Below are positions 1-64,000 of a stretch of DNA of 64,000 nt, in pieces. How positions within the stretch are numbered: the first letter of the stretch is position 1; each line of letters starts with the position of its first letter. The notes under the pieces were generated by a model. That model had not been told where the DNA came from. It worked only from the letters and a program-made list of their open reading frames with translations, and did not search any database. This stretch comes from Thermodesulfatator indicus DSM 15286 (GTDB lineage: Bacteria; Desulfobacterota; Thermodesulfobacteria; Thermodesulfobacteriales; Thermodesulfatatoraceae): positions 372,001 to 436,000 of the forward strand of contig NC_015681.1 of the NCBI RefSeq assembly GCF_000217795.1, in the 5' to 3' direction. The position numbers and the translations under genes were made by a program.

Positions 1-637
1 AAAAGACTACGTCAAACTTACCAAGCGTAGGTGGGAAGGGTTCTACCAGATTTAACTTGCGAAATTGAATCATACGACGGATCTTATCCTGAACCTTCCA
101 CTTGGCCCCGTTTTGCTTGAAATACTTAACCAAAAAGGTAACAGGAAGCCCACGGTTTACTTCTATCTGTGAGTACTCACCCTTCTGACCTTTTTTAAGG
201 GCCTCCTGAGATATATCCGTAGCAAGAATCTGGATACGCCAAGAAAGCAGATCAGGAAAATACTCGTGAATGAGCATGGCCAAACTGTAAGGCTCCTGAC
301 CGGTTGAAGCCGCTGCCGACCAGAATCGTAGCTCTTTTTCCTTTTCCCTTAGCTTCTTTAACTCAGGAATTACCACTTTACGTAAGGCCTCAAAGGGATG
401 CTGGTCTCTAAAAAAATAGGTCTCATTAGTGGTCATGGCCTCAATAATTTCGTCGCGAAGCTGAGGGGTAAGACGTTTTGAGGCCACCTGATATAATTGA
501 TCCACATCACGATAATTAAGGGCCCTAGCAAGTTCCCTTAAGCGGCTTTCAATAAGGTATGTCTTTTCTTCCTTTAAAACTATACCGCTATGCTTAAAAA
601 CCAAATCTGCAAAAAAACGATATACTTCGGGTCTCAT
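1..637 (-). CDS. cheR: CheR chemotaxis protein methyltransferase (3' end outside window)
   Basis: This gene encodes the SAM-dependent enzyme that methylates glutamates on chemoreceptors and works against CheB in adaptation. About 212 residues are visible and the C-terminus lies beyond position 1. The all-helical N-terminal domain is followed by the CheR hallmark TNETYFFRD (residues 70-78), the SAM-binding segment WSAAASTGQEPYS (about 106-118) and an acidic ATDIS turn near 140. The ATG at 637 overlaps the cheB stop in an ATGA arrangement, so cheY-cheB-cheR read as one reverse-strand operon. The family is certain from these motifs. The missing end could carry an extra domain such as TPR repeats. 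Confidence 0.95.
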   Translation of the reverse strand, partial: MRPEVYRFFADLVFKHSGIVLKEEKTYLIESRLRELARALNYRDVDQLYQVASKRLTPQLRDEIIEAMTTNETYFFRDQHPFEALRKVVIPELKKLREKEKELRFWSAAASTGQEPYSLAMLIHEYFPDLLSWRIQILATDISQEALKKGQKGEYSQIEVNRGLPVTFLVKYFKQNGAKWKVQDKIRRMIQFRKLNLVEPFPPTLGKFDVVF

Positions 638-1719
638 GCTACCTTCCGTTGCAAGAATATTTTCTGAAGAAATAAAGGTATTTCTTGAAGGGGCAGCACA
701 TAATCAGCAAGACCGGCTTCAACTACCGCCCTTGGCATACCGTAAACCGTAGAAGTAGCTTCATCCTGAGCCACAATAAGAGCTCCGGCCTCTTTCAAAA
801 CCATGGCTCCTGCAAGACCATCCTGCCCCATTCCTGTAAGCACCATGGCCACACTTCGGCCTCCGTAAACTTTAGCTACTGAGCGAAAAAGAACATCTAC
901 TGCAGGACGACAGCTATTTTCAGGAGGGCCTTTGTGCAAGTGTATGACCTTAGCCACCCCTCGCTTAACTACCTCCATATGTTGATCACCCGGGGCAATA
1001 AATACCTTTCCAGGCCCTACCGGCACGCCAGCCTGAGCTTCAATGACCTTCAAAGATGAAAGTTGATCAAGTCTTGCGGCCAGCTGAGCTGTAAAAAGGG
1101 GCGGCATGTGCTGCACAATAAGAATAGGAACTGGAAAGCCCGCCGGAAGTTTGGGAATTATTTCGGAAAGGGCTTTAGGCCCTCCAGTAGAAACACCAAT
1201 GGCCACTACTTCTCTTCTTCCAACAATAGGCCTTCGAGGAACGGCTCTTACCGCTGGTTTAACTACTGAAGGCCTTGAAGGGAGTGGCCTTGCCGGTGTT
1301 ACTGGTTTAGTTACTCTAGGAACAGCTGTTTTTATTTTTGGGATGAGCTCTTCTTTTATGCGCTTAATACTTTCATTTAAAGAACTGGTAGAAGGTTTGG
1401 TGACAAAATCAAAGGCCCCTAAAGACAAAGCCTTTATAGTTTCTTTAGCGCCTTTTTCCGTAAGAGTGGAAAACATTATTACCTGAATCTTAGGATAAAG
1501 GCGCTTGAGCTTCTCTAAAGCCGTAAGCCCATCCATAACAGGCATTTCGATGTCAAGAGTAATTACTTCAGGGCGCAAGAGCCTGGCTTTATCAATAGCT
1601 TCCTTGCCGTTTGAAGCTGTGCCAACCAGTTCAATGTCAGGGTCAGCTCTTAGAGCCTCAGAAATAAGGCGACGAATAAGGGGGCTGTCATCCACTATCA
1701 GAACACGAATCTTTCTCAC
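634..1719 (-). CDS. cheB: CheB protein-glutamate methylesterase/deamidase
   Basis: CheB is a two-domain response regulator that demethylates and deamidates chemoreceptors. With the start chosen here the receiver has acidic D10/D11 and phosphoacceptor D56 (in TLDIEMPVMDG). A linker rich in Pro, Arg and Val covers about 130-165. The esterase domain has the triad S177 (GVSTGGP), H204 (VQHMPP) and D300 (TGMGQDG). I chose GTG at 1719 over the longer ATG at 1740: it overlaps the cheY stop by 4 bp (GTGA), has GGAGG just upstream, and places the start directly before the first receiver strand. The length (361 aa) is normal. It is co-transcribed with cheY and cheR. Confidence 0.95.
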   Translation of the reverse strand: MRKIRVLIVDDSPLIRRLISEALRADPDIELVGTASNGKEAIDKARLLRPEVITLDIEMPVMDGLTALEKLKRLYPKIQVIMFSTLTEKGAKETIKALSLGAFDFVTKPSTSSLNESIKRIKEELIPKIKTAVPRVTKPVTPARPLPSRPSVVKPAVRAVPRRPIVGRREVVAIGVSTGGPKALSEIIPKLPAGFPVPILIVQHMPPLFTAQLAARLDQLSSLKVIEAQAGVPVGPGKVFIAPGDQHMEVVKRGVAKVIHLHKGPPENSCRPAVDVLFRSVAKVYGGRSVAMVLTGMGQDGLAGAMVLKEAGALIVAQDEATSTVYGMPRAVVEAGLADYVLPLQEIPLFLQKIFLQRKVA

Positions 1720-2087
1720 AGGGCTTCCTCCATAAGCCAACGGATCTTGGACTCAAGCATTTCTTGATCAAAAGGTTTCATAAGATACTCGTTAGCTCCG
1801 GCCATAATGGCGTCAATTACGCTTTTTTCCTGGTTTTCAGTAGTGACCATCATAATCTTTACGTTATTCCAGCGTGGGTCCTGGCGAACGGTCTTTAAAA
1901 ATTCGTAGCCATTCATCACTGGCATGTGCCAGTCAAGGAGAATAAGGGCGACATCGGGATTTTCCTCAAGCACCTGAAGGGCCTCTTTTCCATTAGCAGC
2001 TTCAAGAACTTCATAACCCATGCCTAGTAAATAACGTTTTTCGATTTGCCTGATGGATTTTGAGTCATCAACCACCAGTACTTTCAT
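1716..2087 (-). CDS. cheY: CheY-type single-domain response regulator
   Basis: This is a stand-alone receiver domain of 123 aa. The acidic pocket (D7, D8), the phosphoacceptor D52 (LLDWHMPVMNG), T82/T83 and K104 (YLMKPF) are all intact, so it should be phosphorylated normally. It is the first gene of the cheY-cheB-cheR operon. A good ribosome site (AGGAGAT) precedes the ATG. Its position suggests it carries the output of a CheA-type kinase encoded elsewhere to a flagellar or pilus motor. No cheA, cheW or receptor gene is in the window, so the motor it serves cannot be told. Confidence 0.9.
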   Translation of the reverse strand: MKVLVVDDSKSIRQIEKRYLLGMGYEVLEAANGKEALQVLEENPDVALILLDWHMPVMNGYEFLKTVRQDPRWNNVKIMMVTTENQEKSVIDAIMAGANEYLMKPFDQEMLESKIRWLMEEAL

Positions 2088-2245
2088 AATCTATCTCCTA
2101 AAGGTCTTTGACCAGATGTCTCTTCTATCTTCGGCAAAAAGAGGGAGTTTCTTAAAAAATTTTTAGTTGATGGCTAACGGTTAATAGTGAATGGTTATAA
2201 AATCTGTTCTGCTAACCAAAACTAAAAAATTCTTGGGAGTTCATT

Positions 2246-2620
2246 ATGATAATTGGCCTAGGAATTGACCTGGTAGAAGTTCCACGCATAGAAAAAGTGC
2301 TTACCAAGCACCAGAAAAGATTTTTAAACAGAATTCTTACTGAGAAAGAAAAAAATGCTATTTCTCGCAAAAGATTCATAGCTACTTATGTAGCGGCTTA
2401 TTTTGCCACTAAAGAAGCTTGCTCCAAGGCTCTTGGCACCGGGCTTCGCGGCGTTTCCTGGAAAGAAATGGAACTTCTTCACGAACCTTCAGGAAAACCT
2501 TTTATGAGACTACACGGCCGCGCTTTGGAACGATTCAAATTTTTGGGTGGTAAAAGAATACACGTTTCCCTTTCTCACGAAAGACTTTACGCCACCGCCA
2601 TAGTTATAATTGAAGATTAG
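2246..2620 (+). CDS. acpS: Holo-[acyl-carrier-protein] synthase AcpS
   Basis: AcpS transfers 4'-phosphopantetheine from CoA to the serine of acyl carrier protein, here presumably AcpP encoded at 28845. At 124 aa it has the normal AcpS length, with the Mg-binding start IGLGIDLVEVPRIEK (residues 3-17) and the ATKEACSKALGTG motif (about 55-67) that carries the second metal and CoA ligands. The gene stands alone, diverging from cheY. Its stop codon overlaps the stop of the convergent gene at 2617 by 4 bp, which leaves no room for a terminator between them. Confidence 0.95.
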   Translation: MIIGLGIDLVEVPRIEKVLTKHQKRFLNRILTEKEKNAISRKRFIATYVAAYFATKEACSKALGTGLRGVSWKEMELLHEPSGKPFMRLHGRALERFKFLGGKRIHVSLSHERLYATAIVIIED

Positions 2621-3672
2621 CTTACGAATTCGGCTAATTTGTCGTAATCAAGGGAGCGAGCCGTTATTTCAAAGGCACAGGAAAGCTTTTCTGGATGGCG
2701 TATGCGAGCCTGCCCAGGAAGGCGTTCAGTGCGTCTGGCCACCGAATAGGTATCTTCTTTCGCAATAAGAATGGCTACCTGTTTCTCTTCTGCTCTGGCT
2801 AAAATTATTTCGTTAGGATAAAGACCACCAGTTAAGATGAGACAAACCGCTCCAGTTTCAATAGCCGCTAGCTGAATATCTGAGCGATCTCCTCCCACAA
2901 TAACACCAAAATTTGAAAGCTTACGAAAATATTGAATGGCTTTATCCACTTGCATACCACCAATGAGGAAACTTTCCACCAGGCGGTCTTCAGCGGTATG
3001 GCCCAAAAGGCGAGCCCCAAGGTATTCCCTTAAGTCTTTCACAGAAACAGCAGCTAACTTGTTATGATGAGGGATTTCTCCAAGAATCTCTATTCCCTTT
3101 TTCTCTAGATAAGGCTTTATGAGATCTTGATAGTTATAAAGGTGCTCTTCACGTATGTCATTAAAAATCACACCGAGTTTTTGTTCTGGAAATTCTTGAG
3201 CCGCTTGCAAAATGTAATCTACCACGTATTCTCCCTCGTAGCGTACTACTAAACATATGTGAGCATTTAGGCTTTTGGCTAGATCAACACCAGAGATCCC
3301 CAAAAATTTTCCTGAGTAAAGACTTCCGTATCCACCCAGTAATAAGACATCAGCCTCTTTTTGTGCCTCTTCACAAAAAGTCAAAACTTGAGGCATAAGA
3401 GCTTCTAATTCGCCTTTAAAGCCTTTCACCACTGTATCTTGCGTAAGAATTACGGCTGAAAGCTTATCAAGGGGGACATCAAGCTCAAAAACCTTTGCCA
3501 GAAAAGCGGCGTCATCGTCAACAATATAACCATTTTGATAAACAGGCCGGTTTCCAACAGGTTTGCGATAAGAAAAAGGAATATTTTTTTTCTTAAAAAA
3601 TTGGCCAAGCCCCAAGAGGGCCAATGTTTTGCCAGAAAAACCTGAGGTTGAACAAACATAAACAATACTCAT
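2617..3672 (-). CDS. DRTGG-domain protein with BioD-like P-loop domain (phosphotransacetylase-associated family)
   Basis: A 351-residue cytoplasmic protein. The N-terminal 200 residues are a dethiobiotin-synthetase-like P-loop fold (CSTSGFSGKT, about 7-16). The C-terminal part (about 215-325) matches the DRTGG domain that also occurs between the P-loop and catalytic domains of long phosphate acetyltransferases. The catalytic phosphotransacetylase domain is absent, so it is probably a nucleotide-binding sensor rather than an enzyme of acetyl-phosphate. Its ATG overlaps the stop of the upstream acyl-CoA synthetase gene (ATGA), so the two are translationally coupled. A role in regulating that synthetase is inferred from the coupling. 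Confidence 0.8.
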   Translation of the reverse strand: MSIVYVCSTSGFSGKTLALLGLGQFFKKKNIPFSYRKPVGNRPVYQNGYIVDDDAAFLAKVFELDVPLDKLSAVILTQDTVVKGFKGELEALMPQVLTFCEEAQKEADVLLLGGYGSLYSGKFLGISGVDLAKSLNAHICLVVRYEGEYVVDYILQAAQEFPEQKLGVIFNDIREEHLYNYQDLIKPYLEKKGIEILGEIPHHNKLAAVSVKDLREYLGARLLGHTAEDRLVESFLIGGMQVDKAIQYFRKLSNFGVIVGGDRSDIQLAAIETGAVCLILTGGLYPNEIILARAEEKQVAILIAKEDTYSVARRTERLPGQARIRHPEKLSCAFEITARSLDYDKLAEFVS

Positions 3673-5774
3673 TTTTCTCCCCCTAAACTTAAGCGGGCAT
3701 CAACGGCTATGGTTTTGGAGCCCTTAGGGCCAACAATCAATGGGTTTACTTCCCCCTCACTTAGCTCAGGAAAATCAGAAACAAGCTGACCCATGGCCAC
3801 TATGGAACGCGCTAGAGCATTCATATCAACTTCTGGTTCGCCTCTTATACCTTTAAGCACTGGATAAGCTTTAATTTCCCTAATCATTTCAAGGGCCTCT
3901 TCTTTACTCAAAGGCGCCAGGTTAAAAGTCACGTCTTTCATAACTTCTACGTATATGCCTCCTAGGCCGAACATTACCATGGGGCCAAATTGAGGGTCTC
4001 TCAAGAAACCTACGATAACTTCTTTGCCTTTAGGGACCATCTCCTGGACTATAACCCCTAAAACTGAGATACCTGGCAGGCGTTTACGGACATTGATGAT
4101 CATTTCCTGGAAAGCTTTTACTAGTTCTTCATCATTTTTAATATTAAGCCTTACGCCGCCAATATCAGTTTTGTGTTGCACCTGTGGGGAAGCAACTTTT
4201 AAGACCACAGGGTATCCTATAACTTTGGCCGCTAAAAGGGCTTCATCCGTAGTGCGCGCCAGCAAACTTTTGGGAAAAGCAAAACCATAGGCTTCTAGAA
4301 GCTGTTTTACTTCATGATCAAGAAAATGGTTACGCCCCTCTAAACGTAAAGTTTGTAAAACTTGAGCCGCTTTTTCAAAATCTACTTTAAGGCGCTTGAT
4401 TTTAACCGGCGGCCTTTTTCGTCTGTACTCATAAATCCACGCTTTTTCAAAAGCAGAGACCGCCTCTTCGGGAAATTCATAATGAGGTATATGTTTTTTC
4501 AAAAGATGAGACCTGGCTTTTCTAACACTTTCCTCACCTATAAAACAGGCGGCAAGTGGCTTAATATCTTTTTTATCAGAAAGTATTCGAGCCACCGCTT
4601 CAGGGTCCACCATAGCTGTACGCGAAAGGATAACCAAAAGGCCGTTTAGGCTTTTATCTTCAAGAAGAAGGGACAAGGTCTTTTCGTAACGTTCAGCATC
4701 AGAATCACCAGTAATGTCAACGGGATTATAAAACGAAGCATAGGGCGGCAAGACTTTTCGTAATTTTTCCACCGTCTCGGTGGGAAGGGTTGGAAGCTCA
4801 AGAGAAGATTTTTCGCAGGCATCGGCAGCAACAATGCCTGGGCCACCAGAGTTAGTAAGTATGCCAAGATAAGGGCCAGACATCGGTGGGTTACAGGCAA
4901 AGAAAAGGCCAAGATTGAAAAACTCTCTTAGTGTTTGCGCCCTGATAATCCTTGCTCTTTTTACCGAGGCTGAAAAAGCCTCTTCAGAACCAGCAAGGGA
5001 CCCGGTATGTGATGAAGCCGCCCTTGCCCCTGCAGCCGTTGTGCCGCTTTTAAAGATTATCACAGGTTTTTTACGAGAAACCTCGGCCGCTACTTCGGTA
5101 AAGGCGCGTCCATCTTCAATGCCTTCAAGATAGCCCATTATAATTTCCGTATGAGGGTCTTCTGCAAGAGCCCTTAAACATTCTATTTCAGAAATATCAG
5201 CCTTATTACCTAAACTAACAAAACGAGAAAGGCCTATTTTTTGTGCTCGTGACCACTCTAGTACCGCCAGACATAAAGCCCCTGACTGTGAAAAAAAGCC
5301 GATCTTGCCTTTAAGAGGCTTCAAAGCAGCAAAGGTTGCGTTTAAATGCGAATAGGTATCAAGAATCCCCAGACAGTTAGGCCCTATAACCCGAATTCCG
5401 TAATTTCTGGCCTCTTTAACGAGCTCTTGCTCAAGTTTCGCCCCTTCACGGCCCATCTCTTTAAAACCAGAGGAAAGCACCACCGCCCCTTTTATGCCTT
5501 TCTGGCCACAAAGAGAAATAACTTCGGGAACAAAAGAGGCTCGCACGGCCACAATGGCAAGATCTACTTTTTGGGGAAGGTCTTTGATAGAAGGATACAC
5601 TTTAAGCCCTAAAATCTCCTGGGCTTTGGGATTTACTGGATATATGGCCCCAGGAAACTTGAAATCTAAAAGATTTTTTAAGACATCATGGCCAACCTTT
5701 CCCGGTTCCCTGGAAGCCCCTACAACGGCAATGGCCCTTGGTTTAAAAAAGAAATCTAACAATTTACGCCTCAC
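3669..5774 (-). CDS. Acetate/acyl-CoA ligase (ADP-forming), fused alpha-beta form
   Basis: This enzyme interconverts acetyl-CoA (or another acyl-CoA) + ADP + Pi with acid + CoA + ATP, giving substrate-level ATP or activating acids. At 701 aa it has the full fused architecture: a CoA-binding Rossmann domain (VVGASREPGKVG, 18-28), succinyl-CoA-ligase-like domains with the phosphohistidine in SSHTGSLAGSEE (H256), and a C-terminal ATP-grasp domain (about 475-700, with GGIYVEV). It is the upstream member of a two-gene unit with the DRTGG protein. Substrate preference cannot be read from sequence. The usual NDP-forming family name is acetate-CoA ligase (ADP-forming). Confidence 0.9.
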   Translation of the reverse strand: MRRKLLDFFFKPRAIAVVGASREPGKVGHDVLKNLLDFKFPGAIYPVNPKAQEILGLKVYPSIKDLPQKVDLAIVAVRASFVPEVISLCGQKGIKGAVVLSSGFKEMGREGAKLEQELVKEARNYGIRVIGPNCLGILDTYSHLNATFAALKPLKGKIGFFSQSGALCLAVLEWSRAQKIGLSRFVSLGNKADISEIECLRALAEDPHTEIIMGYLEGIEDGRAFTEVAAEVSRKKPVIIFKSGTTAAGARAASSHTGSLAGSEEAFSASVKRARIIRAQTLREFFNLGLFFACNPPMSGPYLGILTNSGGPGIVAADACEKSSLELPTLPTETVEKLRKVLPPYASFYNPVDITGDSDAERYEKTLSLLLEDKSLNGLLVILSRTAMVDPEAVARILSDKKDIKPLAACFIGEESVRKARSHLLKKHIPHYEFPEEAVSAFEKAWIYEYRRKRPPVKIKRLKVDFEKAAQVLQTLRLEGRNHFLDHEVKQLLEAYGFAFPKSLLARTTDEALLAAKVIGYPVVLKVASPQVQHKTDIGGVRLNIKNDEELVKAFQEMIINVRKRLPGISVLGVIVQEMVPKGKEVIVGFLRDPQFGPMVMFGLGGIYVEVMKDVTFNLAPLSKEEALEMIREIKAYPVLKGIRGEPEVDMNALARSIVAMGQLVSDFPELSEGEVNPLIVGPKGSKTIAVDARLSLGGEK

Positions 5775-5823
5775 GAAGTTTTAATTAATGATCGGCAATT
5801 TGAAAGGGCCAGTCAAGCAAAAT

Positions 5824-6060
5824 TTAATCTAATTTTTTAACTAAAATTTGGGCAGCTTCTTCGTGCCTTAAAGTGATGTGATAACCTTTGATTTCGTACT
5901 CTACAGGGTCTTTTAGAGGGGCATATCTTACAACTTTTACCTCGGCACCGGGCACAAAACCTAATTCCATCAAACGAATACGAAAAGAACCGTTTCCTAA
6001 AATTTTTACTATTTTTCCTTTTTCTCCGGTACGTAAGTCATCGAGTTTTAATTCCGCCAT
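5824..6060 (-). CDS. feoA: FeoA-domain protein
   Basis: A 78-residue SH3-like FeoA domain of the kind that binds the cytoplasmic face of the FeoB ferrous-iron transporter. The typical pattern GEKGKIVKI...RLMELGFVPGAEVKV is present at about 13-43. It starts 9 bp after the fur stop, so fur-feoA is one operon, consistent with iron-dependent control. No feoB follows: the next gene downstream is the acyl-CoA ligase on the same strand, so the transporter must be elsewhere, or this copy has another role. Confidence 0.9.
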   Translation of the reverse strand: MAELKLDDLRTGEKGKIVKILGNGSFRIRLMELGFVPGAEVKVVRYAPLKDPVEYEIKGYHITLRHEEAAQILVKKLD

Positions 6061-6069
6061 TTTCCCTCT

Positions 6070-6540
6070 TTAAACAGGGACTTTCTTTAAACAATCAGGG
6101 CAATACCCTAATATCTCAAAACGAATACCTGTAATACGATATCCGTATTTTTCAGTTACGTTTTTTTGAATTTGCTTAATGCGCTCATCATCAAACTCTT
6201 CTACTCGGCGACACTCAAGACATCTTATATGGCCATGGGGATGAGGCGAAGCCGGCTCGTAGTGCATATGGCCATCTTCATGGTAAACTTCCTGGAGAAG
6301 GCCACAGTCAATAAGCAAAGGAATAGTTCGATAAATAGAAGCCTTGGATAATTTTTTGCCCTTGTTACGTAGGCGTAGATAAAGTCCATCTACGTCAAAA
6401 TGCCCCGAAAGAGAAAATATTTCTTTGATAATGGTCTCTCTCTCTGGGGTGTATCTAAGGCCCTTACGGCGAATGTATTCTTTAAAAACTTCGAGCTGGA
6501 TAAGAGCATCTTCTTGCTTAGAATTATTTTGTTCTGCCAT
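6070..6540 (-). CDS. Fur-family metal-responsive repressor
   Basis: A DNA-binding regulator of the Fur/PerR/Zur family, 156 aa with this start. It has a winged helix (about 15-80, GLRYTPERETIIKEIF and KASIYRTIPLLIDCGLL), then the metal-binding dimerisation domain with HPHGHIRCLECRRVEEF and a C-terminal CPDC. The ATG at 6540 is preceded by AGAGG and matches the usual Fur N-terminus. A longer in-frame start at 6735 is rejected because it would read through the promoter region. The downstream feoA suggests iron as the ligand, so Fur is the best guess. PerR or Zur cannot be excluded from the residues alone. Confidence 0.9.
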   Translation of the reverse strand: MAEQNNSKQEDALIQLEVFKEYIRRKGLRYTPERETIIKEIFSLSGHFDVDGLYLRLRNKGKKLSKASIYRTIPLLIDCGLLQEVYHEDGHMHYEPASPHPHGHIRCLECRRVEEFDDERIKQIQKNVTEKYGYRITGIRFEILGYCPDCLKKVPV

Positions 6541-6570
6541 AAAAACCTCTTTTTGATTTTCTTTAACAAT

Positions 6571-6599
6571 TACTAAAAGATTTATAGCTATTTTGTCAA
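6571..6599 (-). promoter_or_regulatory. Probable sigma-70-type promoter of fur-feoA
   Basis: On the reverse strand a perfect TTGACA -35 box (6594-6599) is separated by 17 bp from a weaker TTAGTA -10 box (6571-6576), about 30 bp before the fur ATG. It lies inside the longer alternative reading frame, which supports the shorter Fur start. I see no clear Fur box. Confidence 0.5.
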
Positions 6600-6651
6600 G
6601 TAAAAAGCTAAACCCTGATATATAATGCTCTTTAAAAGCCCCTTCTGGGGA

Positions 6652-6699
6652 GTGGAAAAATTTTTCCCACAATGAAAAAAAATTTCCCACAAAGTGGAA
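6652..6699. promoter_or_regulatory. Two palindromic TTCCCAC/GTGGGAA-type sites, possible enhancer for the sigma-54 promoter
   Basis: Palindrome 1 (6652-6670) pairs GTGGAAAAA with TTTTTCCCAC. Palindrome 2 (6684-6699) pairs TTCCCAC with GTGGAA around AAA. Their centres are about 31 bp apart, close to three helical turns, and lie about 90-120 bp upstream of the -24 element at 6783. That is the usual place for a bacterial enhancer-binding protein site. Binding is inferred from geometry and symmetry only. The sites could also act on the divergent fur promoter. Confidence 0.45.
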
Positions 6700-6780
6700 G
6701 TCTTTTTCCCTCTTTTTTGCTGGCTTATTTGGCAATCTCTTTTTTTCTCCTTTTTTCTTTAATTTTCACCCTTATTTAAA

Positions 6781-6797
6781 TTGGCATAATATTTGCT
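6781..6797 (+). promoter_or_regulatory. Sigma-54 (RpoN)-type -24/-12 promoter
   Basis: TTGGCATAATATTTGCT has GG at 6783-6784 and GC at 6795-6796 separated by exactly 10 bp, the diagnostic sigma-54 spacing, and both flanking T-rich half motifs (TTGG and TTTGC) are present. Transcription would begin near 6808, about 105 bases before the PEP-CTERM gene. The leader contains an early AAGGAGGT (near 6823) with no obvious start codon at the right distance. Confidence 0.65.
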
Positions 6798-6914
6798 CTT
6801 TATTAAAAATAGAAAAAACAAAAAGGAGGTGGGAAACAGAATTTAGTGGCTATTATCTATCTACTTTAATTTAGATTATCTCACTTCAAAAAAATAACCA
6901 AAGGAGGAGGGGTT

Positions 6915-7832
6915 ATGTTTAAGAAGGTTTTAAGTAGTTTGTTTTTAGCGGTTTTAATGTTGGGTCTAGCTGTATCAAATGCAAAGGCTGCCCCTATTGT
7001 TATGGAAGGTAACTATGTTTATACCCAAGTTTCAGAAGACGGAACTCTTGGTAATGGTTTTAATTTTCCCGGAATTCAATATGATCCTTCTGGAACGGCA
7101 TCTTTTCCCGGGAGTGGGGGTAAAGACTTTCTTCAGCCAGGCGATCCGTTTGAAGGTTTTTATCTTAAAAGTAATGAATCGGGTATAATAGGGAATAACA
7201 ATGACTGGTCTGTTTTTATAGGAACCTTAACCGACCTTAGCGGTTCTGGTTATGACAACTTTATTAGATGGGAAGGCTCACTAGGAACTTATTTTGATGT
7301 GGCAATAGAAACTTATTTCAATGACAGTGATAAATTTATCAAATTTTCCACTACTGTTACAGCTTTAAATGATTTGACCGATGTTTATTTTTTGAGGGTT
7401 ATTGATCCCGATCAAGACACAAATGACTTTGGTATCTTTGACACCAATAATGCTAGAGGGTTTGGTTCTTTTTCGCCAGAGGATTGGGTTTACGCTGCCG
7501 GACCTATCAGTAACTGGACCATCGGCTTATATTCTGATTCTCTTGTCCCCCACAATACGGGAGTTTCATTTGCATGGTCAGGCGATCCTGAATTCTATTA
7601 CAACGGAAACAATGACGGAAACGGAGACTATACTATCGGATTAGCATTTTACCTTGGAGATCTCTCCGTGGGAGACTCCGTTACCTTTGACTACTACTAT
7701 GTTTTAGGAACCAGCCCTGCTGATGCTGCTAGTAATATTCCAGTTGCTAGCCCCATTCCCGAGCCCTCCACCGTCGTCTTAATCGGTGTGGGCCTTGGTG
7801 CTTTAGGCTTTTACAGATCCAGACGGAAGTAA
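6915..7832 (+). CDS. PEP-CTERM sorting-domain exported protein
   Basis: A secreted 305-residue protein. It has a signal peptide (1-26, ending in ANA-KA-A) and a C-terminal sorting signal: IPEPST (about 280-285), a hydrophobic helix (VVLIGVGLGALGF) and a basic tail (RSRRK). Exosortase cleaves such signals during export of exopolysaccharide-associated proteins. The mature part is acidic and rich in Asn, Asp, Gly and aromatic residues, like a beta-sandwich surface protein, with no catalytic motif I recognise. It stands alone behind a sigma-54-type promoter with a strong ribosome site (AAGGAGGAGG) and ahead of a strong hairpin. No exosortase gene is in the window. Confidence 0.9.
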   Translation: MFKKVLSSLFLAVLMLGLAVSNAKAAPIVMEGNYVYTQVSEDGTLGNGFNFPGIQYDPSGTASFPGSGGKDFLQPGDPFEGFYLKSNESGIIGNNNDWSVFIGTLTDLSGSGYDNFIRWEGSLGTYFDVAIETYFNDSDKFIKFSTTVTALNDLTDVYFLRVIDPDQDTNDFGIFDTNNARGFGSFSPEDWVYAAGPISNWTIGLYSDSLVPHNTGVSFAWSGDPEFYYNGNNDGNGDYTIGLAFYLGDLSVGDSVTFDYYYVLGTSPADAASNIPVASPIPEPSTVVLIGVGLGALGFYRSRRK

Positions 7833-7840
7833 TCAAGATC

Positions 7841-7870
7841 CAGAGGGGGCGGAAATTTCCGCCCCCTCTG
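7841..7870 (+). terminator. Perfect 30-bp palindrome after the PEP-CTERM gene
   Basis: Two 15-base arms (CAGAGGGGGCGGAAA and its exact complement) form a GC-rich stem immediately after the stop codon. No long T tract follows (CTTTCATG), so it is either a weak intrinsic terminator or a 3'-end stabilising structure. Confidence 0.6.
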
Positions 7871-8022
7871 CTTTCATGTCAATCTTGCCTCGTCAATAAA
7901 TCAAAAATCTCTTACCCAAAATCCGCTAATAATTCTCTGGTCATTTTCTGGTAATTTCGTTTAATTCCGCTAAAAATAAGAATTTAAAATCAGAAGATAA
8001 GAAGCGAAAAATCTATTTAACA
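7871..8022. other. Intergenic stretch between the terminator hairpin and the IS
   Basis: AT-rich, about 150 bp. I see no gene, promoter or recognisable remnant here. It does not encode the missing upstream part of the binding-protein pseudogene found on the other side of the IS. Confidence 0.5.
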
Positions 8023-9183
8023 GAGACCTTTGCAAAATTTGTTGAATAGTAATATTTCTCATGATAAATCTACTTAAAAACTAAAGGAGCTTCATTTATG
8101 TTCAGAGAAAATAATACAAATCTAACTATAGGCGAACATCTTATCTATCAAAACTTACCTGATGACATCTTGGCTCGTATCAATAAACTCATCAATTGGG
8201 ATCCTTTTCAACAAATCCTCGTTTCTCTTCATCCTTCTAAAGTTGGACGCAAGGCTTATAACCCCGTCCAGATGCTAAAAATCCTCATCATTCAACAAAT
8301 CTACGGCCACTCTGACCCGGAAATGGAACTTATGCTCAAAGGCAACCTCTTCTACCGTCGCTTCCTTGGCCTCTCTGCTATTGACCCCGTTCCTGACTAC
8401 TCTACTATATCTCGCTTCCGTTCTGATCTCAAATCCTTGAACCTTTATCGTAGGTGCTTTGAAGAACTTAAACGGCAGCTCGCTCAAAAGGGTTTTGAAC
8501 TTCGCTCTGGCAAAATCATTGATGCTCGTCTGGTTAAAGCGGCTAGACGTCCTGGCAAGGATGATGATGCCTCTTTTATCAAAAAAGGCAAAAAGACTGT
8601 CTACGGCTACAAAGACCATATTGCTATTGACGTTAAAAATGAGTTTGTTTCAGAGTTCGTTTGCACACCAGCTAACGTGCACGATTCCCAAGTTCTTGAT
8701 GAATTACTTGAAGGAGAAGAGGCAAGTGTTTTTGCAGATAAAGCTTATGATAAGCAAGAGTTAAGGAGGAGGTGTCGTAAGAAGGGGATATTTTGTGGAG
8801 TTTTAGCAAAGGCCAGGAGGAATAGGCCCCTTTCGGCCAGACAGAAGAAGAGGAATCGAATTTTTTCTCGTATAAGGGCCAAGGTAGAGCGAGTATTTGG
8901 CATTTTTTCCTTACATCTTCAGAGGGAGAAGGCGAGATATGTGGGACTATTTGCCAACGAAATTCATTTATTTTTAACCTGTTTTACGTATAATCTTTTG
9001 AATTTAGCGTGGCAGATGAAGAGGAAGGAGGAAATAATAAGGAAAACATGATTAAAACCTGGAAAAATTAAGAAATTTTGAAGGAGAAGAGATAAGCAAA
9101 AGGGATAGAAATCAGAGATTTTTGCTTTAATGGCCAAAACGGAGAATAGAAAACAAAATTAAAATTATTTTTTCAAAGGTCTC
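8023..9183 (+). mobile_element. IS5-family insertion sequence, complete
   Basis: About 1.16 kb, bounded by imperfect inverted repeats. The left end starts GAGACCTTTGCAAAATTT, and the right end reads GAGACCTTTGAAAAAATA on the opposite strand. One transposase gene fills the centre. I find no convincing target duplication: the left flank is TTAACA and the right flank AAAGAA. It abuts a fragment of a solute-binding protein gene at 9184. The same terminal sequence recurs in a 114-bp element at 38357 and at one end of a repeat at 23144. Confidence 0.85.
8098..9051 (+). CDS. IS5-family transposase (DUF772 + DDE_Tnp_1)
   Basis: A 317-residue transposase with the IS5-group N-terminal helical domain (about 45-120, YNPVQMLKILIIQQIYG). 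The DDE catalytic triad appears as D142 (KIIDARLV), D214 (FADKAYD) and E264 (RAKVERVFG). The reading frame is uninterrupted, so the element may still be active. A ribosome site (AAAGGAG) sits before the ATG. The C-terminal 20 residues are highly basic. No accessory gene is present. Confidence 0.9.
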   Translation: MFRENNTNLTIGEHLIYQNLPDDILARINKLINWDPFQQILVSLHPSKVGRKAYNPVQMLKILIIQQIYGHSDPEMELMLKGNLFYRRFLGLSAIDPVPDYSTISRFRSDLKSLNLYRRCFEELKRQLAQKGFELRSGKIIDARLVKAARRPGKDDDASFIKKGKKTVYGYKDHIAIDVKNEFVSEFVCTPANVHDSQVLDELLEGEEASVFADKAYDKQELRRRCRKKGIFCGVLAKARRNRPLSARQKKRNRIFSRIRAKVERVFGIFSLHLQREKARYVGLFANEIHLFLTCFTYNLLNLAWQMKRKEEIIRKT

Positions 9184-9489
9184 AAAGAAATAAAAGTTAT
9201 AGATGATTACACCATTGATTTTATAACCGAAGAACCTTACGCTGCTTTTCCCGCTACCCTTCACTACTCAAAAGTTTCTATAGTTTCTCCCCATTCTAAG
9301 ATGGACAAAAACGGCGTTATCACCAAACCTATAGGCACAGGGCCTTTCATGTTGGTAAAATGGGATCCCGCCACTGAAACCCTCTATTTAAAAGGATTCA
9401 AAGATTACTGACAGGGGAAACCCAAACTTGACGAGCTTATCATAAAAGCCATTCCTGACCCAGCTTCAAGAGAAGTGGCTGTAGAATTT
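9181..9489 (+). pseudogene. Remnant of a family-5 extracellular solute-binding protein gene (peptide/nickel ABC transporter)
   Basis: Read forward from 9181 the frame encodes about 100 residues that match the middle of SBP_bac_5 proteins: VIDDYTIDFITEEPYAAFP, then IGTGPFMLVKWDP, then GKPKLDELIIKAIPDPASR. The expected Trp of the family motif DYW-GKPKLDE is a TGA stop (9409-9411). There is no start codon: the upstream part is missing at the IS boundary. The frame loses similarity after about 9489, so the gene is truncated at both ends. It is dead and points to deletion or rearrangement around the IS. Confidence 0.8.
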
Positions 9490-9490
9490 T

Positions 9491-9551
9491 TTTGCCTGTC
9501 CCTACTATCGACATATTTTCGCCTGGGCTTAAAATTTTGCCTGTCCCTACT
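9491..9551. repeat. Short direct repeat, period 45 bp
   Basis: The 16-mer TTTGCCTGTCCCTACT occurs at 9491-9506 and again at 9536-9551, with further T bases upstream of each copy. It lies at the broken 3' end of the pseudogene and just before nrdJ. Two copies only. Its origin is unclear: a duplication scar or a regulatory pair for nrdJ. Confidence 0.6.
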
Positions 9552-9613
9552 TTCCTCTGGCCATTTCTTTTAATTCTCGTTAAAACTAAGAAAAAAGCAG
9601 GAGAAAAGAGGAA

Positions 9614-12600
9614 ATGGTGCTTCCTCAAACCAGGCTTAGTTTAACTGAAAACGCCCTCATCGTTCTTGCCAGGCGCTATCTTAAGCGAGATGAAGAAGGA
9701 AACCCTGTGGAAACACCTGAAGAGATGTTCCGCCGGGTAGCTCGCACCGTGGCTTCCGCCGACTTGATTTACAACCCCAAAGCCGACTTAAAAGAAACCG
9801 AAGAAAAATTCTATAATCTTATGACAAGCCTTTATTTCTTGCCCAACTCTCCTACCCTGATGAACGCTGGCCGTGAGCTTGGCCAGCTTTCGGCCTGTTT
9901 TGTCCTGCCCATAGAGGACTCACTGGTCTCTATTTTTGAAACCTTGAAATATACCGCTCTTATTCACCAGTCAGGAGGCGGCACCGGTTTTTCCTTTTCC
10001 CGCCTGCGTCCTAAGGGAGACATTGTGCGGTCCACCCACGGGGTCTCAAGCGGGCCTGTTTCTTTCATGCTGGTGTATGACGCCGCGACTGAGGCCATAA
10101 AGCAGGGTGGCACTCGCCGCGGGGCCAACATGGGCATTTTGCGCATTGACCATCCGGACATAGAAGAATTTATCACCGTTAAGCACGATCTTACCAAACT
10201 CACTAATTTCAACATCTCGGTGGCCGTAACCAACGCCTTCATGAAGGCCCTCAAAAACAAAGAATCCTTCCCCCTTATAAATCCACGAAATGGCGAAGTG
10301 GTCCGCCAGGTTTCAGCCGAAGAACTCTTTGACCTGCTGGTGGAAAACGCCTGGTTAAGAGGAGACCCGGGAGTCATTTTCATTGATACCATAAACGCTA
10401 AAAACCCTACCCCTCACCTGGGAGAAATTGAAGCCACCAATCCTTGTGTTACTGGTGACACCTGGGTTATGACCGATGAAGGCCCGCGCCAGGTGAAAAA
10501 TTTAGTTAACTATCCATTCAAAGCCAGAGTAAACGGAAAAGACTATCCGGCCCCCCAAGGATTTTTCTCAACCGGGCGGAAACCAGTCTTAAAAATCGTT
10601 ACCGAAGAAGGTTTTGAATTAAAGGTAACTGCCAATCATTTGCTATTAAAAGCGGCTTCTTTTACCAGAAATTCTCTTGAAACTGAATGGGTAGAGGCCC
10701 AGAAACTCAAACCAGGCGAATTTCTCTTAGTTAATGCCCATTTCACAGAAAATAGCTGGTCAGGAGAAGGTACTTATGAAGAAGGCTATTTAATAGGCTT
10801 TCTTATAGGGGATGGCACTATAAAAGAAGACAGTGCTATATTGTCTGTTTGGAAAGAACCCGGTATAGAGGGCATTTTAGAAGAAATTTCTTTAGCTATA
10901 AAAACTCTTCCTCATCGCCAAGATTTTAAAGGTTTTTCCTTTTTACCAGAACGCAAAAAATATCGCTTAAAAAGCGCTTCTTTAAAAAAGCTGGCCAGCT
11001 CCCTAGGTTTAGAAATCGGTGGCAAAAATATAACCCCTTTAATAGAACAAAAATCCAGTAACTTTTATCGTGGTTTTTTAAAGGGATTATTTGACGCGGA
11101 TGGTTCAGTGCAGGGGACGCAAAGTAAAGGGGTAAGCATAAGACTCTCTCAATCTAACCTGGCTTTACTTAAAGCCGTACAGCGTATGCTCTTGCGGTTG
11201 GGCATTTTTTCAAAAATTCACACTAACCGACGCAAAGAAGATTACAGACTACTACCCAATGGTAAGGGAGGAAAAAATCTTTACTTAACAAAGGATTCTC
11301 ACGAGTTAATTATTAGCAAAGAAAACATCAAAGCTTTCGCTGAAAAAATAGGCTTTTCACACCAAAAAAAGGCGGCTCGTTTAAAAGAGTTGCTATCCAA
11401 ATACAAAAGAAGTCTCAACAAAGAACGATTTCTAACCAAAATAAAAGAAATAATCCCAGCTGGTTATGAAGAGGTCTATGACTGCCAAGTGCCCGGTATA
11501 AACGCCTTTGATGCCAATGGTTTTATCGCCCACAATTGCGGTGAGCAGCCGCTTCTTCCCTTTGAATCCTGTAACCTTGGCTCTATTAACCTTTCACGTT
11601 TTGTAAAAAATCAAAAAATTGACTGGAAGAGCCTCAAAGAGACAGTTCATCTAGCCGTGTATTTTCTGGACAACGTTATTGACGTAAACCGCTTTCCTAT
11701 TCCCCAAATAGAAGAGATGACTAAAAAAACCAGAAAAATCGGCCTGGGTGTCATGGGCTTTGCCGATATGCTGATTAAACTCGGTATCCCCTACAACTCA
11801 GAAAAAGCCGTAAAAATAGCCGAAGAAGTCATGGCTTTTATAGCCGAAGAGTCCGTCAAAAAAAGCGCTGAACTAGCCAGAGAACGTGGCAACTTTCCGG
11901 CTTACAAAGGAAGCATCTGGGATAGCTCGGAGACGCCTTTTATGCGCAACGCCACCACCACTACCATCGCCCCTACAGGTTCAATTTCCATTATCGCCGG
12001 CTGTTCGTCTGGTATTGAGCCTCTTTTTGCCGTAGCTTACACCCGCCGCGTGCTTGACGGCACCGACTTAAAAGAATTTCACCCCCTTTTCTTGAAGGCC
12101 CTAAAAGAACACGGATTTTCCGAAAAAAAAATAAGGAAAATACTTGATAAGGCCTTGAGCCTTGGTTCTATCCAAAAAATAGAAGAAATCCCTGAAGACC
12201 TACGAAGGTTATTTGTTACCGCCTTTGACATCACTCCAGAAGAACACTTAAAGATTCAGGCGGCTTTCCAACGCCACGTGCATAACGCCGTTTCAAAGAC
12301 CATAAACTTCCCGGAAAACGCCACGAAAGAAGACATTCGTAAAGTTTATCTCCTGGCTTATGAGTTAGGGCTAAAAGGTGTTACGGTGTATCGCTACGGG
12401 AGCCGCCCCAGGCAGGTGCTTGAGCTAAGGCGTGGCGAGGGCCTGGCGCCACGGCCAAGGCCTAAGGTAACCCGCGGTTTTACCCGCCGTATTCGCACCG
12501 GCTGTGGTAATCTTTACGTAACCGTTAACTGGGACGAAAAAGGCCTCTGCGAGGTTTTTGCCACCATGGGCAAAGCCGGTGGCTGTGCCTCCTGCCAGAT

Positions 12601-12889
12601 AGAGGCTGTAAGCCGTCTTATTTCCCTTGCCCTGCGCTCTGGCGTAGCTCCAGAGTCCATTATCAAACAGCTGGCTGGTATCCGTTGCCCTTCACCTACC
12701 TGGGAAGAAGGACGTCCTATTCTTTCCTGCCCGGACGCCATTGCTAAAGTGCTGGCGGAGGCTATAAACTTTGAGATTAAACCCGAAGAAGGAAAAAGTT
12801 TTGGCCCCTGCCCTGATTGCGGCAGCCCACTTGAGACAGAATCAGGCTGTCTCTTATGCCGTAGTTGCGGTTATTCCAAATGCGATTAA
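9614..12889 (+). CDS. nrdJ: Class II (adenosylcobalamin-dependent) ribonucleotide reductase, intein-containing precursor
   Basis: This enzyme reduces ribonucleotides to deoxyribonucleotides with a B12-generated thiyl radical and needs no oxygen. The 1091-residue precursor carries a 364-residue intein (278-641), so the mature protein is 727 residues. The exteins have the family motifs: [10 protein letters not shown] (about 77-86), [16 protein letters not shown], the catalytic loop [21 protein letters not shown] split by the intein, and [10 protein letters not shown]. The C-terminal zinc-ribbon-like tail (CPDCGSPLE...[13 protein letters not shown]) would supply redox cysteines. The ATG at 9614 follows a purine-rich GAGGAA. 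The stop overlaps convergent aroD by 4 bp. I see no clear NrdR box or cobalamin riboswitch upstream. Confidence 0.95.
10445..11536 (+). other. Intein with LAGLIDADG homing endonuclease inside NrdJ (364 aa)
   Basis: In-frame protein intron. It begins with Cys ([13 protein letters not shown], block A). Block B is KVTANHLLL with the TxxH motif. Two LAGLIDADG motifs, GFLIGDGTI (near residue 396) and GLFDADGSV (near 495), mark a full homing endonuclease. It ends GFIAHN followed by extein Cys. Both junction residues and the terminal His-Asn are intact, so it should splice. The +1 Cys is the catalytic cysteine of NPCGEQ, so the precursor is inactive until spliced. Base composition looks more AT-rich than the exteins, consistent with separate acquisition. 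Confidence 0.95.
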
Positions 12890-13560
12890 GTAGTTTTTAG
12901 CTTCTCAAAAATAGAGCGTAAGGTATCAGCGCGAAGCTGGCCAGGAGCTGCTTTTTCCCCTAAAGGAAGAGCCGCATAAGTCCACGGAGAACCGAGAAGA
13001 AGGCACACGACCCTTGAGAAACAGCCGGCCTCTCCCATGGCAAAAGCAATCAGGGGAAAAGATAGTTCCTTTCTAGCCCAGGAAATTAAAGATAAAGGAA
13101 TTAAGGCTTCTTCAGGCTCGCGGGCATAAGTAACTATTTTACCTAGGTCAGCACCGGCTTCCTTCATTTGCCTGGCAATTTCTTTTAATTCTTCCTGCGC
13201 AGGAGTGCCCTGAAAATTATGAAACGAAAGTAAAAGCTTGGTCTTCTGGCAGGCCCTTTTTAATTCACTGATGGCTTGCTCACCAGAAGCTAATTCCAAA
13301 TCTACGGCGAAGGCCTTTTTTTGAGCCGCCTGGTTAAGATAGTTTAGGCGCTCTTCTAAAGAGCTTTCTTTAAGACCGCCTTCTTCTCTGGCGCGATAGG
13401 TGAAAAGAAGAGATTTATTTGCCCTCTCCAAAAAAAGATCTATTTCAGGAGACTCAAGGGCATCTAAACGAATTTCTATTAAATCCGCCAAACTTTCCGC
13501 CCGGGCCAAAGCCTGTAAGGCTTCGCCCCGGGTCTTTTCTACCAGAGAAACACAAATCAT
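12886..13560 (-). CDS. aroD: 3-dehydroquinate dehydratase, type I
   Basis: Shikimate-pathway enzyme that dehydrates 3-dehydroquinate through a Schiff-base lysine. The 224-residue length is normal for type I. Visible signature elements are the N-terminal EIRLDAL, the catalytic His in LLSFHNF and the Schiff-base Lys in GKIVTYA. Its ATG overlaps the stop of the IMP cyclohydrolase gene upstream (ATGA), and its stop overlaps convergent nrdJ within a shared TTAA. It is the last gene of a reverse-strand run starting near 17390. Confidence 0.92.
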   Translation of the reverse strand: MICVSLVEKTRGEALQALARAESLADLIEIRLDALESPEIDLFLERANKSLLFTYRAREEGGLKESSLEERLNYLNQAAQKKAFAVDLELASGEQAISELKRACQKTKLLLSFHNFQGTPAQEELKEIARQMKEAGADLGKIVTYAREPEEALIPLSLISWARKELSFPLIAFAMGEAGCFSRVVCLLLGSPWTYAALPLGEKAAPGQLRADTLRSIFEKLKTT

Positions 13561-14165
13561 CAGGCTAAAGATGACGGATCTATAGTCTTTAAATAATTGG
13601 CTATGGCCGTGTCGTACTTGCTTGTGGTTTCAAAGACTTTGCGGGCCAGTTCAAACCTGGTTTTTAAGGTGGTTTCACCGTTGTTTTCGCGCATTTCTTT
13701 AAGAACCAGCTCGTAATCAGCTGGATCAACCACCACGGTAACATCGCGGAAGTTTTTGGCCGATGCCCTTAAAAGGGTGGGGCCGCCAATGTCTATGTTT
13801 TCAATGGCGTCTTCAAGGCTTGCCCCAGAGGCCACAGTCTTTTCAAAGGCGTAAAGATTTACCACTACTAGATCAATAGGCTTTATGCCCTGCTCTTCTA
13901 ACTGGCGCATGTGTTCCGGGTTAGAACGTATGGCCAGGATACCGCCGTGGATCTTGGGATGAAGGGTCTTTACCCGGCCGTCAAGCATTTCTGGAAAGCC
14001 GGTAACCTCAGAAACATCAACTACAGGAACGCCAGCCTCTCGTATGACCCTTGCCGTGCCTCCGGTGGAAATAATTTCTACGCCTAACTCATGTAAGGCC
14101 TTAGCAAATTCCGCTACTCCTGTTTTATCCGTAACACTAATAAGCGCTCTTTTTATAGGGGCCAT
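13560..14165 (-). CDS. IMP cyclohydrolase, stand-alone MGS-like domain (N-terminal half of PurH)
   Basis: Catalyses the last purine step, ring closure of FAICAR to IMP. Normal PurH is about 510-530 aa and bifunctional. This protein is only 201 aa and stops after the cyclohydrolase domain ([58 protein letters not shown]). It ends cleanly with a stop overlapping aroD, and no transformylase sequence follows, so it is a true split form and not a broken gene. The AICAR formyltransferase must be encoded elsewhere, either as a separate PurH C-terminal protein or as a PurP-type enzyme. Confidence 0.9.
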
Positions 14166-14174
14166 AACTCCTCC

Positions 14175-15359
14175 TTACTTTAAACCTATTTCTTCGTCAG
14201 TAAGATAACAAGCCGGATCAGGGGCCCAGAGGTCGCCAGTGGCGGCTTCAGCTCGCACCCTGAAATTCCCAGCACAGCAATCAAGGAAACGACACTTGGC
14301 ACAGCGGCCTTTTACGTGCTTCCATTTTTCCTTAAGCTTGGCCATAAGAGGGTCACTGGTGTCCATCCAGATTTCGCTAAACGGGCGCTCGCGCACGTTA
14401 CCAAAAGAATAGTGGCGCCAGAACTGATCAGCATGGACTGAGCCATCCCAGGATACACAACCAATGCCCACTCCGGAATTGTTCCCCCCATTCATGCGCA
14501 AAAGTTCAAGAACCTCTTCGGCCCGAGGATTACCTTCGCGTTTCATGCGCAGATAAAGATAAGGGCCATCAGCGTGGTTATCCACGGTTAATACCTCTAC
14601 TTTCAGGCCTTTATCATGAAGTTCCTTAGTGCGGTCGATTATATAGTCTACCCAGTAGCGGGTTTCTTCGTGGTTTAAGTCTTCTTCCATGAGTTTGGTG
14701 CCCCGGCCGGCGTAAACCAGATGATAAAAACAGATGCGCGGAATCTTTCGCTCTTCAACCAGGTCAAACACTTTAGGGATTTCCTGGGCATTGAGGCGAT
14801 TAATAGTAAAACGAAGGCCAACTTTTATGCCTTCAGCCTGGCAGTTTTCCACGGCCTCCATGGCCTTGGCAAAGGCCCCTTTGACTCCCCGGAACTTATC
14901 ATGAACTTCTTCAAGCCCGTCAATGCTAATTCCCACATAAGATAAACCGAGTTTTTTAAGCTCGCGGGCCAGAGGTCTGTCTATCAAAATGCCGTTAGTG
15001 GAAATAACGGCCCGCATCCCAAGAGACACGGCCTTGTGAATCAAATCTAAAATGTCTTCCCGCATAAGGGGCTCACCGCCTGAAAAAAGCATGACCGGTG
15101 AGCCAAATTGAGCCAGGTCTTCAATCAAGGCCATGCCTTCTTTAGTGGTGAGTTCGTCAGGGTCAGCCTTGGCCGTAGCGTGGGCGTAACAATGGATACA
15201 ACGCAAGTTACAACGCTTAGTAACGTTCCAGACCACGACCGGCTTTTTATCTTTAGAGAACTGGAGTAAATGAGAAGGTAAATCTTTGGCCCGGCGGCCG
15301 TAGCGTAAAGGGTCAGAGGCTTCTACTGTTCCACAATAGAGTTTAGAAATTCCTATCAC
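14175..15359 (-). CDS. ahbC: 12,18-didecarboxysiroheme deacetylase AhbC (radical SAM)
   Basis: Converts 12,18-didecarboxysiroheme to iron-coproporphyrin III in the siroheme-dependent heme pathway of sulfate reducers and archaea. The N-terminus (MIGISKLYCGTVEASD) is characteristic of AhbC. The radical SAM cluster is CNLRCIHC (C50, C54, C57), followed by FSGGEPLMRED. A C-terminal cysteine-rich segment (GRCAKCRFLDCCAGN and a later DPACYL) is the expected auxiliary Fe-S site. At 394 aa it is of usual length. It fits the heavy demand for c-type heme shown by the cytochromes at 39-47 kb. Heme d1 NirJ is a close relative but less likely here. Confidence 0.9.
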   Translation of the reverse strand: MIGISKLYCGTVEASDPLRYGRRAKDLPSHLLQFSKDKKPVVVWNVTKRCNLRCIHCYAHATAKADPDELTTKEGMALIEDLAQFGSPVMLFSGGEPLMREDILDLIHKAVSLGMRAVISTNGILIDRPLARELKKLGLSYVGISIDGLEEVHDKFRGVKGAFAKAMEAVENCQAEGIKVGLRFTINRLNAQEIPKVFDLVEERKIPRICFYHLVYAGRGTKLMEEDLNHEETRYWVDYIIDRTKELHDKGLKVEVLTVDNHADGPYLYLRMKREGNPRAEEVLELLRMNGGNNSGVGIGCVSWDGSVHADQFWRHYSFGNVRERPFSEIWMDTSDPLMAKLKEKWKHVKGRCAKCRFLDCCAGNFRVRAEAATGDLWAPDPACYLTDEEIGLK

Positions 15360-15360
15360 T

Positions 15361-15726
15361 TTAGCTCTCCCGGTAAAATCTATTTAAAATTTCTTTAATT
15401 TTATCGTTAGTTAAAGGTCTGGTAAGATAGGCATCACAACCAGCGTCAGTAGCTTCTTCTTCCTGCCTTTCCCGACATTCACATACCACTATTACCGGTA
15501 TATTTTGAGTTTCAGGATCATTTTTGAGAAGAAGAACAGCTGAAAGACCATCTAAAACAGGAAGCTTCCTTTCAAGAATAATAAGATCCGGTTTTTCTTC
15601 GCGGGCTAAATCAAGTAGTTCCTGGCCATCAGAGGCCTTAATAACATTTAAATTTTCTTCGGCCAATATTTTTTCAAAATCAAGAGCAAGGGCTTCAGCC
15701 AAACCTAAAAGGACTTTTCTCTTCAT
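15361..15726 (-). CDS. Degenerate receiver-domain protein (pseudo-receiver)
   Basis: A 121-residue protein with the full alpha/beta receiver pattern (PDLIILERKLPVLDG, IPVIVVCECRE, GCDAYLTRPL) but without the phosphorylation chemistry. The acidic pair near residues 7-10 is missing (VLLGLAEAL), the phosphoacceptor Asp is E52, the switch Thr is Cys (C82) and the conserved Lys is R103. It probably works as a constitutive protein-interaction module. It overlaps the upstream ClpX-like gene by 4 bp and is followed directly by ahbC. A link to the ClpX-like ATPase, for example as an adaptor, is only suggested by this coupling. Confidence 0.85.
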   Translation of the reverse strand: MKRKVLLGLAEALALDFEKILAEENLNVIKASDGQELLDLAREEKPDLIILERKLPVLDGLSAVLLLKNDPETQNIPVIVVCECRERQEEEATDAGCDAYLTRPLTNDKIKEILNRFYRES

Positions 15727-17390
15727 GACTTTTTACCGGAATAGGTGTGCCTTATAAGGCTATTTAAATACAGATCAGGCTGTTCTATAGCTTCTTTGGG
15801 AATAGTAAACTGAACCTGCCCGGTACGCTCATTAACCAACCTTAAACCATACTCGAGAAGATTTAAAATCCTATCACAATAAGCGTAAACACCCTGATCC
15901 ATTTCTATAATGTGCCTAAGTATCAAATCAAGGGCTTCATCAGAAAAAGAAACCTTAAACCCCGTGCGCCGTTCAAAGCTACGTTCGTAGTTTTTGACCT
16001 GTCGCATCAAAATAAAAAGCTCCTCAAGGGCCTGATGAAGATCAAAATCATCGCGACGGTGAAGAGCGATAGCCAGCTCCATACGCTCAGGGGTAAGTTT
16101 TATACCCTTGCCGCGCCAGAGCTTTTTTTGCCGCTCCTCAATGAATTTTTTGATGCGCTTGGTTTCTTCTTCAAGAGCCCTTTTATATCTGGCTTCCCAT
16201 GACGGATCATGAGGGTTGGCCTCAAAGGTGGCCAACATTCCTTGAGGATCTTCAACCAGTTCTTTAGTAACTACAAAAAAGCGAGCCCTTAAGGAGGGAA
16301 GTCTCTTTTCAAAAGGAATTAGCGCCCTCTCAATAACCCGTACCAAAGCCCGGGCTCCGGTCTTTTCTTTTTCCGCCTGAATAGCCAGGAGTTTTAAGGC
16401 TTCGTCTTCAAAAACCAAATTTATGCCGTAAGCACGAAAATCCCTCTTTTTATTAACTATTACCGAGCTATTTGGATTACATAAGATTTCGTAAAGTTCA
16501 TCAACGGTAAGAGGATCAAAGACCGTGATTACCGGAAGCCTCCCTACAAATTCAGACTCAAATCCGTATTCAATAAGGTCTTCGGTCTTCACAAAACGCA
16601 AATAATTAACTTCGGCGTCTTGTTTAGAGGCAACTTCGGCCATAAACCCGAGGCCCTGTTTACGCAAGCGTTTTTTTATTATCTCTTCAAGGCCGCTAAA
16701 GGCGCCGGAGACTACAAAGAGCACGTAGCGGGTGTTAATAGTTCTACGTTTTTTCTGGCCGGTACGCCTATAATGCTCAATGGCCTCTAGCTGGCTAACC
16801 GGGTCATGAGGGACCCTTAAATCAACTTCTGTCTCCTCTAAGGGCTTAAGAAGGGCTCGTTGAACACCGGTGCGGGAAACATCAGGGCCTATTAGATTGC
16901 CAGAAGAGGCAATTTTGTCTATTTCGTCAAGGTAAACAATGCCAAACTGGGCCCGTTCAATATCACCATCAGCTTCGTGGACGAGATCCCTAATCAGGTC
17001 TTCCACATCGCCACCTACATAGCCGGTTTCACTAAATTTCGTGGCGTCTCCCTTTACAAAAGGAACTCCTAATTTTTGCGCCAGGAGTTTTACCATGTAA
17101 GTCTTCCCCACTCCGGTGGGGCCAATCATAATGACGTTATTTTTAACAAAACCAGCGTCTTGAAAGCGACCACCTCGTTCAAGCATATAACGCACCCTAC
17201 GGAAATGGGTACAAATCTTGGTGGCGAGAACGGCCTTGGCCTCACGCTGGCCAATAACGTATTCGTCGAGATAGATTTCAAGGTCTTCAGGGGTTAAGTC
17301 AAAATTAATCAAGGCCTGTTGGTGGGAGGAGCCTCCCCTTGAACGAGTCTGTTGGGTGCCAAATCTGGGAACTACCATTTTCTCTCCCAT
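15723..17390 (-). CDS. ClpX-like AAA+ ATPase with long C-terminal extension
   Basis: A 555-residue AAA+ unfoldase related to ClpX and HslU. The conserved ClpX start LDEYVIGQREAKAVLATKI (about 38-56) is followed by Walker A (GPTGVGKTY, about 94-102), the pore-loop region (FSETGYVGGDVEDL) and Walker B (GIVYLDEIDKIA). It lacks the N-terminal zinc finger of true ClpX and is about 130 residues longer, with an extra helical C-terminal part (about 380-555). It is therefore a paralogue and probably not the ClpP partner of the housekeeping protease. It is the first gene of a unit with the degenerate receiver and ahbC. Confidence 0.85.
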   Translation of the reverse strand: MGEKMVVPRFGTQQTRSRGGSSHQQALINFDLTPEDLEIYLDEYVIGQREAKAVLATKICTHFRRVRYMLERGGRFQDAGFVKNNVIMIGPTGVGKTYMVKLLAQKLGVPFVKGDATKFSETGYVGGDVEDLIRDLVHEADGDIERAQFGIVYLDEIDKIASSGNLIGPDVSRTGVQRALLKPLEETEVDLRVPHDPVSQLEAIEHYRRTGQKKRRTINTRYVLFVVSGAFSGLEEIIKKRLRKQGLGFMAEVASKQDAEVNYLRFVKTEDLIEYGFESEFVGRLPVITVFDPLTVDELYEILCNPNSSVIVNKKRDFRAYGINLVFEDEALKLLAIQAEKEKTGARALVRVIERALIPFEKRLPSLRARFFVVTKELVEDPQGMLATFEANPHDPSWEARYKRALEEETKRIKKFIEERQKKLWRGKGIKLTPERMELAIALHRRDDFDLHQALEELFILMRQVKNYERSFERRTGFKVSFSDEALDLILRHIIEMDQGVYAYCDRILNLLEYGLRLVNERTGQVQFTIPKEAIEQPDLYLNSLIRHTYSGKKS

Positions 17391-17480
17391 AATAAATTTT
17401 AATTACCCATAAATATTTTACGCCCAAATATTATTTGCATGATACTTTTTGCTAAGCCACTTGGCAAGAAAAGATTAAAC

Positions 17481-19313
17481 CTAAAGAGGACTCATATCTA
17501 CCACAATTCTCAAGCGGTTTTTGAAAAGCTTTTCCAAATCTGTTTTTATAATAACCAGTTTTTTCCGCAAAAAATCCAGGTTTTCTGTTTGAATGAGATA
17601 AGAAACCCTTGCCTTTCCGCGGGGATGCCTCTCAAGTGGCCCCCAGAAAGACAAACCGTGTTTTTCTAATAGGCCTTCTGTCTGGCCGATGGCCTGGGAA
17701 ATATGTTCATCTTTACCTAATAGAATTAGTTCGACCAAACGGCCAAAAGGTGGGTATTTTTGCAAGTAACGAAACTCTAATTCTTTCTGGAAAAAATATT
17801 CATAACCCTCCTTTAAACCCAAAATGGCATGGTGAGAAGGTCTAAAGGTTTGTACTAGCATCACTTTTTCTTCACCGCCGCAAGCCATTATCGCCAGTCT
17901 TTTAAGCAATTGATAGGCCTCTTCAGCGGCATGATAGCTAGGATGAACCAAAAGCTGATCAGCCATAACTACGCCTACGCAACCGAGTCTAGGAAGTGGC
18001 GAAAAACGCTTAATCTTAGCCGTAGAAATAAGGATATCGATTTTTTCCGGATCGGCTAATTCGTTAGTATGGCTCTCAAGACGAACCACCCGTGCCCCTT
18101 TAAAAAATTGTTTGCAAATTTCTTCCAGGCGTTCGGTACCCACTCCCAGAGGCTTTATGGCCTCGCTTCCACACTCAGGACAAAGTGGTGGGCCTTTCAA
18201 ACGAAAGGCACAAAGAGGACATTCCAGAAGATTTTCTTTTTTATAAAAACGAAGAGTTACCCGACAACGAGGACAGCTGAAAAGATATCCGCAGGCTTCA
18301 CATAGTAAATGCGGGGCGTAGCCCAGACGATTCATAAAAAGAAGAACTTGTTTATTCTTAGCTAATGTTTGGCGAATAGTGTTTATGAGCTTTTGCGAGA
18401 GGAGGCCCTTAGATTCTTTAAGGTCTATAATTTTGATTAGGGGTTGTAGTCTTATTCCAGCTTCTAATTTATAACGTCCGTGCTTGGCAAAGTAGAAGCT
18501 TTTAACGCTAGGAGTAGGAGAAGCCAAAATAACTTGAGTCTTGGCCATTTTGGCCCTCATGAGGGCCAAATCCCTAAAGTTGGCCCGAAAACCTTCTTCC
18601 TGCTTGTAAGCCAGATTTTCTTCTTCCTCCACCACGATAAGAGCTAAATCCGAGGCCGGCAGAAAAAGGGCAAGTCTTGTGCCTATTACCAGTTGTTTTG
18701 GCTCTCTTAAAAAGGTCCTCCAGATCTTTTCACGTTTTTTAGGGGTTAAGTCTCCGTGATAGAGATGAGGTTTATACTCCGCTAAAAATTTTCCGTAAAA
18801 ACTTAAAAGCTCGCGATCTGGCACTAAAAAAATTACACTACCCTGTTTTAAGGCCTCTTTTACGGCTGTTTTGATCTTTTGAGTTCGTTCGTTAAAATCT
18901 TTAAAAAAATGAAGATAAGCCTGATAGCCTGTGTCTTTTGCCAAGACACAAGAAACTTCATCAACCGGTTCTAGCTTTTTCTTTTTGGGTAATCTAAAAA
19001 ACGAAGCTGGAAGAGCATATTTTACTATTTCACCAGCAGGAGCCAGATAATAGCCTGACATCCATTCGAAAAAAGAAAGGAGTTTTTCTGGCAAGACCGG
19101 AGCTTTATCGATAACTTTTTTTATTTCTCTTACATTTTCTGGAATATAAGAACTTTCACCCCAGACAAGGCCGATTTTAAAAGTATTTTTTAAAGGGACA
19201 AGCACTCTTGTGCCTAAGGGAACAGGCTCTTTAGAAATATAGGTTAAAGGATCAAGCCGATACGGAAAGACTATATCGTAGGCCTTTTTGGCTTCTGAAA
19301 AATCCATGTACAT
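17481..19313 (-). CDS. priA: PriA-like primosomal protein lacking Walker A
   Basis: Related to the replication-restart helicase PriA, which recognises stalled forks and recruits DnaB loaders. The N-terminal 3'-DNA-end domain (VPLGTRVLVPLKN), the YKQEEG segment, the eight-cysteine zinc region (C338-C381, CEACGYLFSCPRC...CPLC...CPEC) and the C-terminal part are recognisable. The ATPase is not intact. Where GVTGSGKT is expected, the sequence is FFKDFNERTQ (about 136-145), and the DEEH Walker B is EEEE (229-232). At 610 aa it is shorter than usual (about 700-800). It probably keeps DNA-binding and loading roles without helicase activity. An ATG at 19307 is an alternative start. Confidence 0.85.
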   Translation of the reverse strand: MYMDFSEAKKAYDIVFPYRLDPLTYISKEPVPLGTRVLVPLKNTFKIGLVWGESSYIPENVREIKKVIDKAPVLPEKLLSFFEWMSGYYLAPAGEIVKYALPASFFRLPKKKKLEPVDEVSCVLAKDTGYQAYLHFFKDFNERTQKIKTAVKEALKQGSVIFLVPDRELLSFYGKFLAEYKPHLYHGDLTPKKREKIWRTFLREPKQLVIGTRLALFLPASDLALIVVEEEENLAYKQEEGFRANFRDLALMRAKMAKTQVILASPTPSVKSFYFAKHGRYKLEAGIRLQPLIKIIDLKESKGLLSQKLINTIRQTLAKNKQVLLFMNRLGYAPHLLCEACGYLFSCPRCRVTLRFYKKENLLECPLCAFRLKGPPLCPECGSEAIKPLGVGTERLEEICKQFFKGARVVRLESHTNELADPEKIDILISTAKIKRFSPLPRLGCVGVVMADQLLVHPSYHAAEEAYQLLKRLAIMACGGEEKVMLVQTFRPSHHAILGLKEGYEYFFQKELEFRYLQKYPPFGRLVELILLGKDEHISQAIGQTEGLLEKHGLSFWGPLERHPRGKARVSYLIQTENLDFLRKKLVIIKTDLEKLFKNRLRIVVDMSPL

Positions 19314-19407
19314 GAAACTAATTTATCTATCCTCAAGTTTCCAGACCAAAAGAGTTAAGCAAAAAACCAGCTTGGCTAAAATAAGAATTACGTTATCTTT
19401 AAAAGCT

Positions 19408-20175
19408 ATGAAACTTATTGATACCCACGCCCATTTAAATCTCAAAAGTTCTTACAAAAAAGAAGAATTGCCGGAAATAATAGCCAGGGCCAAAGAAGCC
19501 GGCGTAGAGAAAATCATAAACGTAGGCATTGACATAAAAACATCTATTCGCGCCCTGGAACTGGCCAAAGAATATGAAGGCCTTTTCGCTACGGCGGGCA
19601 TCCATCCCCACGAGGTCAAAAAAATAGATGAAGAAACCTACCCCTTGCTAAAAGCACTCCTTGCTGACTCTAAAATGGTGGCGGTAGGCGAAATTGGCCT
19701 TGATTACGCTAAAGAATATAGCCCGCGCAAACTCCAGCAAGAGCACTTTTTAAGACAGCTGGCCCTGGCTAAAGAACTAGGGCTTCCCGTAGTAATACAC
19801 TCGCGGGCCGCCTCCCCTGACATTATTGACCTGCTCGTAACCGAGCTTCCTGAAAAATTTGTGTTCCATTGTTATGCCGGAGACGTGGCCGAAGCCCGCA
19901 AAATCCTTGACCTGGGCGGTTTTATCTCGGTAACAGGGATAATCACCTTCCCCAAGGGAGAAAACATTAGAGAAGTGGTTCGGTACGTGCCGCTTGACCA
20001 CCTGATGGCCGAAACTGATTGCCCCTTTCTCACCCCAGTGCCCTTCCGTGGCAAGCGGAATGAGCCGGCTTTTGTGCGCTACGTGGTTGAAAAAATAGCT
20101 GAAGTGAAAAAAATTTCTTTTGAAAAATGTGCCGAGGCCACCACCAGATGCGCCGAAGAATTTTTCGGAATCTAA
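19408..20175 (+). CDS. tatD: TatD-family metal-dependent deoxyribonuclease
   Basis: A TIM-barrel hydrolase of 255 aa. Metal ligands appear as DTHAHL near the start, GEIGLDY, VIHSRAA, FHCYAGD and AETDCPFLTP. TatD proteins act as 3'-5' DNA exonucleases in repair, and some act on D-aminoacyl-tRNA. I chose ATG at 19408 because the family starts two or three residues before DTHAH. An in-frame ATG at 19288 would add 40 unrelated residues and overlap priA. The 3' end overlaps maf. Confidence 0.92.
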   Translation: MKLIDTHAHLNLKSSYKKEELPEIIARAKEAGVEKIINVGIDIKTSIRALELAKEYEGLFATAGIHPHEVKKIDEETYPLLKALLADSKMVAVGEIGLDYAKEYSPRKLQQEHFLRQLALAKELGLPVVIHSRAASPDIIDLLVTELPEKFVFHCYAGDVAEARKILDLGGFISVTGIITFPKGENIREVVRYVPLDHLMAETDCPFLTPVPFRGKRNEPAFVRYVVEKIAEVKKISFEKCAEATTRCAEEFFGI

Positions 20176-20750
20176 AACCGCTTACTCTCGCTTCCCAGAG
20201 CCCGAGGCGTAAAGAGCTTCTGGCTAATCTAGGCTTAGTCTTCTCTGTTGAACCAGCCAAAATAAATGAGCCCCCACCAGAGTCTGAAACTCCCAAACAT
20301 TACGCCCTAAAACTGGCGAGGCTAAAAGCCAATGAAGTAGCCTCTCAGGTTAAAGAAGGCGTAGTTCTAGCCGCTGATACCATTGTAGTTTACCAGGATG
20401 AAATTTTAGGTAAACCGCAAAATGAAGAGGACGCCTTTCGTATGCTTGAGTTACTCTCCGGGAACAAACACGAAGTCTTTACGGCTTATATTATTCAGGA
20501 AAAAAGTGCCATTTTGGCCGAAAATGTCGTTAAGACCGAGGTTTTCTTCAAAAAACTTACGCAAGAAGAAATTAAAGCTTATTTAGCCACCGACGAACCC
20601 TGGGACAAGGCCGGAGCTTATGCCATTCAGGGCCTGGCCTCTTATATGGTAAAATGCATTAACGGCTCGGTTACCAATGTAATAGGGCTGCCACTTACAG
20701 AAGTTATTGAAGACTTATTGAGACTTAAGGTTATAACCTATGAAAAATAA
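20148..20750 (+). CDS. maf: Maf-like nucleoside triphosphate pyrophosphatase
   Basis: A house-cleaning enzyme that hydrolyses non-canonical nucleotides such as dTTP/UTP analogues or m7GTP and is linked to septum control. The family motifs are complete: LASQSPRRKELL (close to the N-terminus), AADTIV (about 78-83) and the late WDKAGAYAIQG. The chosen ATG (20148) gives 200 aa and a short lead into LTLASQSPRR. An in-frame ATG seven codons upstream is possible. It overlaps tatD by 28 bp and tolR by 11 bp, so translation is coupled. Confidence 0.9.
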   Translation: MRRRIFRNLKPLTLASQSPRRKELLANLGLVFSVEPAKINEPPPESETPKHYALKLARLKANEVASQVKEGVVLAADTIVVYQDEILGKPQNEEDAFRMLELLSGNKHEVFTAYIIQEKSAILAENVVKTEVFFKKLTQEEIKAYLATDEPWDKAGAYAIQGLASYMVKCINGSVTNVIGLPLTEVIEDLLRLKVITYEK

Positions 20751-21141
20751 GCGAAATGGCCTTATGGCCGACATAAACGTAACCCCTCTGGTGGATGTGA
20801 TGCTTGTGCTCCTTATAATTTTTATGATAACGGCTCCTCTTCTATCTACAGGCCTTGAAGTTGACCTTCCTAAAACCAAAGCCGGCGAACTGGACCAAAA
20901 AAAAGAAGCCCTTCTCATTGTAATTAACGAAAAAGGCGAAATTTTTATAGACAAAAAGAAAATAGGCGAAAAGGAACTTTCCCGTTTCTTGGAACAGGCC
21001 CGAAGAGCCGGATTAACCAAAGATGTAAACATAAAGGCGGATAAACGCTGCCCTTATGGGCTGGTGGCCAAAGTGTTGGCTGAAGTCAAAAAAGCCGGTT
21101 TTGAAAGTGTTGGTCTTATAACCCGTCCAGAGGAAACATGA
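20740..21141 (+). CDS. tolR: ExbD/TolR family membrane protein
   Basis: A subunit of the proton-driven Tol or Ton energising complex, 133 aa. There is one N-terminal transmembrane helix with the essential Asp in NVTPLVDVMLVLLIIFMITAP, then a periplasmic domain ending near GLITRPEET. It is followed by a TolA/TonB-like gene and by tolB, so TolR is the better name. The usual partner tolQ is not upstream (maf is there) and must be elsewhere. Overlaps of 11 bp with maf and 4 bp with the next gene indicate one operon. Confidence 0.9.
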   Translation: MKNKRNGLMADINVTPLVDVMLVLLIIFMITAPLLSTGLEVDLPKTKAGELDQKKEALLIVINEKGEIFIDKKKIGEKELSRFLEQARRAGLTKDVNIKADKRCPYGLVAKVLAEVKKAGFESVGLITRPEET

Positions 21142-21890
21142 ATAATCAACTCTGGTTCAAAGCCATTTTATTCTCCCTCATTCTTCACGCCTTCTTTTTC
21201 ACCGGCCTTATTCTGGCCAATAGGCCTACGCCCAAAAAGGCAGAAGTTATACGCATTAACCTTAAAACTTTGAGTTTTGAGCCCCCTGCCCGAAAAGCTA
21301 CGCCTAAAGAAGTAAAAAAAGAAACCAAAAAAACTATTCCCAAAGCCCCCACCCAAAAAATTAAAAGAGTTAAAAAAGTCTCTACTAAAAAAACAGTTTC
21401 TAAAGCCGGGAAAAAGCCGGTTACAAAAGGGACAGGCAAAAAGAAGATAGGCAAAAAGAAAAAAGGGACAGGCGAAATCGCCACCAGTGAAGAAAGGCTC
21501 CTGGCCCAAAGATTAGCCGCTCTTAAAGCCAAGGTCGAAGAAGAAGAACTTGAAAAGAAACTTGAAGAAAAGCTGGCCGCTTTAAAAAACAAAGAAACCC
21601 AAGGAGGACTTTCTTTAGGAAGCGGGCTTTCTCAGGAGCTCACCAAGCGGCTTGCGGCTCACATCATGAGTTACTGGGCGGTTCCCAAAATACTTGAAGA
21701 CAAGCCTTATCTCTCTGCAGAAGTAGAGCTTGAGATCGCCCCCAATGGCAAGATTATTTCCTGGCGTTTTATAAAGCGTTCAGGAGAACCTCTTTTTGAC
21801 GAGGCGGTGGTAGCCACTTTAAAAAAAGCTGACCCTTTACCTGCCCCGGGAAAATATCTTAAACTTCCTGCAGTGTTCAAAATGAAGTAA
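21138..21890 (+). CDS. tolA: TolA/TonB-like envelope protein
   Basis: A 250-residue periplasm-spanning protein. It has an N-terminal membrane anchor (about 7-28), a long Lys/Pro/Thr-rich and then Glu/Lys-rich coiled stretch (about 50-160), and a C-terminal TonB/TolA-type domain (ELEIAPNGKIISWRF, GEPLFDEAVVATLKKADPLP). It transmits force from TolQR to the outer membrane or to TolB-Pal. Position between tolR and tolB supports TolA over TonB. The very low-complexity Lys-rich core is typical. Confidence 0.85.
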   Translation: MNNQLWFKAILFSLILHAFFFTGLILANRPTPKKAEVIRINLKTLSFEPPARKATPKEVKKETKKTIPKAPTQKIKRVKKVSTKKTVSKAGKKPVTKGTGKKKIGKKKKGTGEIATSEERLLAQRLAALKAKVEEEELEKKLEEKLAALKNKETQGGLSLGSGLSQELTKRLAAHIMSYWAVPKILEDKPYLSAEVELEIAPNGKIISWRFIKRSGEPLFDEAVVATLKKADPLPAPGKYLKLPAVFKMK

Positions 21891-21899
21891 AAGGATGGC

Positions 21900-23135
21900 A
21901 TGATGAAAAAATTATACAGCCTAACACTAATTATCATTTGGTTATTTTGGGGTTGCTCTTATCTTTATGCTCAGGAAAAGCTAGAGATTGTTAGCCCTGA
22001 ACTCATCAAAATTCCCGTAGCCGTCCCCGAGTTTGATGGCCCTCTCCCCTTGAGCCGAGAGATGGCGGCTATGGCCAGGCATGATCTGGAATTACACCTG
22101 CTTTTCAACGTGCTTGGCGAAGGGCTTAAGCCAGAAGCCACCAAAATTTTTGCCTCCCTTGGCGTAGATTGGCTAGTAAAGGGCAAGATAAACCTTTCAG
22201 GGAACCATCTTCAGGCGGCCTTTTACCTCATCGATATGGTCAAGGGCAAAACCGTGCTAGCCAGAGGCTTCCGCGGCCCCAAAGCTTCAGCCCGCTATAT
22301 GGTCCATCGTTTTGTTGACCAGGCCATAAAAGAAATGCTGGATGTCCCCGGTGTGGCTATGAGCCGGGTGGTTTTTGTGGAAAGAAAAGGCCTAAAAGAT
22401 ACCCTTTATGTCCAAGATTTTGACGGCCATAACCCTGTTCCCCTTCTTAGCGGGGAACTCATCTTGAGCCCTAAACTTTCTCCAGATGGCCGTCAGGTGG
22501 CCTTCGTCTATTACGAAAACCATCGCTCCTCCATTCAAGTAATTGATTTGGCCACGGGAAAAAGACGAATTATTTGTCAATACCCTGGGCTTAATGCCTC
22601 ACCAGCCTGGCATCCTGACGGCAAAAAGCTAGTAGTAACCTTAAGCAAAGACGGAACCATTGATCTCTACCTGATAGACCTAAACGGCAAAATATTGAAG
22701 CGCTTGACCCATGGCGAAGGCATAAATACAGGGGCCAGCTTTTCTCCTGACGGAAAGTATCTCGCCTTTGTGTCAGACCGCACTGGACCCCCCCAAATCT
22801 ATATCATGGACCTAGCCACCAGAGGAGTAAGACGACTCACCTTTGAAGGAAGTTATAACACCTCTCCTGATTGGTCTCCCACTGGCGATAGAATTGTTTA
22901 TGCCAGCTTAAAGGGAGGGGTCTTTTCTCTTTTTACCATCGACCCCGAGGGCGGAGAACCGGTCCAAATTACCGACGGCGCTAAAAGCTTTGAAGCTCCT
23001 TGCTTTGCGCCAAACGGAAGACTCATTTTGGCCCAGGGAAAAGACGGCCTTTACCTGTTTTTAGTCAATGGCGCCGCTAAAAAAGAATACCGCTTAGGAA
23101 AACTTCTTTTTCCTTCCTGGGCTCGTTTAAGGTAG
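21900..23135 (+). CDS. tolB: TolB periplasmic beta-propeller protein
   Basis: The periplasmic TolB of the Tol-Pal system, 411 aa, with a signal peptide (1-25, ending SYLYA-Q). The N-terminal domain (about 30-160) is followed by repeated WD40-like PD40 units with the pattern LSPDGRQVAFVY, WHPDGKKLVVT, FSPDGKYLAFVSDR and WSPTGDRIVYAS. It starts 9 bp after tolA. No pal gene follows; a repeat-containing gap separates it from the fatty-acid operon. Outer-membrane stability and division are the expected roles. Confidence 0.92.
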   Translation: MMKKLYSLTLIIIWLFWGCSYLYAQEKLEIVSPELIKIPVAVPEFDGPLPLSREMAAMARHDLELHLLFNVLGEGLKPEATKIFASLGVDWLVKGKINLSGNHLQAAFYLIDMVKGKTVLARGFRGPKASARYMVHRFVDQAIKEMLDVPGVAMSRVVFVERKGLKDTLYVQDFDGHNPVPLLSGELILSPKLSPDGRQVAFVYYENHRSSIQVIDLATGKRRIICQYPGLNASPAWHPDGKKLVVTLSKDGTIDLYLIDLNGKILKRLTHGEGINTGASFSPDGKYLAFVSDRTGPPQIYIMDLATRGVRRLTFEGSYNTSPDWSPTGDRIVYASLKGGVFSLFTIDPEGGEPVQITDGAKSFEAPCFAPNGRLILAQGKDGLYLFLVNGAAKKEYRLGKLLFPSWARLR

Positions 23136-23143
23136 GCTTTTAC

Positions 23144-23334
23144 GAGACCTTTGCTAAAAATTCGAGCGCAGCGAAGGAATCTCAGGGATTGCTTCGCCAC
23201 TTCGTGGCCCGCAGTGACGGAAAAGGAAACTAGGCCTCGCCGTGACAAATTGGAAAGGGCTTGCCGTGCCACAAGAATAACTCCTGGAAAAAATAGCCTC
23301 CCTGCCATAGAAAATTTCTTTTAGCAAGTTTTGG
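23144..23334. repeat. Non-coding dispersed-repeat/MITE-like element
   Basis: It opens with GAGACCTTTGCTAAAA, which matches the first 11 bases of the IS end at 8023, and closes with CTTTTAGCAAGTTTTG, which pairs with it over about 10 bases. The inside contains GC-rich palindromic stretches (GCTTCGCCACTTCGTGGC, GCAGTGACGG, later CGCCGTGACA) of the kind seen in dispersed genomic repeats. The region encodes only a spurious reverse frame. It fills most of the 296-bp gap between tolB and the acyl-CoA dehydrogenase gene. Confidence 0.55.
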
Positions 23335-23431
23335 ATTGTTTGAAATATTTCTTCAGGGTAAATTGAGACAAAATTTTTAAAAAATTTCGGAATAAGTAAT
23401 TTCTTAACTCCGTAAGAACCTGGAGGCACTG

Positions 23432-24598
23432 ATGATTGAGAGGAAGCTTACCAAGGAACAGCAAGTAGTGGTAGAAGTAGCCAACTACATTGGCCGAAAT
23501 TACATAGCTCCTCACGCTATTGAATGGGACGAAAAAGAAGTTTACGACCCCACGCCAATAAAGGCCATGGCCCAAGCCGACCTCTTTGGCCTGCTTATCC
23601 CTAAAGAATACGGAGGCCTTGGCTTCGGTTCTACCGAAACAGCGCTGGCCATGGAAACCCTTTCTAAATACTGTCCAGGTGTGGCCACCACCTTTGCTGC
23701 AGGCTGCCTTGGCGCCCTCCCCTTACTTATAGGTGGCACCAAAGCCCAGAAAGAAAAATATCTCCCCCTCATAGCCCAGGGCAAGGCCCTTTGTGCCTTT
23801 GCCCTTACCGAACCCCAGGCCGGCTCAGACGCCGCGGCTATCAAAACCACCGCCAAAAAAGACGGCGATCACTATATCCTGAACGGCATAAAGACCTGGA
23901 TTACCAACGGCGGCATCGCTGATATTTACGTTATAATTGCGCTTACTGACCCGAAGAAAGGCCCACGCGGCGCAAGTGCCTTTATCGTCCATAAAAATGA
24001 CCCCGGTTTTGTTCCCGGGCGCAAGGAAAAAAAGATGGGCCTCAGGTCCTCGGTTACTTCGGAGCTCATCCTAATGGATTGTCGCATTCCCAAAGACCGC
24101 CTGATTGGCCGGGAAGGCATGGGCTTTATCCTGGCGGTGAAGGCCCTTGATCTCGCAAGGCCTGGGGTAGCCGCCCAGGCCATAGGTCTGGCTCAAGGAG
24201 CCATGGAGGTTTCACTGCTTCACGCCAAACGGCGTGTCCAGTTCGGCCAACCGGTTTATAATTTCCAGGCCGTAAGCCATACATTTGCCGAGATGGCCGC
24301 CCGCCTTGAAGCGGCAAGGAGCCTTCTTTACGATGTAACCCGCATGATTGACTCTAAGGCCAAAAATATCTCTGGCGCCTCGGCCATGGTCAAGTTTTAC
24401 GCCACCGACATGGCCATGTGGGTCTCCGAACGGGCGGTCCAGATGATGGGAGGCCTGGGCTATAGCCGGGATTCTCTCGCCCAGAAATACATGCGCGACG
24501 CCAAGTGTCTGCAAATCTACGAAGGCACTAACGAAATCCAGAAAAACGTGCTGGCCCGCGAGCTTGCCAAGATTTACCAGCATGAGGAGGCTGCCTAA
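23432..24598 (+). CDS. Acyl-CoA dehydrogenase
   Basis: An FAD enzyme that oxidises or, in reverse, forms saturated acyl-CoA; electrons pass to the electron-transfer flavoprotein encoded next. At 388 aa it is full length. It has ALTEPQAGSDAAAI, the FAD-binding WITNGGIADIYV, and the catalytic-base motif IYEGTNEIQKN near the C-terminus (E364). A ribosome site GGAGG precedes ATG. The stop and the etfB start share TAATG. It begins a long operon that continues into fatty-acid synthesis genes, so it may serve in lipid synthesis or recycling. Chain length is unknown. Confidence 0.92.
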   Translation: MIERKLTKEQQVVVEVANYIGRNYIAPHAIEWDEKEVYDPTPIKAMAQADLFGLLIPKEYGGLGFGSTETALAMETLSKYCPGVATTFAAGCLGALPLLIGGTKAQKEKYLPLIAQGKALCAFALTEPQAGSDAAAIKTTAKKDGDHYILNGIKTWITNGGIADIYVIIALTDPKKGPRGASAFIVHKNDPGFVPGRKEKKMGLRSSVTSELILMDCRIPKDRLIGREGMGFILAVKALDLARPGVAAQAIGLAQGAMEVSLLHAKRRVQFGQPVYNFQAVSHTFAEMAARLEAARSLLYDVTRMIDSKAKNISGASAMVKFYATDMAMWVSERAVQMMGGLGYSRDSLAQKYMRDAKCLQIYEGTNEIQKNVLARELAKIYQHEEAA

Positions 24599-25380
24599 TG
24601 CGTATCATGTGTTGCTTAAAACCCGTGCCCAAACCGGGATCGGTGAAAATTGACCCCGAAACCCATACTTTAAAACGCGAAGAAAGCGAACTGGTGTTAA
24701 ACCCTTATGACCGCTACGCTCTGGAAGCCGCGGTGGACCTGGCTGAAAAAACCGGTGGCCGGGTAGTAGCCGTCTCTATGGCTCCACCTAACGCCAAAAA
24801 CATTCTCCTTGAGGCCTTTGCCTTCGGAGCCGACGAACTGGTCCTGGTCTCTGATAGGGCCTTTGCCGGGGCGGATACGCTGGCTACCAGCTATACCCTC
24901 GCCTGTGCGGCTAAAAAGCTTGGCCCCTTTGACTTAATCATCTGTGGCAAAGTATCTGTTGACGGGGAAACCGCCCAGGTTGGCCCGGAACTGGCTGCCT
25001 GGCTTAATCTTCCTTCGGTTACCTGGGTAAAAGAAATAACTCCTCATGAGGGCTACCTTGATCTCGTGCGCACCAGGGAATTCGGCGAAGAAAGGCTTAA
25101 AGCCAGGCTCCCTCTGGTTATAACCATTGAAAACGAAGCCAATATCCCTAGGCCACCTTCTATTAAAAGGCTCCTTAAGCAAGACGAAGTAGAAGTAAAA
25201 GTTCTTTCGGCCAAAGATATAGAAGCCCAGGAGGATTATTTGGGGTTAAAGGGTTCTCCAACCCAGGTAGTAGATACCTTTGCGCCGGAATACCAGGGCA
25301 AACGCGAACTTATATCTGGCTCGGCTGAAGAGGTGAGCGAACGCCTTTTGAGTATCCTCAAAGAAAGGGGGCTAATCTAA
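24598..25380 (+). CDS. etfB: Electron transfer flavoprotein beta subunit
   Basis: The small subunit of ETF (260 aa), which binds AMP or a second FAD and docks on acyl-CoA dehydrogenase. Family features include the start MRIMCCLKPVPKPGSVKID, VLNPYDRYALEAA (about 37-49) and GKVSVDGETAQVGPELAAWL (about 118-137). It is joined by TAATG start-stop overlaps to both the dehydrogenase and etfA. Whether this ETF is bifurcating cannot be settled by eye. Confidence 0.92.
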   Translation: MRIMCCLKPVPKPGSVKIDPETHTLKREESELVLNPYDRYALEAAVDLAEKTGGRVVAVSMAPPNAKNILLEAFAFGADELVLVSDRAFAGADTLATSYTLACAAKKLGPFDLIICGKVSVDGETAQVGPELAAWLNLPSVTWVKEITPHEGYLDLVRTREFGEERLKARLPLVITIENEANIPRPPSIKRLLKQDEVEVKVLSAKDIEAQEDYLGLKGSPTQVVDTFAPEYQGKRELISGSAEEVSERLLSILKERGLI

Positions 25381-26393
25381 TGGAAAACTACCAGGGAATA
25401 GCCATATTTGGAGAATGGACAGGTATTGAAATACACGAAAGCACCTACGAGCTATTAAGTGAAGGCAGGAGGCTTGCTGACGAGCTTGAGTCTTCTTTAA
25501 ATGTACTGATTCTCGGCCCGCCTGAGGCCAAAGAAGCCGCTCAGGAGCTCATTTCCTACGGAGCAGATAAAGTTGTCGCCACCTTTGATGAAAAGCTAAA
25601 AGATTTCCGTGACGACATTTACGCCCAAGTAGTGGCTGAAATGCTCAAAAAATACCAACCAGAGATCATGCTTTTCCCGGCGACCTCTCTTGGCCAGGCC
25701 CTGGCCCCCAGAGTGGCTGGCCTTTTAAAGCTTGGCCTTACGGCCCACTGCATTGCCTTTGAAATTCGTAAAGAAGATAGGGCCCTTATCCAGATTCGCC
25801 CCTCTTTTGGAGAACAGATAATGGCCCGCATTGTCTCGCGCACTAAACCTCAGATGGCCACAGTGCGACCCGGAGTTTTCCCACACGCCCAAAAAATAGA
25901 AAGTCACCAGGGAGAGTTTGAAATTTTTGAACCATCTGAAAAGGCCTTGGTAAGCGCTCTCGAAGTTATTGAAAAAAAGCCCAAACCCAAAGCTGAAGTT
26001 GATATAACCAAGGCCAAGACTATCGTGGCCGGAGGTCTTGGGCTGGGCTCAAAAGAATACTTTCAGAAACTCTTTGAGCTGGCTGAACTTTTAGACGGAG
26101 CCGTAGGCGCGACGAGGCCCGTGTGTCATCTGGGCTGGGTCTCAGAAGACCACATGATAGGTGTAAGCGGAGTTAATGTGCGGCCTAAACTTTATCTAGG
26201 TTTCGGTATTTCTGGCTCCCTTCATCATACGGTGGGGTTGCAAGGTGTGGAAACTCTGGTAGCCATAAATACTGACGCCAATGCCCCACTTATGAAACAG
26301 GCCGACATTGCCGTTCAGGGGGACGCCAAAGAGATTTTACCTCTTTTGATAAAAAAATTGAAAAAACTAAAAAGCCAGAGGGAAGATGACTAG
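25380..26393 (+). CDS. etfA: Electron transfer flavoprotein alpha subunit
   Basis: The large ETF subunit (337 aa). The C-terminal FAD-binding domain is clear: VAGGLGLGSKE, GAVGATRPVCHLGW, YLGFGISGSLHHTVG and VAINTDANAPLMKQADIAVQGD. It pairs with EtfB to carry electrons between the acyl-CoA dehydrogenase upstream and a quinone reductase or a flavoprotein. The stop overlaps the next gene by 8 bp. Confidence 0.93.
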   Translation: MENYQGIAIFGEWTGIEIHESTYELLSEGRRLADELESSLNVLILGPPEAKEAAQELISYGADKVVATFDEKLKDFRDDIYAQVVAEMLKKYQPEIMLFPATSLGQALAPRVAGLLKLGLTAHCIAFEIRKEDRALIQIRPSFGEQIMARIVSRTKPQMATVRPGVFPHAQKIESHQGEFEIFEPSEKALVSALEVIEKKPKPKAEVDITKAKTIVAGGLGLGSKEYFQKLFELAELLDGAVGATRPVCHLGWVSEDHMIGVSGVNVRPKLYLGFGISGSLHHTVGLQGVETLVAINTDANAPLMKQADIAVQGDAKEILPLLIKKLKKLKSQREDD

Positions 26394-27528
26394 CGAACAA
26401 AAAATTAAAAAATGGTCGTGTGAACCACCCAGTTTAAAAATTGGCCAGTTTGAAGCCCCGGTACCCATAATTCAGGGAGGTATGGGAGTAGGTATTTCTT
26501 TGGCCGGGCTGGCTTCTGCCGTGGCCAGAGCCGGGGGAATTGGCGTAATTTCTGCTGCTTTGATTGGTATATTTGAAGGCGAAGCGGTGTTTTTTAAAGA
26601 TCCCCGGGCCGCCAACATTCGTGCGCTCAAAAAACAAATCGCTCTGGCCAAAAGCAAGGCCAAAGGCGGGGTTATCGGCGTAAATATTATGGTGGCCCTT
26701 ACGGACTTTGAGCCTCTTTGCGTGGCGGCTTTTGAGGCCGAAGCTGATATCATTTTTGCCGGAGCAGGGCTCCCAATGAATCTTCCAGGGCTTCGCCCTG
26801 AAGGGATGGACCACACGCGTCTTGCACCCATTGTGTCTTCAGGAAGAGCCGCTGCTCTCATAGCTAAGAGATGGCTTAGCAAATATAACTATCTGCCTGA
26901 CGCCGTAGTGGTGGAAGGCCCTAAAGCTGGAGGACATCTTGGCTTTTCCTACGACAAAATAGACGCTCAAGAATCGCAGCTTGAAAACATCACCAGAGAA
27001 GTAATTGAGGCCATGAAACCTTTTGAAGACAAGGCCGGGCGTAAAATCCCGGTAATTCCGGCCGGTGGTATTTATACAGGGCGGGACATTTATTTTTACA
27101 TAAACAAACTTGGCTGCGCGGGCGTACAGATGGCCACCCGTTTTGTAGCCACCTACGAATGCGATGCCGCCCTGCCCTTTAAAGAGGCTTACATCAAAGC
27201 TACCCAGGAAGACATAACCATCATCAAAAGCCCGGTGGGGCTTCCTGGCCGGGCCATAAAAGGCAAATTTATTGAAGCTGTTGAGCAAGGCAAAAAATCT
27301 CCCTACAAGTGTATTTACCACTGCCTTAAAACCTGTGACTATCGTAAAGCACCGTATTGTATTGCCGCGGCCCTTATCAACGCCCAGCGCGGACGCCTTG
27401 ATGCCGGTTTCGTGTTTGCGGGCTCAAATGCGTATCGGATAGACAAAATCGTCTCTGTTCAGGAATTAATAGACGAACTTATGACGGAATATTGTGAAGC
27501 CCTAAGAGAAGACCAAGAAAGGAGTTAA
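26386..27528 (+). CDS. FMN-dependent nitronate monooxygenase / FabK-like oxidoreductase
   Basis: A 380-residue FMN TIM-barrel protein of the 2-nitropropane dioxygenase/FabK family: VPIIQGGMGVGISLAGLA near the start, GVNIMVALTDF, VVVEGPKAGGHLGF (about 173-186), PVIPAGGIYTGRD and GVQMATRF. A C-terminal cysteine-rich stretch (CIYHCLKTCDYRKAPYC, about 308-324) is unusual for FabK. Lying between etfA and fabG, it is a candidate enoyl-ACP or enoyl-CoA reductase, which no other gene here supplies. True nitronate monooxygenase activity is equally possible by family. The stop is 2 bp before the fabG start. Confidence 0.8.
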   Translation: MTSEQKIKKWSCEPPSLKIGQFEAPVPIIQGGMGVGISLAGLASAVARAGGIGVISAALIGIFEGEAVFFKDPRAANIRALKKQIALAKSKAKGGVIGVNIMVALTDFEPLCVAAFEAEADIIFAGAGLPMNLPGLRPEGMDHTRLAPIVSSGRAAALIAKRWLSKYNYLPDAVVVEGPKAGGHLGFSYDKIDAQESQLENITREVIEAMKPFEDKAGRKIPVIPAGGIYTGRDIYFYINKLGCAGVQMATRFVATYECDAALPFKEAYIKATQEDITIIKSPVGLPGRAIKGKFIEAVEQGKKSPYKCIYHCLKTCDYRKAPYCIAAALINAQRGRLDAGFVFAGSNAYRIDKIVSVQELIDELMTEYCEALREDQERS

Positions 27529-27530
27529 GC

Positions 27531-28274
27531 ATGAAGATTGAAAACCGCATCGCTCTGGTAACCGGAGCTTCTAGAGGTATTGGCAGGGCCATTGCTTTGG
27601 CTTTGGCTCAAGCCGGAGCGGATGTCATCGTAAATTACAGTTCCTCTGAAGAAGCCGCCAAAGAAGTAGTAGAGGAAATTAAAAAGCTTGGGCGCCGGGC
27701 TATGTCTTCTAAGTTTGATGTGGCCAGGGCTGAAGAAGTCTTAAAAGCTGTAAAAGAAGCCGAAGAGACCTTGGGCCCAATTGACATCCTGGTAAATAAC
27801 GCCGGTATCACCAGAGACACTTTGTTTTTACGCATGAAAGAAGAAGACTTTGATCGCGTGCTTGAAGTTAATCTCAAAGGGGCCTTCAACTGTAGCAAAG
27901 CTGTTATTCAGGGAATGCTAAAAAGACGTTTTGGCCGAATTATCAATATTTCTTCAGTCATCGCCATGAGTGGAAATGCCGGCCAAACAAATTACGCCGC
28001 AGCCAAGGCCGGGCTTATAGGGTTTACCAAATCTCTGGCCAGAGAAGTGGCCACTCGTGGCGTTACGGTGAACGCCGTAGCCCCGGGCTACATTGAAACC
28101 GACATGACGGCCAAAATTCCCGATAAGATAAAAGAAGCTATCATTTCTCAGATACCCATGGGAAGGGTAGGAAAGGCTGAAGAAGTAGCCCCAGCGGTGG
28201 TTTTTCTGGCTTCTCCTGAGGCTTCTTATATTACGGGCACAGTGATACATGTAAACGGCGGGCTTTACATGTAA
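27531..28274 (+). CDS. fabG: 3-oxoacyl-[acyl-carrier-protein] reductase FabG
   Basis: An NADPH-dependent reductase of the second step in each fatty-acid elongation cycle. The 247-residue short-chain dehydrogenase has TGASRGIGRA (11-20), NNAGITRD (about 89-96), and catalytic S142, Y155 and K159 (NYAAAKAG). The end SYITGTVIHVNGGLYM is typical of FabG. It sits in a cluster with acpP and fabF, separated from them by hicBA. Confidence 0.93.
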   Translation: MKIENRIALVTGASRGIGRAIALALAQAGADVIVNYSSSEEAAKEVVEEIKKLGRRAMSSKFDVARAEEVLKAVKEAEETLGPIDILVNNAGITRDTLFLRMKEEDFDRVLEVNLKGAFNCSKAVIQGMLKRRFGRIINISSVIAMSGNAGQTNYAAAKAGLIGFTKSLAREVATRGVTVNAVAPGYIETDMTAKIPDKIKEAIISQIPMGRVGKAEEVAPAVVFLASPEASYITGTVIHVNGGLYM

Positions 28275-28359
28275 TTTTATTTTAATTTTATTTTAGGTCT
28301 TGGAAAAATTTTAAGTTTCGGGTAAAAGTCGCCATAAAGAAAAGGGAAGAGGAAGTAGT

Positions 28360-28581
28360 ATGAAAATTAAAGTAATAATTGAAAAACATTCAGATGGATA
28401 TATTGCCTATCCACTAGGCCTTAAAGGTATAGTAGTAGGCGAAGGAGATTCATATGAAGAGGCCTTAGCTGATGTAAAGTCAGCGATTAAATTTCATATA
28501 GAAACTTTTGGAAAAGAAGTATTAGAAAATTATGTTGACGTAGAAGAAGCTTTTATTGCTGAAACACAAATTGCAGCTTAA
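28360..28581 (+). CDS. hicB: HicB-family antitoxin
   Basis: A 73-residue partial-RNase-H-fold antitoxin: KVIIEKHSDGYIAYPLGLKGIVVGEGDSYEEAL matches HicB. Its short C-terminus has no evident DNA-binding domain. Its stop overlaps the hicA start (TAATG), so antitoxin precedes toxin, the reverse of the classic hicA-hicB order. The pair interrupts the fabG-acpP interval. It is probably an independent insertion whose leakage is tolerated within the operon. Confidence 0.88.
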   Translation: MKIKVIIEKHSDGYIAYPLGLKGIVVGEGDSYEEALADVKSAIKFHIETFGKEVLENYVDVEEAFIAETQIAA

Positions 28582-28817
28582 TGAAATTTCCCAAAGATGT
28601 TCCGAAAAATAAGGTCATTAAAATTTTTGAAGTTTTAGGTTTTAAAGTTGTAAGAGAAGGTAATCATATAGCTATGATAAAAGAAAATCCCGATGGAAGT
28701 AAAATTCCTTTAACTTTACCTAACCACAAAAAAATTAAAGGTTCAACGTTAAGACATATTTGTACGCAAGCTAAAATTGATAGGCAAAAATTTTTAGAAA
28801 TTTATCAAAAAATCTAA
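28581..28817 (+). CDS. hicA: HicA-family toxin (mRNA interferase)
   Basis: A 78-residue double-stranded-RNA-binding-fold toxin that cleaves mRNA. The key histidine is H29 in GNHIAMIKE, and the family patterns KVIKIFEVLGFKVVREG and LPNHKKIKGSTLRHIC are intact, so it is probably active and held by HicB. It ends 27 bp before acpP. Confidence 0.88.
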   Translation: MKFPKDVPKNKVIKIFEVLGFKVVREGNHIAMIKENPDGSKIPLTLPNHKKIKGSTLRHICTQAKIDRQKFLEIYQKI

Positions 28818-28844
28818 CCCAAAAAGTAATAAGAGGAGGAAGTT

Positions 28845-29084
28845 ATGTCAGTAGAAGAAAAGATTATAGACATTATCGTTGAAAAACTTGGAGTTTCTCG
28901 TGATGCGGTAAAACCTGAGGCTTCTTTTATTGATGACCTTGGCGCTGATTCACTTGACCTGGTAGAATTGGTAATGGCCATGGAAGAGGCTTTTGACATA
29001 GAAATTTCTGACGAAGAGGCAGAAAAACTTCGCACCGTAAAAGACGTCATTGATTACGCAAAATCAAAGATAGGAGAGGCCTAG
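28845..29084 (+). CDS. acpP: Acyl carrier protein
   Basis: The small acidic carrier of fatty-acid intermediates, 79 aa. Ser36 in [13 protein letters not shown] is the phosphopantetheine site, to be charged by AcpS encoded at 2246. A strong ribosome site (AGAGGAGG) fits its high expression and may serve to keep it translated despite the hicBA insertion. Its stop shares one base with the GTG start of fabF. Confidence 0.95.
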
Positions 29085-30331
29085 TGAAAGAAAGACGCAG
29101 GGTTGTTGTAACCGGCGTAGGAGCTATTACCCCTGTAGGCATAGGCATAAAAGAGACTTGGGAAGGCCTTATAGCCGGCCGTTCAGGCATAGGGCCAATA
29201 ACCAAGTTTGACGCTACTGGCTATCCCAGCCGAGTAGCAGGTGAAGTAAAAGGCTTTAAACCTGAAGATTTTATCCCCAAAAAATTGGTTTCCCGTCTTG
29301 ATACTTTTATTCACTATGCCCTTGCTGCCTCGCAAGAGGCCCTTGAAGACGCGGGGCTTGCCGAAAAAAAGCTAGGGGAACGAGCTGGCGTTATTATTGG
29401 TGTGGGCATGGGTGGTATTGACGTAATAGAAGAATACACTCCCATACTGCTCGAAAAAGGCTGGCGGCGCATTACCCCGTTTTTTGTTCCCAAGATGATT
29501 CCCAATATGGCCGCTGGCCAGGTAGCCATTTTTCACGGAGCCAAAGGGCCGAATCTCGCCGTGTGCACGGCCTGTGCCGCCGGCACCCACGCCATTGGCG
29601 AGGCCATGAGATATATTCGCGAAGGCCGCTGTGATATTGTTATCACCGGTGGGACCGAAGGTCTCATTACTCCCCTTACCATTGCTGGCTTTGCCGTGGC
29701 TAAGGCCCTTTCCACCAAATTCAATGATCAGCCTGAAAAGGCCAGCCGACCCTTTGACGCCAAACGGGATGGCTTTGTCATCGGAGAAGGCGCCGGTATT
29801 CTCGTGCTTGAAAGCCTTGAGCATGCCCAAGCTCGCGGGGCCAAGATTTACGCTGAGGTTTGTGGGTATGGTTTAACCGCTGACGCCTATCACATGACCG
29901 CCCCACCTCCAGACGGCGAGGGAGCGGCTCGGGCTATGGCTCAGGCCCTTGAAGATGCCGGCCTAAGTTACCAGGAAGTAGATTACATAAACGCCCACGG
30001 CACCAGCACCCCTCTTAATGATATAGCGGAAACCAAGGCCATTAAACAGGTCTTCAAATATAAAGCCAAAGAGATTCCGGTTTCCTCTACCAAGTCTATG
30101 ACCGGACATCTCCTTGGTGGAGCCGGTGGTATTGAAGCGGTGTTCACCGTGAAAACTATAGAGACCGGCGTTATCCCGCCCACCATAAACTACGAAGAAC
30201 CTGACCCTGAGTGCGATCTTGACTACGTACCCAATAAAGCCAGAGAAGCTGAGGTAAAAATCGCCATGTCAAATTCCTTTGGCTTTGGAGGCACAAACGC
30301 CGTATTAGTTTTCAAAAAATTTGAGGAATAG
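29084..30331 (+). CDS. fabF: 3-oxoacyl-[acyl-carrier-protein] synthase II FabF
   Basis: A condensing enzyme that extends acyl-ACP with malonyl-ACP. At 415 aa it has the Cys-His-His triad: C164 in [14 protein letters not shown], His in [11 protein letters not shown] and His in [12 protein letters not shown]. The start is GTG at 29084, overlapping the acpP stop. It ends 2 bp before rpiB, so fatty-acid and sugar/one-carbon genes share a transcript. Confidence 0.95.
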
Positions 30332-30333
30332 CC

Positions 30334-30774
30334 ATGAAAATAGCTATCGGAAGCGACCACGCTGGCTTTGAACTAAAAGAAAAGATTAAGGCCTTTCTGG
30401 AAGACTTTGGCCATAATGTATTAGACCTTGGCTGTTATTCAAAAGAATCTGTTGATTACCCGGAATTTGGAGTAAAAGTAGCGCAAGCGGTGTTAAACAA
30501 AGAGGCCGAGCGCGGAATCCTTATTTGCGGAACTGGCCTTGGCATGAGCATGGTGGCTAATCGCTTCCGCGGCATTAGGGCGGCTCTTTGCCACGAACTT
30601 TTCACCACCAAAATGGCCCGTCTTCACAACGACGCTAATGTTTTAGTTCTGGGTGGCCGGGTAATTGGTGAAGCCCTGGCCCTTGAAATGGTAAAAGTTT
30701 TCATTGATACCCCTTTTGGAGGCGGCCGCCACGAAAGAAGAATCAAGCTTATAGATGAATTGACCAAGGAGTAA
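30334..30774 (+). CDS. rpiB: Ribose-5-phosphate isomerase B
   Basis: Interconverts ribose 5-phosphate and ribulose 5-phosphate. The 146-residue protein has [13 protein letters not shown] at the start, [13 protein letters not shown] with the catalytic Cys (about 66-78), and [14 protein letters not shown] near the C-terminus. The order rpiB-glyA-deaminase-like is common in bacteria. It is spaced 4 bp from glyA. Confidence 0.94.
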
Positions 30775-30778
30775 AAAC

Positions 30779-32038
30779 ATGAATTTTTTAAGGCAAACAG
30801 ATCCTGAAATTTTTAGCCTGGTTGGCAAAGAACTTAAACGCCTTCAGAACCAGCTTGAAATGATTGCTTCAGAGAATCTGGCCTCTTTAGCGGTTATGGA
30901 AGCTGAAGGCTCAGTTCTCATGAATAAATATGCCGAGGGCTATCCTGGCAAACGCTATTACGGTGGCTGTGAAATTGTTGACCAGGTAGAGGATCTGGCT
31001 ATTGAACGGCTCAAACTTCTTTTTGGGGCTGAACACGCCAATGTTCAACCTCATTCTGGCTCACAGGCCAATATGGCGGTTTATTTTTCTGTACTCAACC
31101 CCGGAGATACTATTCTTTCCATGAATCTTGCCCACGGGGGGCATCTCACCCATGGTTCTCCGGTAAGCTTCTCAGGAAAGCTTTATAAAGTGGTTCACTA
31201 CGGTGTTTCCCGCGACACGGAGACCATTGACTACGACGAAGTAAGAAGGCTCGCCCTAGAACACAAGCCTCAAATGATAGTAGCCGGAGCCAGTGCTTAT
31301 CCCCGCGTCATTGATTTTCAGGCCTTTCGCGAAATTGCCGACGAAGTTGGTGCCTATATTATGGTTGACATGGCCCACATTGCCGGGCTGGTAGCGGCCG
31401 GTATTCACCCTTCGCCTGTTCCTTACGCTGAATTTGTCACCTCCACCACGCATAAAACTATGCGCGGGCCACGAGGCGGATTTATTCTCTGCCAGGAACG
31501 CTTTGCCAAAGCCATAGACAAGACCATATTCCCTGGCATTCAAGGCGGCCCGCACATGAACATCATCGCTGCCAAGGCGGTTTGCTTTAAAGAAGCCTTA
31601 GCTCCAGAGTTTAAGACCTATCAGCAACAGGTAGTAGCCAACGCTCAGGCCCTGTCCGAAGTCTTAAAGGCTGAGGGGTTCAGATTGGTCTCAGGTGGTA
31701 CAGACAATCATCTTATTTTGGTTGATCTTACCAGCCAGGGAATAACCGGCGCTGAGGCCGAAGAAGCCCTTGAAAAGGCAGGTATTACCGTTAATAAGAA
31801 CGCCATTCCTTTTGACACCAAGCCACCAAGGGTAACCAGCGGCATTCGGATAGGAACACCAGCCGTTACCACCCGCGGCCTTAAAGAAAAAGAAATGCAG
31901 CAGGTCGGTGAGTGGATGGTAGCGGTGCTAAAAGACCCGAGTAACGAGACTCTGATAAAGGATATTCGGGCCAAGGTGGAAAAGCTCTGTCAGGAATTTC
32001 CTATTTACAAAGAACTTGACACTCTTTTGGCCGCATGA
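30779..32038 (+). CDS. glyA: Serine hydroxymethyltransferase
   Basis: A PLP enzyme converting serine and tetrahydrofolate to glycine and methylene-THF, the main entry to one-carbon units. At 419 aa it is full length, with MIASENLAS, the PLP lysine K226 in [14 protein letters not shown], and [16 protein letters not shown]. Its stop overlaps the next start (ATGA). Confidence 0.96.
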
Positions 32039-33027
32039 TTAGAGCCCCGTGGCACGAATACTTTATGCTACTTGCCAAGATTGTGGCCCTGCGTTCGGGT
32101 TGCAATTCGCGGCCTTCTGGAGCTGTAATCGTAAAAAATAAACGAATTCTCGCCACAGGATACAATGGCCCTATGCCAGGGGCCTGGCACTGCACAGACC
32201 GTGGCCCTGGCTATTGTTTTAGGCGAGAAAAAGGCATCCCCGACATTGACAAATATAACTTTTGTCGGGCTACCCACGCTGAGGCCAACGCCATCGCTCA
32301 GGCGGCCCGTTTTGGTATCTCGGTAGAAGGTGCCTCTCTTTATTGCACCCTTGCTCCATGCTATGTGTGCTTAAAGCTCATAGCTTCGGCGGGCATAAAA
32401 AAAGTCTATTACGAGCATGATTACGGGAGCCGCGACTTTGAGCGTGACCAGTTCTGGAAAGAGGCCATCAAAGAAGCCGGCCTTGAAAAGTTTGAACAAA
32501 TTACAGTTTCTCAAGAGGTTATGGAACAACTACAGGAAATACTCCCCTACCCAACTTCTAAACGGCGGCTTGCTCCTACGGAATTTTTAGACGAATTTGA
32601 AGACGGTAAAAAATACGGGGTACCAAGCATTGAAGTGCTTTTCAATAAACTTAATTATCTTACCAGGCAGGCCCTAAAAGATATAACATTTGTTATTGAA
32701 AAGACGACTGTTACAGAGGAGCCTGAGGGAATAAGTTTTTATTTAAGCGGCAAAATGGTTGAGCTCTCAGAGCTAATCAATACCGTCAAAAAACAAATAA
32801 ATGCCGACCAAAACTTTTACTTTTTAGCCAAACATAATGCTATTGAAGCGAAGATAGAAATTTTAAGAGAAGCAGAAAATATAAGGCTTAAAGCCTTCTT
32901 AAACGAATGCCCCCTAGAATCCTTCAAAAGGATAGCCGAATCTCTAGATTACATTCTTTATCAAGTCTCAAATTCCTTATCCCTTCCTACGAGATTGGAG
33001 TTAAGTGTTAACTTATTGAGAATTTAA
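32035..33027 (+). CDS. dCMP-deaminase-like protein with unrecognised C-terminal extension
   Basis: The first 160 residues are a zinc-dependent deoxycytidylate deaminase/ComEB domain. Zinc ligands are seen in [11 protein letters not shown] and [11 protein letters not shown], and GYNGPMPG and HDYGSRDF are also present. It would supply dUMP for thymidylate synthesis, fitting the neighbouring one-carbon gene glyA. Residues about 165-330 form a second, mostly helical region that I do not recognise, rich in Lys, Glu and Leu and visibly more AT-rich in DNA. Most dCMP deaminases are about 150-180 aa, so this is a fusion or late extension. Its own function is unknown. Confidence 0.8.
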
Positions 33028-33137
33028 ATAACGGAGTGTTAGATAAATTAACATCTGTTAGATTAAATCTGAACTAATGCAGTCTAAAAATTCTCTATTT
33101 TTTATATATTCTCAAATTTTTACTCAAACTCTAAATT

Positions 33138-33887
33138 TTAATCTAGAGCCAGGATTTGATTCAAAAATTGTTTTGTTCGTGGATGGGTTGGATTCTTAAA
33201 AAAGTGCTCTGGTGTTCCTATCTCTATTATTTTTCCGTGGTCCATAAAAACTACTCGATCAGCTACTTCTTTAGCAAACCCCATTTCGTGAGTCACTACT
33301 ACCATGGTCATACCATCTTTAGCTAGATTCTTCATAACATCTAATACTTCACCTATCATTTCTGGATCCAAGGCCGAAGTAGGTTCATCAAATAACATAA
33401 TTTTAGGATTCATAGCCAGAGCTCTGGCAATAGCTACTCTCTGTTGCTGGCCACCTGAAAGCTGGCCTGGATAACTATGGGCTTTATCTTTGATACCCAC
33501 TTTTTCCAATAAAGAATAAGCGATTTCTTCAGCCTCTTCTTTTTTCATTTTTTTGAGTTTTATAGGAGCTAACGTTAAATTTTCTAGCACTGTTTTATGA
33601 GGAAAAAGATTAAAATTTTGAAAAACCATTCCTACTCTCATTCTTACTTTAGTCATATCTACTTTTGGATTGGTAACTTCTACACCATCTACGATAATCT
33701 TTCCAGAACTTACTGTTTCAAGCTGGTTAATAGTTCTCAATAAAGTTGATTTCCCAGAACCACTGGGACCAATAATTACTATTTTTTCTTGCTCATATAC
33801 GTCGAGACAAATATCCTCAAGAGCTAAAAATGAGCCAAAGTATTTATAAACATGTTCTATTTTTATAATGGGATCTTTTTTAAGCAT
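33138..33887 (-). CDS. Polar amino-acid ABC transporter, ATP-binding protein
   Basis: An ATPase of the GlnQ/HisP group (249 aa). Walker [10 protein letters not shown] (about 38-46), signature [15 protein letters not shown], Walker [15 protein letters not shown] and the switch histidine VVVTHEMGF are complete. It ends the operon binding protein-permease-ATPase on the reverse strand and overlaps the permease gene by 8 bp. It is convergent with the deaminase-like gene. Confidence 0.94.
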
Positions 33888-34656
33888 AAGGTGTCAACTT
33901 CTTTTCCATATAACTTACACATTTAGATAAAATCAAGGTAATCAAAAGATAAATAAGGGCTATCATTGTAAAAGTTTCAAAATAGTTAAAAGTAGCTGTT
34001 GCGTACTCTCTACCGCGTCTTAAAAGATCAGCTACTGCTATTATTGAAACTAAAGATGTATCTTTCAATAAAGCGATAAATTCATTTCCAACAGGGGGCA
34101 GTATAGTTCGCATAGCTTGAGGAAGAATCACATATAACATAGTTTGTCTTTTATTAAAACCTAAAGAAAGAGCAGCTTCTGTTTGACCTTTATCAATAGA
34201 TTCAATTCCCGCACGGAATACTTCTCCCATATATGCTCCATAACAAATAGTCAAAGCTAAAATAGCAGCAAAAAAAGGAGGTATTTGCGTAAAAGTACCT
34301 ATAGCATAGTATATATAAAAAAGTTGAACTAATAAAGGAATTCCTCTGATTACTTCTACATATGTGGAGGCAACTAAATTTATAATTCTATTTTTTGAAA
34401 TTCTCCCAAGACCTGTTATTAGCCCTACAAAAAAAGAACAAATTATAGAAATTATTGTTACTTTAAATGTAACGATTACTCCATCAGGAACAAACTCTAA
34501 AATTTCCAAATAGGGATCAGGTTTAAAGAGGCAAAGAGCTATTATTAGGACTATCGTTCCGACAAAAGCTATTCTCCAAGCAGTAAGAAGACCGATATCT
34601 TCTTCTGTCGGGATAGCAGCACCGTCGCTAATTTCTATTCTTTTCTTGTCCTTCAT
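33880..34656 (-). CDS. Polar amino-acid ABC transporter, permease
   Basis: A HisM/GlnP-type permease of 258 aa. The first 25 residues are hydrophilic, then about five to six membrane segments follow. The EAA-loop motif [22 protein letters not shown] precedes the end helices, and the family stretch [19 protein letters not shown] is clear. It most likely works as a homodimer, since only one permease gene is present. A hairpin separates it from the binding-protein gene upstream. Confidence 0.93.
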
Positions 34657-34672
34657 ATGTAAAAAACCTCCA

Positions 34673-34704
34673 TTAAAAAGGGCTGGTTAACCAGCCCTTT
34701 TTAA
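34673..34704 (-). terminator. Perfect 32-bp palindrome between binding-protein and permease genes
   Basis: TTAAAAAGGGCTGGTT is followed directly by its exact complement, giving a GC core flanked by A and T runs, typical of a bidirectional intrinsic terminator. Within this operon it would act as a partial terminator or 3' stabiliser, so that much more binding protein than permease and ATPase is made. Confidence 0.75.
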
Positions 34705-34715
34705 ATGGTCCTTAT

Positions 34716-35462
34716 TTACTGCTTAATCCATTTTTTAATTAATTGTTCTTCGATTCCTTTTTCTTTTACGGCCTTAATGCCTTTATTAATCAAATCTAAT
34801 ACTTCTTTATTACCTTTTCTTACGGCTATTCCGTAGTATTCCGCCTCTTTAGTTTCAATAACACCGGCAAACTTTAGCTTATCCTTAAAGCCCTCTTTTT
34901 GTTGGGCATAATTGGCAGCTACAGGATCATCACATACCACCGCGTCTAAATTTCCATTAATCAAATCTTGCATAGCAAGTCCTATTTCATCGTAAGACTT
35001 GGCAATTATTCCCTTTACTTTTTTTATAGCAAAATAGCCCGTAGTACCTATTTGGGCTCCTACCTTTTTACCTACTAAATCTTCAAGGGTCTTCACATTT
35101 GAATCTTTCGGCACAACTATAGCTTGTCTTACTTTATAATATGGGATACTAAAGTCCATTTTCTTCTTTCTTTTTTCTGTAATACTTACAGAAGAACAAA
35201 TAGCATCGTACTCGCCTGCCATAAGGCCAGCGAAGATTCCCTCCCAGGCTACACTCTTAAAAACCGGCGTAAAACCTGCTTCTTTACCTGCAGCTTTCAT
35301 GTAATCAATGGAAAAACCCACGATTTGTTTGTCCTTATTGACAAATTCCATTGGAGGCCAGGTAGGGTCAACAGCAAACACAATTACCCTTTTTTTAGCC
35401 AGAGCTATGGTGGAAAAACTCAACAAAAAGATTAGCATTAATGCCCAAAATTTCCCTTTCAT
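34716..35462 (-). CDS. Polar amino-acid ABC transporter, periplasmic binding protein
   Basis: A family-3 solute-binding protein of 248 aa with a cleavable signal peptide (1-22, ending IALA). The mature protein has the family pattern PTWPPMEFVNKDKQIVGFSIDYMKA and ICSSVSITEKRKKKMDFSIPYY, with the ligand Arg/Asp regions expected for amino acids. Ligand specificity cannot be told: basic or acidic amino acids are likely. The nearby amino-acid racemase gene hints at scavenging. A ribosome site AGAGGAGG precedes the ATG. Confidence 0.93.
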   Translation of the reverse strand: MKGKFWALMLIFLLSFSTIALAKKRVIVFAVDPTWPPMEFVNKDKQIVGFSIDYMKAAGKEAGFTPVFKSVAWEGIFAGLMAGEYDAICSSVSITEKRKKKMDFSIPYYKVRQAIVVPKDSNVKTLEDLVGKKVGAQIGTTGYFAIKKVKGIIAKSYDEIGLAMQDLINGNLDAVVCDDPVAANYAQQKEGFKDKLKFAGVIETKEAEYYGIAVRKGNKEVLDLINKGIKAVKEKGIEEQLIKKWIKQ

Positions 35463-35808
35463 ATAAACCTCCTCTTATTTGAATTTTGAGTTATAAATAT
35501 TTAACAGAAGATTGACGATCTTTAAATAAAAAACTACAACGAAAAATATATTTTAAAAGCTATTAACCTGGATTTTATATAACAAAAGTCACCACGATAC
35601 AGCCGATCATATAACCCCTGAAAACAAAAAGACCTCCTAATTCTCAAAACTTATAAAGCCTTTATAACTTTGGATTATGACTACTTGGTGTCTCGCATGC
35701 TAGGAAAAGTTTTATCTCGGAGGAAACGGTTGAAATTGAGTAAAAATTATAAATTGGCTTCCTGTTTAACCGTGATAGAATAAACCTAAAATTCGACAAG
35801 GAGAAAAG
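35463..35808. other. 346-bp divergent intergenic region
   Basis: It separates the transporter operon (reverse) from the racemase gene (forward). It is AT-rich and must hold two promoters, but I could not find convincing -35/-10 pairs. A short GACCTCCTAATTC stretch near 35631 looks like a reverse ribosome site without a gene. No RNA gene recognised. Confidence 0.4.
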
Positions 35809-36528
35809 ATGAAAACTATAGGTATTTTGGGAGGTATGAGCTGGAAATCTACTTTGGAATACTATCGTTTGATCAATGAAGAAATAAAATCTCGCCTGGG
35901 AGGTTTTCATTCTGCCAAAATTCTTCTCTATTCTTTTGATTTCTCCGAGATTGAACACTTACAGCACCAAGGCTCCTGGCAAAAATTGGGAGAGATTCTT
36001 AAAGATAAAGCCCAAAAATTAGAACAAGCTGGAGCAGATTTTCTTTTGATAGCCACCAATACCATGCACAAAGTCGCTCCGATGATCGAAAAAACAATCT
36101 CTATTCCTCTTTTACACATTGCAGATGCAACAGCTGACGCCATAAAAAAACAAGGACATCAACGCGTAGGTCTTTTAGGAACAGAATTTACTATGGAGGA
36201 AGACTTTTATTGCGGCCGGTTAAAGAAAAAACACCAAATCGATGTCCTAATACCTCCGAAAGAAAAACGCAGGTTAATTCACAAAATTATTTTTCACGAA
36301 TTAATCGGAGGTAACATTAATGAGGAGTCACGCCAAAAATTTATAGAAATTATTGAAGACTTAAAAGCTAATGGTGCTCAAGGTATAATACTTGGGTGTA
36401 CAGAAATTCCCCTTTTAATTAAACCTGAACATAGTCCTTTGCCTGTATATGATACTACGGCTATTCACGCCCGTAGTGCTGTCGATATGGCTCTAGCACA
36501 AACAAGTGGAGTAACTAAATGGAATTAA
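35809..36528 (+). CDS. Aspartate/glutamate-type amino-acid racemase (YgeA-like)
   Basis: A cofactor-independent racemase, 239 aa: MKTIGILGGMSWKST at the start, the first catalytic position ATNTMHK (Thr in place of Cys, as in YgeA-type broad-specificity racemases) and the second, GCTEIPLL, with Cys. It would interconvert D- and L-amino acids. Its neighbour is an amino-acid uptake system in the opposite direction. The stop overlaps the next start by 10 bp. Confidence 0.88.
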   Translation: MKTIGILGGMSWKSTLEYYRLINEEIKSRLGGFHSAKILLYSFDFSEIEHLQHQGSWQKLGEILKDKAQKLEQAGADFLLIATNTMHKVAPMIEKTISIPLLHIADATADAIKKQGHQRVGLLGTEFTMEEDFYCGRLKKKHQIDVLIPPKEKRRLIHKIIFHELIGGNINEESRQKFIEIIEDLKANGAQGIILGCTEIPLLIKPEHSPLPVYDTTAIHARSAVDMALAQTSGVTKWN

Positions 36529-37412
36529 AACAATTAACCGAACATGTTTATTATATTCCTAACTTTACAAATATAGGAGCTATTAGAAATGGAAAGAAAC
36601 TAATACTTATAGATAGTGGATTAGATAGCGATACCGCTAAAAAAATTTTAAAGACTATAAATGATAAAAATTTTCATATAGAAGCTATAATTAACACTCA
36701 TTCTCATGCTGATCACTGTGGAGGGAATGCCTATCTCAAAGAAAAAGTAAAATTAAAGATTTATGCTCCAGAGTTAGAATATGTTATGATAGAAAACCCG
36801 CTGTTAGAATCAATATTCCTATTCTCTGGGGCCATGCCTATAGAATCTTTAAAAAATAAATTTTTAATGGCTCCTCCTTCAAAAGTTGATTATGTAATCA
36901 AAAGTAACGAAAACAAATTAATCTTTGATGATGTTGAAATAAAAATTGTTAAACTACCAGGCCATTCTCCCAACCATATTGGCATAGCCATAGATAATAT
37001 TCTTTTTTGTGGAGATGCTATTTTTTCACCAAAAGTATTAAGAAAACATAAAATTCCATTTTATATCGATATAGAAGTTCAAAAACAAACTTTAAACTAT
37101 TTAAAAAACAGTAGCTATAACCTTTATATACCTAGTCATGGAGAACCAATTAAAGATATCAACAGCATAACTGATAAAACTTTAAAACTAATAGACAGCA
37201 TAGAAGAAACAATTATCGAATTTACTAAAGAAGCAAAAACTACCGAACATATTATAAAAAAAATATGCAATAGCTTTAAAATTGAAATCAAAAATTACCA
37301 GCAATATTTTTTAACTAAAACTATAATTATGGCTTACCTTGGGTCTCTAAATAATAACCAAAGATTAAACGTACAAATAAAAGATAATCAGTTATTCTGG
37401 AAAAGAATTTGA
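36519..37412 (+). CDS. Metallo-beta-lactamase-fold hydrolase
   Basis: A 297-residue cytoplasmic metallo-hydrolase with the dinuclear metal motif THSHADHCGG (about 60-69), PGHSPNHIG, FCGDAIF and a late PSHGEP. The C-terminal 80 residues are helical. It is coupled to the racemase gene by overlap. The substrate is unknown: the fold covers thioesterases, glyoxalase II and others. The gene is strongly AT-rich. Confidence 0.85.
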   Translation: MELKQLTEHVYYIPNFTNIGAIRNGKKLILIDSGLDSDTAKKILKTINDKNFHIEAIINTHSHADHCGGNAYLKEKVKLKIYAPELEYVMIENPLLESIFLFSGAMPIESLKNKFLMAPPSKVDYVIKSNENKLIFDDVEIKIVKLPGHSPNHIGIAIDNILFCGDAIFSPKVLRKHKIPFYIDIEVQKQTLNYLKNSSYNLYIPSHGEPIKDINSITDKTLKLIDSIEETIIEFTKEAKTTEHIIKKICNSFKIEIKNYQQYFLTKTIIMAYLGSLNNNQRLNVQIKDNQLFWKRI

Positions 37413-37663
37413 TACCTCCAAACCTCTATAATTCTAATGTTCTGCTCTAGACAAACGAAAGAAAATAACAATTGTGAAATTACCACGGCTCCTAGATCAC
37501 CTAATGCTACCCCTCCCTTTTTCATACAAACTTGCTGGGATTAATAGTCTAATTTTTTAAATTGTCCTAATCTATTTATTTTTTTCATAAAAAAATTTTA
37601 TTTTTGGAATTTGTCCACCTTCCGAAAAGTATTCCAAGAATATTCTATTTTTGGGAGTCAAAA

Positions 37664-38275
37664 ATGAAAAAATTATTAAGTATCATTTTATTTGTTTTAG
37701 CTTTGCATATTAAGATAAGTTGGGCTGAGAATTTGGTTCTCTCTCAAGAGATAGCTTTTTGGCTGAACTATCGCTATTTAAAGTTAGAAAAAGAAACACT
37801 AAAAGTTATGATAGAGAATAAAGGTTTTGAAGGGGCTAGGCTATTTTTTAATGATCTAAATAGATGGTTAACCTTTGATATTAGAGAATATTTACACGAT
37901 TGGAATAGTAAAGTTGCTCTAGTATCCATAAACTATCGCAATCCTAGTCACAGTGCAGATAAAATTGCCCAAAAAATATTAATTTCTTATCAAAAAAAAC
38001 GGACAAATAACAAGAAAATAATGCCTGTGATCATAAGTAAAAATAATAAAACTACATATAGATATTTAATACCAATTTATGTCAAAAAAGATTGCTTAAA
38101 ATGCCATGGAAATAAACATGAAATTCCTTTTTCATATCAGACCAAAATAAAGAAATTTTATCCTAATGATAAAGCTATCAACTTAAAAGAAGGAGACATA
38201 ATAGGTGCTTTAAACATAGAGATCCCTATAGATACAATTGACTATTTATTGTCAGTTAGAAATTATTCTAAATAG
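37664..38275 (+). CDS. Exported monoheme DUF3365-type protein
   Basis: A 203-residue protein with a signal peptide (1-20, ending ISWA) and one c-type heme site, CLKCH (144-148), inside the pattern YRYLIPIYVKKDCLKCHG. This is the Tll0287-like DUF3365 sensor domain. The ATG at 37664, after GGGAG, gives a proper signal sequence. An in-frame upstream start would add 20 unrelated residues. The same domain occurs in the sensor kinase at 62187. Without a kinase part, it may be a soluble redox or gas sensor or an electron carrier. It stands alone and AT-rich. Confidence 0.82.
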   Translation: MKKLLSIILFVLALHIKISWAENLVLSQEIAFWLNYRYLKLEKETLKVMIENKGFEGARLFFNDLNRWLTFDIREYLHDWNSKVALVSINYRNPSHSADKIAQKILISYQKKRTNNKKIMPVIISKNNKTTYRYLIPIYVKKDCLKCHGNKHEIPFSYQTKIKKFYPNDKAINLKEGDIIGALNIEIPIDTIDYLLSVRNYSK

Positions 38276-38356
38276 GGATGAGGCCTTGAAATATCTAACA
38301 ACTTACTGTTTGTCTTTATATAACTGAAACACCTTATAATATTTTATTTATAACCA

Positions 38357-38470
38357 GAGACCTTTGCAAAATTTATTTAAGCAATCTTCTTTGTCGTGTT
38401 TATATTCTCCTTCTTGTTAGTAACACTGTGATCACTTGAAGCTAAAGTTTTAAAATTTTGCAAAGGTCCC
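38357..38470. mobile_element. 114-bp MITE with ends of the IS5-family element
   Basis: The left end, GAGACCTTTGCAAAATTT, is identical to the left end of the IS at 8023 over 18 bases. The right end is its inverted copy with one mismatch (GGGACC for GAGACC). There is no coding content. It fits a non-autonomous derivative mobilised by the IS5-type transposase. No clear target duplication (left flank AACCA, right flank ATATA). Confidence 0.8.
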
Positions 38471-38477
38471 ATATATA

Positions 38478-39236
38478 TCAATGATTAGTAACAATAATTA
38501 AGTCTTTTAACTCTTTCGAAAGCTTTTTCACAATAGGATGAGTTTTTAGTTTTTCTGGATTTTTCTCTCCGTTAATATTTATTATTACCATTCTACCATA
38601 TCCTTTCCCGTAGGCGTTTATAAAATCATATACAGCTCCCACTACTACTAATTTTCCTTGATTTACAAGTTCCGGATAGAATGACATTGCCTGTATTACT
38701 TGCCAGTCTACATTACGTTCTACATTTCTCAGCCATCTAGTTTCCAAATTTCCCTTTTTATCATCTTTAGATAAAGGAATGTGAAGATGATCAAGCTCCT
38801 TTCTAATACCTTCAGTTTCTTTACTATAATCTCCCATAGCTGCTTTAACTGCTCCACAATGAGTATGACCAAGTATCAAAAGAATCGGAGTGTGGAGATG
38901 GAGAATTCCGTAATCTATTGATCCTCTAGAAACCACTAATTGATTACCAATGTTTCTTATAACAAATATTTTGTCTATAGGATCATCTAAAAGCACATTA
39001 CTATGCACACGAGCATCAGAACATGTTATCATTGTTACAAAAGGATGTTGAGAAGTTTGATAAGGTTTAAAATAATCATAATGGTGTTTTTTTACAAACT
39101 GATTATTGCCTTCAGCGATCCTGTTTAAAGCTTCTGAAGGAGAGATATTAGCTTTATAGCTGGAAGCAAAAACTAAAGAAGTTGACATAATTAAACTGAG
39201 AATAAATAACACCACAAACCTCCCTGTTCTTTTCAT
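38478..39236 (-). CDS. Exported beta-class carbonic anhydrase
   Basis: Interconverts CO2 and bicarbonate. Zinc ligands C72, H124 and C127 and the D74-R76 dyad (TCSDARVHSN, LGHTHCGAVKAA) are intact. The 252-residue protein has a signal peptide (1-25, ending LVFA), so it acts in the periplasm, unlike most bacterial beta enzymes. It may aid CO2 uptake for autotrophic growth or buffer the periplasm. It is a single gene with its own promoter. Confidence 0.92.
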   Translation of the reverse strand: MKRTGRFVVLFILSLIMSTSLVFASSYKANISPSEALNRIAEGNNQFVKKHHYDYFKPYQTSQHPFVTMITCSDARVHSNVLLDDPIDKIFVIRNIGNQLVVSRGSIDYGILHLHTPILLILGHTHCGAVKAAMGDYSKETEGIRKELDHLHIPLSKDDKKGNLETRWLRNVERNVDWQVIQAMSFYPELVNQGKLVVVGAVYDFINAYGKGYGRMVIININGEKNPEKLKTHPIVKKLSKELKDLIIVTNH

Positions 39237-39284
39237 AACTACCTCCTTTAATATTTTTTATAAGGCCCCATCCCTTATTTATGA

Positions 39285-39314
39285 ATAATTCTCAAATTTA
39301 TTTGAAAAAGTCAA
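39285..39314 (-). promoter_or_regulatory. Likely promoter of the carbonic anhydrase gene
   Basis: On the reverse strand, TTGACT (39309-39314) and AATTAT (39285-39290) are 18 bp apart. The spacer holds a small palindrome (TCAAATTTATTTGA) that could be an operator. AGGAGG lies just before the ATG at 39236. Confidence 0.45.
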
Positions 39315-39426
39315 TAAATTTTTTTGTCATTTTTTTAAATGATTTTCTGTTGCAGTTTATATTGACTAAAAACAGAAAAGTATTCTTTCTATGATAGATT
39401 TATAATTTTTTAACTAATTTTTATTA

Positions 39427-41016
39427 TTATTTCTTAATAGTATGATTAGTAGATTTTTTATGGAAGGCCTTATCTATATGGCATGCAAGACACATTTCTG
39501 TAGTGGCCTTAAGCCTTAATTTATTATATTGGAGTGAACCTGTAGCTGCAGCCTTAAACTTAATAACTCCTTCTTGGTGTGGATTATGACAAGTAGCACA
39601 AATAATTCTTCCATTATATAATGGTATTTCTACACCTATTCTTTCTATGCTTGTATCTATAGCTTTTTTAATTTTTTTAGAAGGCTTAACCCCCGTATGG
39701 GTATAACCTGCAGGATGATTTTTTTCATAACCAGGATGACAACCGATACAACATTCATCAGGATCCTTCATAGCAAATTTTATATCTTTTAATCCAAAAT
39801 TATGCTCAGGATCAGGTACCGAACTATGACATAAAAGACATTTTTCTTTAATAACTTGCCCCTTTTTATCAATTTGATTTTCATGAGGGTTCATCCGTCT
39901 ATAAGTATTAGCTTCATGGCAAAGGAAACAAAATTGATATCGTGAAAGACCTGCTACCCTTAAAAATAGGGGATTTATTCGCTTTGCTTCTTTATAACGA
40001 AAACATTGAATACGAGCATTATGACAAGTCTCACAAGTTAGCAACCCATCCTGAAGAGGCAGAAATTTAGGAACTTTTATCTTTTTAGGTTTAATACCAA
40101 CCGGATGAATATCCGCTCTAGCAAACTGATCATTATGACATCTCTGGCACAACTGATTAAAATTTTTATTTTTTAAAGGAGCTCTATTAGGTGATGGCTG
40201 ATTAGAATGACAGTTTTTACAAAATAATTTCTTCCAGTGAGGATTAATACTACGAGACTCCCATGCTAATAATAAGTAAGTCTCTTTTATAGAATTCTCT
40301 TCTTTAGTCTTAAAATGATTTAGGTGGCAAGTAGTACAAATTGGCTTTTTATTAGAAAGATTCAAATTTAATTCTTTTGCCTTTTTTTGGATCTCTGGAT
40401 CTATAAATGGATTATATCCACGATCTATACTACAAATAACGTTCTGATGACAAGGAGTACAACTATACTTACCTAAAAAATCTTTAAGCCTTTGATTATT
40501 TTTATCTTTATCTATTGAAACTAAATGACAATATGTGCAATTATTTTTTTGTCTATCATGTACATTCTTTTTTTCTAAAAAATCTCCATGGCAAGCTACA
40601 CAGAGAACAGAATATAAATTTAAATTTGGAAGAATATCTCTATTATGTCTCAAAAAGTTCTTAGATCTAAGCAAATAATCTACGTTTTCTCTCAAATGTA
40701 TTTGATGACAAGTTGTACATGTAATTTTTCCATTATATAAAGGAAGTTTCATTAGAGAAAATATTATTGTACGATTTTTTACTTTTATTGCTGTAGGATG
40801 CTTCATGACTTGCTGATGGCATTTTTGACATATTTTAATTACATTACCACCATAAATTAGTTCTTTAGTCGGTTTACCATGATAATCTGATTTATGACAC
40901 GCTATACAATCTATCTTGTCATGTTTAGGTGTAAATATCTTTTGAGCTTTAGCAGCAGAAGCAAATATCAAATTAGCTACAAACAAAAGTATTATCTTTT
41001 TTATAAACATCTTCAT
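39427..41016 (-). CDS. 15-heme c-type cytochrome
   Basis: An exported 529-residue protein: signal peptide 1-24 (ending AKA), then fifteen CxxCH sites (CIACH, CQKCH, CTTCH, CVACH, CTYCH, CTPCH, CTTCH, CKNCH, CQRCH, CETCH, CFLCH, CLLCH, CIGCH, CATCH, CLACH) with many extra His as distal ligands. No membrane helix or enzymatic domain is visible. It is the last gene of the cytochrome operon and its ATG overlaps the stop of the 22-heme gene (ATGA). It is probably a periplasmic or surface electron conductor. The exact partner is unknown. Confidence 0.92.
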   Translation of the reverse strand: MKMFIKKIILLFVANLIFASAAKAQKIFTPKHDKIDCIACHKSDYHGKPTKELIYGGNVIKICQKCHQQVMKHPTAIKVKNRTIIFSLMKLPLYNGKITCTTCHQIHLRENVDYLLRSKNFLRHNRDILPNLNLYSVLCVACHGDFLEKKNVHDRQKNNCTYCHLVSIDKDKNNQRLKDFLGKYSCTPCHQNVICSIDRGYNPFIDPEIQKKAKELNLNLSNKKPICTTCHLNHFKTKEENSIKETYLLLAWESRSINPHWKKLFCKNCHSNQPSPNRAPLKNKNFNQLCQRCHNDQFARADIHPVGIKPKKIKVPKFLPLQDGLLTCETCHNARIQCFRYKEAKRINPLFLRVAGLSRYQFCFLCHEANTYRRMNPHENQIDKKGQVIKEKCLLCHSSVPDPEHNFGLKDIKFAMKDPDECCIGCHPGYEKNHPAGYTHTGVKPSKKIKKAIDTSIERIGVEIPLYNGRIICATCHNPHQEGVIKFKAAATGSLQYNKLRLKATTEMCLACHIDKAFHKKSTNHTIKK

Positions 41017-43616
41017 CTCTGAATTAAAGGAATTTCTCTACGATGTAACTCTTCTCGCATTTCAGCATCATGATAGTAGCGATACAAAAACAATGCACTT
41101 GGCCCATGGCAAATAGAACAGAAGTTTTCCATTAAATCTAGACGTTTTCTAAGAAAACTATTCATTACATTCCCTTCTACATTTTTCCAAGGAGCTTGTT
41201 CAGGATTATTATCATCCCAAATATGTGGATCGTGACAGGTAGAACAAGTAATAACTCCTTGAGGAGATCGCTTGCCATCTAAAGTAAATAGAGGAACATA
41301 TTTTGCTATCAAAAGTGACAGATATTTTTTATGATAACCAAAATATAGTTTAGTTGGATGAGAACCAACTGGTACAGTTTTGTCTGCTGCTGGGCCATCT
41401 TTACTATGACAGCCATAGCAAGTTTTTTCTATATAGTCTTGACCATTACCTAAAGGAGCTACCCAGAGATAAGGCTCATACAAAGCATTGTGAACACCAT
41501 GACAAGCGGTACACGGAGAAGCATCTTTTATAGATTTCCCTTGGAGATTAACATATTGAGGAGCTGTAACTCGCAAATCATGATCTGTACCGGTTACAAA
41601 GGCTTGATCATGATGGCAAGTTCCACATAATTTTGGATACTTTAAATTAGGTTTCCGGAGAAAACTGCTCATTTCAGTACCCTCAGTATTCTTTCCAGGA
41701 CCTTTTTTCTTCTTATTAGGTGCCCACTGGTGCGGATTATGACATGTACTACACTCCAAAAGATCTTTCTTATCTCCTACCTTATAAAATGGCAAATCTT
41801 TCGGAGGATTCTTCATCACTATCTTTATCGGATGAGTCTCCTCTCCTACAAGCTTCTTTGATGCTATCGCTTCCTTATTATGACAAGTTAAACAAAGATC
41901 TGATGGATAGGCCTCTTTAACATCTAGCTTGCGCGCCCATAAATATGGCCCTGTTGCATTATGCGGTACATGACAGGGACTACATAACCCCCCTGTCTTA
42001 ACATCTTCTCCTAAAATATTCTTCTCCTCAGGAGCTGTTACCCTTAAATCATGCTCCGTCTTCTCTACTAAAAGCTGATTTTGGTGACATGTTCCACAAA
42101 GAACAGGATTCAAACCAGCTGGCTTACGCAAAAAGCTAGTAAGGGGAGTACCCTCAGTATTCTTTCCAGGACCTTTTTTCTTCTTATTAGGTGCCCACTG
42201 GTGCGGATTATGACATGTACTACACTCCAAAAGATCTTTCTTATCTCCTACCTTATAAAATGGCAAATCTTTCGGAGGATTCTTCATCACTATCTTTATC
42301 GGATGAGTCTCCTCTCCTACAAGCTTCTTTGATGCTATCGCTTCCTTATTATGACAAGTTAAACAAAGATCTGATGGATAGGCCTCTTTAACATCTAGCT
42401 TGCGCGCCCATAAATATGGCCCTGTTGCATTATGCGGTACATGACAGGGACTACATAACCCCCCTGTCTTAACATCTTCTCCTAAAATATTCTTCTCCTC
42501 AGGAGCTGTTACCCTTAAATCATGCTCCGTCTTCTCTACTAGGAAGGCTTTAGGGTGACAGGAAGAACATAAAGGATTGTACTCAGCCACTAATGATTTT
42601 GGAAAAGATTTTTTTTGATGAATACCATGACAAGTAAGACACTGCAGAGTTCCTTTAGGACCTACAAAAAATTTTAAGCGAGATTTTTCAGGAAGTTTAA
42701 ACGTAATTTTTACAGGATGATTTTTTACAGGGGTTCCCTTTTCATTATGACAAATCAAACACAGTTGAGAATCAAAAATAGGAGCTGCCAGAAGCTTAAA
42801 AGGTTTTTGCGGAGCATCAGGTTGATGGGCTTTATGGCAAGAACTGCATTGCACCGTTCCCTTCTTACCAGCAAATAGTTTAGGAGCACCATGTTTTTCA
42901 TGAAATTTTACAAACAAAGGATGGTTTTTGCGCCGTGGACGTTGGGGCTCGGTTTCCCTGTATTTTTCTTCATGGCAGGCACTACACAAAGAAGAATCAC
43001 TAATAGGTAAAATAAAATTCTTTTCGGTTCCTCCATGAGCGGTATGGCAGCTTTCACAAATTATGTGTTTTGGATTAGTTACTGAAAGTACTGCCCCGGC
43101 TTCTACAAGTTTTTTAGGTATAGGACGGTCTCCCTTGTGCATAGGATGGTTACGATCTTTTTTGGTTTGTCTTACATGGCATAATTCACACATTATAGAA
43201 TCTTTATTAGAAATTCGTAAAAATATAACCCTTTCTATACTAGTATCTGTTGGTACTCCATGAGCAGAATGACAGGTACAACACACTATTTTACCATCTG
43301 GAGAAAGGGGAAAAATCTTTGGAATTCTAACTTTATCAGAAGGCTTAATATTGACTTTATGCCTATCTCTAAGCCAAACTTTTACCCGTGAATCCTCATT
43401 AGAACCATCGTGGCAGCTAAAACACATCATTTCATCACCAGCTACTTTTTCTACCTGCAAAGGATGCAAAGGAGTGCCACGGTGCTCGTAGTAAAAAGGT
43501 TCCATCCAACGAAAATGGCATATAGCACATTCTCTGGTGGGACTGGGCTTTAAAGTTACAGCCCAAACATTACCAGCCAAAAAATTTATTAATAGAAATA
43601 AAATCAAATAAAACAT
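41013..43616 (-). CDS. 22-heme c-type cytochrome with recently duplicated four-heme module
   Basis: An exported 867-residue protein with a signal peptide (1-19, ending VWA). I count 22 CxxCH sites: ten before the repeat, four in each of two repeats (CSPCH, CLTCH, CSTCH, CGTCH), then four more (CTACH, CYGCH, CSTCH, CSICH). The third site is CCTCH. The repeat period is 157 residues. Long spacers hold Lys, Pro and extra His. Such a heme string could span tens of nanometres. It follows the NHL gene with no gap and precedes the 15-heme gene. It resembles extracellular conductive cytochromes in general layout; I cannot assign a named family. Confidence 0.92.
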   Translation of the reverse strand: MFYLILFLLINFLAGNVWAVTLKPSPTRECAICHFRWMEPFYYEHRGTPLHPLQVEKVAGDEMMCFSCHDGSNEDSRVKVWLRDRHKVNIKPSDKVRIPKIFPLSPDGKIVCCTCHSAHGVPTDTSIERVIFLRISNKDSIMCELCHVRQTKKDRNHPMHKGDRPIPKKLVEAGAVLSVTNPKHIICESCHTAHGGTEKNFILPISDSSLCSACHEEKYRETEPQRPRRKNHPLFVKFHEKHGAPKLFAGKKGTVQCSSCHKAHQPDAPQKPFKLLAAPIFDSQLCLICHNEKGTPVKNHPVKITFKLPEKSRLKFFVGPKGTLQCLTCHGIHQKKSFPKSLVAEYNPLCSSCHPKAFLVEKTEHDLRVTAPEEKNILGEDVKTGGLCSPCHVPHNATGPYLWARKLDVKEAYPSDLCLTCHNKEAIASKKLVGEETHPIKIVMKNPPKDLPFYKVGDKKDLLECSTCHNPHQWAPNKKKKGPGKNTEGTPLTSFLRKPAGLNPVLCGTCHQNQLLVEKTEHDLRVTAPEEKNILGEDVKTGGLCSPCHVPHNATGPYLWARKLDVKEAYPSDLCLTCHNKEAIASKKLVGEETHPIKIVMKNPPKDLPFYKVGDKKDLLECSTCHNPHQWAPNKKKKGPGKNTEGTEMSSFLRKPNLKYPKLCGTCHHDQAFVTGTDHDLRVTAPQYVNLQGKSIKDASPCTACHGVHNALYEPYLWVAPLGNGQDYIEKTCYGCHSKDGPAADKTVPVGSHPTKLYFGYHKKYLSLLIAKYVPLFTLDGKRSPQGVITCSTCHDPHIWDDNNPEQAPWKNVEGNVMNSFLRKRLDLMENFCSICHGPSALFLYRYYHDAEMREELHRREIPLIQR
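41676..42070. repeat. 395-bp direct repeat, copy 1
   Basis: Reads identical to 42147-42541 by eye, at an offset of 471 bp (157 codons, in frame). It encodes part of the four-heme module of the 22-heme cytochrome. The two copies are separated by 76 bp that differ from the matching sequence beside copy 1. Full identity including synonymous sites means recent duplication or gene conversion. Confidence 0.9.
42147..42541. repeat. 395-bp direct repeat, copy 2
   Basis: Second copy of the repeat at 41676-42070. Identity stops abruptly on both sides: upstream at the AGTACCCTC boundary and downstream after TTCTCTACTA. Recombination between copies would remove or add exactly one four-heme module without breaking the frame. 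Confidence 0.9.
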
Positions 43617-44582
43617 CTAAGGTACTTCTTCTAAGACTAACACTCTATTTTTAATCATTTCTACCACATAAAGCCTTTTACCGTTGACAGCTAAACCAAC
43701 TGGAGTTTGAAAACGCCAGAGTTTTCCGTCAGGCCCTCCCACGGCTCCTAAGAAATTTCCTTGTTTGGTAAAAATTTGTATTACCCCTACATAACTGTCA
43801 GAAACAAAAACTTTCCCATCTTTAGAAACAGCAACCCCTTTCGGGCGAAAAAACTGACCCGGATCAATTCCCCATTCACCTATAAATCGCAAAAAATGGC
43901 CATTTTTATCAAGAACCTGTACCCTGGTATTAATTACTTCCACCACATAAATATTTCCTTGCTCGTCTGTATCCATTAAAAATGGATAGCGAAATTCTTC
44001 CGGCCCTCGGCCCATTTCTCCTGTAGCCCAAACAATTTTCCCTTTATAATCTAGGGCTAAGACTCTATGGTTATCATTATCTACGGCGATATATGTCTTT
44101 CCGTCTATACCAAAGCCTACATCAGTAGGGTCAGAAGGCCTCCCACCCTTTGGAGAAGGTACACTAATATAATGAGGCTTATTAATGCCTGGAGGGAACA
44201 GAGCTAATCTATGGTTTTGAGAATCAGCTACCAGAACCTCACCTTTAGCAGATACTGCTAAACCTAATGGCCATTTTAAGAGCTTGTCTCCTCCCAAAGT
44301 AAACAAAGGTTGGCCTAAAGCATTAAAAATGCGTACTAAGTTTTGAGTTCCATCTAGTACATATATCCATCCTTCAGGACCTATATCTACATCGCTAGGA
44401 AGCTTAAAACCCTCAATTTTGAATAACAGTTTATACTTGAATATTGGAAGAATACTTTTATCACTTTCCGATTGCGATAAACAATTTGTTGGCCAAAAAA
44501 CTATAAGGGTAAAAATAAATAGAAATATATATCGCCACCTGTTAAGTACTCTTTTTGCAGTTATTAACAGGTGGCGACACAT
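43617..44582 (-). CDS. NHL-repeat beta-propeller protein of the cytochrome operon
   Basis: A 321-residue protein with a basic N-terminus, one hydrophobic signal/anchor segment (about 18-35) and then repeated NHL units (LPSDVDIGPEGWIYVLD, PLGLAVSAKGEVLVADSQNHR, RPKGVAVSKDGKVFVSDS) forming a six-bladed propeller. NHL proteins often sit beside multiheme cytochromes in electron-transfer clusters, probably as scaffolds. It lies between the cytochrome b/c fusion gene and the 22-heme gene. Its first codons form a strong hairpin in the mRNA. No other in-frame start codon is close, so ATG at 44582 (after AGGAG) stands. Confidence 0.88.
   Translation of the reverse strand: MCRHLLITAKRVLNRWRYIFLFIFTLIVFWPTNCLSQSESDKSILPIFKYKLLFKIEGFKLPSDVDIGPEGWIYVLDGTQNLVRIFNALGQPLFTLGGDKLLKWPLGLAVSAKGEVLVADSQNHRLALFPPGINKPHYISVPSPKGGRPSDPTDVGFGIDGKTYIAVDNDNHRVLALDYKGKIVWATGEMGRGPEEFRYPFLMDTDEQGNIYVVEVINTRVQVLDKNGHFLRFIGEWGIDPGQFFRPKGVAVSKDGKVFVSDSYVGVIQIFTKQGNFLGAVGGPDGKLWRFQTPVGLAVNGKRLYVVEMIKNRVLVLEEVP
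44532..44577 (-). promoter_or_regulatory. 14-bp perfect inverted repeat at the start of the NHL gene
   Basis: Arms at 44532-44545 (TCGCCACCTGTTAA) and 44564-44577 are exact complements around an 18-base loop. In the mRNA the stem begins five bases after the A of the start codon and covers roughly codons 2-17. It could slow initiation on the NHL gene, attenuate the operon or melt with temperature. Function is inferred. Confidence 0.6.
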
Positions 44583-44592
44583 TATTTTACTC

Positions 44593-46194
44593 CTATTTAG
44601 TTTTTTCGGGTCGAAGTAGGCGCTGTTGGCGCATCAATTCAGGCTCAAACATAGTTGGAAGATAGAATTTCATGTAGCGATCAATCATTCTAGCTACTTC
44701 AGTTCTATAAAGGCTAGCTGCCCTTTCTGGTGGATAACCTACAGCAACAAAGTCTATATATCCATTCTTACGATGACATTCGTCACATTGGATAGGCTTA
44801 CGAGACAAGTGTCTATGTAATAAAGCTTTGGCACGAGCCTGCTCCTCTGGTGTTAATTTATCTTTTATTTTTAAGTATTCTTCAACAAATTCTTTATTCA
44901 TCTTATCCATGCGTATTTTCTTACCATCAGGTGTTGTAAGTACAGGAACAAGCATAGCTCCATATACACCATTATCCCCTTTAATTGTAGTAACCACTTC
45001 TCCAGTTTCATTGTTAAACCATACAAAATTAATTTTTCCTTTAACTTCATCTTTTCTAACATGACAAACTTCACAAGCAAAGAAATAAGTATGCATATTT
45101 AGTAGAGAACGCACCTCAGGAGACTTTGAGTGAGGATATATTCCATGACACTTTATACAAACTGGAGGATCTGACAATTTTAAATAAATGGTATTATCAA
45201 TATTATGAAAATGCCCCATCCATTTTCTAGCTTCGGATTCTTCTTTTATCTGCTTTTCAATAAGCAATGAAGCTTCTTGTATTTTAGAGGTAGCTTCTGT
45301 AGGAAAGTAAAGTAGTTTAGCTAGAAAGAGAAAAATACCTATAAAAAATATTATAGAAGGAATAGCTAGAAGCTTAAATAAATAATGAAAAAGTAATTTA
45401 ATTCCTTTTGGCCTCACATATTTATGATGCATTCTATGTAACTCTTCTAAATCCTCTTCAGACAATGGAATTAACTTACCTTCTTTAACAAGCCGCTCAT
45501 ACCATAATGGATGTTCCTCTAAAACCTCATAAACATGCATTTTTCCGTCTATCCAAATCCAACTCATTGGATATTTACCGGGCTTCCAATGTACTGCGTA
45601 AAAATGCCATACGATAATGGCCATAGTAGCTAAAGTAGCTTCCATTGTATGGATAAGATCAGACAATTCAATAGCAAAAAGGCTAAAATGAGTATTAAAC
45701 CATAATATTATTCCAGTAACAGAAACAATAATAGTACCAGCTACTAAAGCCAAATATTCCATTTTTTCCTTATAATCAAAACGATCAAACTTTGGGGGTT
45801 CAGGCCGTTTACCTAAAAAGTAAGCAATATTTTGAAAAATATCTATAGCATCTTTTTTGCGAGGTATCATATCTTTTATAAAGCGGCGACCATCAGGATG
45901 GAAAATACAATAAAGTATATGATAAAAACAAGTGATAATCATAGCTGCGCCGGCATAATGGTGAATAGCTGTACGATAATCATAAAAACTTGGACCTACT
46001 CTTTCTACAATTTTATTAACCCAATCTTCTGGAAGCTTTAGTAAAAAACCAGTTAACACTAGAAGAAAAAAGGTAATAACTGTCAACAAATGTTGCAACC
46101 TTTCGTGCCCATTAAGCCTTACTACATATTGATTTTTAGGATCAACATTTAATTCTTTTAGTTCTCTGTTTTCCATATCTCCATCCTCACTCAT
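44593..46194 (-). CDS. Cytochrome b fused to triheme c-type domain
   Basis: A 533-residue membrane protein. The N-terminal half is a formate-dehydrogenase-gamma-like cytochrome b with about four helices and paired histidines (HERLQHLL, AIHHYAG, FYHILYCIFH, IVWHFYAVHW). A fifth helix (about 270-292) leads to a periplasmic C-terminal domain with CIKCH, CEVCH and CDECH, and a terminal Arg-rich tail. It is the best candidate for the quinol-oxidising entry point of the operon, passing electrons from b hemes to c hemes within one chain. No molybdopterin or hydrogenase subunit accompanies it. Confidence 0.88.
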   Translation of the reverse strand: MSEDGDMENRELKELNVDPKNQYVVRLNGHERLQHLLTVITFFLLVLTGFLLKLPEDWVNKIVERVGPSFYDYRTAIHHYAGAAMIITCFYHILYCIFHPDGRRFIKDMIPRKKDAIDIFQNIAYFLGKRPEPPKFDRFDYKEKMEYLALVAGTIIVSVTGIILWFNTHFSLFAIELSDLIHTMEATLATMAIIVWHFYAVHWKPGKYPMSWIWIDGKMHVYEVLEEHPLWYERLVKEGKLIPLSEEDLEELHRMHHKYVRPKGIKLLFHYLFKLLAIPSIIFFIGIFLFLAKLLYFPTEATSKIQEASLLIEKQIKEESEARKWMGHFHNIDNTIYLKLSDPPVCIKCHGIYPHSKSPEVRSLLNMHTYFFACEVCHVRKDEVKGKINFVWFNNETGEVVTTIKGDNGVYGAMLVPVLTTPDGKKIRMDKMNKEFVEEYLKIKDKLTPEEQARAKALLHRHLSRKPIQCDECHRKNGYIDFVAVGYPPERAASLYRTEVARMIDRYMKFYLPTMFEPELMRQQRLLRPEKTK

Positions 46195-46208
46195 TTTTAA
46201 ATTTTATA

Positions 46209-47351
46209 TTAATGGTGATCTTTCCGTCTAATTGTACGATAAAAATCCATCATTTGATGAAGCATCATTCCACCTATAACAAAAGTGATTAGCAAAGTAT
46301 ATAAAACTTTTACCCAGTAGTATATTTTTCTCTGCATGAGTTCTTGAGGACTTAATTCTTCTTCTTTTACATCAGAAGCAGTAATTTTTGATTTAGCTTT
46401 TAGTTCTTTTAATGGATCTCCCGTTAACCCTATAGGTACTTTATGAATTTTTCCTGAAGCAAACTTTTCAGTAGCTCCAGGGTGACATTGGATTATTCCA
46501 TCAGGACTAGCACAAGTTAACGGTCTATTTGCGGGAGCTAGAGGTGAGTTAGGGTCTTTTACCGAAAGCATATTATGTATATCGCGTTTGAAACGTGGAG
46601 GAGCATGACAACTAATACAGTCCGGAGCATTAGGATCATTATAAAGAACCGCCTTCCAATGAAAAGTATCTTTATATCCAGACACAGGTTCTAAACCGTG
46701 ACGTGCCATCATATTAGCATCGGCGTGACAAGCAAGACACAAATCAACTAACTCTTTAGGGGTCTTAGCCCGATGCATACGATGAGCAAAGTGTTGATAA
46801 AATCTTTTGGTCCACTTTTCTTGGGGATGACATCCCAAACAGCGTCTCAGAACTTCTGGATTTATTCCTGGCTTTAAAGTTCTCAGGTCAACTACAGGCT
46901 TATAAATTTGATTTACATGGCACTCAGAACACTTAGGATAATCTTCAGGATATTTTTTGAGATTTGGAGGTTCCCCAGGCCAGTGGACACCTTCTTTTAA
47001 ACGGGCACAAATTGGTTCGTGGGAAAACTCTTTATTAGTAGAAGGTTCCTTTATATGGCACTTATTAGCACAGTTTACTTTTTTAACATTATTGTGAGGG
47101 ATTACATCTAAGCCTATATGACAATAGCGACAAAGTATTTCTCCATGAACTGATTGAGCATATAGTTTAGGGTTCACATAAAAAAGCCTCATCTTTCCTG
47201 TCTTTTGGTCAATATAAGCTAGACCAGGATACCTATGACAGATAGCACAATTCTCTTCGTCTGGAGATGTGTTAACCGAAGCTACTACTAGGGAAGAACT
47301 ACAAAGAAAAGCAAATAAAAAACACAAAATTAAAGGCGCTTTGGGTTTCAT
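46209..47351 (-). CDS. Membrane-anchored multiheme cytochrome c (six canonical plus two atypical sites)
   Basis: A 380-residue protein with a signal peptide (1-24, ending VVA) and a C-terminal helix (about 345-368) that anchors it to the inner membrane. Canonical sites are CAICH, CRYCH, CSECH, CLGCH, CLACH and CISCH. Two others are odd: CANKCH (three residues between the cysteines) and CASPDGIIQCH (eight residues). The ATG at 47351 follows AAAGGAG; a longer in-frame start is less likely. It is the first gene of the cytochrome operon, 14 bp upstream of the cytochrome b/c gene, and probably forms a complex with it. Confidence 0.9.
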   Translation of the reverse strand: MKPKAPLILCFLFAFLCSSSLVVASVNTSPDEENCAICHRYPGLAYIDQKTGKMRLFYVNPKLYAQSVHGEILCRYCHIGLDVIPHNNVKKVNCANKCHIKEPSTNKEFSHEPICARLKEGVHWPGEPPNLKKYPEDYPKCSECHVNQIYKPVVDLRTLKPGINPEVLRRCLGCHPQEKWTKRFYQHFAHRMHRAKTPKELVDLCLACHADANMMARHGLEPVSGYKDTFHWKAVLYNDPNAPDCISCHAPPRFKRDIHNMLSVKDPNSPLAPANRPLTCASPDGIIQCHPGATEKFASGKIHKVPIGLTGDPLKELKAKSKITASDVKEEELSPQELMQRKIYYWVKVLYTLLITFVIGGMMLHQMMDFYRTIRRKDHH

Positions 47352-47453
47352 TTTCTTGCTCCTTTTATAAATTTTTCTTAAAAAATAATCTTTAAAACCT
47401 GAAATTATCAAAATTAATAATTAAAATCACTTAAAATCTTGATCGTTAGAGAG

Positions 47454-47481
47454 TGTATATAAAAGCGGATCTCTTTGTCAA
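47454..47481 (-). promoter_or_regulatory. Promoter of the cytochrome operon
   Basis: On the reverse strand, a perfect TTGACA (47476-47481) lies 16 bp before TATACA (47454-47459), about 100 bp upstream of the first cytochrome gene. This leaves a long AT-rich leader that may carry control elements I cannot identify. It is the only good promoter seen before the five-gene unit. Confidence 0.65.
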
Positions 47482-47698
47482 GCAGTTGTATTTGCCGAGA
47501 AAAGTAACCCTTGGGAAAAGGAATTATCTTTATTTTTAAGCTTTCGACTTATTCTTTAAAAAACGCTTACAAGTTAATATTTTTGCTTTATTATTATTTG
47601 AAGTATTTAGATATCAAAATACTTTATTTTTGATGATAAACTTTTTATTATTTAGCTTTAAGTTTTTACTACTTTATAAGTCTTTTAAATTATTACAT

Positions 47699-48844
47699 TT
47701 AACTCGTTTTCCTTTGAGGAGGGCTGTGTTTGGGGAGCTTAACAATAAACTCACTGCCTTTGCCTATACTACTTTCTACTTTTATTTTCCCTTTATGGGC
47801 CTGGATAACATGTTTTACAATAGCTAGCCCCAGACCTGTTCCTGCTTCTTTAACATCTTTACCACGATAAAAGCGTTCAAAAATTCGTTCCTTTTCATAG
47901 TCTTTTATACCAGGACCTTCGTCTTTTATACTCACTTGCCATTCTTTTTCTTTTTCTTCCAAAACAATCCATATATTCTTACCAGAAGGGCTAAACTTTA
48001 TAGCATTATCAAGCAAATTAATAAAAGCCCGCAAAAGGTCGTCAAAACTACCCCACACAGGAACAGATTGTTCAGGAAATTTCCAATGTACAATTATTTT
48101 TTTATTTTGAGCCTTTATAGAAATCGTTTCTATAGCCGTTTGGATAACTTCTTTTAAATCAACTACTTCAAAGTCTTCTTCTGGAATGCCCTGCAACTCA
48201 AGCCTAGACAAAACTTGGAGCTCCTTTAAAAGACGAGAAAGTCTCTTGGTATTTTTTATTATAATGCTCACATCCTGACGCATATCTCCAGGTACTTCTT
48301 CTAACAAGGCTTCAGCATAACCTTCGATAGCCGTCAGAGGCGTACGAAATTCGTGAGCTAGATGAGCTACAAAATCTCGTCTTATATGAGAAAGTTTTCT
48401 AAAAGGTGTTAAATCCAAGAAAACCAAAGCTCTCAAAGCATCGTCTATGGCCAAGGTAGTAATTTTAAAAACTCGATAAGCTGGCCAAAAGAGTTCTTTT
48501 TCAAAAGAACGCCCTTCTCCTTTTTCAATGGCCTGCTGAATGTTTGGATCTCTTAAAATGTCAAAAAGATTGGGAAGCTCATTTGGACGTCCAACACCTA
48601 AAAAACTATAAGCTTTGGGATTTAAAAAAACGATAGAACCATCTTTTTTACAAATGACTACTCCTTCTTCAAGGATATCAAAAATTTTTGGCCAGGAAAT
48701 TTCTCTTTTGGACTCAGGCTTACTTGATTTTGGGGGAGGAGTTTCTTTAGAAATAGGCCTTTTGCGCCATTTTATTACAAAATATATCCAGCTGGCTATT
48801 AAAACCAGTGATAGGAATAGATTAATCTTTAAACCGGTATCCAA
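47699..48844 (-). CDS. PhoR-like sensor histidine kinase
   Basis: A 381-residue membrane kinase: one helix at the N-terminus (about 7-24), a PAS-type domain (about 50-150, ILEEGVVICKKDGSIVFLN), HisKA with the phosphorylated His in LAHEFRTPLTAIEGY, and a HATPase domain with NLLDNAIKFSP, DEGPGI and GTGLGLAIV. The architecture is that of PhoR but with one helix and no periplasmic sensor, so the signal is probably cytoplasmic. It overlaps its regulator gene by 23 bp. No phosphate transport genes are nearby, and the next unit downstream is the cytochrome operon. Confidence 0.9.
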   Translation of the reverse strand: MDTGLKINLFLSLVLIASWIYFVIKWRKRPISKETPPPKSSKPESKREISWPKIFDILEEGVVICKKDGSIVFLNPKAYSFLGVGRPNELPNLFDILRDPNIQQAIEKGEGRSFEKELFWPAYRVFKITTLAIDDALRALVFLDLTPFRKLSHIRRDFVAHLAHEFRTPLTAIEGYAEALLEEVPGDMRQDVSIIIKNTKRLSRLLKELQVLSRLELQGIPEEDFEVVDLKEVIQTAIETISIKAQNKKIIVHWKFPEQSVPVWGSFDDLLRAFINLLDNAIKFSPSGKNIWIVLEEKEKEWQVSIKDEGPGIKDYEKERIFERFYRGKDVKEAGTGLGLAIVKHVIQAHKGKIKVESSIGKGSEFIVKLPKHSPPQRKTS

Positions 48845-49496
48845 TGCCCCAGACAGTTTCTATCATTTCAGCACAAGGGCCAAGTTTTTTGCGAAGGCGT
48901 CTCACGTGAGTATCAACCGTACGCGCATATCCTTCAAAAGTATAGCCCCATACTTTTTCAAGAAGTATCTCTCGAGTGAGTACTTTGCCCTTAGCTTTGG
49001 CCAAAGCTAATAATAAATTAAATTCAGTTCTAGTGAGTTTTATTTCTTCTTTGTCTATTTTTACTTTCATAGAATTCGGATCTATATAAAGAGGCCCTAT
49101 AGTAATAGCGGCCGAGGGAGCTTCTGTTTGTTTAACCCTTTTAAGAATGGCCTTAACCCTTAAAGACAACTCTTTGGGACTAAAAGGTTTCACAATATAG
49201 TCGTCTGCTCCCATCTCAAAACCAAGAATGCGATCTATCTCTTCACCTTTGGCTGTTAATATCATAACGGGAATTTCTGTCTTCTCCTGAAAACGAAGGT
49301 ACTTACAGAGTTCAAGACCATTTCCATCAGGAAGCATCAGGTCAAGGATTACTAGTTCTGGAATTTCTTTATCGATTAATTCTTGACCTTCGGCAAGGGA
49401 AGAGGCAATACGGGTTTTGAACCCTTCTTTTTCTAAAGTGCGAGCTACTAATCTTGCAATATCTTGTTCGTCTTCTACGATTAGTATATACGACAT
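48822..49496 (-). CDS. OmpR/PhoB-family response regulator
   Basis: A 224-residue transcription factor: receiver with acidic pair in VEDEQD, phosphoacceptor in LVILDLMLPDGNG and Lys in IVKPFSPKEL, then an OmpR winged helix (about 125-224) with LTRTEFNLLLALAKAKGKVLTREILLEKVWGY and TVDTHVRRLRKKLG. It pairs with the kinase gene that overlaps its end. Targets are unknown; the adjacent cytochrome operon is a candidate. Confidence 0.93.
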   Translation of the reverse strand: MSYILIVEDEQDIARLVARTLEKEGFKTRIASSLAEGQELIDKEIPELVILDLMLPDGNGLELCKYLRFQEKTEIPVMILTAKGEEIDRILGFEMGADDYIVKPFSPKELSLRVKAILKRVKQTEAPSAAITIGPLYIDPNSMKVKIDKEEIKLTRTEFNLLLALAKAKGKVLTREILLEKVWGYTFEGYARTVDTHVRRLRKKLGPCAEMIETVWGIGYRFKD

Positions 49497-49508
49497 AGGA
49501 GGTCTCTC

Positions 49509-50156
49509 ATGTTTACGGGTATTGTAGAAGGCCTAGGAGAAATTGTAAAGATAGAACCCCTGGCTAATGGTAAAAGATTTTTCATTCTAGTCCCATTCGA
49601 TATTTCCGATACCAAACTTGGTGACAGCATAGCGGTAAATGGGGCCTGTCTTACGGTCACTTCTCTCAAAGGAAATGTCTTTTCGGTAGATGTCTCTCCA
49701 GAGACCCTTCGAAGAACCACTTTAGGGAACTTTTCAACAGGGGAAAAAGTCAACCTTGAACGGGCTTTGCGCCTAGGAGATCGCTTGGGAGGACACTTGG
49801 TTACGGGCCACGTTGATGGAATAGGCCGAGTGCTTGACCGACGTCATCAAGGAGAGTTCATCTTTTACAAGGTAGAAGTTCCCAAAAAACTTAATCGCTA
49901 TCTGGTGGAAAAAGGCTCTATAGCTGTTGATGGTATAAGCCTTACGGTGAACCAGGTCAAAGAAAACACAATAGAGCTTGCCATCATTCCCCACACCGCT
50001 AAACTTACCACCATTGGTTTTAGAAAACCCGGAGACGAAGTAAACATCGAAGTAGATATAATTGGTAAATATGTGGAAAGACTTTTAAAACCATACAATC
50101 AAGGTTCTATTTCTGAAGAATTTCTCAAACTTCACGGTTTTGATATCAATGGATAG
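49509..50156 (+). CDS. ribE: Riboflavin synthase, alpha chain
   Basis: Makes riboflavin from two 6,7-dimethyl-8-ribityllumazines. The 215-residue protein has two lumazine-binding repeats, the first starting MFTGIVEGLGEI and the second around GHVDGIGRV; VNGACLTV and VDGISLTV are the matching internal motifs. It diverges from the response regulator gene by 12 bp. It overlaps scpB by 17 bp. No other rib gene adjoins and no FMN riboswitch is seen. Confidence 0.94.
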   Translation: MFTGIVEGLGEIVKIEPLANGKRFFILVPFDISDTKLGDSIAVNGACLTVTSLKGNVFSVDVSPETLRRTTLGNFSTGEKVNLERALRLGDRLGGHLVTGHVDGIGRVLDRRHQGEFIFYKVEVPKKLNRYLVEKGSIAVDGISLTVNQVKENTIELAIIPHTAKLTTIGFRKPGDEVNIEVDIIGKYVERLLKPYNQGSISEEFLKLHGFDING

Positions 50157-50676
50157 GGCACAGCTTGAAAGAGCGTTAGAGGCAGTTTTTTTGGCCGCTG
50201 GCCGAGTGGTCACTATAAAAGAGCTTTTAAAAATTTTTCCTGATGCTAATCAAAAAGAGTTAAAAGAAGCACTAAATTCTTTAAAAACTTTTTATGAAAA
50301 TAGAGGCTTTGTTCTGCGTGAAGTGGCGGGAGGATTTCGCTTCGAAACAAAAGAAGAGTTCGCTCCCCTCCTTAGACGTTTGGTTTTTGGTGCCCCGCCC
50401 AAACTTTCGCGAGCAGCTCTTGAAACCCTGGCTATTATAGCTTATAAGCAGCCAATAACCAAAGCAGAAATTGAAAGCATAAGAGGTGTTGATAGTAGCG
50501 GCGCTATAAAAAATCTTATGGAAAAAGGGCTGGTAAAAATTTGTGGCCGAAAAGATGTCCCTGGGAAACCGTTGCTCTATGGCACTACTCCTAAATTTTT
50601 AGAAATTTTCGGCCTAAAAGACCTCTCAGAGCTTCCCAAAATGAAAGAAATAGAAAAGATGCTTGCTGATGAGTAG
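50140..50676 (+). CDS. scpB: Segregation and condensation protein B
   Basis: A kleisin-binding partner of SMC-ScpA in chromosome compaction, 178 aa with two winged-helix domains: LERALEAVFLAAGRVVTIKELL at the start, then the family signature LSRAALETLAIIAYKQPITKAEIESIRGVDSSGAIKNL (cited in parts at about 80-117) and GRKDVPGKPLLYGTT. ATG at 50140 overlaps ribE; ATG at 50149 (MDRAQLE) is an alternative. scpA is not adjacent. Confidence 0.92.
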   Translation: MISMDRAQLERALEAVFLAAGRVVTIKELLKIFPDANQKELKEALNSLKTFYENRGFVLREVAGGFRFETKEEFAPLLRRLVFGAPPKLSRAALETLAIIAYKQPITKAEIESIRGVDSSGAIKNLMEKGLVKICGRKDVPGKPLLYGTTPKFLEIFGLKDLSELPKMKEIEKMLADE

Positions 50677-51094
50677 TTTAAGAGAAGAAGTAATTGAAGA
50701 AGCAGAAATTATAAAACATGCTGGCGAAATTCCTGAAGTGGCTTTGTGGAATAGCCTTCATTACCTTACCGAAGACCCAGAAGGCCCAAAACTTAACCTC
50801 ACCTCTCAAGAAAAAAACTATTTAAAAAAAGCGGTAATAGACCGCTATCTCTCTATTATCAAGCGTGATCTTACTTACGAAAACCGAAAAGAATCATATT
50901 ATCGAGGTATAGAGCGAGCCCTTATTAACTGGAAAAGGCTTAAAAATTTTACAAAAAAAGAAAATTTCCCTCTAGAACCTTTACGAAAGGAAGTTAAAAT
51001 TTGGCTACAAAAATACATGGCAAATTTATCTCCCGAGGAACAAGAAAAAGAAAAAGTCCATCTTGAAGAACTTAAAAAACTTTTAAATAACTAG
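50669..51094 (+). CDS. Unrecognised 141-aa helical protein
   Basis: I do not recognise this family. The protein is cytoplasmic, rich in Glu, Lys, Leu and Arg and predicted to be all helix, with a Tyr-rich centre (DRYLSIIKRDLTYENRKESYYRG). It lacks cysteines, signal sequence and membrane segments. ATG at 50669 overlaps the scpB stop region (scpB ends at 50676) and is preferred to a TTG two codons earlier. Coupling to scpB could mean a chromosome-related role, but this is only context. Confidence 0.7.
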   Translation: MSSLREEVIEEAEIIKHAGEIPEVALWNSLHYLTEDPEGPKLNLTSQEKNYLKKAVIDRYLSIIKRDLTYENRKESYYRGIERALINWKRLKNFTKKENFPLEPLRKEVKIWLQKYMANLSPEEQEKEKVHLEELKKLLNN

Positions 51095-51103
51095 GAAAAC
51101 GCT

Positions 51104-51478
51104 ATGGATGAAAATTGGGTTAAATCACTTTTGCCCAAAGAACGTGTAAATGAATTTTTTGAAGCTTTTTATTTTGGCGAAGAACCCGCTTATTATCTTG
51201 AACTAGGTTTGAGAGAATGGAAGCCAGAAGAAGGCAAAATTGTGCTTGAATTGCGTCTTAGTGCCAGGCCTGGTAAATGCCTGGTCTGTAACTTAACTTC
51301 AGGACTCCCCCCTGTCCTCAAAAAACATCCTATTTTGAATCTTAAAGGAATAGTAGAAGATGTCATGAAAAAACTTGGAAATGAATATAAACTTGAATCC
51401 TGGGATCTAGGCTGGACAGAACAATTAAACCACGATTTACACGTAATTCCGTTGATTATAAACGTTTCAAAAATTTAA
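51104..51478 (+). CDS. Unrecognised 124-aa protein
   Basis: A small cytoplasmic protein of mixed alpha/beta pattern with acidic N-terminus and one CLVC pair (about 59-62) in RPGKCLVCNLTSGLPPVL, a possible half metal site. The C-terminus is LNHDLHVIPLIINVSKI. It starts 9 bp after the previous gene and ends the forward run from ribE. I cannot assign a function. Confidence 0.7.
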   Translation: MDENWVKSLLPKERVNEFFEAFYFGEEPAYYLELGLREWKPEEGKIVLELRLSARPGKCLVCNLTSGLPPVLKKHPILNLKGIVEDVMKKLGNEYKLESWDLGWTEQLNHDLHVIPLIINVSKI

Positions 51479-51520
51479 AAATAATTTTTCCTCTGCCAAA
51501 ATGAGAGATAAAAATTCATT

Positions 51521-51850
51521 TTATGGATTAATTTTTTTTAGAATAAGTCTTTTGATCTTTTCATATTCATAAACAATGGCCTTAACGCACCATTTTTCGC
51601 CTGAGGATGCTTTAAAACAAAGTTTCACCCTGCTTGAGGGATAATCTTTAATATCTACTTCTACTTTCAAGCTGCTTTTAGGTGGAATGCTTTTTCCCTC
51701 CGGAAAAATAATATCAACCGGTCACGGCTTGTTAACGGCAGCCAGCCAAAGTTTTTTATCTGAAGGGTTTTTTATTTCCAAGGTTACGACCTCAGCCAAA
51801 ACAGGAGTAGCTATAAAAAATGTGGCCAATATTAATATAAACTTTTTCAT
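51521..51850 (-). pseudogene. Small exported protein interrupted by an in-frame TGA
   Basis: Reading reverse from ATG at 51850 gives a signal peptide (MKKFILILATFFIATPVLA) and a beta-rich protein of 109 codons ending in TAA at 51521. Codon 43 (51722-51724) is TGA in the context NKP-stop-PVDIIFPEG. The frame before and after reads as one protein (VVTLEIKNPSDKKLWLAA, then SLKVEVDIKDYPSSRVKLCF), resembling a small immunoglobulin-like periplasmic domain. It could be a Trp codon lost by mutation, a sequencing error, or less likely selenocysteine. A ribosome site AAGGAG precedes it. It is upstream of thrC on the same strand. Confidence 0.65.
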
Positions 51851-51859
51851 TAAAGCTCC

Positions 51860-53251
51860 TTAAATTAAAGCATTTTGGGCTACAAATTCTTTTACTTTTT
51901 CAATCTTCGCAGGTAAAACTTTAACCCGCTTAGGCTTTTCTTCGAGCCCTTTGAGAGATTCAGGCTTTTCGGGTTCACGCCCTATAGCTTGTTTTACAGC
52001 CTCAGGGAATTTAGCAGGATGGGCCGTGGCCAAGGCTATCATTGGTCGTTCGTCTTTAAATTTAAAACCTGCCGCTACCCCAACAGCCGTGTGAGGGTCG
52101 AGTACGTAGCCAGTTTTTTCATAAAAAGAAGCAATCATTGCCAAGGTTTCTTTTTGACTAATAGAGGCTGAAAGGAAATCTTTTTTTACCTTGGCAATTT
52201 CTTCTGCAGAAAAAGCCAATTTGCCTGTTTGAGAAAAATGTTCCATGGCTTCGCGCACGCGAGATGGTTCTTCATTTAAAAGATAATAAAGATAGCGTTC
52301 AAAATTACTGGCAATCTGAATATCCATGGAAGGGCTGATGGTAGAAGTTACCTGGCCAAGAGAATAATCTCCCTTATTCACAAAGCGGGTCAAAATATCG
52401 TTTTCATTAGTGGCTAAAACCAAGCGTTCTATACCTTTGCCTATTATGCGTTTGGCGAGATACCCTGCAAAAATATCACCAAAGTTCCCTGTAGGAACAG
52501 AAAATCTAACTTCCTTCACTTTTTCGCTTTCAATGACCCTAAAATAGGCCCAAATATAATAAACAACTTGAGCCAAAACCCTAGCCCAGTTTATAGAGTT
52601 AACAGCTCCGAGAGAATATTTCTTTTTGAAATCAAGATCATTAAAAATACTTTTGACAATATACTGACAATCATCAAAAGTGCCCTCAATAGCCAGGCAA
52701 AAAACATTTTGATCTGGCACCGTAGTCATCTGCAATTCTTGTATAGGTGAAACACGTCCTTTAGGAAACAAAATGAAAATATTTATATTCTGGCGCCCCC
52801 TAACTCCATAAATAGCCGCCGAGCCAGTATCTCCAGAAGTAGCTCCCAAGATATTCATCTTTTGTTTACGTTCAATAAGTAAATACTCAAAGAGATTGCC
52901 CAAAAATTGTAGAGCAATATCTTTAAAAGCAAGAGTTGGCCCGTGAAAAAGTTCAAGTATCCAAATATCACCTTTTTTTACCACCGGACAAATTTCAGGA
53001 TGAGAAAAAGAAGAATAGGCCTTTTCAACCAAGTTTTTTAAATCATCACCAGGTATATCATCGGCAAAAAGGCTTAACACCTCGAAAGCCAGTTCTGAAT
53101 ATGAAAGGCCACGCCATAAATACAGGGTATTAGCTGATACTTGAGGGATATTATCTGGTAAAATTAGCCCACCATCTTCAGCAAGCCCCATTAAAACCGT
53201 TTCTTTAAAAGGAATAGGGTTTATACCACCCCTAGTACTTATGTATCGCAT
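51860..53251 (-). CDS. thrC: Threonine synthase
   Basis: A PLP enzyme forming threonine from O-phosphohomoserine. The 463-residue protein is of the long (type II-like) class: N-terminal MRYISTRGGINPIPFKETVLMGLAEDGGL, PLP lysine K110 in FHGPTLAFKDIALQF, and GATSGDTGSAAIYG. Active-site elements are complete. It lies alone on the reverse strand, with the broken small gene 9 bp downstream. Confidence 0.95.
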   Translation of the reverse strand: MRYISTRGGINPIPFKETVLMGLAEDGGLILPDNIPQVSANTLYLWRGLSYSELAFEVLSLFADDIPGDDLKNLVEKAYSSFSHPEICPVVKKGDIWILELFHGPTLAFKDIALQFLGNLFEYLLIERKQKMNILGATSGDTGSAAIYGVRGRQNINIFILFPKGRVSPIQELQMTTVPDQNVFCLAIEGTFDDCQYIVKSIFNDLDFKKKYSLGAVNSINWARVLAQVVYYIWAYFRVIESEKVKEVRFSVPTGNFGDIFAGYLAKRIIGKGIERLVLATNENDILTRFVNKGDYSLGQVTSTISPSMDIQIASNFERYLYYLLNEEPSRVREAMEHFSQTGKLAFSAEEIAKVKKDFLSASISQKETLAMIASFYEKTGYVLDPHTAVGVAAGFKFKDERPMIALATAHPAKFPEAVKQAIGREPEKPESLKGLEEKPKRVKVLPAKIEKVKEFVAQNALI

Positions 53252-53411
53252 AACGAAAGCTTACCAAAGATAAAAAAACTTGGCGAGCTTTTGGAGCTGA
53301 ATAATTTAACGAAGATTACTTGTAGGACTAAATTATTGATCTTATTCACCAATAGCGTATAACAAGGCTATTACCTTAGACGCTCAGGCCGAATAATAAA
53401 CTATAGTAAAT
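53252..53411. other. Intergenic stretch upstream of thrC and beyond the dsr terminator
   Basis: 160 bp with no gene. It should hold the thrC promoter, reading in reverse, and the transcript end of dsrABD. I could not pick a convincing -35/-10 pair. Confidence 0.4.
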
Positions 53412-53439
53412 AAAAAGGGCCGGTTGCCCGGCCCTTTTT
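53412..53439 (-). terminator. Intrinsic terminator of dsrABD
   Basis: A 12-bp perfect stem (AAAAAGGGCCGG and its complement) with a 4-base loop (TTGC), ending in a run of T on the reverse strand, two bases past the dsrD stop. It is a textbook Rho-independent terminator and should work in both directions. Confidence 0.9.
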
Positions 53440-53440
53440 G

Positions 53441-53680
53441 TTATTCCTGGGTCATACCCTTTTCAAGGTCTTGCCCAGGTAAGCTGTACATCACCGTAGA
53501 ACCGGTAGAAAAATACTCTAACTTGCCTTCTTGTACCAACTGATTGGCTGCCTTCTTGATAAGCATGGGCTTAGCATCCGGAATAGCCCTCTGCATATCC
53601 TTAAGATAAATTTTAGACTTACTTTTGGCTTTTTTCTCCATAAATTCCAAAATCTTTTGTTTGACTTCTTCTATATCCAT
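53441..53680 (-). CDS. dsrD: Dissimilatory sulfite reductase D protein
   Basis: A 79-residue winged-helix protein found with dsrAB in sulfate reducers and missing from most sulfur oxidisers. The pattern VKQKILEFMEKKAKSKSKIYLKDM and IKKAANQLVQEGKLEYFSTGSTVMYSLPG is characteristic. Work on DsrD in related organisms shows that it activates DsrAB. Its presence supports the reductive direction of the pathway. It is last in dsrA-dsrB-dsrD, 23 bp after dsrB. Confidence 0.95.
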   Translation of the reverse strand: MDIEEVKQKILEFMEKKAKSKSKIYLKDMQRAIPDAKPMLIKKAANQLVQEGKLEYFSTGSTVMYSLPGQDLEKGMTQE

Positions 53681-53703
53681 AGAACTACCCCCTTATTTAT
53701 TGG

Positions 53704-54936
53704 CTACTTAATATCCACATGGCTGGTGAACCTAAAGTGCATAGAAGTCCTGTAAGTATCATAAGCCAAGCGATAATCGTCCATAGTCTTAGGAGAGAAT
53801 GGAATTTCACAGAGTTCAAAGAAGCGTTCCCAGCCAATACGTTCAGCCCATTCACCAACACGCTCATATTTACGGGCGTGTTTAGCATAGGTTTCAAGGA
53901 TTTTACGGACCCACTTAACAGTAGTTTCCCAACGAGGAGGCTCGTTAGGAATATAAGGAATAACCAGTTTAGAGAATTTCGGAGCAGAAACACGGTTAGA
54001 AATCTTTCCACCCACCAGAATAGCTACACCGTCACCCTCACCATCAGCAATAGGCATGGCTGGACACATGGTATAGCAGTTACCACAGAACATACAACGA
54101 CTTTCCTGTACACGGACAGTCTTTTTCTTTTTGCCGTCAATTTCTACGGTAGCAGGCTTAATAGCACCCGTAGGACAGGAAGCGAGAACCAGCGGAATCT
54201 CACAAACATATTCTAGACGGTCATCTTCAATTAGAGGGGGCTTACGGTGAATACCAAGAATAGCGATGTCAGAGCAGTGAACCGCACCACACATATTCAA
54301 GCAGCAAGCCAAAGCAATACGAACCTGAGCCGGAAGAGTCATGCTCTGGAAATAATCAATCAAATCGTCCATAACCGCCTTAACAATACCAGAGGCGTCA
54401 ATAGCTGGGGTATGACAATGAACCCAACCCTGAGTATGCACGATGTTAGTTACCCCAGCTCCAGTTCCACCTATAGGAAACTTATAAGAACCACCAGGAT
54501 GTTTGCGGCTTTTAAGGTCTTCTTTAAGGGCCCTTAATTTTTCCTCGTCAGTTACGTGAAATTCAATATTATTACGGGTAGTCCAGCGGACATAACCGTC
54601 ACAGTACTTATCGGCAATTTCGCAAACTTCACGAATATAGTCAGTGGTAACCAAACGAGGTGTTCCTACTCTAACTACATAAACTACATCACCTGTTTCA
54701 CTGATATATTTCAACACACCAGGTTCTATAATTTCGTGGGACTTCCACTTACCATAGTTCTTTTTGATAACGGGAGGAAAAAACTGGGCATAATATGGAG
54801 GACCAATATCAGTGATACGGTTCTCCATAGGTTTTTGTGGATTATAAAGTTTCTCACCTAACTCCGGATCATAAGGTTTGGAAAAAATTTCATCCAGTTC
54901 AGCTTGTTGAATCTTCTCATAAACCTTATCAGACAT
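53704..54936 (-). CDS. dsrB: Dissimilatory sulfite reductase, beta subunit
   Basis: The catalytic siroheme subunit that reduces sulfite with DsrA and passes the product to DsrC. At 410 aa it has the siroheme/4Fe-4S ligand region ([13 protein letters not shown]) and an inserted ferredoxin domain ([25 protein letters not shown] just before). [19 protein letters not shown] is a further family segment. It lies 68 bp downstream of dsrA with its own strong ribosome site (GGAGGTT). Dsr genes of sulfate reducers have the same order. Confidence 0.97.
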
Positions 54937-55004
54937 ATTAACCTCCTTCTTTTATAAACTTTTTTAATAACGGGGCCTCATAGGCCCCCTTATTTTTCAT
55001 AATA

Positions 55005-56297
55005 CTAAGCAGGGTGACGCTCACGATATTCTTTAATATCGCGTTTCCAACCACCTTCAACCTCTTCTTCTTTCCAGAAAACGTATGGGTTAGAACGAGG
55101 CTCTTTCACCATCTGAGGTACATGCTTTAATTTCACGGTTTCTACAAAGTTCGCTAAACCAACACGCTGCATCAATTCACCCAGACGTTCACGGTTTTTA
55201 CCTTCTTCCATCCAGAACATCCAGACATTTTCAATGATCTCTTTGAGTTCATCATAAGGAGGCTCAAGGCGAATGAAAGGTACCATAACCGTAGAAAGCT
55301 GAGCACCTTCAAGAATCGGAGCTTTAGCTCCCATAAGAATAGTAGCCCCTGTATCAGTGCCAGGGCGAAGGGCCTCAGGCATTACATTTATACAATGCAT
55401 ACAACGGTTACATTCTTTATTGTTTATATAAAGTTTTTCGCCATCCCAATACATGCACTGGGTAGGACAAAGATCAATAACTTCTTTCTGAATGTCAAAC
55501 TTACCCCAATCACGGCCCGCATGGGCACCGGCATTGGGCTTAAGCTCACCACCTACATAAGCCTTTACGGCTTCCTGATCAATACGAATATCGTCGATCC
55601 AGGTACCGATAATTGAAAAGTCAGCACGGGCAATAGAAGCTACGCAATCGTTGGGGCAACCAGAAATCTTAAACTTGAATTTATATGGAAAAGCCGGACG
55701 ATGGAGCTCATCCTGATAGGTCATGGTTAGATCATAACAAAGTTCTTGCGTATCAATGCAGCTCCATTCGCAGCGGGCCTTACCTATACAGCAAGCAGGA
55801 GTACGCAAGTTAGAACCAGACCCACCCAAGTCCATCTTTAGCTGATGAGTAAGGTCAAAAAATACAGGCTCTAATTGTTCGGTTACCGTTCCAAGCAAAA
55901 TAATGTCACCGGTAGAACCGTGAAAGTTGGTCATCCCGCTACCGCGGTGATCCCACATTTCACAAAGTTTGCGTAAAGCAGAAGTATGATAAAACTTAGA
56001 GGCCGGCTGATTAACACGGATAGTATGAAAAGCCCAGATAGCAGGAAATTTATCCTGCTGGTCAGAATAACGACCAATTACACCACCACCGTAACCAAAA
56101 ACGCCGACAATACCGCCGTGTTTCCAGTGGGTCTCCTTGTGCTTGTACGAAAGCTCAAGCTGCCCCAAAAGATCAAAACAAGCCTGTTTCTTGTGTTTCT
56201 CACCGTACTGCTCAATGTCATCCACAAAGCTCGGGAAGGGACCTTTCTTAAGTTCTTCCATCATCGGGGTGTCATGTTTTTTAATTTCCGACATCAA
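55005..56297 (-). CDS. dsrA: Dissimilatory sulfite reductase, alpha subunit
   Basis: The structural partner of DsrB in the alpha2-beta2 sulfite reductase, 430 aa. It has the family segments [22 protein letters not shown] (quoted in parts, about 160-181), the cluster motif [20 protein letters not shown], and a ferredoxin domain with [10 protein letters not shown] and [19 protein letters not shown]. The start has two ATG in tandem (56297 and 56294) after a strong AAGGAGG. It is first in the operon. Confidence 0.97.
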
Positions 56298-56337
56298 TTA
56301 ACCTCCTTGAAGAGTTTTTCTACTCCTTGTTATGGCG

Positions 56338-56366
56338 AGCCTAGTAAGATTTAAACCAGGTGTCAA
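56338..56366 (-). promoter_or_regulatory. Strong sigma-70-type promoter of dsrABD
   Basis: On the reverse strand, TTGACA (56361-56366) and TAGGCT (56338-56343) are separated by exactly 17 bp. About 40 bases lie between the -10 box and the dsrA ATG. The perfect -35 fits the high constitutive level of DsrAB in sulfate reducers. Confidence 0.75.
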
Positions 56367-56472
56367 GGAAAAAAGAAAGCTATTATTCAAAGTTATTCAG
56401 AAAATTTTTTAAAAATTCTCTTATAAACTAGCTTAAGTGAAAATAAGAAATTTTTTTGCTAATATTAAAGAA

Positions 56473-57324
56473 CTAAGAAGAAATAATTGGGTGCCAGGCT
56501 TGAAGTAGATCTTCTCTTTCTTTTTTTAAGGCCAAAATAACTTTGGTTAATTCTTTTTTATTAAGAGGAAGGGCTTTGGGCCACTTAGGAAGTTTATTGT
56601 AATCTTCTTCTGGGACAAATCCGGCCGCTCTAGCCACAATATCTGCTTTAAATATGAAAGCAGATATTTTGTCTACCTTTCCATTCTGAACTGGTTGATG
56701 ATGATTTTTTATTGCTCTTACAAAATCTTCGGAAAAACGCCATTTTTGCGCTACATAACTACCTATCTCGTTATGGAAAATTCCTACTTCTTTTTCCGCT
56801 TCGTAAAACGAACAACTCTTAGCCTCTTGAATAGCCAGAATTTTTAGGAAATAATCAGGCAAGAACACAGCCTCTACCAAACGGCCGATATCATGTAGTA
56901 GCCCTAAAGAATATAGCATTTCCGCGTCGCTATTTTCCTGTTCCCCTAAAAGAAAAGCGGCTCTGGCGGTACCAATGGCATGTGTCCAAAGACGGAGCAT
57001 ATCAAATTTTTTGAAAGTTGCCGAAGGTTTAAGAATATAACTTAAAGCACTGGCTAAAACTATATTGCGCACCTCTCCAAAACCCAAGCGAACAATAGCC
57101 ATTTTTAGACTTTTAGTTTCTCCACTGGCTGCCGCATAAAGGGGGGAATTAGCAATTTTTAATATTTTAGCCGCTAAGGCCTGATCTTCATATATGATTT
57201 TTTCAAGCTCTTTGGCCGAAGCGTCTTTTTCAATGGCACTGAGAACTTTTTGACTAGTTTGAGGCAGCGTGGGAAGCTTCTCAAGCCTTTTCGTTAGTTC
57301 TGCCAACCGATCTTTTTCCATCAA
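56473..57324 (-). CDS. HDOD-domain signalling protein
   Basis: A 283-residue protein consisting of an HDOD domain (about 10-220): LEKLPTLPQTSQKVLSAIEKDAS at the start, ILKIANSPLYAA, AIVRLGFGEVRNIVLASAL and LHDIGRLVEAVF. HDOD proteins regulate polar growth, motility or c-di-GMP signalling in many Proteobacteria, usually without enzymatic activity. It sits upstream of dsrA on the same strand but behind the dsr promoter, and diverges from the MglB-like gene with 81 bp between, which may fit shared control of motility. Confidence 0.85.
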   Translation of the reverse strand: MMEKDRLAELTKRLEKLPTLPQTSQKVLSAIEKDASAKELEKIIYEDQALAAKILKIANSPLYAAASGETKSLKMAIVRLGFGEVRNIVLASALSYILKPSATFKKFDMLRLWTHAIGTARAAFLLGEQENSDAEMLYSLGLLHDIGRLVEAVFLPDYFLKILAIQEAKSCSFYEAEKEVGIFHNEIGSYVAQKWRFSEDFVRAIKNHHQPVQNGKVDKISAFIFKADIVARAAGFVPEEDYNKLPKWPKALPLNKKELTKVILALKKEREDLLQAWHPIISS

Positions 57325-57405
57325 TAATCTTTTTCGGCTATATCCGTAGAAAAGTTAAAAGAAAAAAATTTTTAAAGCTTTTTTTTCATAAAGCCGAATA
57401 CAAGA

Positions 57406-57807
57406 ATGATGACGATGATGGTTCTTACTTCAAAAAGGGTAAATAAGTTAAAAGGTGTATTAGAAGAACAGTTATTATCTATTGGGGTTAATTTAGCCAT
57501 CCTGATAGATGAAGCCGGTAATGTAATCGCCTCTTCGGGAGAAGAAAACGGAATAGATACAACTTCACTAGCGGCTTTGGCGGCAGCTAACTTTGGAGCC
57601 ACTGCTCAAATAGCTAAATTACTAGGAGAGGAAGATTTTTCCATTCTTTATCACAAAGGTAAAAAAGACAACATTCATTTCAGCCGCATCGGAAAAGAGT
57701 TTATATTGGTAACCGTATTCACCGATGAAACTCCGTTGGGGCTGGTTCGTTTAAGAGTAAATCAAATTTCTCAAGAACTACTTAATTTATTAGAAGAGGA
57801 AGACTAA
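57406..57807 (+). CDS. Roadblock/LC7-domain protein (MglB-like)
   Basis: A 133-residue roadblock-fold protein: LAILIDEAGNVIASSGEENGID (about 32-53) and FILVTVFTDETPLGLVRLRVNQ. It is the probable GTPase-activating or anchoring partner of the MglA-like protein encoded 9 bp downstream, as in the MglA/MglB polarity switch of Myxococcus. ATG choice is uncertain: three Met lie in the first five codons (57406, 57409, 57418). Confidence 0.85.
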   Translation: MMTMMVLTSKRVNKLKGVLEEQLLSIGVNLAILIDEAGNVIASSGEENGIDTTSLAALAAANFGATAQIAKLLGEEDFSILYHKGKKDNIHFSRIGKEFILVTVFTDETPLGLVRLRVNQISQELLNLLEEED

Positions 57808-57816
57808 GGGTGATAG

Positions 57817-58461
57817 ATGGCTTTAATAGATCTACACAAAAGAGAAATACATTGCAAAATCGTTTACTACGGTCCGGGACGCTGTGGAAAAACGACTAAT
57901 CTTTTCTACATTTACAACGCTATCTCGGAAAAATATCGTGGTAAACTTTTAACTATAGAAACTAAAGGTGATCGAACTCTATTCTTTGATCTTTTACCAA
58001 TTAATTTAGGTAAAATACATGGGCTTGATATAAGGATACAGCTTTATACAGTTCCTGGTCAAGCTCATTATAGAGCAACCCGAAAATTAGTCTTAAAAGG
58101 CGTTGATGGTATTGTATTTGTTGCTGATTCTTTGAGAAAAAGACGCGAAAAAAATATTCAAAGTTTATTAGATTTAAAAAACAATCTTAAAGAATATGGC
58201 TTGAGTTTAGAAGAAATTCCCCTTGTTTTTCAATATAATAAAAGGGACTTAGTTGCTGCTAATATACCGCTTTTAACTATAGAAGAACTAGAAAGTGATC
58301 TTAATCAAGAATTGAAAGTTCCTTATTTTGAAGCCGCTGCAGTCAAAGGAATCGGGGTTTTTGAAACACTAAGAGAAATTAGCAAACGCACTGTTAAATA
58401 TGTAGCACGCAAATATATTTTCGCCCAAAAAACAGCCAAAGCCCAAGGAGGCATTTTATGA
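57817..58461 (+). CDS. MglA-like small Ras-type GTPase
   Basis: A 214-residue GTPase with P-loop GPGRCGKTT (19-27), switch II TVPGQ (78-82) and specificity motif NKRD (141-144). It differs from eukaryotic Ras by its TVPGQ, as does MglA. It would switch with the roadblock protein encoded upstream and act on the pilus ATPase encoded downstream. It overlaps the next gene by 4 bp (ATGA). Confidence 0.9.
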   Translation: MALIDLHKREIHCKIVYYGPGRCGKTTNLFYIYNAISEKYRGKLLTIETKGDRTLFFDLLPINLGKIHGLDIRIQLYTVPGQAHYRATRKLVLKGVDGIVFVADSLRKRREKNIQSLLDLKNNLKEYGLSLEEIPLVFQYNKRDLVAANIPLLTIEELESDLNQELKVPYFEAAAVKGIGVFETLREISKRTVKYVARKYIFAQKTAKAQGGIL

Positions 58462-59762
58462 GCCTTCCCAATGACAAAGATTTTGAATTAGCAGTAGATA
58501 AAGCTATTGATGAAATTTTCGGCAAAGTGGAGTCTCAGACCCTTGAGCCTTCTGAAGACGACGAAGTAAAAGTCCAATTAGAATTGGAACCTCTTTTAGA
58601 AACGGAATCAAACCTTAATGATACAGAAAATAAAGTTATAAACTTTCCTCAATTAGAGGAGACTCTGAGAATTGTACCTAATGAAGAAAAAGAGGAAGAG
58701 GCCGAAGAAAAACTAACTCAACAAGACTTAGAAAAGATAGCAGCTTCACTTCTAAGCCTAGAATGGGAAGTCACTCCTGAAACTTCCTTTGAGTTTTTGG
58801 CTACTCTTGAAGAAATAAAGCAAAAAGCTGACCAAGAGCTTCATCCTATATTTGATTTACTACATGAAGTAGGAAACTGGTTAAAAGAAAGACCAGAAGA
58901 AGCCCGTCCTGAATGGCTCCATTTTCTACATCAGGGCATAGTAGCTTTAAATCTGATAGTAATCCACGGAAAAGATATAGATCCATATCTAAGACAACTT
59001 CAAACAGCTCTTAAAAAACTGAAAAAAGGTCCTGAAACCAAAGAAGATAAAATTAAAGGACAGCTGATTAAACAATTAGTATATGATTATCAGCGTTTCT
59101 TAATGTTTGAATGGCTATTTGGACGTTCGCCTAAAACCAGACACTGGCTAGGAATATGTCAGAAATCACTTAAAGAAATAGAAGATACTCTAAAGCTTCT
59201 TCCGCCAGAAGAGCAACCTGACTTAGAAAAAATAAAAGAAAAAATTTTTGAAAAAACTAAAATATTAGCTAAGAAATCGACTCAATCTAAAATAATCAAT
59301 AAAAAAGAAATTAAAGAGAAAATACATTATCAAAAAAGATTGAATTTCAAAGAAGGATATCATTGTTTTACAGACAATGAAGAGTTCATCGTCCCTGCTT
59401 CCCAAGTAGCTTATTTCGGTCCCTTCAAACCTAATTGGGAAAAGAAAATAAGCGAAAACTTTCCTCTTATATTATTACTTGGTATTTGGCGATTCTTTTC
59501 TTTTATAAAGCTTAAAAATAAGTTTAAAGGAGAATTATCTCAAAAGAGCGAACAAGAACTAAAAAATATGTCTTTACCAATAATAAAAAGAAGTGATGAT
59601 CCTGAATTTATTATGATTTTGTGGGAAGATAATCGCGGAGGAATATTATTATTGAAAGAAGCGGTCTTTGTTGAAATTCCTGAAAAAGCTTTCAGTGTAA
59701 GTAAAGGGAATAAAAAAATCGTCTTTATAGAAGACAAAGAACTACCAATTATACAAGTATAA
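58458..59762 (+). CDS. Unrecognised acidic protein linking the GTPase and pilus-ATPase genes
   Basis: A 434-residue cytoplasmic protein of unknown family. Residues 1-95 are very acidic and low in complexity. Residues about 95-290 are helical, with DPYLRQLQTALKKLKKG and a conserved-looking YDYQRFLMFEWLFGRSP. The C-terminal 140 residues are mixed alpha/beta with FTDNEEFIVPASQVAYFGPF and EFIMILWEDNRGGILL, faintly like a CheW-type fold, though I cannot confirm that. It overlaps the GTPase gene and abuts the ATPase gene, so it is probably the adaptor between them. Confidence 0.75.
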   Translation: MSLPNDKDFELAVDKAIDEIFGKVESQTLEPSEDDEVKVQLELEPLLETESNLNDTENKVINFPQLEETLRIVPNEEKEEEAEEKLTQQDLEKIAASLLSLEWEVTPETSFEFLATLEEIKQKADQELHPIFDLLHEVGNWLKERPEEARPEWLHFLHQGIVALNLIVIHGKDIDPYLRQLQTALKKLKKGPETKEDKIKGQLIKQLVYDYQRFLMFEWLFGRSPKTRHWLGICQKSLKEIEDTLKLLPPEEQPDLEKIKEKIFEKTKILAKKSTQSKIINKKEIKEKIHYQKRLNFKEGYHCFTDNEEFIVPASQVAYFGPFKPNWEKKISENFPLILLLGIWRFFSFIKLKNKFKGELSQKSEQELKNMSLPIIKRSDDPEFIMILWEDNRGGILLLKEAVFVEIPEKAFSVSKGNKKIVFIEDKELPIIQV

Positions 59763-62069
59763 ATGAGCGAAATAAACGTAGAACAAATATTCAAGGAAGC
59801 CGAAGTTTATGCCTCACAAGGCCTTTATGACGAAGCTATCTTGGCCTTAGAGGTTTTACTGTCTCAATATGAGGAAGAAGTCAATCAGAATGGCTTTAAA
59901 GAAAAGGTTTTAGAACGTATAGAAGAACTAGAAGAACTAAAAAAACAAAAAGAACAAGAAGAAGACCTTAACATCGAAATAGAAACTTCAGAAGAAGAGG
60001 CCCTACAGGAAGCTCAAGTACTCAAAGAAGGGGGTTTTTACGAAGCTGCCCTTGAAGTTTTTGAAAATTTATTAAATGAAGGTTCTCAAAATCCAGAAGT
60101 TTATCGAGGTTTAGCCGAGTGTCTCTTAGAATTGGGTCGCTATGATGAGGCTATAAGCACAATTAAAATGGCTTTAGAAATACCTGACCTAATACTAGAT
60201 GATCTGGCTGCTTTATACTATTTATTAGGTAGAGCTTACGAAAGTGTTAACAAAATAAAAGAAGCGCTTGACGCGTATAACAAAGCATATCACTATAATA
60301 CCCATTATTTAGATGTTGCTGAAAAAATTGAAAAACTAAAAGCCCTCCAAGAAAAATTTGGTCGCTTACAATTACTTTTTGCTGAAGGCCTACTTGACGA
60401 AAAAACTTACGAAGAAGCCAAACAAATAAGTCAAGATACAGGAAATAGCCTGGAATTCGTACTAATAGAAAACTTTGGTATATCAAAATTTGACATCGGC
60501 CGTGCCTTAACCGACTACTACGGCTATCCTTTTATTGAATTTAATGAACTAAATTTAGGGCCAAAACCTTCCTGTTTAACGGGTATAAAGGAAAGCTTTT
60601 TCAAGCAAAATATTTGTATTCCTATAGAAGAAGATGATGAACGCATTATCCTTTTAATAGATGATCCTTCTGACAGCATACGTCTTGACCTTATACGTCA
60701 AGTTCTAAAGGCAAAAAAATTAGAAATAAAAATTGGTATTAAAGAAGACATATTTAAATTTATAGATTACTTCTTTGGTAAATCAGATTTCGATTTACCT
60801 GAAGATCTTTCAGAACTTGAAGTCGTAGAGGAAGAAGAAGACCAAGAAGTAACAGAAGAAGAACTTTCAAATAGCGTAGTAGTTCAATTAGTTAACCACA
60901 TTTTAGAAGAAGCCTACCGTAAAGGTGCTTCTGATATCCACATAGAATCTTATCCAGGTAAACGTGGAGCACAAGTACGCTACCGTATAGATGGAGAATG
61001 CCACTTGGTCCGAAAAATACCTTATACTTTAAAAAGGCCTCTTATTTCTCGTATAAAAATTATGGCTAATCTCGACATTGCTGAGAAACGCCTTCCACAA
61101 GACGGAAAAATTAAGTTCAGATTAAAAAATGGCCGCTATTTTGAGGTACGTGTGGCTACCATTCCTACCATTGAAAACAATGAAGACGTGGTCATGCGTA
61201 TTCTCGCCTCAGTAGAGGCTATGCCCCTTGACAAACTTGGTTTAAGAGAAGAAAACTTAGAGGCATTCAAAAAACTCCTACAAATGCCATATGGTCTTAT
61301 TCTGGTAGTAGGTCCCACGGGTTCTGGTAAAACTACCACTCTTCACGCAGCCCTTGGATACATCAACACTCCAAACAAAAAAATCTGGACAGCAGAAGAC
61401 CCAGTAGAAATCGTTCAGGAAGGATTGCGTCAGGTCCAGGTAAAACCCAAAATAGGGCTTGATTTTGCAAAAGTATTAAGATCCTTTCTCCGGGCTGACC
61501 CTGATATCATAATGATCGGAGAAACCCGAGACGAAGAGACTGCTCGCACGGTGATCGAAGCCTCTTTAACTGGCCACTTAGTTTTTACCACTCTTCACAC
61601 CAACAGTGCTCCTGAAACTGTTACTAGACTTTTGGGCATGGGAATGGATCCTTACAATTTTGCCGATGCCTTATTGGGCATTTTAGCCCAACGACTGGCA
61701 AAAAGGCTTTGCCCTAATTGTAAGCAACCATATCAACCTTCAGAAGAAGAAATCGAGCTTTTAATTGAAGAATATGGGGACCACCCCACAACTCCTCTTA
61801 CCAAAGAAGCCTTCAAAGAAGCTGCTCTCTTTAAACCAAAAGGCTGTTCTTCGTGTAATAATACTGGTTATAAAGGACGCCTGGCCATTCACGAATTACT
61901 GGTAGCCAATGATGAAATAAGACAACTCATCATCAAGAATGCCCCTGTCCATGAAATCAGAGAAGCAGCCATGAGAGCTGGCATGCTTACTCTTAAACAA
62001 GATGGTATCTGGAAAGTTCTCCAAGGACTTACGGATCTTAAACAAATTAGAGCTGTCTCCATAAGATAA
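59763..62069 (+). CDS. TPR-MshEN-PilB/GspE-like secretion ATPase
   Basis: A 768-residue ATPase for type IV pilus extension or type II secretion. The first 200 residues carry TPR-like helices (FYEAALEVFENLLNEG, LLELGRYDEAISTIKMAL) not found in standard PilB. A GspE N-terminal/MshEN domain follows (about 205-310, FGISKFDIGRALTDYYGYPFIEF). The ATPase has Walker A GPTGSGKTTT (about 516), RADPDIIMIGETRDEETA with Walker B, and a zinc site CPNC...CSSC (about 649-699). No pilin gene is near. The TPR part may be the docking site for the upstream GTPase. Confidence 0.9.
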   Translation: MSEINVEQIFKEAEVYASQGLYDEAILALEVLLSQYEEEVNQNGFKEKVLERIEELEELKKQKEQEEDLNIEIETSEEEALQEAQVLKEGGFYEAALEVFENLLNEGSQNPEVYRGLAECLLELGRYDEAISTIKMALEIPDLILDDLAALYYLLGRAYESVNKIKEALDAYNKAYHYNTHYLDVAEKIEKLKALQEKFGRLQLLFAEGLLDEKTYEEAKQISQDTGNSLEFVLIENFGISKFDIGRALTDYYGYPFIEFNELNLGPKPSCLTGIKESFFKQNICIPIEEDDERIILLIDDPSDSIRLDLIRQVLKAKKLEIKIGIKEDIFKFIDYFFGKSDFDLPEDLSELEVVEEEEDQEVTEEELSNSVVVQLVNHILEEAYRKGASDIHIESYPGKRGAQVRYRIDGECHLVRKIPYTLKRPLISRIKIMANLDIAEKRLPQDGKIKFRLKNGRYFEVRVATIPTIENNEDVVMRILASVEAMPLDKLGLREENLEAFKKLLQMPYGLILVVGPTGSGKTTTLHAALGYINTPNKKIWTAEDPVEIVQEGLRQVQVKPKIGLDFAKVLRSFLRADPDIIMIGETRDEETARTVIEASLTGHLVFTTLHTNSAPETVTRLLGMGMDPYNFADALLGILAQRLAKRLCPNCKQPYQPSEEEIELLIEEYGDHPTTPLTKEAFKEAALFKPKGCSSCNNTGYKGRLAIHELLVANDEIRQLIIKNAPVHEIREAAMRAGMLTLKQDGIWKVLQGLTDLKQIRAVSIR

Positions 62070-62186
62070 AAATTTTTCGCTTTGCCAATTTTCTGAGTAT
62101 TTTCCTTTATTTCCTCTAAAGCGGAGGTCTAGGTAAAAAAACATCTAAACTTGCCAAGTATCTAAAAAAGCAGCAAAATTTGATAT

Positions 62187-64000
62187 ATGTTAAAACTTTT
62201 GCGCCAAAGTTGGCTGGTTATTTTTTTATTACCCTTAGCAGCTTCTATTTGCCTCTTTTATTATTCTTATCAGCGCTCTCAAATTATTGAGCAGGCCGAT
62301 AAAGAAACGGAAATTTTTATTGTTACCGCTGAAGCTACCAGACTTTACGTTAAAGAAGTCCTGCGTCCCAAAATGTATAAAATTTTTTCTGACGAGCGTT
62401 TTATTCCTGAAGCCATGTCCACTTCCCATGTAGGCCGAGAAATAATGAAGCGCATAGGTAAATATTTTCCTTACATGGAATACAAAAGAGCTGCCTTAAA
62501 TCCTCGTAATCCCATAAACAAAGCAGATATCTTGGAAATAAAAATAATTGACGAATTCAAACATTCAAACGTGAAAGAAATAACCAAATTACTTGACCGT
62601 AAAGGAACTATATATTTTGGCAGGTTTAGACCAATTTATGCTGAAAAATCTTGTCTAAAATGCCACGGAGACCCCCGCAAAGCTCCTCGTGAATTAATAA
62701 AAATTTACGGGAACACTGGAGGTTATTACTATAAGCCTGGTCAAATTGTAGCTATAGATGCCGTCTATATCCCTATAGGCCCAGCCCTAGTTACACTTAA
62801 AAAACAAGTGCTTTCTAGTTTTCTTTTCGGTGTAGGACTTCTAATTTTTCTGGTTTTCTCTGTAAGACTCCTTCTTCAGTATGAATTTTTGCCCAGTTTA
62901 AGAAAACTTTCTGTTTACTTAAGTAGTATTATCCATACAGAAAAATTTAAAAATCTTTCTGTTGACGATAACGTTGAACGTATCACCTCTTCTCTTGAAG
63001 ACCTCGCCCTAGAAGTAAAAAGAATACATACCGAACTCCAAAAATCAGAACAAAAATATCGCTCGCTTTTTGAATCATCACAAGATGCCATTTTAATGTG
63101 GAACAGAGAAAACAAACTGGTAGATATAAATCCTGCAGGACTCAAATTTTTTGGATTCATTAGTAAGGAAGAAGCTCTCGGTATCGAAACCATTGAACAA
63201 CTTTTCTGGGACCACCAAGATGCCATTGCCTTTATAAGTAAATTAGTTGAAAAAAGCCAGATAAAGGATTGGGAAACCATAGTAGTAAATCGTGAGGGAA
63301 AACGTTTTCAGGTTTTAGTTACCGCTAGTAAAGCCATCGAAGTAAACGGCTTGACCCTTTACGTTGGCCTTTTTCGCGATATAACCGAAAAGAAACTTAT
63401 AGAAAAACATATTATCACCACGGAAAAATTAGCCGCTGTGGGGCAACTAGCTGCGGGGCTAGCTCACGAAATAAACAACTCCTTAAGTGTAATCAAGTGT
63501 TATGCCAATCTTTTAGCTAAAACCAACTCAAAAGACGAACAGGCATTAAAAGACCTAGAAACAATCAAAAAGCACGTCAAAATGTGTCAAGATATCTTGC
63601 AAAACCTGCTTAACTTTTCTCGGCCAACTGAGTATAAAAAAGTCAAAGCCAACATAAATGACATAATCAAAGAAGTAGCTGAACTCTTTGCCACAAGACT
63701 CCAAAAAAGAAAAATAAATCTTTATCTAGATTTATCTCCTGAGCTTCCAGCGCTTTGGGTTGATTGGGATAAAATAAAACAGGTCTTTATGAATATGTTG
63801 CTAAACGCCTTACAAGCTATCGAACAAAAAGGCGAAATCAAAGTTAGCACACATTTTGACAAAGTTAAAAATCGGGTCATTATTAAAATTTCAGATACAG
63901 GCTGTGGTATTCCTGAAACAATAATAGATAAAATATTTGATCCGTTTTTTACCACCAAAGCTCCCGGAGAGGGAACAGGGCTTGGTCTTTCCGTAAGTTA
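62187..64000 (+). CDS. Sensor histidine kinase with periplasmic DUF3365 heme domain (3' end outside window)
   Basis: The visible 604 codons encode a membrane kinase: helix 1 (about 8-28), a periplasmic DUF3365 domain with one heme site CLKCH (156-160), helix 2 (about 208-232), a linker, PAS (about 288-400), HisKA with H427 ([12 protein letters not shown]), and HATPase ([28 protein letters not shown]). The end is cut at the edge, so a receiver domain could follow. Covalent heme suggests redox or gas sensing. The ATG at 62187 has a poor ribosome site; I saw no better start. It follows the ATPase gene after 117 bp. Confidence 0.88.

Follow-up and report, generated by a model that had tools for sequence, protein, structure and literature searches.

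Where do electrons enter and leave a chain of multiheme cytochromes when the genes that encode it include no obvious terminal enzyme? This question is raised by a five-gene cluster in the window, the 64,000-nucleotide stretch of the Thermodesulfatator indicus genome analyzed here, which lies within a single 2,322,224-bp contig. Open reading frame calls revealed five intact, tightly packed genes on the minus strand, running from 47351 down to 39427 and encoding, in order of transcription, an anchored cytochrome (A), a cytochrome b fused to a triheme domain (B-T), an NHL propeller, a 22-heme protein, and a 15-heme protein. The intergenic spacings, in the same order, are 14, 10, 0, and −4 bp, and the five genes are therefore likely to form one operon. 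An earlier note on this DNA had placed them under one promoter. A promoter-like site is indeed found upstream of A (47481–47452, minus strand), matching the consensus at 10 of 12 positions, but this match is weak evidence in a region that holds 52 such matches as compared with 39.6 ± 6.6 in shuffled sequences (∼1.9 S.D. higher), and the single promoter is a candidate.

The five proteins contain 6, 3, 0, 22, and 15 CxxCH motifs, respectively, with the 3–22 observed in the cytochromes far exceeding the means of 0.006–0.15 in shuffled copies of the proteins. Counting CxxCH motifs only, with an overlapping CCIGCH in the 15-heme protein taken as one site, the cluster has 46 potential c-type heme sites, which become 47 with a CxxxCH motif and 48 with a CX8CH motif, and two b hemes come on top of these 48. 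The ∼46–48 c-type sites plus a cytochrome b that had been claimed previously are thus borne out, the cytochrome b by a match to PF01292.

B-T (44593–46194, minus strand) is composed of a cytochrome b domain (B, approximately residues 20–240) and a periplasmic domain with three CxxCH motifs (T, approximately residues 320–533). B matches PF01292 with 52.6 bits (cut-off 30.1), and its sole sequence match in the PDB is FdnI, chain C of Escherichia coli formate dehydrogenase N (PDB code 1KQF). His35, His78, His182, and His197 of B align with His18, His57, His155, and His169 of FdnI, the heme-b ligands of that protein; all four are kept, and they are invariant in the homologue alignment (A1). The same FdnI chain is the top Foldseek match of the B-T model, which is weak overall. 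With a mean pLDDT of 56 for the AlphaFold models of both A and B-T, heme geometry cannot be read from either, and only the match of B to FdnI is usable. B resembles FdnI in its fold and in its four heme-b ligands, and differs from it in having a periplasmic triheme extension in place of a dehydrogenase partner and in its low identity (24%, Foldseek).

A (46209–47351, minus strand) is a secreted cytochrome in a CbcA-like position, with a C-terminal membrane helix at residues 335–377; its start was set at 47351 (ATG), with a TTG at 47411 as another possibility. It carries six CxxCH motifs, one CxxxCH, and one CX8CH, the last of which forms the eighth site (Cys280, Cys289, and His290; 46482–46514, minus strand) and is 100% conserved in 56 sequences. 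Conservation across the 56 homologues is at least 98% for all eight motif sites and for exactly eight additional histidines (residues 69, 86, 111, 123, 187, 231, 259, and 303), an arrangement that fits eight bis-His hemes, and A is thus probably an octaheme cytochrome. The spacing of the eighth site varies among relatives while its ligands are kept, being CX8CH in 31 of 58, CX4CH in 14, and CX2CH in 7. A heme would accordingly be attached at CX8CH in the present protein, and how such a heme is attached poses a separate question.

The remaining three proteins are all secreted and encoded on the minus strand. The NHL protein (43617–44582) is a propeller of the six-bladed type (PF01436, 74.8 bits), and the 22-heme (41013–43616) and 15-heme (39427–41016) cytochromes both match PF09699 and PF14522 and have plain signal peptides. 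PDB sequence searches with A and with the 22- and 15-heme proteins returned nothing or trivial matches only. Within the 22-heme gene lies an exact tandem repeat (41676–42541, minus strand), in which 395 bp at 42147–42541 are identical to those at 41676–42070 with a period of 471 bp. The repeat arose very recently, by duplication or gene conversion, with a gain of approximately four hemes; the orthologue in the relative G008 has 18 hemes.

The combination of A and B recalls CbcBA (Cbc5), a menaquinol:cytochrome c oxidoreductase of Geobacter sulfurreducens that has also been proposed for Seep-SRB2, and in which CbcA is reported to have 7 hemes (PMC7726332, PMC12307469, PMC10553843). As in CbcBA, a PF01292 cytochrome b is paired with an adjacent multiheme c subunit bound to the membrane (PMC7726332, PMC10553843). 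Unlike CbcBA, A has eight sites, including CX8CH, the triheme domain T is fused to B, and genes for the NHL, 22-heme, and 15-heme proteins are part of the operon. A is anchored, multiheme, and adjacent to B, but where ∼7 hemes and a PF09699 domain are expected of the c subunit, it has eight sites and no match to PF09699 in a Pfam scan. Judged by this arrangement, the module is best read as a variant of the CbcBA kind. The CbcBA-like core had been missed in the earlier note, together with the recurrence of the module and the conduit loci linked to it.

Desulfobacterota and Nitrospirota both contain full-length homologues of B-T (∼50–81% identity) along with forms that are more distant or split, and the module itself was found in Desulfobulbales, Desulfobacterales, and Nitrospirota. 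It consists of A, B, T (fused here, often a separate gene), an NHL protein, and an 18–24-heme protein, often with a 10–16-heme protein too, with A upstream of B-T and the NHL and large cytochrome genes downstream. Between relatives the heme number of the large protein ranges from 16 to 38, with a 38-heme protein in the large-cytochrome position in one of them. An NHL gene was found no more than 6.5 kb downstream of 44 of the 63 T-type B genes, as compared with 1 of the 39 other B genes. Given this recurrent gene order and the fusion of B to T, which in other relatives are separate neighboring genes, A, B, and T would form one complex. Plain A-B pairs without T, across which A is homologous, are found in Armatimonadota, Zixiibacteriota, Bacillota, and others.

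A tree built from 106 B domains groups the B domain encoded in the window with Desulfobulbales-type rows in a set of 19 rows (support 99/96). T-type B genes are intermixed on this tree with A-B pairs that lack T and come from other phyla, and the fused B-T state needs six changes. Five Nitrospirota loci (L109, L110, L112, L135, and L160) each contain two tandem copies of A-B-T-NHL-large cytochrome, and the B genes of these copies sit in different parts of the tree. Within the family, 3 of 10 genomes carry the module, each at a different place, and close congeners are without it, which suggests gain, loss, or movement of the module. A description of the module was not found in the open-access literature, subscription papers being outside the scope of the search. 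Relatives include the named isolates Desulforhopalus sp. IMCC35007 and Desulfosediminicola flagellatus, which makes the module testable in culture.

The earlier statement that the chain has no obvious end holds for the five genes, among which a Pfam scan found no porin, but not of the genome, which contains a described large-cytochrome locus 1.4 Mb from the module, at 1.856–1.875 Mb. This locus encodes an NHL protein, 5- and 6-heme proteins, a 649-aa protein (called barrel-like from its sequence pattern alone, with no Pfam match), two small lipoprotein-like proteins, a PPIase, 26- and 16-heme proteins, and propellers; the 26-heme, 16-heme, PPIase, and six-bladed propeller genes all lie at 1.864–1.870 Mb. 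It matches the core operon that has been described in SEEP-SRB1, in HotSeep-1, and in related Thermodesulfobacteriales (PMC5539420), as well as the IS5 cytochrome island (PMC8322314), and operons of this kind have been proposed to serve extracellular electron transfer (PMC5539420, PMC8322314). The four-gene SEEP-SRB1/HotSeep-1 operon and the IS5 island share with the module large multiheme cytochromes and β-propellers, and in several relatives they are adjacent to it. The SEEP-SRB1/HotSeep-1 operon, with its PPIase, 26-heme, and 16-heme genes, lacks a cytochrome b. The module genes lie outside it, and that operon set is absent from them.

In at least four lineages the module is syntenic with large-cytochrome loci. 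In the congener G004, orthologues of the 26-heme locus (42–77% identity) start ∼0.5 kb upstream of A on one contig, and the 26-heme gene lies at 16.2 kb. In the Desulfobulbales-type genome G366 a divergent copy of the module directly adjoins a complete 26-heme-type locus, and in L134/G056 and L112 the 26- and 16-heme genes are near A-B. The two are linked in 3 of the 7 sampled genomes that have both (P ∼2 × 10⁻⁴ for random placement, uncorrected for relatedness), and they co-occur among ∼395 genomes with P = 0.007 (relatedness uncorrected, with the list of T-type genomes read by eye). L121 and L124 have conduits of the MtrAB porin-cytochrome type (GSU2203/GSU2204 families) immediately adjacent to homologous modules: each encodes an MtrB/PioB-type barrel (PF11854 above cut-off in both) and a decaheme protein next to the module, and the decaheme protein of L121 scores above the GSU2203-family cut-off (347 versus 325 bits). 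NHL, 4–5-heme, and ∼700-aa barrel-like proteins are encoded nearby in L088, L089, L105, and L119. Unlike the MtrAB-type conduits, the window operon has neither porin nor MtrA. In its own genome the GSU2203-family MtrA gave sub-cut-off matches only, and a weak search, run with no positive control, found no homologue of the ∼700-aa barrel (A3). The congeners G005 and G007 have the conduit locus and not the module, and the module is thus dispensable for that locus there.

Taken together, these data suggest that the five genes probably supply the half of an extracellular electron-transfer chain that lies in the inner membrane and periplasm. B, whose fold and ligands are seen, would exchange electrons with menaquinone in the cytoplasmic membrane via its two b hemes. 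The fixed gene order and the repeated B-T fusion point to the fused T and the anchored A as a relay on the periplasmic face, and the NHL propeller is probably a scaffold or assembly factor for the cytochromes. Electrons would then cross the periplasm by way of the secreted 22- and 15-heme proteins to an outer-membrane or extracellular cytochrome system, here most likely that of the 26-heme/16-heme/PPIase/propeller locus, as suggested by the linkage in relatives. Export or import of electrons across the envelope, as put forward in the earlier note, accordingly gains from the pairing of a quinone-reactive cytochrome b with multiheme partners and from the fact that, in several lineages, homologous modules are found next to outer-membrane or large-cytochrome loci; the interspecies or mineral partners named there are possible ones. 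A narrower proposal, that A, B-T, and the NHL, 22-heme, and 15-heme proteins together make up a single dedicated wire across the periplasm from the menaquinone pool to the 26-heme extracellular system, anchored by an octaheme protein with an unusual CX8CH heme, is possible but on balance doubtful. If true, it would make the module an unrecognized inner-membrane partner of the 26-heme system in several phyla.

Multiheme proteins can also be enzymes, and one large cytochrome could reduce a periplasmic substrate such as a sulfur or nitrogen oxyanion, in which case A-B-T would serve it as a quinol dehydrogenase. T is weakly and partially similar to the octaheme tetrathionate reductase family (26.4 bits, cut-off 375), and A to the NrfB model (22 bits, cut-off 166.6). 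However, none of the four cytochromes matched the curated reductase models in NCBIfam (Otr, Nrf, and Hmc), all remaining far below cut-off. Moreover, the free drift in heme number and the exact repeat inside the 22-heme gene suit a wire better than an active site, and every motif of A has a conserved candidate distal histidine, leaving no obvious open site. A soluble-acceptor reductase is consequently regarded as distinctly unlikely.

It is also unlikely, in our judgment, that the module acts as a periplasmic charge buffer, tying menaquinone to a large periplasmic heme pool with no outside link, for instance to pass electrons from a periplasmic hydrogenase to sulfate reduction. The five genes do lack a porin or lipoprotein gene, the signal peptides of the 22- and 15-heme proteins would agree with such a role, and the 26-heme locus is far from the module in its own genome; against this, modules in other lineages are repeatedly found physically linked to conduit-type loci. 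The patchy distribution in the family and the differing places in the three carriers could finally mark silent or decaying acquired cargo with no present function, but all frames are intact, B-T is 79–81% identical to its counterparts in one congener and another genus, and the heme sites of A are kept, making this reading highly improbable.

The CbcBA-type complex of Geobacter works outward near −0.2 V (PMC12307469). For CbcBA in Seep-SRB2 it has been proposed that electrons passed into menaquinone drive sulfate reduction (PMC10553843). The pathway encoded here is probably reversible. The genome has dsrA and dsrB, as claimed earlier and with both above the NCBIfam cut-offs, as well as DsrK and DsrJ of DsrMKJOP, so that electrons entering menaquinone could drive sulfate reduction. 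In this dsrAB-bearing genome inward flow, from an external donor through menaquinone to DsrMKJOP, is slightly favored over outward respiration. The route from large extracellular cytochromes to the quinone pool in sulfate reducers differs by clade and is partly unsettled (PMC10553843), and the module offers a genetically compact candidate for the missing inner-membrane link of extracellular electron exchange.

Several neighboring genes were also noted. A PhoR/PhoB-like pair (47699–49496) lies directly upstream of the module; it was considered as a dedicated regulator and rejected, because the six relatives tested all have the pair, including four without the module, and it stands apart from the module in G004 and G008. 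A secreted carbonic anhydrase (PF00484; 38478–39236) is encoded on the same strand as the module, 190 bp downstream of the 15-heme gene, and its gene is away from the module in G008. Elsewhere in the genome, at ∼2.304–2.313 Mb (L185, 4026–12811), genes for a molybdopterin oxidoreductase, a small tetraheme protein, an NrfH-sized tetraheme protein, and an octaheme protein possibly constitute a nitrate-to-ammonia pathway. Two further window proteins (37604–38275 and 62187–64000), the second of which is a histidine kinase, each combine a Tll0287-like domain with one CxxCH motif and are possible c-type heme sensors.

Follow-up and report, generated by a model that had tools for sequence, protein, structure and literature searches.

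The gene for a 22-heme c-type cytochrome in Thermodesulfatator indicus DSM 15286 contains two copies of a 395-bp core that are identical at every position, including the synonymous ones, and are set between linkers of much older divergence. We consider it probable that the gene is an array of ancient tandem tetraheme modules, encoding a periplasmic or extracellular wire protein, and that the cores of modules 1 and 2 were recently homogenised by intragenic gene conversion. The stretch analysed, 64 kb of the chromosome, is referred to below as the window, and all coordinates are positions in it.

Identical cores and diverged linkers

The reading frame contains 22 CxxCH motifs, the number given in the preliminary description of this DNA. 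A signal-like N-terminal helix and an N-terminal part with 10 CxxCH are followed by three tetraheme modules (Table 1), the third of which shares 39 % aa identity with the core. The module period is 157 aa with four CxxCH, three of them in the core and the fourth in the diverged linker; the earlier statement that each copy adds four hemes is therefore correct for the period but not for the identical core. The core of module 1 comprises three CxxCH (aa 388, 418 and 465) together with all four non-CxxCH His of that module, and the core of module 2 has its CxxCH at aa 545, 575 and 622. The distal His is conserved in each module, at aa 365, 395, 438 and 472 in module 1 and at the same positions in the others.

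Table 1. Features of the cytochrome locus (positions in the window)
Feature	Position	Strand	Remarks
22-heme c-type cytochrome gene	41013..43616	minus	867 aa; ORF, 22 CxxCH; Pfam Paired_CXXCH_1, Cytochrome_C7
Identical core, module 1 copy	42147..42541	minus	aa 359-490; 395/395 identical to 41676-42070
Identical core, module 2 copy	41676..42070	minus	aa 516-647
Linker L1, module 1 to module 2	42071..42146	minus	holds fourth CxxCH (aa 507)
Linker L2, module 2 to module 3	41600..41675	minus	holds fourth CxxCH (aa 664)
Third tetraheme module, diverged	41103..41597	minus	module HMM match aa 674-838
Multiheme cytochrome c, conserved partner gene	39427..41016	minus	529 aa
NHL-repeat beta-propeller protein, conserved partner gene	43617..44582	minus	
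Membrane cytochrome b561-like protein, conserved partner gene	44593..46194	minus	C-terminal c-heme motifs
Multiheme cytochrome c, conserved partner gene	46209..47411	minus	C-terminal hydrophobic (TM-like) segment

The two cores lie at an offset of 471 nt and agree in all 395 nt, as first reported, and in 128 of 128 informative codons. The pair is the only exact run of at least 20 nt at this offset in the region 40900-43700 and the only exact same-strand repeat of at least 40 nt in the window. The 22-heme locus is present in one copy in the genome (one contig, 2,322,224 bp). An assembly or polishing artefact might be suspected, as the sequence comes from one assembly. Against it stand the single closed contig, the intact frame and heme pattern and the different linkers and flanks of the two copies, which a false duplication would not have, and such an error is considered very improbable.

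Compared over 78 nt (76 nt plus the codon edges), L1 and L2 share 41 nt and 14 of 26 aa, in agreement with the divergence between the copies noted before. Only three of the 14 codons specifying the same residue are identical in L1 and L2, against all 128 in the core, and the difference between 36/76 substituted positions in the linker and 0/395 in the core is highly significant (Fisher p = 5e-33). The absence of differences in 395 nt sets a ceiling of about 0.8 % (95 %) on the divergence of the core. The codon comparison shows both linkers to be old and saturated at synonymous sites. An identity tract that includes synonymous sites inside otherwise old paralogues, as expected of intragenic conversion, is present.

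A recent duplication of the whole 471-bp unit was excluded, because a fresh tandem copy would carry identical linkers and only 395 of the 471 nt are identical; the preliminary description had rightly expected a simple recent duplication to leave all 471 bp alike. It had offered two ways out, homogenisation of the core, which is favoured here, and change of the linkers under selection. In the latter case the whole unit would have been duplicated recently and the linkers would have diverged under positive selection, and the position of the fourth heme site in the linker, between modules, makes partner-specific change plausible. However, 11 of the 14 same-residue codons differ while the core has not changed at all, a contrast beyond protein selection, which cannot saturate synonymous sites in 76 nt and spare 395; this explanation is hardly credible and was excluded.

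Origin of the identical tract

In the preferred reading, gene conversion, the old tandem modules would supply homology in register, and RecA-type recombination or template switching between modules would occasionally copy one core onto the other; here at least 395 bp would have been overwritten, with the linkers untouched. The same register would allow an exchange between the identical cores to remove or add one 471-bp unit without loss of frame, so that 22 hemes become 18 or 26 and each module retains its four CxxCH and its four further His. Gene conversion would be the simplest single step leading to the present sequence.

The gene of the sister genus (G008, also L012) encodes 719 aa with 18 hemes and has a single copy of this module type, in the order: flank upstream of module 1, core, L2-type linker, module 3. 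Its linker shares 54/78 nt with L2, which is about the same divergence as found for the core (68 %) and for module 3 (71 %). In a genome of the same genus (G004) the last linker is also of the L2 type (47/78 nt shared with L2), and L1 stands apart from all linkers compared (41-44/78 nt). Since L2 is common to the sister genus and L1 is apart from all, the split between L1 and L2 predates the split of the genera. The architecture in the sister genus would be the product expected from core-by-core recombination, being 471 nt shorter, in frame and with L2 beside module 3, and we infer that such an event took place. In G004 the gene is interrupted twice by a contig end within the core, as near-identical repeats would bring about; this circumstantial observation is only suggestive.

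A module pair is found at the same place in five homologues from Desulfobulbales and Desulfobacterales (L013-L017), where it is diverged throughout (47-52 % aa) and where no exact repeat of at least 24 nt was detected. The preliminary description had named orthologues with a diverged pair as a finding that would speak against its proposal. As the cores there are diverged too, these homologues rule out no more than a recent origin for the pair itself, and they support conversion. In the tree, the modules of the near pairs L013/L014 and L016/L017 grouped by position, first with first and second with second, with strong support; the deeper split between modules 1 and 2 was not resolved, so direct homology to the two-module state of Desulfobulbales is not proven. 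The core of T. indicus is 47-52 % identical to the first and 42-52 % to the second module of these outgroups, values that do not decide the direction of conversion, and the linker tree, built on 26 aa and hence too short, assigned neither L1 nor L2 to an outgroup position.

The linker comparisons also bear on the idea that the 471-bp unit was duplicated recently and that one linker was then replaced by recombination with a foreign L1-type allele. L1 lies outside the group of the three linkers from the Thermodesulfobacteriales family and its best match is linker 1 of Desulfocapsa (15/26 aa), as such an import might leave it. The import of 76 bp exactly between identical cores, with no divergence brought into the cores, is nevertheless less simple than conversion, and we judge this course of events improbable.

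Module number in the homologous genes

A module-derived HMM detected 1-9 tetraheme modules behind an N-terminal heme region in 66 homologous genes, with totals of 12 to 49 hemes, some of the genes being cut by contig ends. This range and the single module in the sister genus lend comparative support to the earlier suggestion that recombination changes the length of the heme wire, and recombination appears to be a route to a longer or shorter protein wire. Two homologous genes in one genome (L164 and L165 in G274) are of high GC and encode about 2,100 aa, 48-49 CxxCH and nine modules each, with patchy similarity among the modules. A 38-heme homologue (L064) has a younger, larger block of about 900-1000 nt, recently duplicated at an offset of 1233 nt and mostly with 75-97 % identity.

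Gains and losses of this kind could also account for the T. indicus gene without any conversion. A core-linker unit would be duplicated by unequal crossing-over or slippage, and the other core, but not its linker, would then be lost by a further crossover close to the 3' end of a core. The end sequence would be the same as after gene conversion, and both the module counts, which speak for repeated gain and loss, and the recent block in L064 agree with such a history. It takes two events, one of them a crossover right at the core/linker edge, where conversion needs one, and we regard it as possible but rather unlikely.

Among 364 within-gene module pairs, modules 1 and 2 of T. indicus are the most alike and have the longest synonymous run (128 codons). 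Modules 5 and 6 of L165 share a shorter, tract-like run of 34 codons (p 2.5e-4 before correction) and weaker runs were found in L162 and L164 (p about 4e-4); none of the three is significant after correction for 364 tests. On the strength of its run, the L165 pair is a good candidate for the same process. Homogenisation, as far as these sequences reflect it, is unusual in these genes at any one time and change in module number is common. The T. indicus gene appears to catch one of the molecular events by which giant cytochromes gain or lose hemes step by step, with identical cores between old linkers and the deletion product in the sister genus.

Gene cluster and comparison with known systems

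The module gene is part of a cluster (39427-47411) whose order is kept in many genomes: multiheme cytochrome c with a TM-like end, cytochrome b561/c, NHL protein, module gene and a further multiheme cytochrome c. Conservation of the five-gene cluster extends over Thermodesulfobacteriota, Gamma- and Betaproteobacteria and Neomarinimicrobiota, the cytochrome b/c being a single fused gene in close relatives and split into two genes in many others. Electrons may plausibly pass from the quinone pool by way of the membrane cytochrome b to the module array. A carbonic anhydrase gene (Pro_CA family, 38478-39236, minus) with a signal-like N-terminus adjoins the cluster, and the gene at 37604-38275 (plus) encodes a Tll0287-like protein, perhaps a heme-based sensor, with one CxxCH.

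The PCC3 multiheme cytochromes of Fe(II) oxidisers have large heme numbers, internal repeats of heme sites and a heme number that varies between species (PMC5566968, PMC10734462), and in all three respects the protein described here is like them. Membership in the PCC3 porin-cytochrome systems was rejected, since the two W-x3-H-x13-H motifs and the SGxxG motif are absent from the cytochrome b of the cluster and from its relatives L022, L028 and L046. Inspection of the ORFs listed for the surroundings of the cluster revealed no recognisable porin.

The closest solved relatives of the modules include a nanowire cytochrome. Against all solved chains the module profile gave 9YUQ (E 2.2e-9) and OmcE (E 2.5e-9) as the top two matches, with NrfA far behind (2e-5); OmcE is a tetraheme nanowire subunit of Geobacter sulfurreducens (PDB 7TFS), and 9YUQ is a related entry. 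Each module is like OmcE in the succession T-x-HD-L, CxxCH-x-PHNA...LW, CxSCH, HP...LP-(L/F)-(F/Y), CxxCH..H and FLR...LCxxCH. A two-module AlphaFold model (mean pLDDT 76) aligned with the four-heme chain of OmcE with Z 7.7 and rmsd 3.1 over 124 residues, OmcE being the only chain with a Z of 2 or above. Foldseek with either model gave no match at E <= 0.001, its signal being weak (E 0.41). Each module is accordingly inferred to be OmcE-like, with co-linear four CxxCH and distal His, and the sequence evidence for this is firmer than the structural evidence.

In OmcE filaments an interfacial heme is common to neighbouring subunits through a His (PMC12954529, PMC9473688), and in OmcS, as in OmcE, the interfacial heme is ligated by a His of the next unit (PMC12954529). 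Here the position corresponding to the OmcE interface is occupied by the linker, which carries the fourth heme site, and then by the T-x-H-D of the module that follows, and by this analogy the linkers may be the module-to-module interfaces, which would be why L1 and L2 stay distinct. Judged by profile and model, the gene product looks like nanowire subunits joined covalently into one chain. A more speculative and rather doubtful extension is a genetically concatenated nanowire, in which OmcE-like subunits are joined head to tail, the cores are kept recombinogenic, module number and wire length vary in frame between cells or strains and the linkers keep the contacts specific. If the modules were packed as in OmcE, each would contribute about 3.4 nm of wire. 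A widespread five-gene electron-transfer cluster is thus suggested to encode covalent arrays of 1-9 OmcE-like subunits, and natural variants in module number make the relation of wire length to function directly testable. Unlike OmcE, a polymer of separate chains, the protein carries its three modules on a single polypeptide, after an N-terminal part with ten hemes, and genes for a membrane cytochrome b and an NHL protein lie in the same cluster.

Both intragenic conversion and modular cytochrome evolution are already known, and what appears to be new is the exact recent tract in an OmcE-like array together with the deletion product in the sister genus; a partial literature search found no published description of such a tract in an OmcE-like array. 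Intragenic gene conversion homogenises repeated modules in bacterial assembly-line genes (PMC9205934; review by Santoyo and Romero 2005 cited there). The likeness lies in the homogenisation of repeated modules within one gene by recombination, and the differences in the other class of protein and in the sharp end of the tract at old linkers. In the modular evolution of multiheme cytochromes described as 'grafting and pruning' (Soares et al. 2022, cited in PMC9473688), the heme number changes by whole modules. The T. indicus gene differs from that description in showing the recombination tract itself, exact and recent, between two modules, together with the deletion product that would be predicted.

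Follow-up and report, generated by a model that had tools for sequence, protein, structure and literature searches.

In the present study, a gene set within a 64,000-nucleotide window of the genome of Thermodesulfatator indicus DSM 15286 (NC_015681.1, positions 372,001 to 436,000) is proposed to encode a switch for the polarity or activity of the type IV pilus, in which the effector domain of the switch is fused to the extension motor, a reading to which we assign a probability of about 0.62. Herein, MglA-GTP, alone or together with an adaptor protein, would bind the N-terminal TPR region of PilB, and this binding would recruit or license PilB at the pilus machines of one pole or site. MglB, the likely GAP, would end the signal through GTP hydrolysis, and the adaptor would serve as a connector, perhaps to the chemosensory proteins of the cell or to MglA. 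The sequences suggest that such a switch acts directly on the pilus motor in sulfate-reducing bacteria, and the link from MglA to PilB may here be covalent through the TPR fusion. This reading is supported because the ATPase is identified as the extension motor, because its TPR domain is linked with MglA at the level of loci and genomes and on other proteins, because the catalytic residues of MglA are invariant, and because MglA-GTP of Myxococcus binds the TPRs of SgmX, which brings PilB poleward.

A sequence-only reading of the window had described a module of HDOD, MglB-like, MglA-like, adaptor and TPR-bearing pilus ATPase genes, with overlaps between them. The five open reading frames were found in this order, and Pfam models back the HDOD, roadblock, small GTPase, T2SSE and TPR assignments. 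On the forward strand, the MglB-like roadblock protein, a putative GAP of MglA (57406..57807; PF03259, 5e-13; best E to PDB MglB, 3.9e-25), is followed by the MglA-like Ras-type GTPase (57817..58461; E to PDB MglA chains, 1e-57 to 1.4e-62), the 434-aa adaptor (58458..59762) and the TPR-fused PilB-class extension ATPase of 768 aa (59763..62069; T2SSE, 4e-124; MshEN, 6e-11; TPR, 7.5e-12). The overlaps were confirmed for a single pair, the MglA and adaptor genes, which share 4 nt (58458-58461); the adaptor and ATPase genes abut, and gaps of 9 nt and 81 nt separate MglB from MglA and HDOD from MglB, respectively. The HDOD-domain protein (56473..57324; PF08668, 1e-48) lies on the minus strand, divergent from the mglB operon, and its place in the module is that of a conserved neighbour: a divergent homologue adjoins mglB in families f1 and f2 and in many other families, and was absent from the f3 loci searched. 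Genome-wide searches were made within the phylum Desulfobacterota, and the set MglB-MglA-adaptor-TPR-PilB recurs across the phylum; one such locus, L129, is that of Desulfurivibrio sp. AMeS2, a host that may be cultivable. Because this order is kept in order-mates and in distant families, the arrangement of these four genes is not due to chance. A literature search on MglA neighbourhoods returned no paper.

The ATPase is identified as an extension motor of type IV pili, as opposed to a type II secretion ATPase, and is predicted to be needed for pilus extension. Both an MshEN domain (60519..60782, forward strand; PF05157, 6e-11) and a T2SSE core with the Walker A motif GPTGSGKTTT (60864..62048, forward strand; PF00437, 4e-124) are present, and the nearest solved structures are those of Geobacter PilB. 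In three pilus-bearing relatives (G010, G012 and G015; two are complete genomes), TPR-PilB or its short orthologue is the single extension-type ATPase, accompanied by two PilT-type ATPases, one PilC/GspF ORF and PilM. The genome of T. indicus itself encodes a T2SS gene cluster with its own GspE, an MshE-type set and, apart from these, a pilM-Q operon that lacks an ATPase gene. The earlier reading of a pilus ATPase bearing an N-terminal TPR is thus borne out, and its own refuting case, an ATPase that drives a type II secretion system unconnected with MglA, was rejected and is most improbable. Some resemblance exists, since the ATPase core is 44% identical to the GspE of the same genome and the protein scores below the NCBIfam cut-offs for both PilB (TIGR02538; 527.9 vs 675.65 bits, a database threshold and not a biological definition) and GspE (500.5 vs 630.25 bits). 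However, the PilB model gives the higher score of the two, no gsp genes lie beside the ATPase gene, the cell's GspE is encoded inside the T2SS cluster, and in the two complete genomes this ATPase is the sole one of the extension type, together with one PilC. As the TIGR02538 cut-off was not reached, the ATPase is named PilB-class by genome context and not as a TIGR02538 equivalog.

The upstream genes encode the expected components of an MglA switch. Arf/Ras small-GTPase Pfam models match the GTPase over their cut-offs, and G19, K25 and T26 of the P-loop, R53, T78, Q82 and N141-D144 are invariant among 13 aligned orthologues; R53 is presumably a functional MglA residue. With its similarity to MglA, its P-loop, R53, Q82 and NKxD motif, the protein belongs with MglA, and the role of Q82 is described in PMC7519303 and PMC7668184. 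The roadblock protein belongs with MglB by its roadblock/LC7 domain and MglB-like sequence, at 63.8 bits against the NCBIfam NF052242 cut-off of 200.

The TPR region of PilB (residues 1-195; 59763..60347, forward strand) carries the signature EAxxYxxQGLxxEA, which is shared by MglA-adjacent proteins, and comprises about four TPR-like hairpins fused to the ATPase according to Pfam and the structure model. Since the ATPase core was modelled poorly (mean pLDDT 74, with parts under 50), only the TPR and N-domain of this model were used. MglA was present in the fetched stretch at 26/32 TPR-PilB loci from other families and at none of 8 loci of related PilB with another N-terminus; this alternative N-terminus was GAF in 8/8 scanned. 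In a sample of 395 genomes, where the counts ignore relatedness, this kind of MglA was found in 35/37 genomes with TPR-PilB, 12/55 whose PilB bears another N-terminus and 0/10 with short-form PilB; G111 and G233 carry TPR-PilB, this MglA not being found at the threshold. In addition, a full TPR-PilB is absent from 62 of the 97 genomes that carry this MglA, and MglA must therefore use another effector there. The full TPR region was observed on 92 of 5065 ORFs (52 PilB, 6 kinase fusions, 32 of a third type and 2 unassigned), and all 40 non-PilB ORFs carrying it lay less than 2.5 kb from mglA, the 80 MglA loci having been selected for having MglA. The kinase fusions join the signature to a Ser/Thr-kinase domain and the third type joins it to a C-terminus without an assigned domain, in both cases beside mglA. 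As the signature accompanies mglA on these two kinds of non-PilB protein, the region looks like a portable MglA-effector domain. These counts support an association of the extra TPR of the ATPase with MglA; the direct docking suggested by the earlier reading is a candidate mechanism, and the adaptor could be the ligand of the TPR instead.

The first 95 residues of PilB (59763..60047, forward strand) are missing in the orthologues of MglA-less genomes. Twenty short orthologues align from about profile position 86-156 onward, and the lineage without MglA, MglB and adaptor likewise has no residues 1-95. On the tree this co-loss is one event, and the lost DNA is contiguous; one deletion thus explains it without functional coupling, and TPR loss was downgraded as independent support for a link between MglA and PilB. 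The single contiguous deletion also suits an account in which the proteins merely share an operon, the TPR serving PilM, PilZ or a polar landmark, for example, and MglA regulating another target. The many partners known for TPRs would fit such an account, as would the larger versions of the operon, to which genes for a response regulator-PATAN protein and for a PilZ protein are added. However, the TPR signature accompanies mglA on quite different outputs and the TPR-MglA linkage spans many families, and we consider mere operon sharing improbable.

The adaptor had been read as a protein of unknown fold, and this description had to be abandoned. As modelled by AF2 (mean pLDDT 82) and compared by Foldseek, VIA-align and profile-profile alignment with permuted controls, it is a diverged CheA-like scaffold with HPt-like and CheW-like domains and without a kinase domain, and a new fold was rejected. 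All of its parts lie on the forward strand. First, residues 6-21 (58473..58520) form a helix within a disordered N-terminus, with a consensus like ExEIDxxIDxLF; this candidate docking motif is among the most conserved parts of the adaptor alignments. Second, residues 81-191 (58698..59030) form an HPt/CheA-P1-like bundle (VIA Z of 11.2 to CheA P1; hhalign score of 30.4 vs HPt, permuted maximum 16.8). Third, residues 195-285 (59040..59312) form three long helices in the AF2 secondary structure, in what would be the position of CheA P3. Finally, residues 293-434 (59334..59759) have the CheW fold and resemble CheW or CheA P5: Foldseek ranks 1-18 are all CheW/CheA, the VIA Z is 8.8, and hhalign gave a probability of 93 against CheW, a value reached by 0/60 permuted profiles, the match having been raised by a broader adaptor alignment. 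The Pfam scan of the 434-aa protein gave no match over cut-off, the best CheW score shown among scanned adaptor members was 17.3 of 23.5 bits, and CheW chains came up in PDB sequence searches at no better than E 0.18; single-sequence searches would thus have missed the CheA-like fold. Whole adaptor against whole CheA gave nothing in hhalign (E 0.8), and some pairwise runs were of low probability. The CheA kinase domain P4 gave no Pfam match and is not seen in the model, and no column of the P1-like bundle has His above 9/33 sequences. With neither a kinase domain nor a phospho-histidine, the adaptor is expected to work as a connector rather than an enzyme.

These features raise a rival account of the TPR ligand, in which the adaptor docks through its N-terminal helix in the groove of the TPR region, MglA acts via the adaptor, and the control of PilB is indirect. 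The conservation of the helix favours it, as do the usual position of the adaptor gene between mglA and TPR-PilB and the lack of an adaptor in the MglA-less lineage. Nevertheless, at Desulfobacteraceae-type loci (L141, L144, L151-L153 and L158-L162, for example) the TPR signature lies next to mglA in stretches that gave neither an adaptor nor an MglB match, and the Myxococcus TPRs are bound directly by MglA-GTP; indirect control is thus rather unlikely. Returning to the MglA-PilB switch, we tentatively offer a broader version, which is doubtful as a whole. In the Desulfobacterota, one Ras-like switch might be hard-wired by fusion, its portable MglA-GTP receptor domain being welded to at least three outputs (the motor that extends the pilus, a protein kinase and one further domain), and the kinase-less CheA-like scaffold might link pili to chemosensory proteins, plugging in via its CheW-like domain and steering pili without phosphotransfer.

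If the proposed switch is true, it would show that bacterial Ras-like switches pick their outputs by domain fusion. The natural TPR-PilB fusion offers a short soluble piece of 195 residues and a segment of 95 residues with which to probe the step from MglA to PilB. With the adaptor model, a widespread family of unannotated proteins gains a first fold and a likely role.

In Myxococcus, three of the TPRs of SgmX bind MglA-GTP and suffice for this (PMC7668184), and SgmX in turn places PilB at the pole (PMC7668184, PMC7519303, PMC11580455); the mechanism by which MglA-GTP and SgmX do so is described as an open question in PMC11580455. Speaking against the proposed switch, BACTH in Myxococcus revealed no interaction of MglA with PilB, and a direct contact between SgmX and PilB has not been detected either (PMC11580455 for SgmX-PilB). 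The PilB of M. xanthus is not known to carry a TPR. Both systems have MglA and MglB homologues, and in each a TPR module comes between MglA and PilB. However, SgmX is a separate, TPR-only protein of 14 repeats and 1,060 aa (PMC7519303), whereas the TPR is here within PilB and in one operon with mglB-mglA; TPR-PilB is at most SgmX-like in its working. The M. xanthus protein SopA (405 aa) stimulates polar PilB and acts with the MglA-effector TPR protein (PMC11580455). Like the adaptor it is soluble and accessory, is close to it in size, and has two folded parts with an unstructured middle, but its homologues are reported from Myxococcales only and no fold match was reported for it. The HPt-like and CheW-like domains set the adaptor apart from this description. 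With CheA/CheW, the adaptor shares an HPt-like bundle, a helical segment and a CheW-like (P5) domain in the same order, but differs in having no P4 kinase and no conserved phospho-histidine, in its very low sequence identity, and in its gene being usually encoded between mglA and TPR-PilB. The GAF-PilB of other Desulfobacterota is of the same ATPase family with MshEN and of about 770 aa, but GAF replaces the N-terminal TPR and 0/8 loci are near MglA. Finally, the actinobacterial conservon CvnA-D, as described in PMC4316618, likewise unites in a single operon the genes of a roadblock protein, an MglA-type GTPase and one additional protein, but its partner is a histidine kinase, whereas here the partner is a pilus ATPase.

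The five ORFs that the sequence-only reading had placed in the window were all found, encoding an HDOD protein (56473-57324, minus strand; Pfam), MglB (57406-57807, plus strand; Pfam roadblock, with a solved MglB matched at 3.9e-25), MglA (57817-58461, plus strand; Pfam small GTPase, with solved MglA chains matched at 1e-57 to 1e-62), a 434-aa adaptor (58458-59762, plus strand; an ORF for which the Pfam search gave no match above cut-off), and a 768-aa PilB-class ATPase with an N-terminal TPR region in residues 1-195, herein TPR-PilB (59763-62069, plus strand; Pfam TPR, MshEN and T2SSE). The gene overlaps described from the sequence are confined to MglA and the adaptor, which share 4 nt. Genes resembling dsrA/dsrB (dissimilatory sulfite reductase; named by eye) at 53704-56297 adjoin the module, and this pair keeps its place beside the ATPase in many members of the order, with or without the MglA genes. 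A PAS histidine kinase gene (62187-63998) lies directly downstream of TPR-PilB, and no close homologue was observed at the same place in the order loci searched. The genome, a single contig of 2.32 Mb, encodes three GspE/PilB-class and two PilT-class ATPases; one of the three lies within a type II secretion gene cluster and another within an MshE-like cluster (both named by eye), and a separate pilM-N-O-P-Q operon contains no ATPase gene (PilM by Pfam, other names by eye). In each of three relatives (G010, G012 and G015, the first two being single-contig genomes), the TPR-PilB gene, or a short orthologue without about the first 95 residues, encodes the only extension-type ATPase, accompanied by two PilT-type ATPases, one PilC/GspF ORF and PilM. 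Because of this arrangement, TPR-PilB is a type IV pilus extension motor, and the tie between ATPase and pilus that had been read from the sequence is upheld. The NCBIfam PilB model scored 527.9 bits against 500.5 bits for the GspE model, both below their own cut-off, and the top solved structure was Geobacter PilB.

The TPR region is associated with MglA, as observed at several levels. First, across the phylum, a search for MglA relatives yielded 531 loci encoding one, of which 80 were kept, and most of L107-L132 show the order MglB-MglA-adaptor-TPR-PilB, some being cut by contig ends. A close relative of the ATPase occurs in 120 of 395 genomes, and among 40 of these places fetched (32 of the TPR type, 8 with another N-terminus), MglA lay within the fetched stretch in 26/32 TPR-type loci versus 0/8 of the others. 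For the remaining TPR-type loci, MglA was located within 10 kb on the same contig in G142 and G107 and on another contig in G330, and was not detected in the genomes of G233, G111 and G295 at the search threshold. The non-TPR N-terminus was a GAF domain in all eight proteins scanned (L075 and seven of the eight loci L219-L226, L220 excluded); these GAF-bearing PilB-class relatives (L075:7220-9496, L219-L226) are not near MglA. At the genome level, MglA was present in 35/37 genomes with TPR-PilB versus 12/55 with another PilB N-terminus (Fisher's test, 8e-13, counting genomes as independent despite kinship), in 5/8 with a partial TPR match, in none of the 10 short-form or 10 weak-match genomes, and in 45/275 without such an ATPase. 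Second, the two were lost together within the order, whose 41 genomes divide into 17 with a full-length ATPase, 20 with a shorter one and 4 not assignable; the full-length count includes G007, in which the gene is split into two ORFs (L029:10324-12671) by a frameshift or assembly error. MglA and the adaptor were present in 25 and 18, respectively, of the 60 genomes examined, own genome included. MglA accompanies 15 of the 17 full-length ATPases, and in the other two genomes (G033, G040) the contig starts inside the adaptor; neither MglA nor an adaptor match was found in any of the 20 short-ATPase genomes. For the 15 short ATPases inspected, the start falls near profile position 93-102, or near 157 as judged by local match, and in six of these loci the ATPase adjoins dsrAB, the pair that also neighbours the module in the window, the intervening HDOD, MglB, MglA and adaptor genes being gone. 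In a tree built without the TPR columns, the short forms are one clade (SH-aLRT 100) nested inside TPR-bearing members and therefore represent one loss, for which a single deletion would suffice, since the missing stretch, from MglB to PilB codon 95, is contiguous. This co-loss is consistent with functional coupling, though not strong proof of it. Third, an HMM of residues 1-195 was run on 5065 ORFs of 120 loci, L107-L186 chosen for MglA and L187-L226 for PilB, with matches free to fall anywhere in the flanks as a control. It matched 92 ORFs from the domain start at their own N-terminus, 52 of them PilB-class and 40 not, the latter all less than 2.5 kb from mglA; six more matches were partial, mostly on later repeats. 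A protein-kinase domain is present in six of the 40, recognised by Pfam in two (2e-21 and 7.5e-22) and by BLAST in the rest; 32 share a further C-terminus with no Pfam assignment in the two scanned, and 2 are short and unassigned. The Ser/Thr protein-kinase-like fusions include L134:10603-12237, L142:10393-12039 and L127:10862-12784, preceded by genes for MglB, MglA and an adaptor-like protein, and the third type, encoded next to mglA, has a length of about 300 aa (e.g. L160:6985-7902; similar in 32 ORFs). The first hairpin signature, EAxxYxxQGLxxEA, is identical in all three types. A full match was absent from 18 of 106 MglA loci, several of them cut by contig ends. In Desulfobacteraceae-type loci, the TPR protein adjoins mglA with no match to MglB or the adaptor, and this gene content favours a direct relation between the TPR region and MglA.

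The adaptor had been described as being of unknown fold, a description replaced here by structural and profile matches to CheW and CheA. In an AF2 model from 21 sequences (mean pLDDT 82), the N-terminus is an acidic, disordered segment containing one conserved helix; it is followed by a bundle of helices at about residues 79-191, long helices at 195-285 and a domain rich in beta structure at 299-431. Foldseek against the PDB returned only CheW or CheA at ranks 1-18 (best E 1.2e-3, probability 1.00). By VIA-align, residues 296-434 matched CheA P5 (Z 8.8, rmsd 3.1, 104 aligned) and residues 79-191 matched P1 (Z 11.2, rmsd 3.3, 113 aligned), the latter being weak taken alone because designed helical bundles score level. 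With profiles of families built from the order and its relatives, the C-terminal domain scored 45.3 against CheW (probability 93; maximum of 60 column-permuted CheW profiles, 14.1) and the bundle scored 30.4 against HPt (permuted maximum 16.8), and both crossed controls fell inside the null ranges; single members matched the Pfam CheW model weakly (E 0.0038, 0.018 and 0.025). Unlike CheA, the adaptor combines its P1/HPt-like bundle and P5/CheW-like domain with no visible kinase domain, and His occurs in at most 9 of 33 sequences at any column of the HPt-like part. The adaptor is thus a CheA-like scaffold unable to bind ATP as CheA does or to relay phosphate via a conserved His. The genome has one CheA-CheW locus, about 58 kb from the module, and a link between it and the adaptor is conjectural; the cluster resembles CheW-CheA-CheR-CheB-CheY (L257:9691-16088; G000:C1:367.7-374.1 kb), spans the left window edge and holds a DnaJ-like ORF between cheW and cheA (names by eye). 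In two other loci (L211:3511-13567 and L214; Pfam on L211), the operon is enlarged between MglA and TPR-PilB: MglB and MglA are followed by genes for a short HPt-like protein and for proteins of sensor-like and PATAN type, among them a response regulator-DUF4388 (PATAN) protein, and TPR-PilB is followed by PilZ. In L160, a gene for a DUF4388 and cyclic-nucleotide-binding protein is next after mglA. The added proteins are components of signalling, in keeping with a regulatory role for the module.

Beyond the gene set, the identity of the machine, the association of the TPR region with MglA and the adaptor fold, all of which are established here, we propose that MglA-GTP would bind the TPR region and so recruit or license PilB, that MglB would reset the MglA switch, and that the adaptor may bring in further inputs. 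A full-text literature search, with subscription journals and most preprints outside its scope, gave no description of a TPR-PilB fusion or of the adaptor in titles or abstract openings, and in the excerpts of two reports MglA and PilB appear together merely in gene lists (PMC10787695, PMC2825233). In the excerpted parts of a survey of MglA neighbourhoods, Groups 1, 4 and 5 differ widely in neighbouring genes, PATAN proteins are occasionally near Groups 1 and 5, PilB appears once, for another GTPase, and TPR is not mentioned (PMC4316618). According to the excerpts on Myxococcus, MglA-GTP is bound by three TPRs of SgmX (PMC7668184), and PilB is brought to the pole by SgmX through a mechanism described as unknown, no direct SgmX-PilB interaction having been detected (PMC11580455, PMC7519303). 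The control of type IV pili by MglA is known; the new element in the present study is a putative MglA effector fused to the motor.
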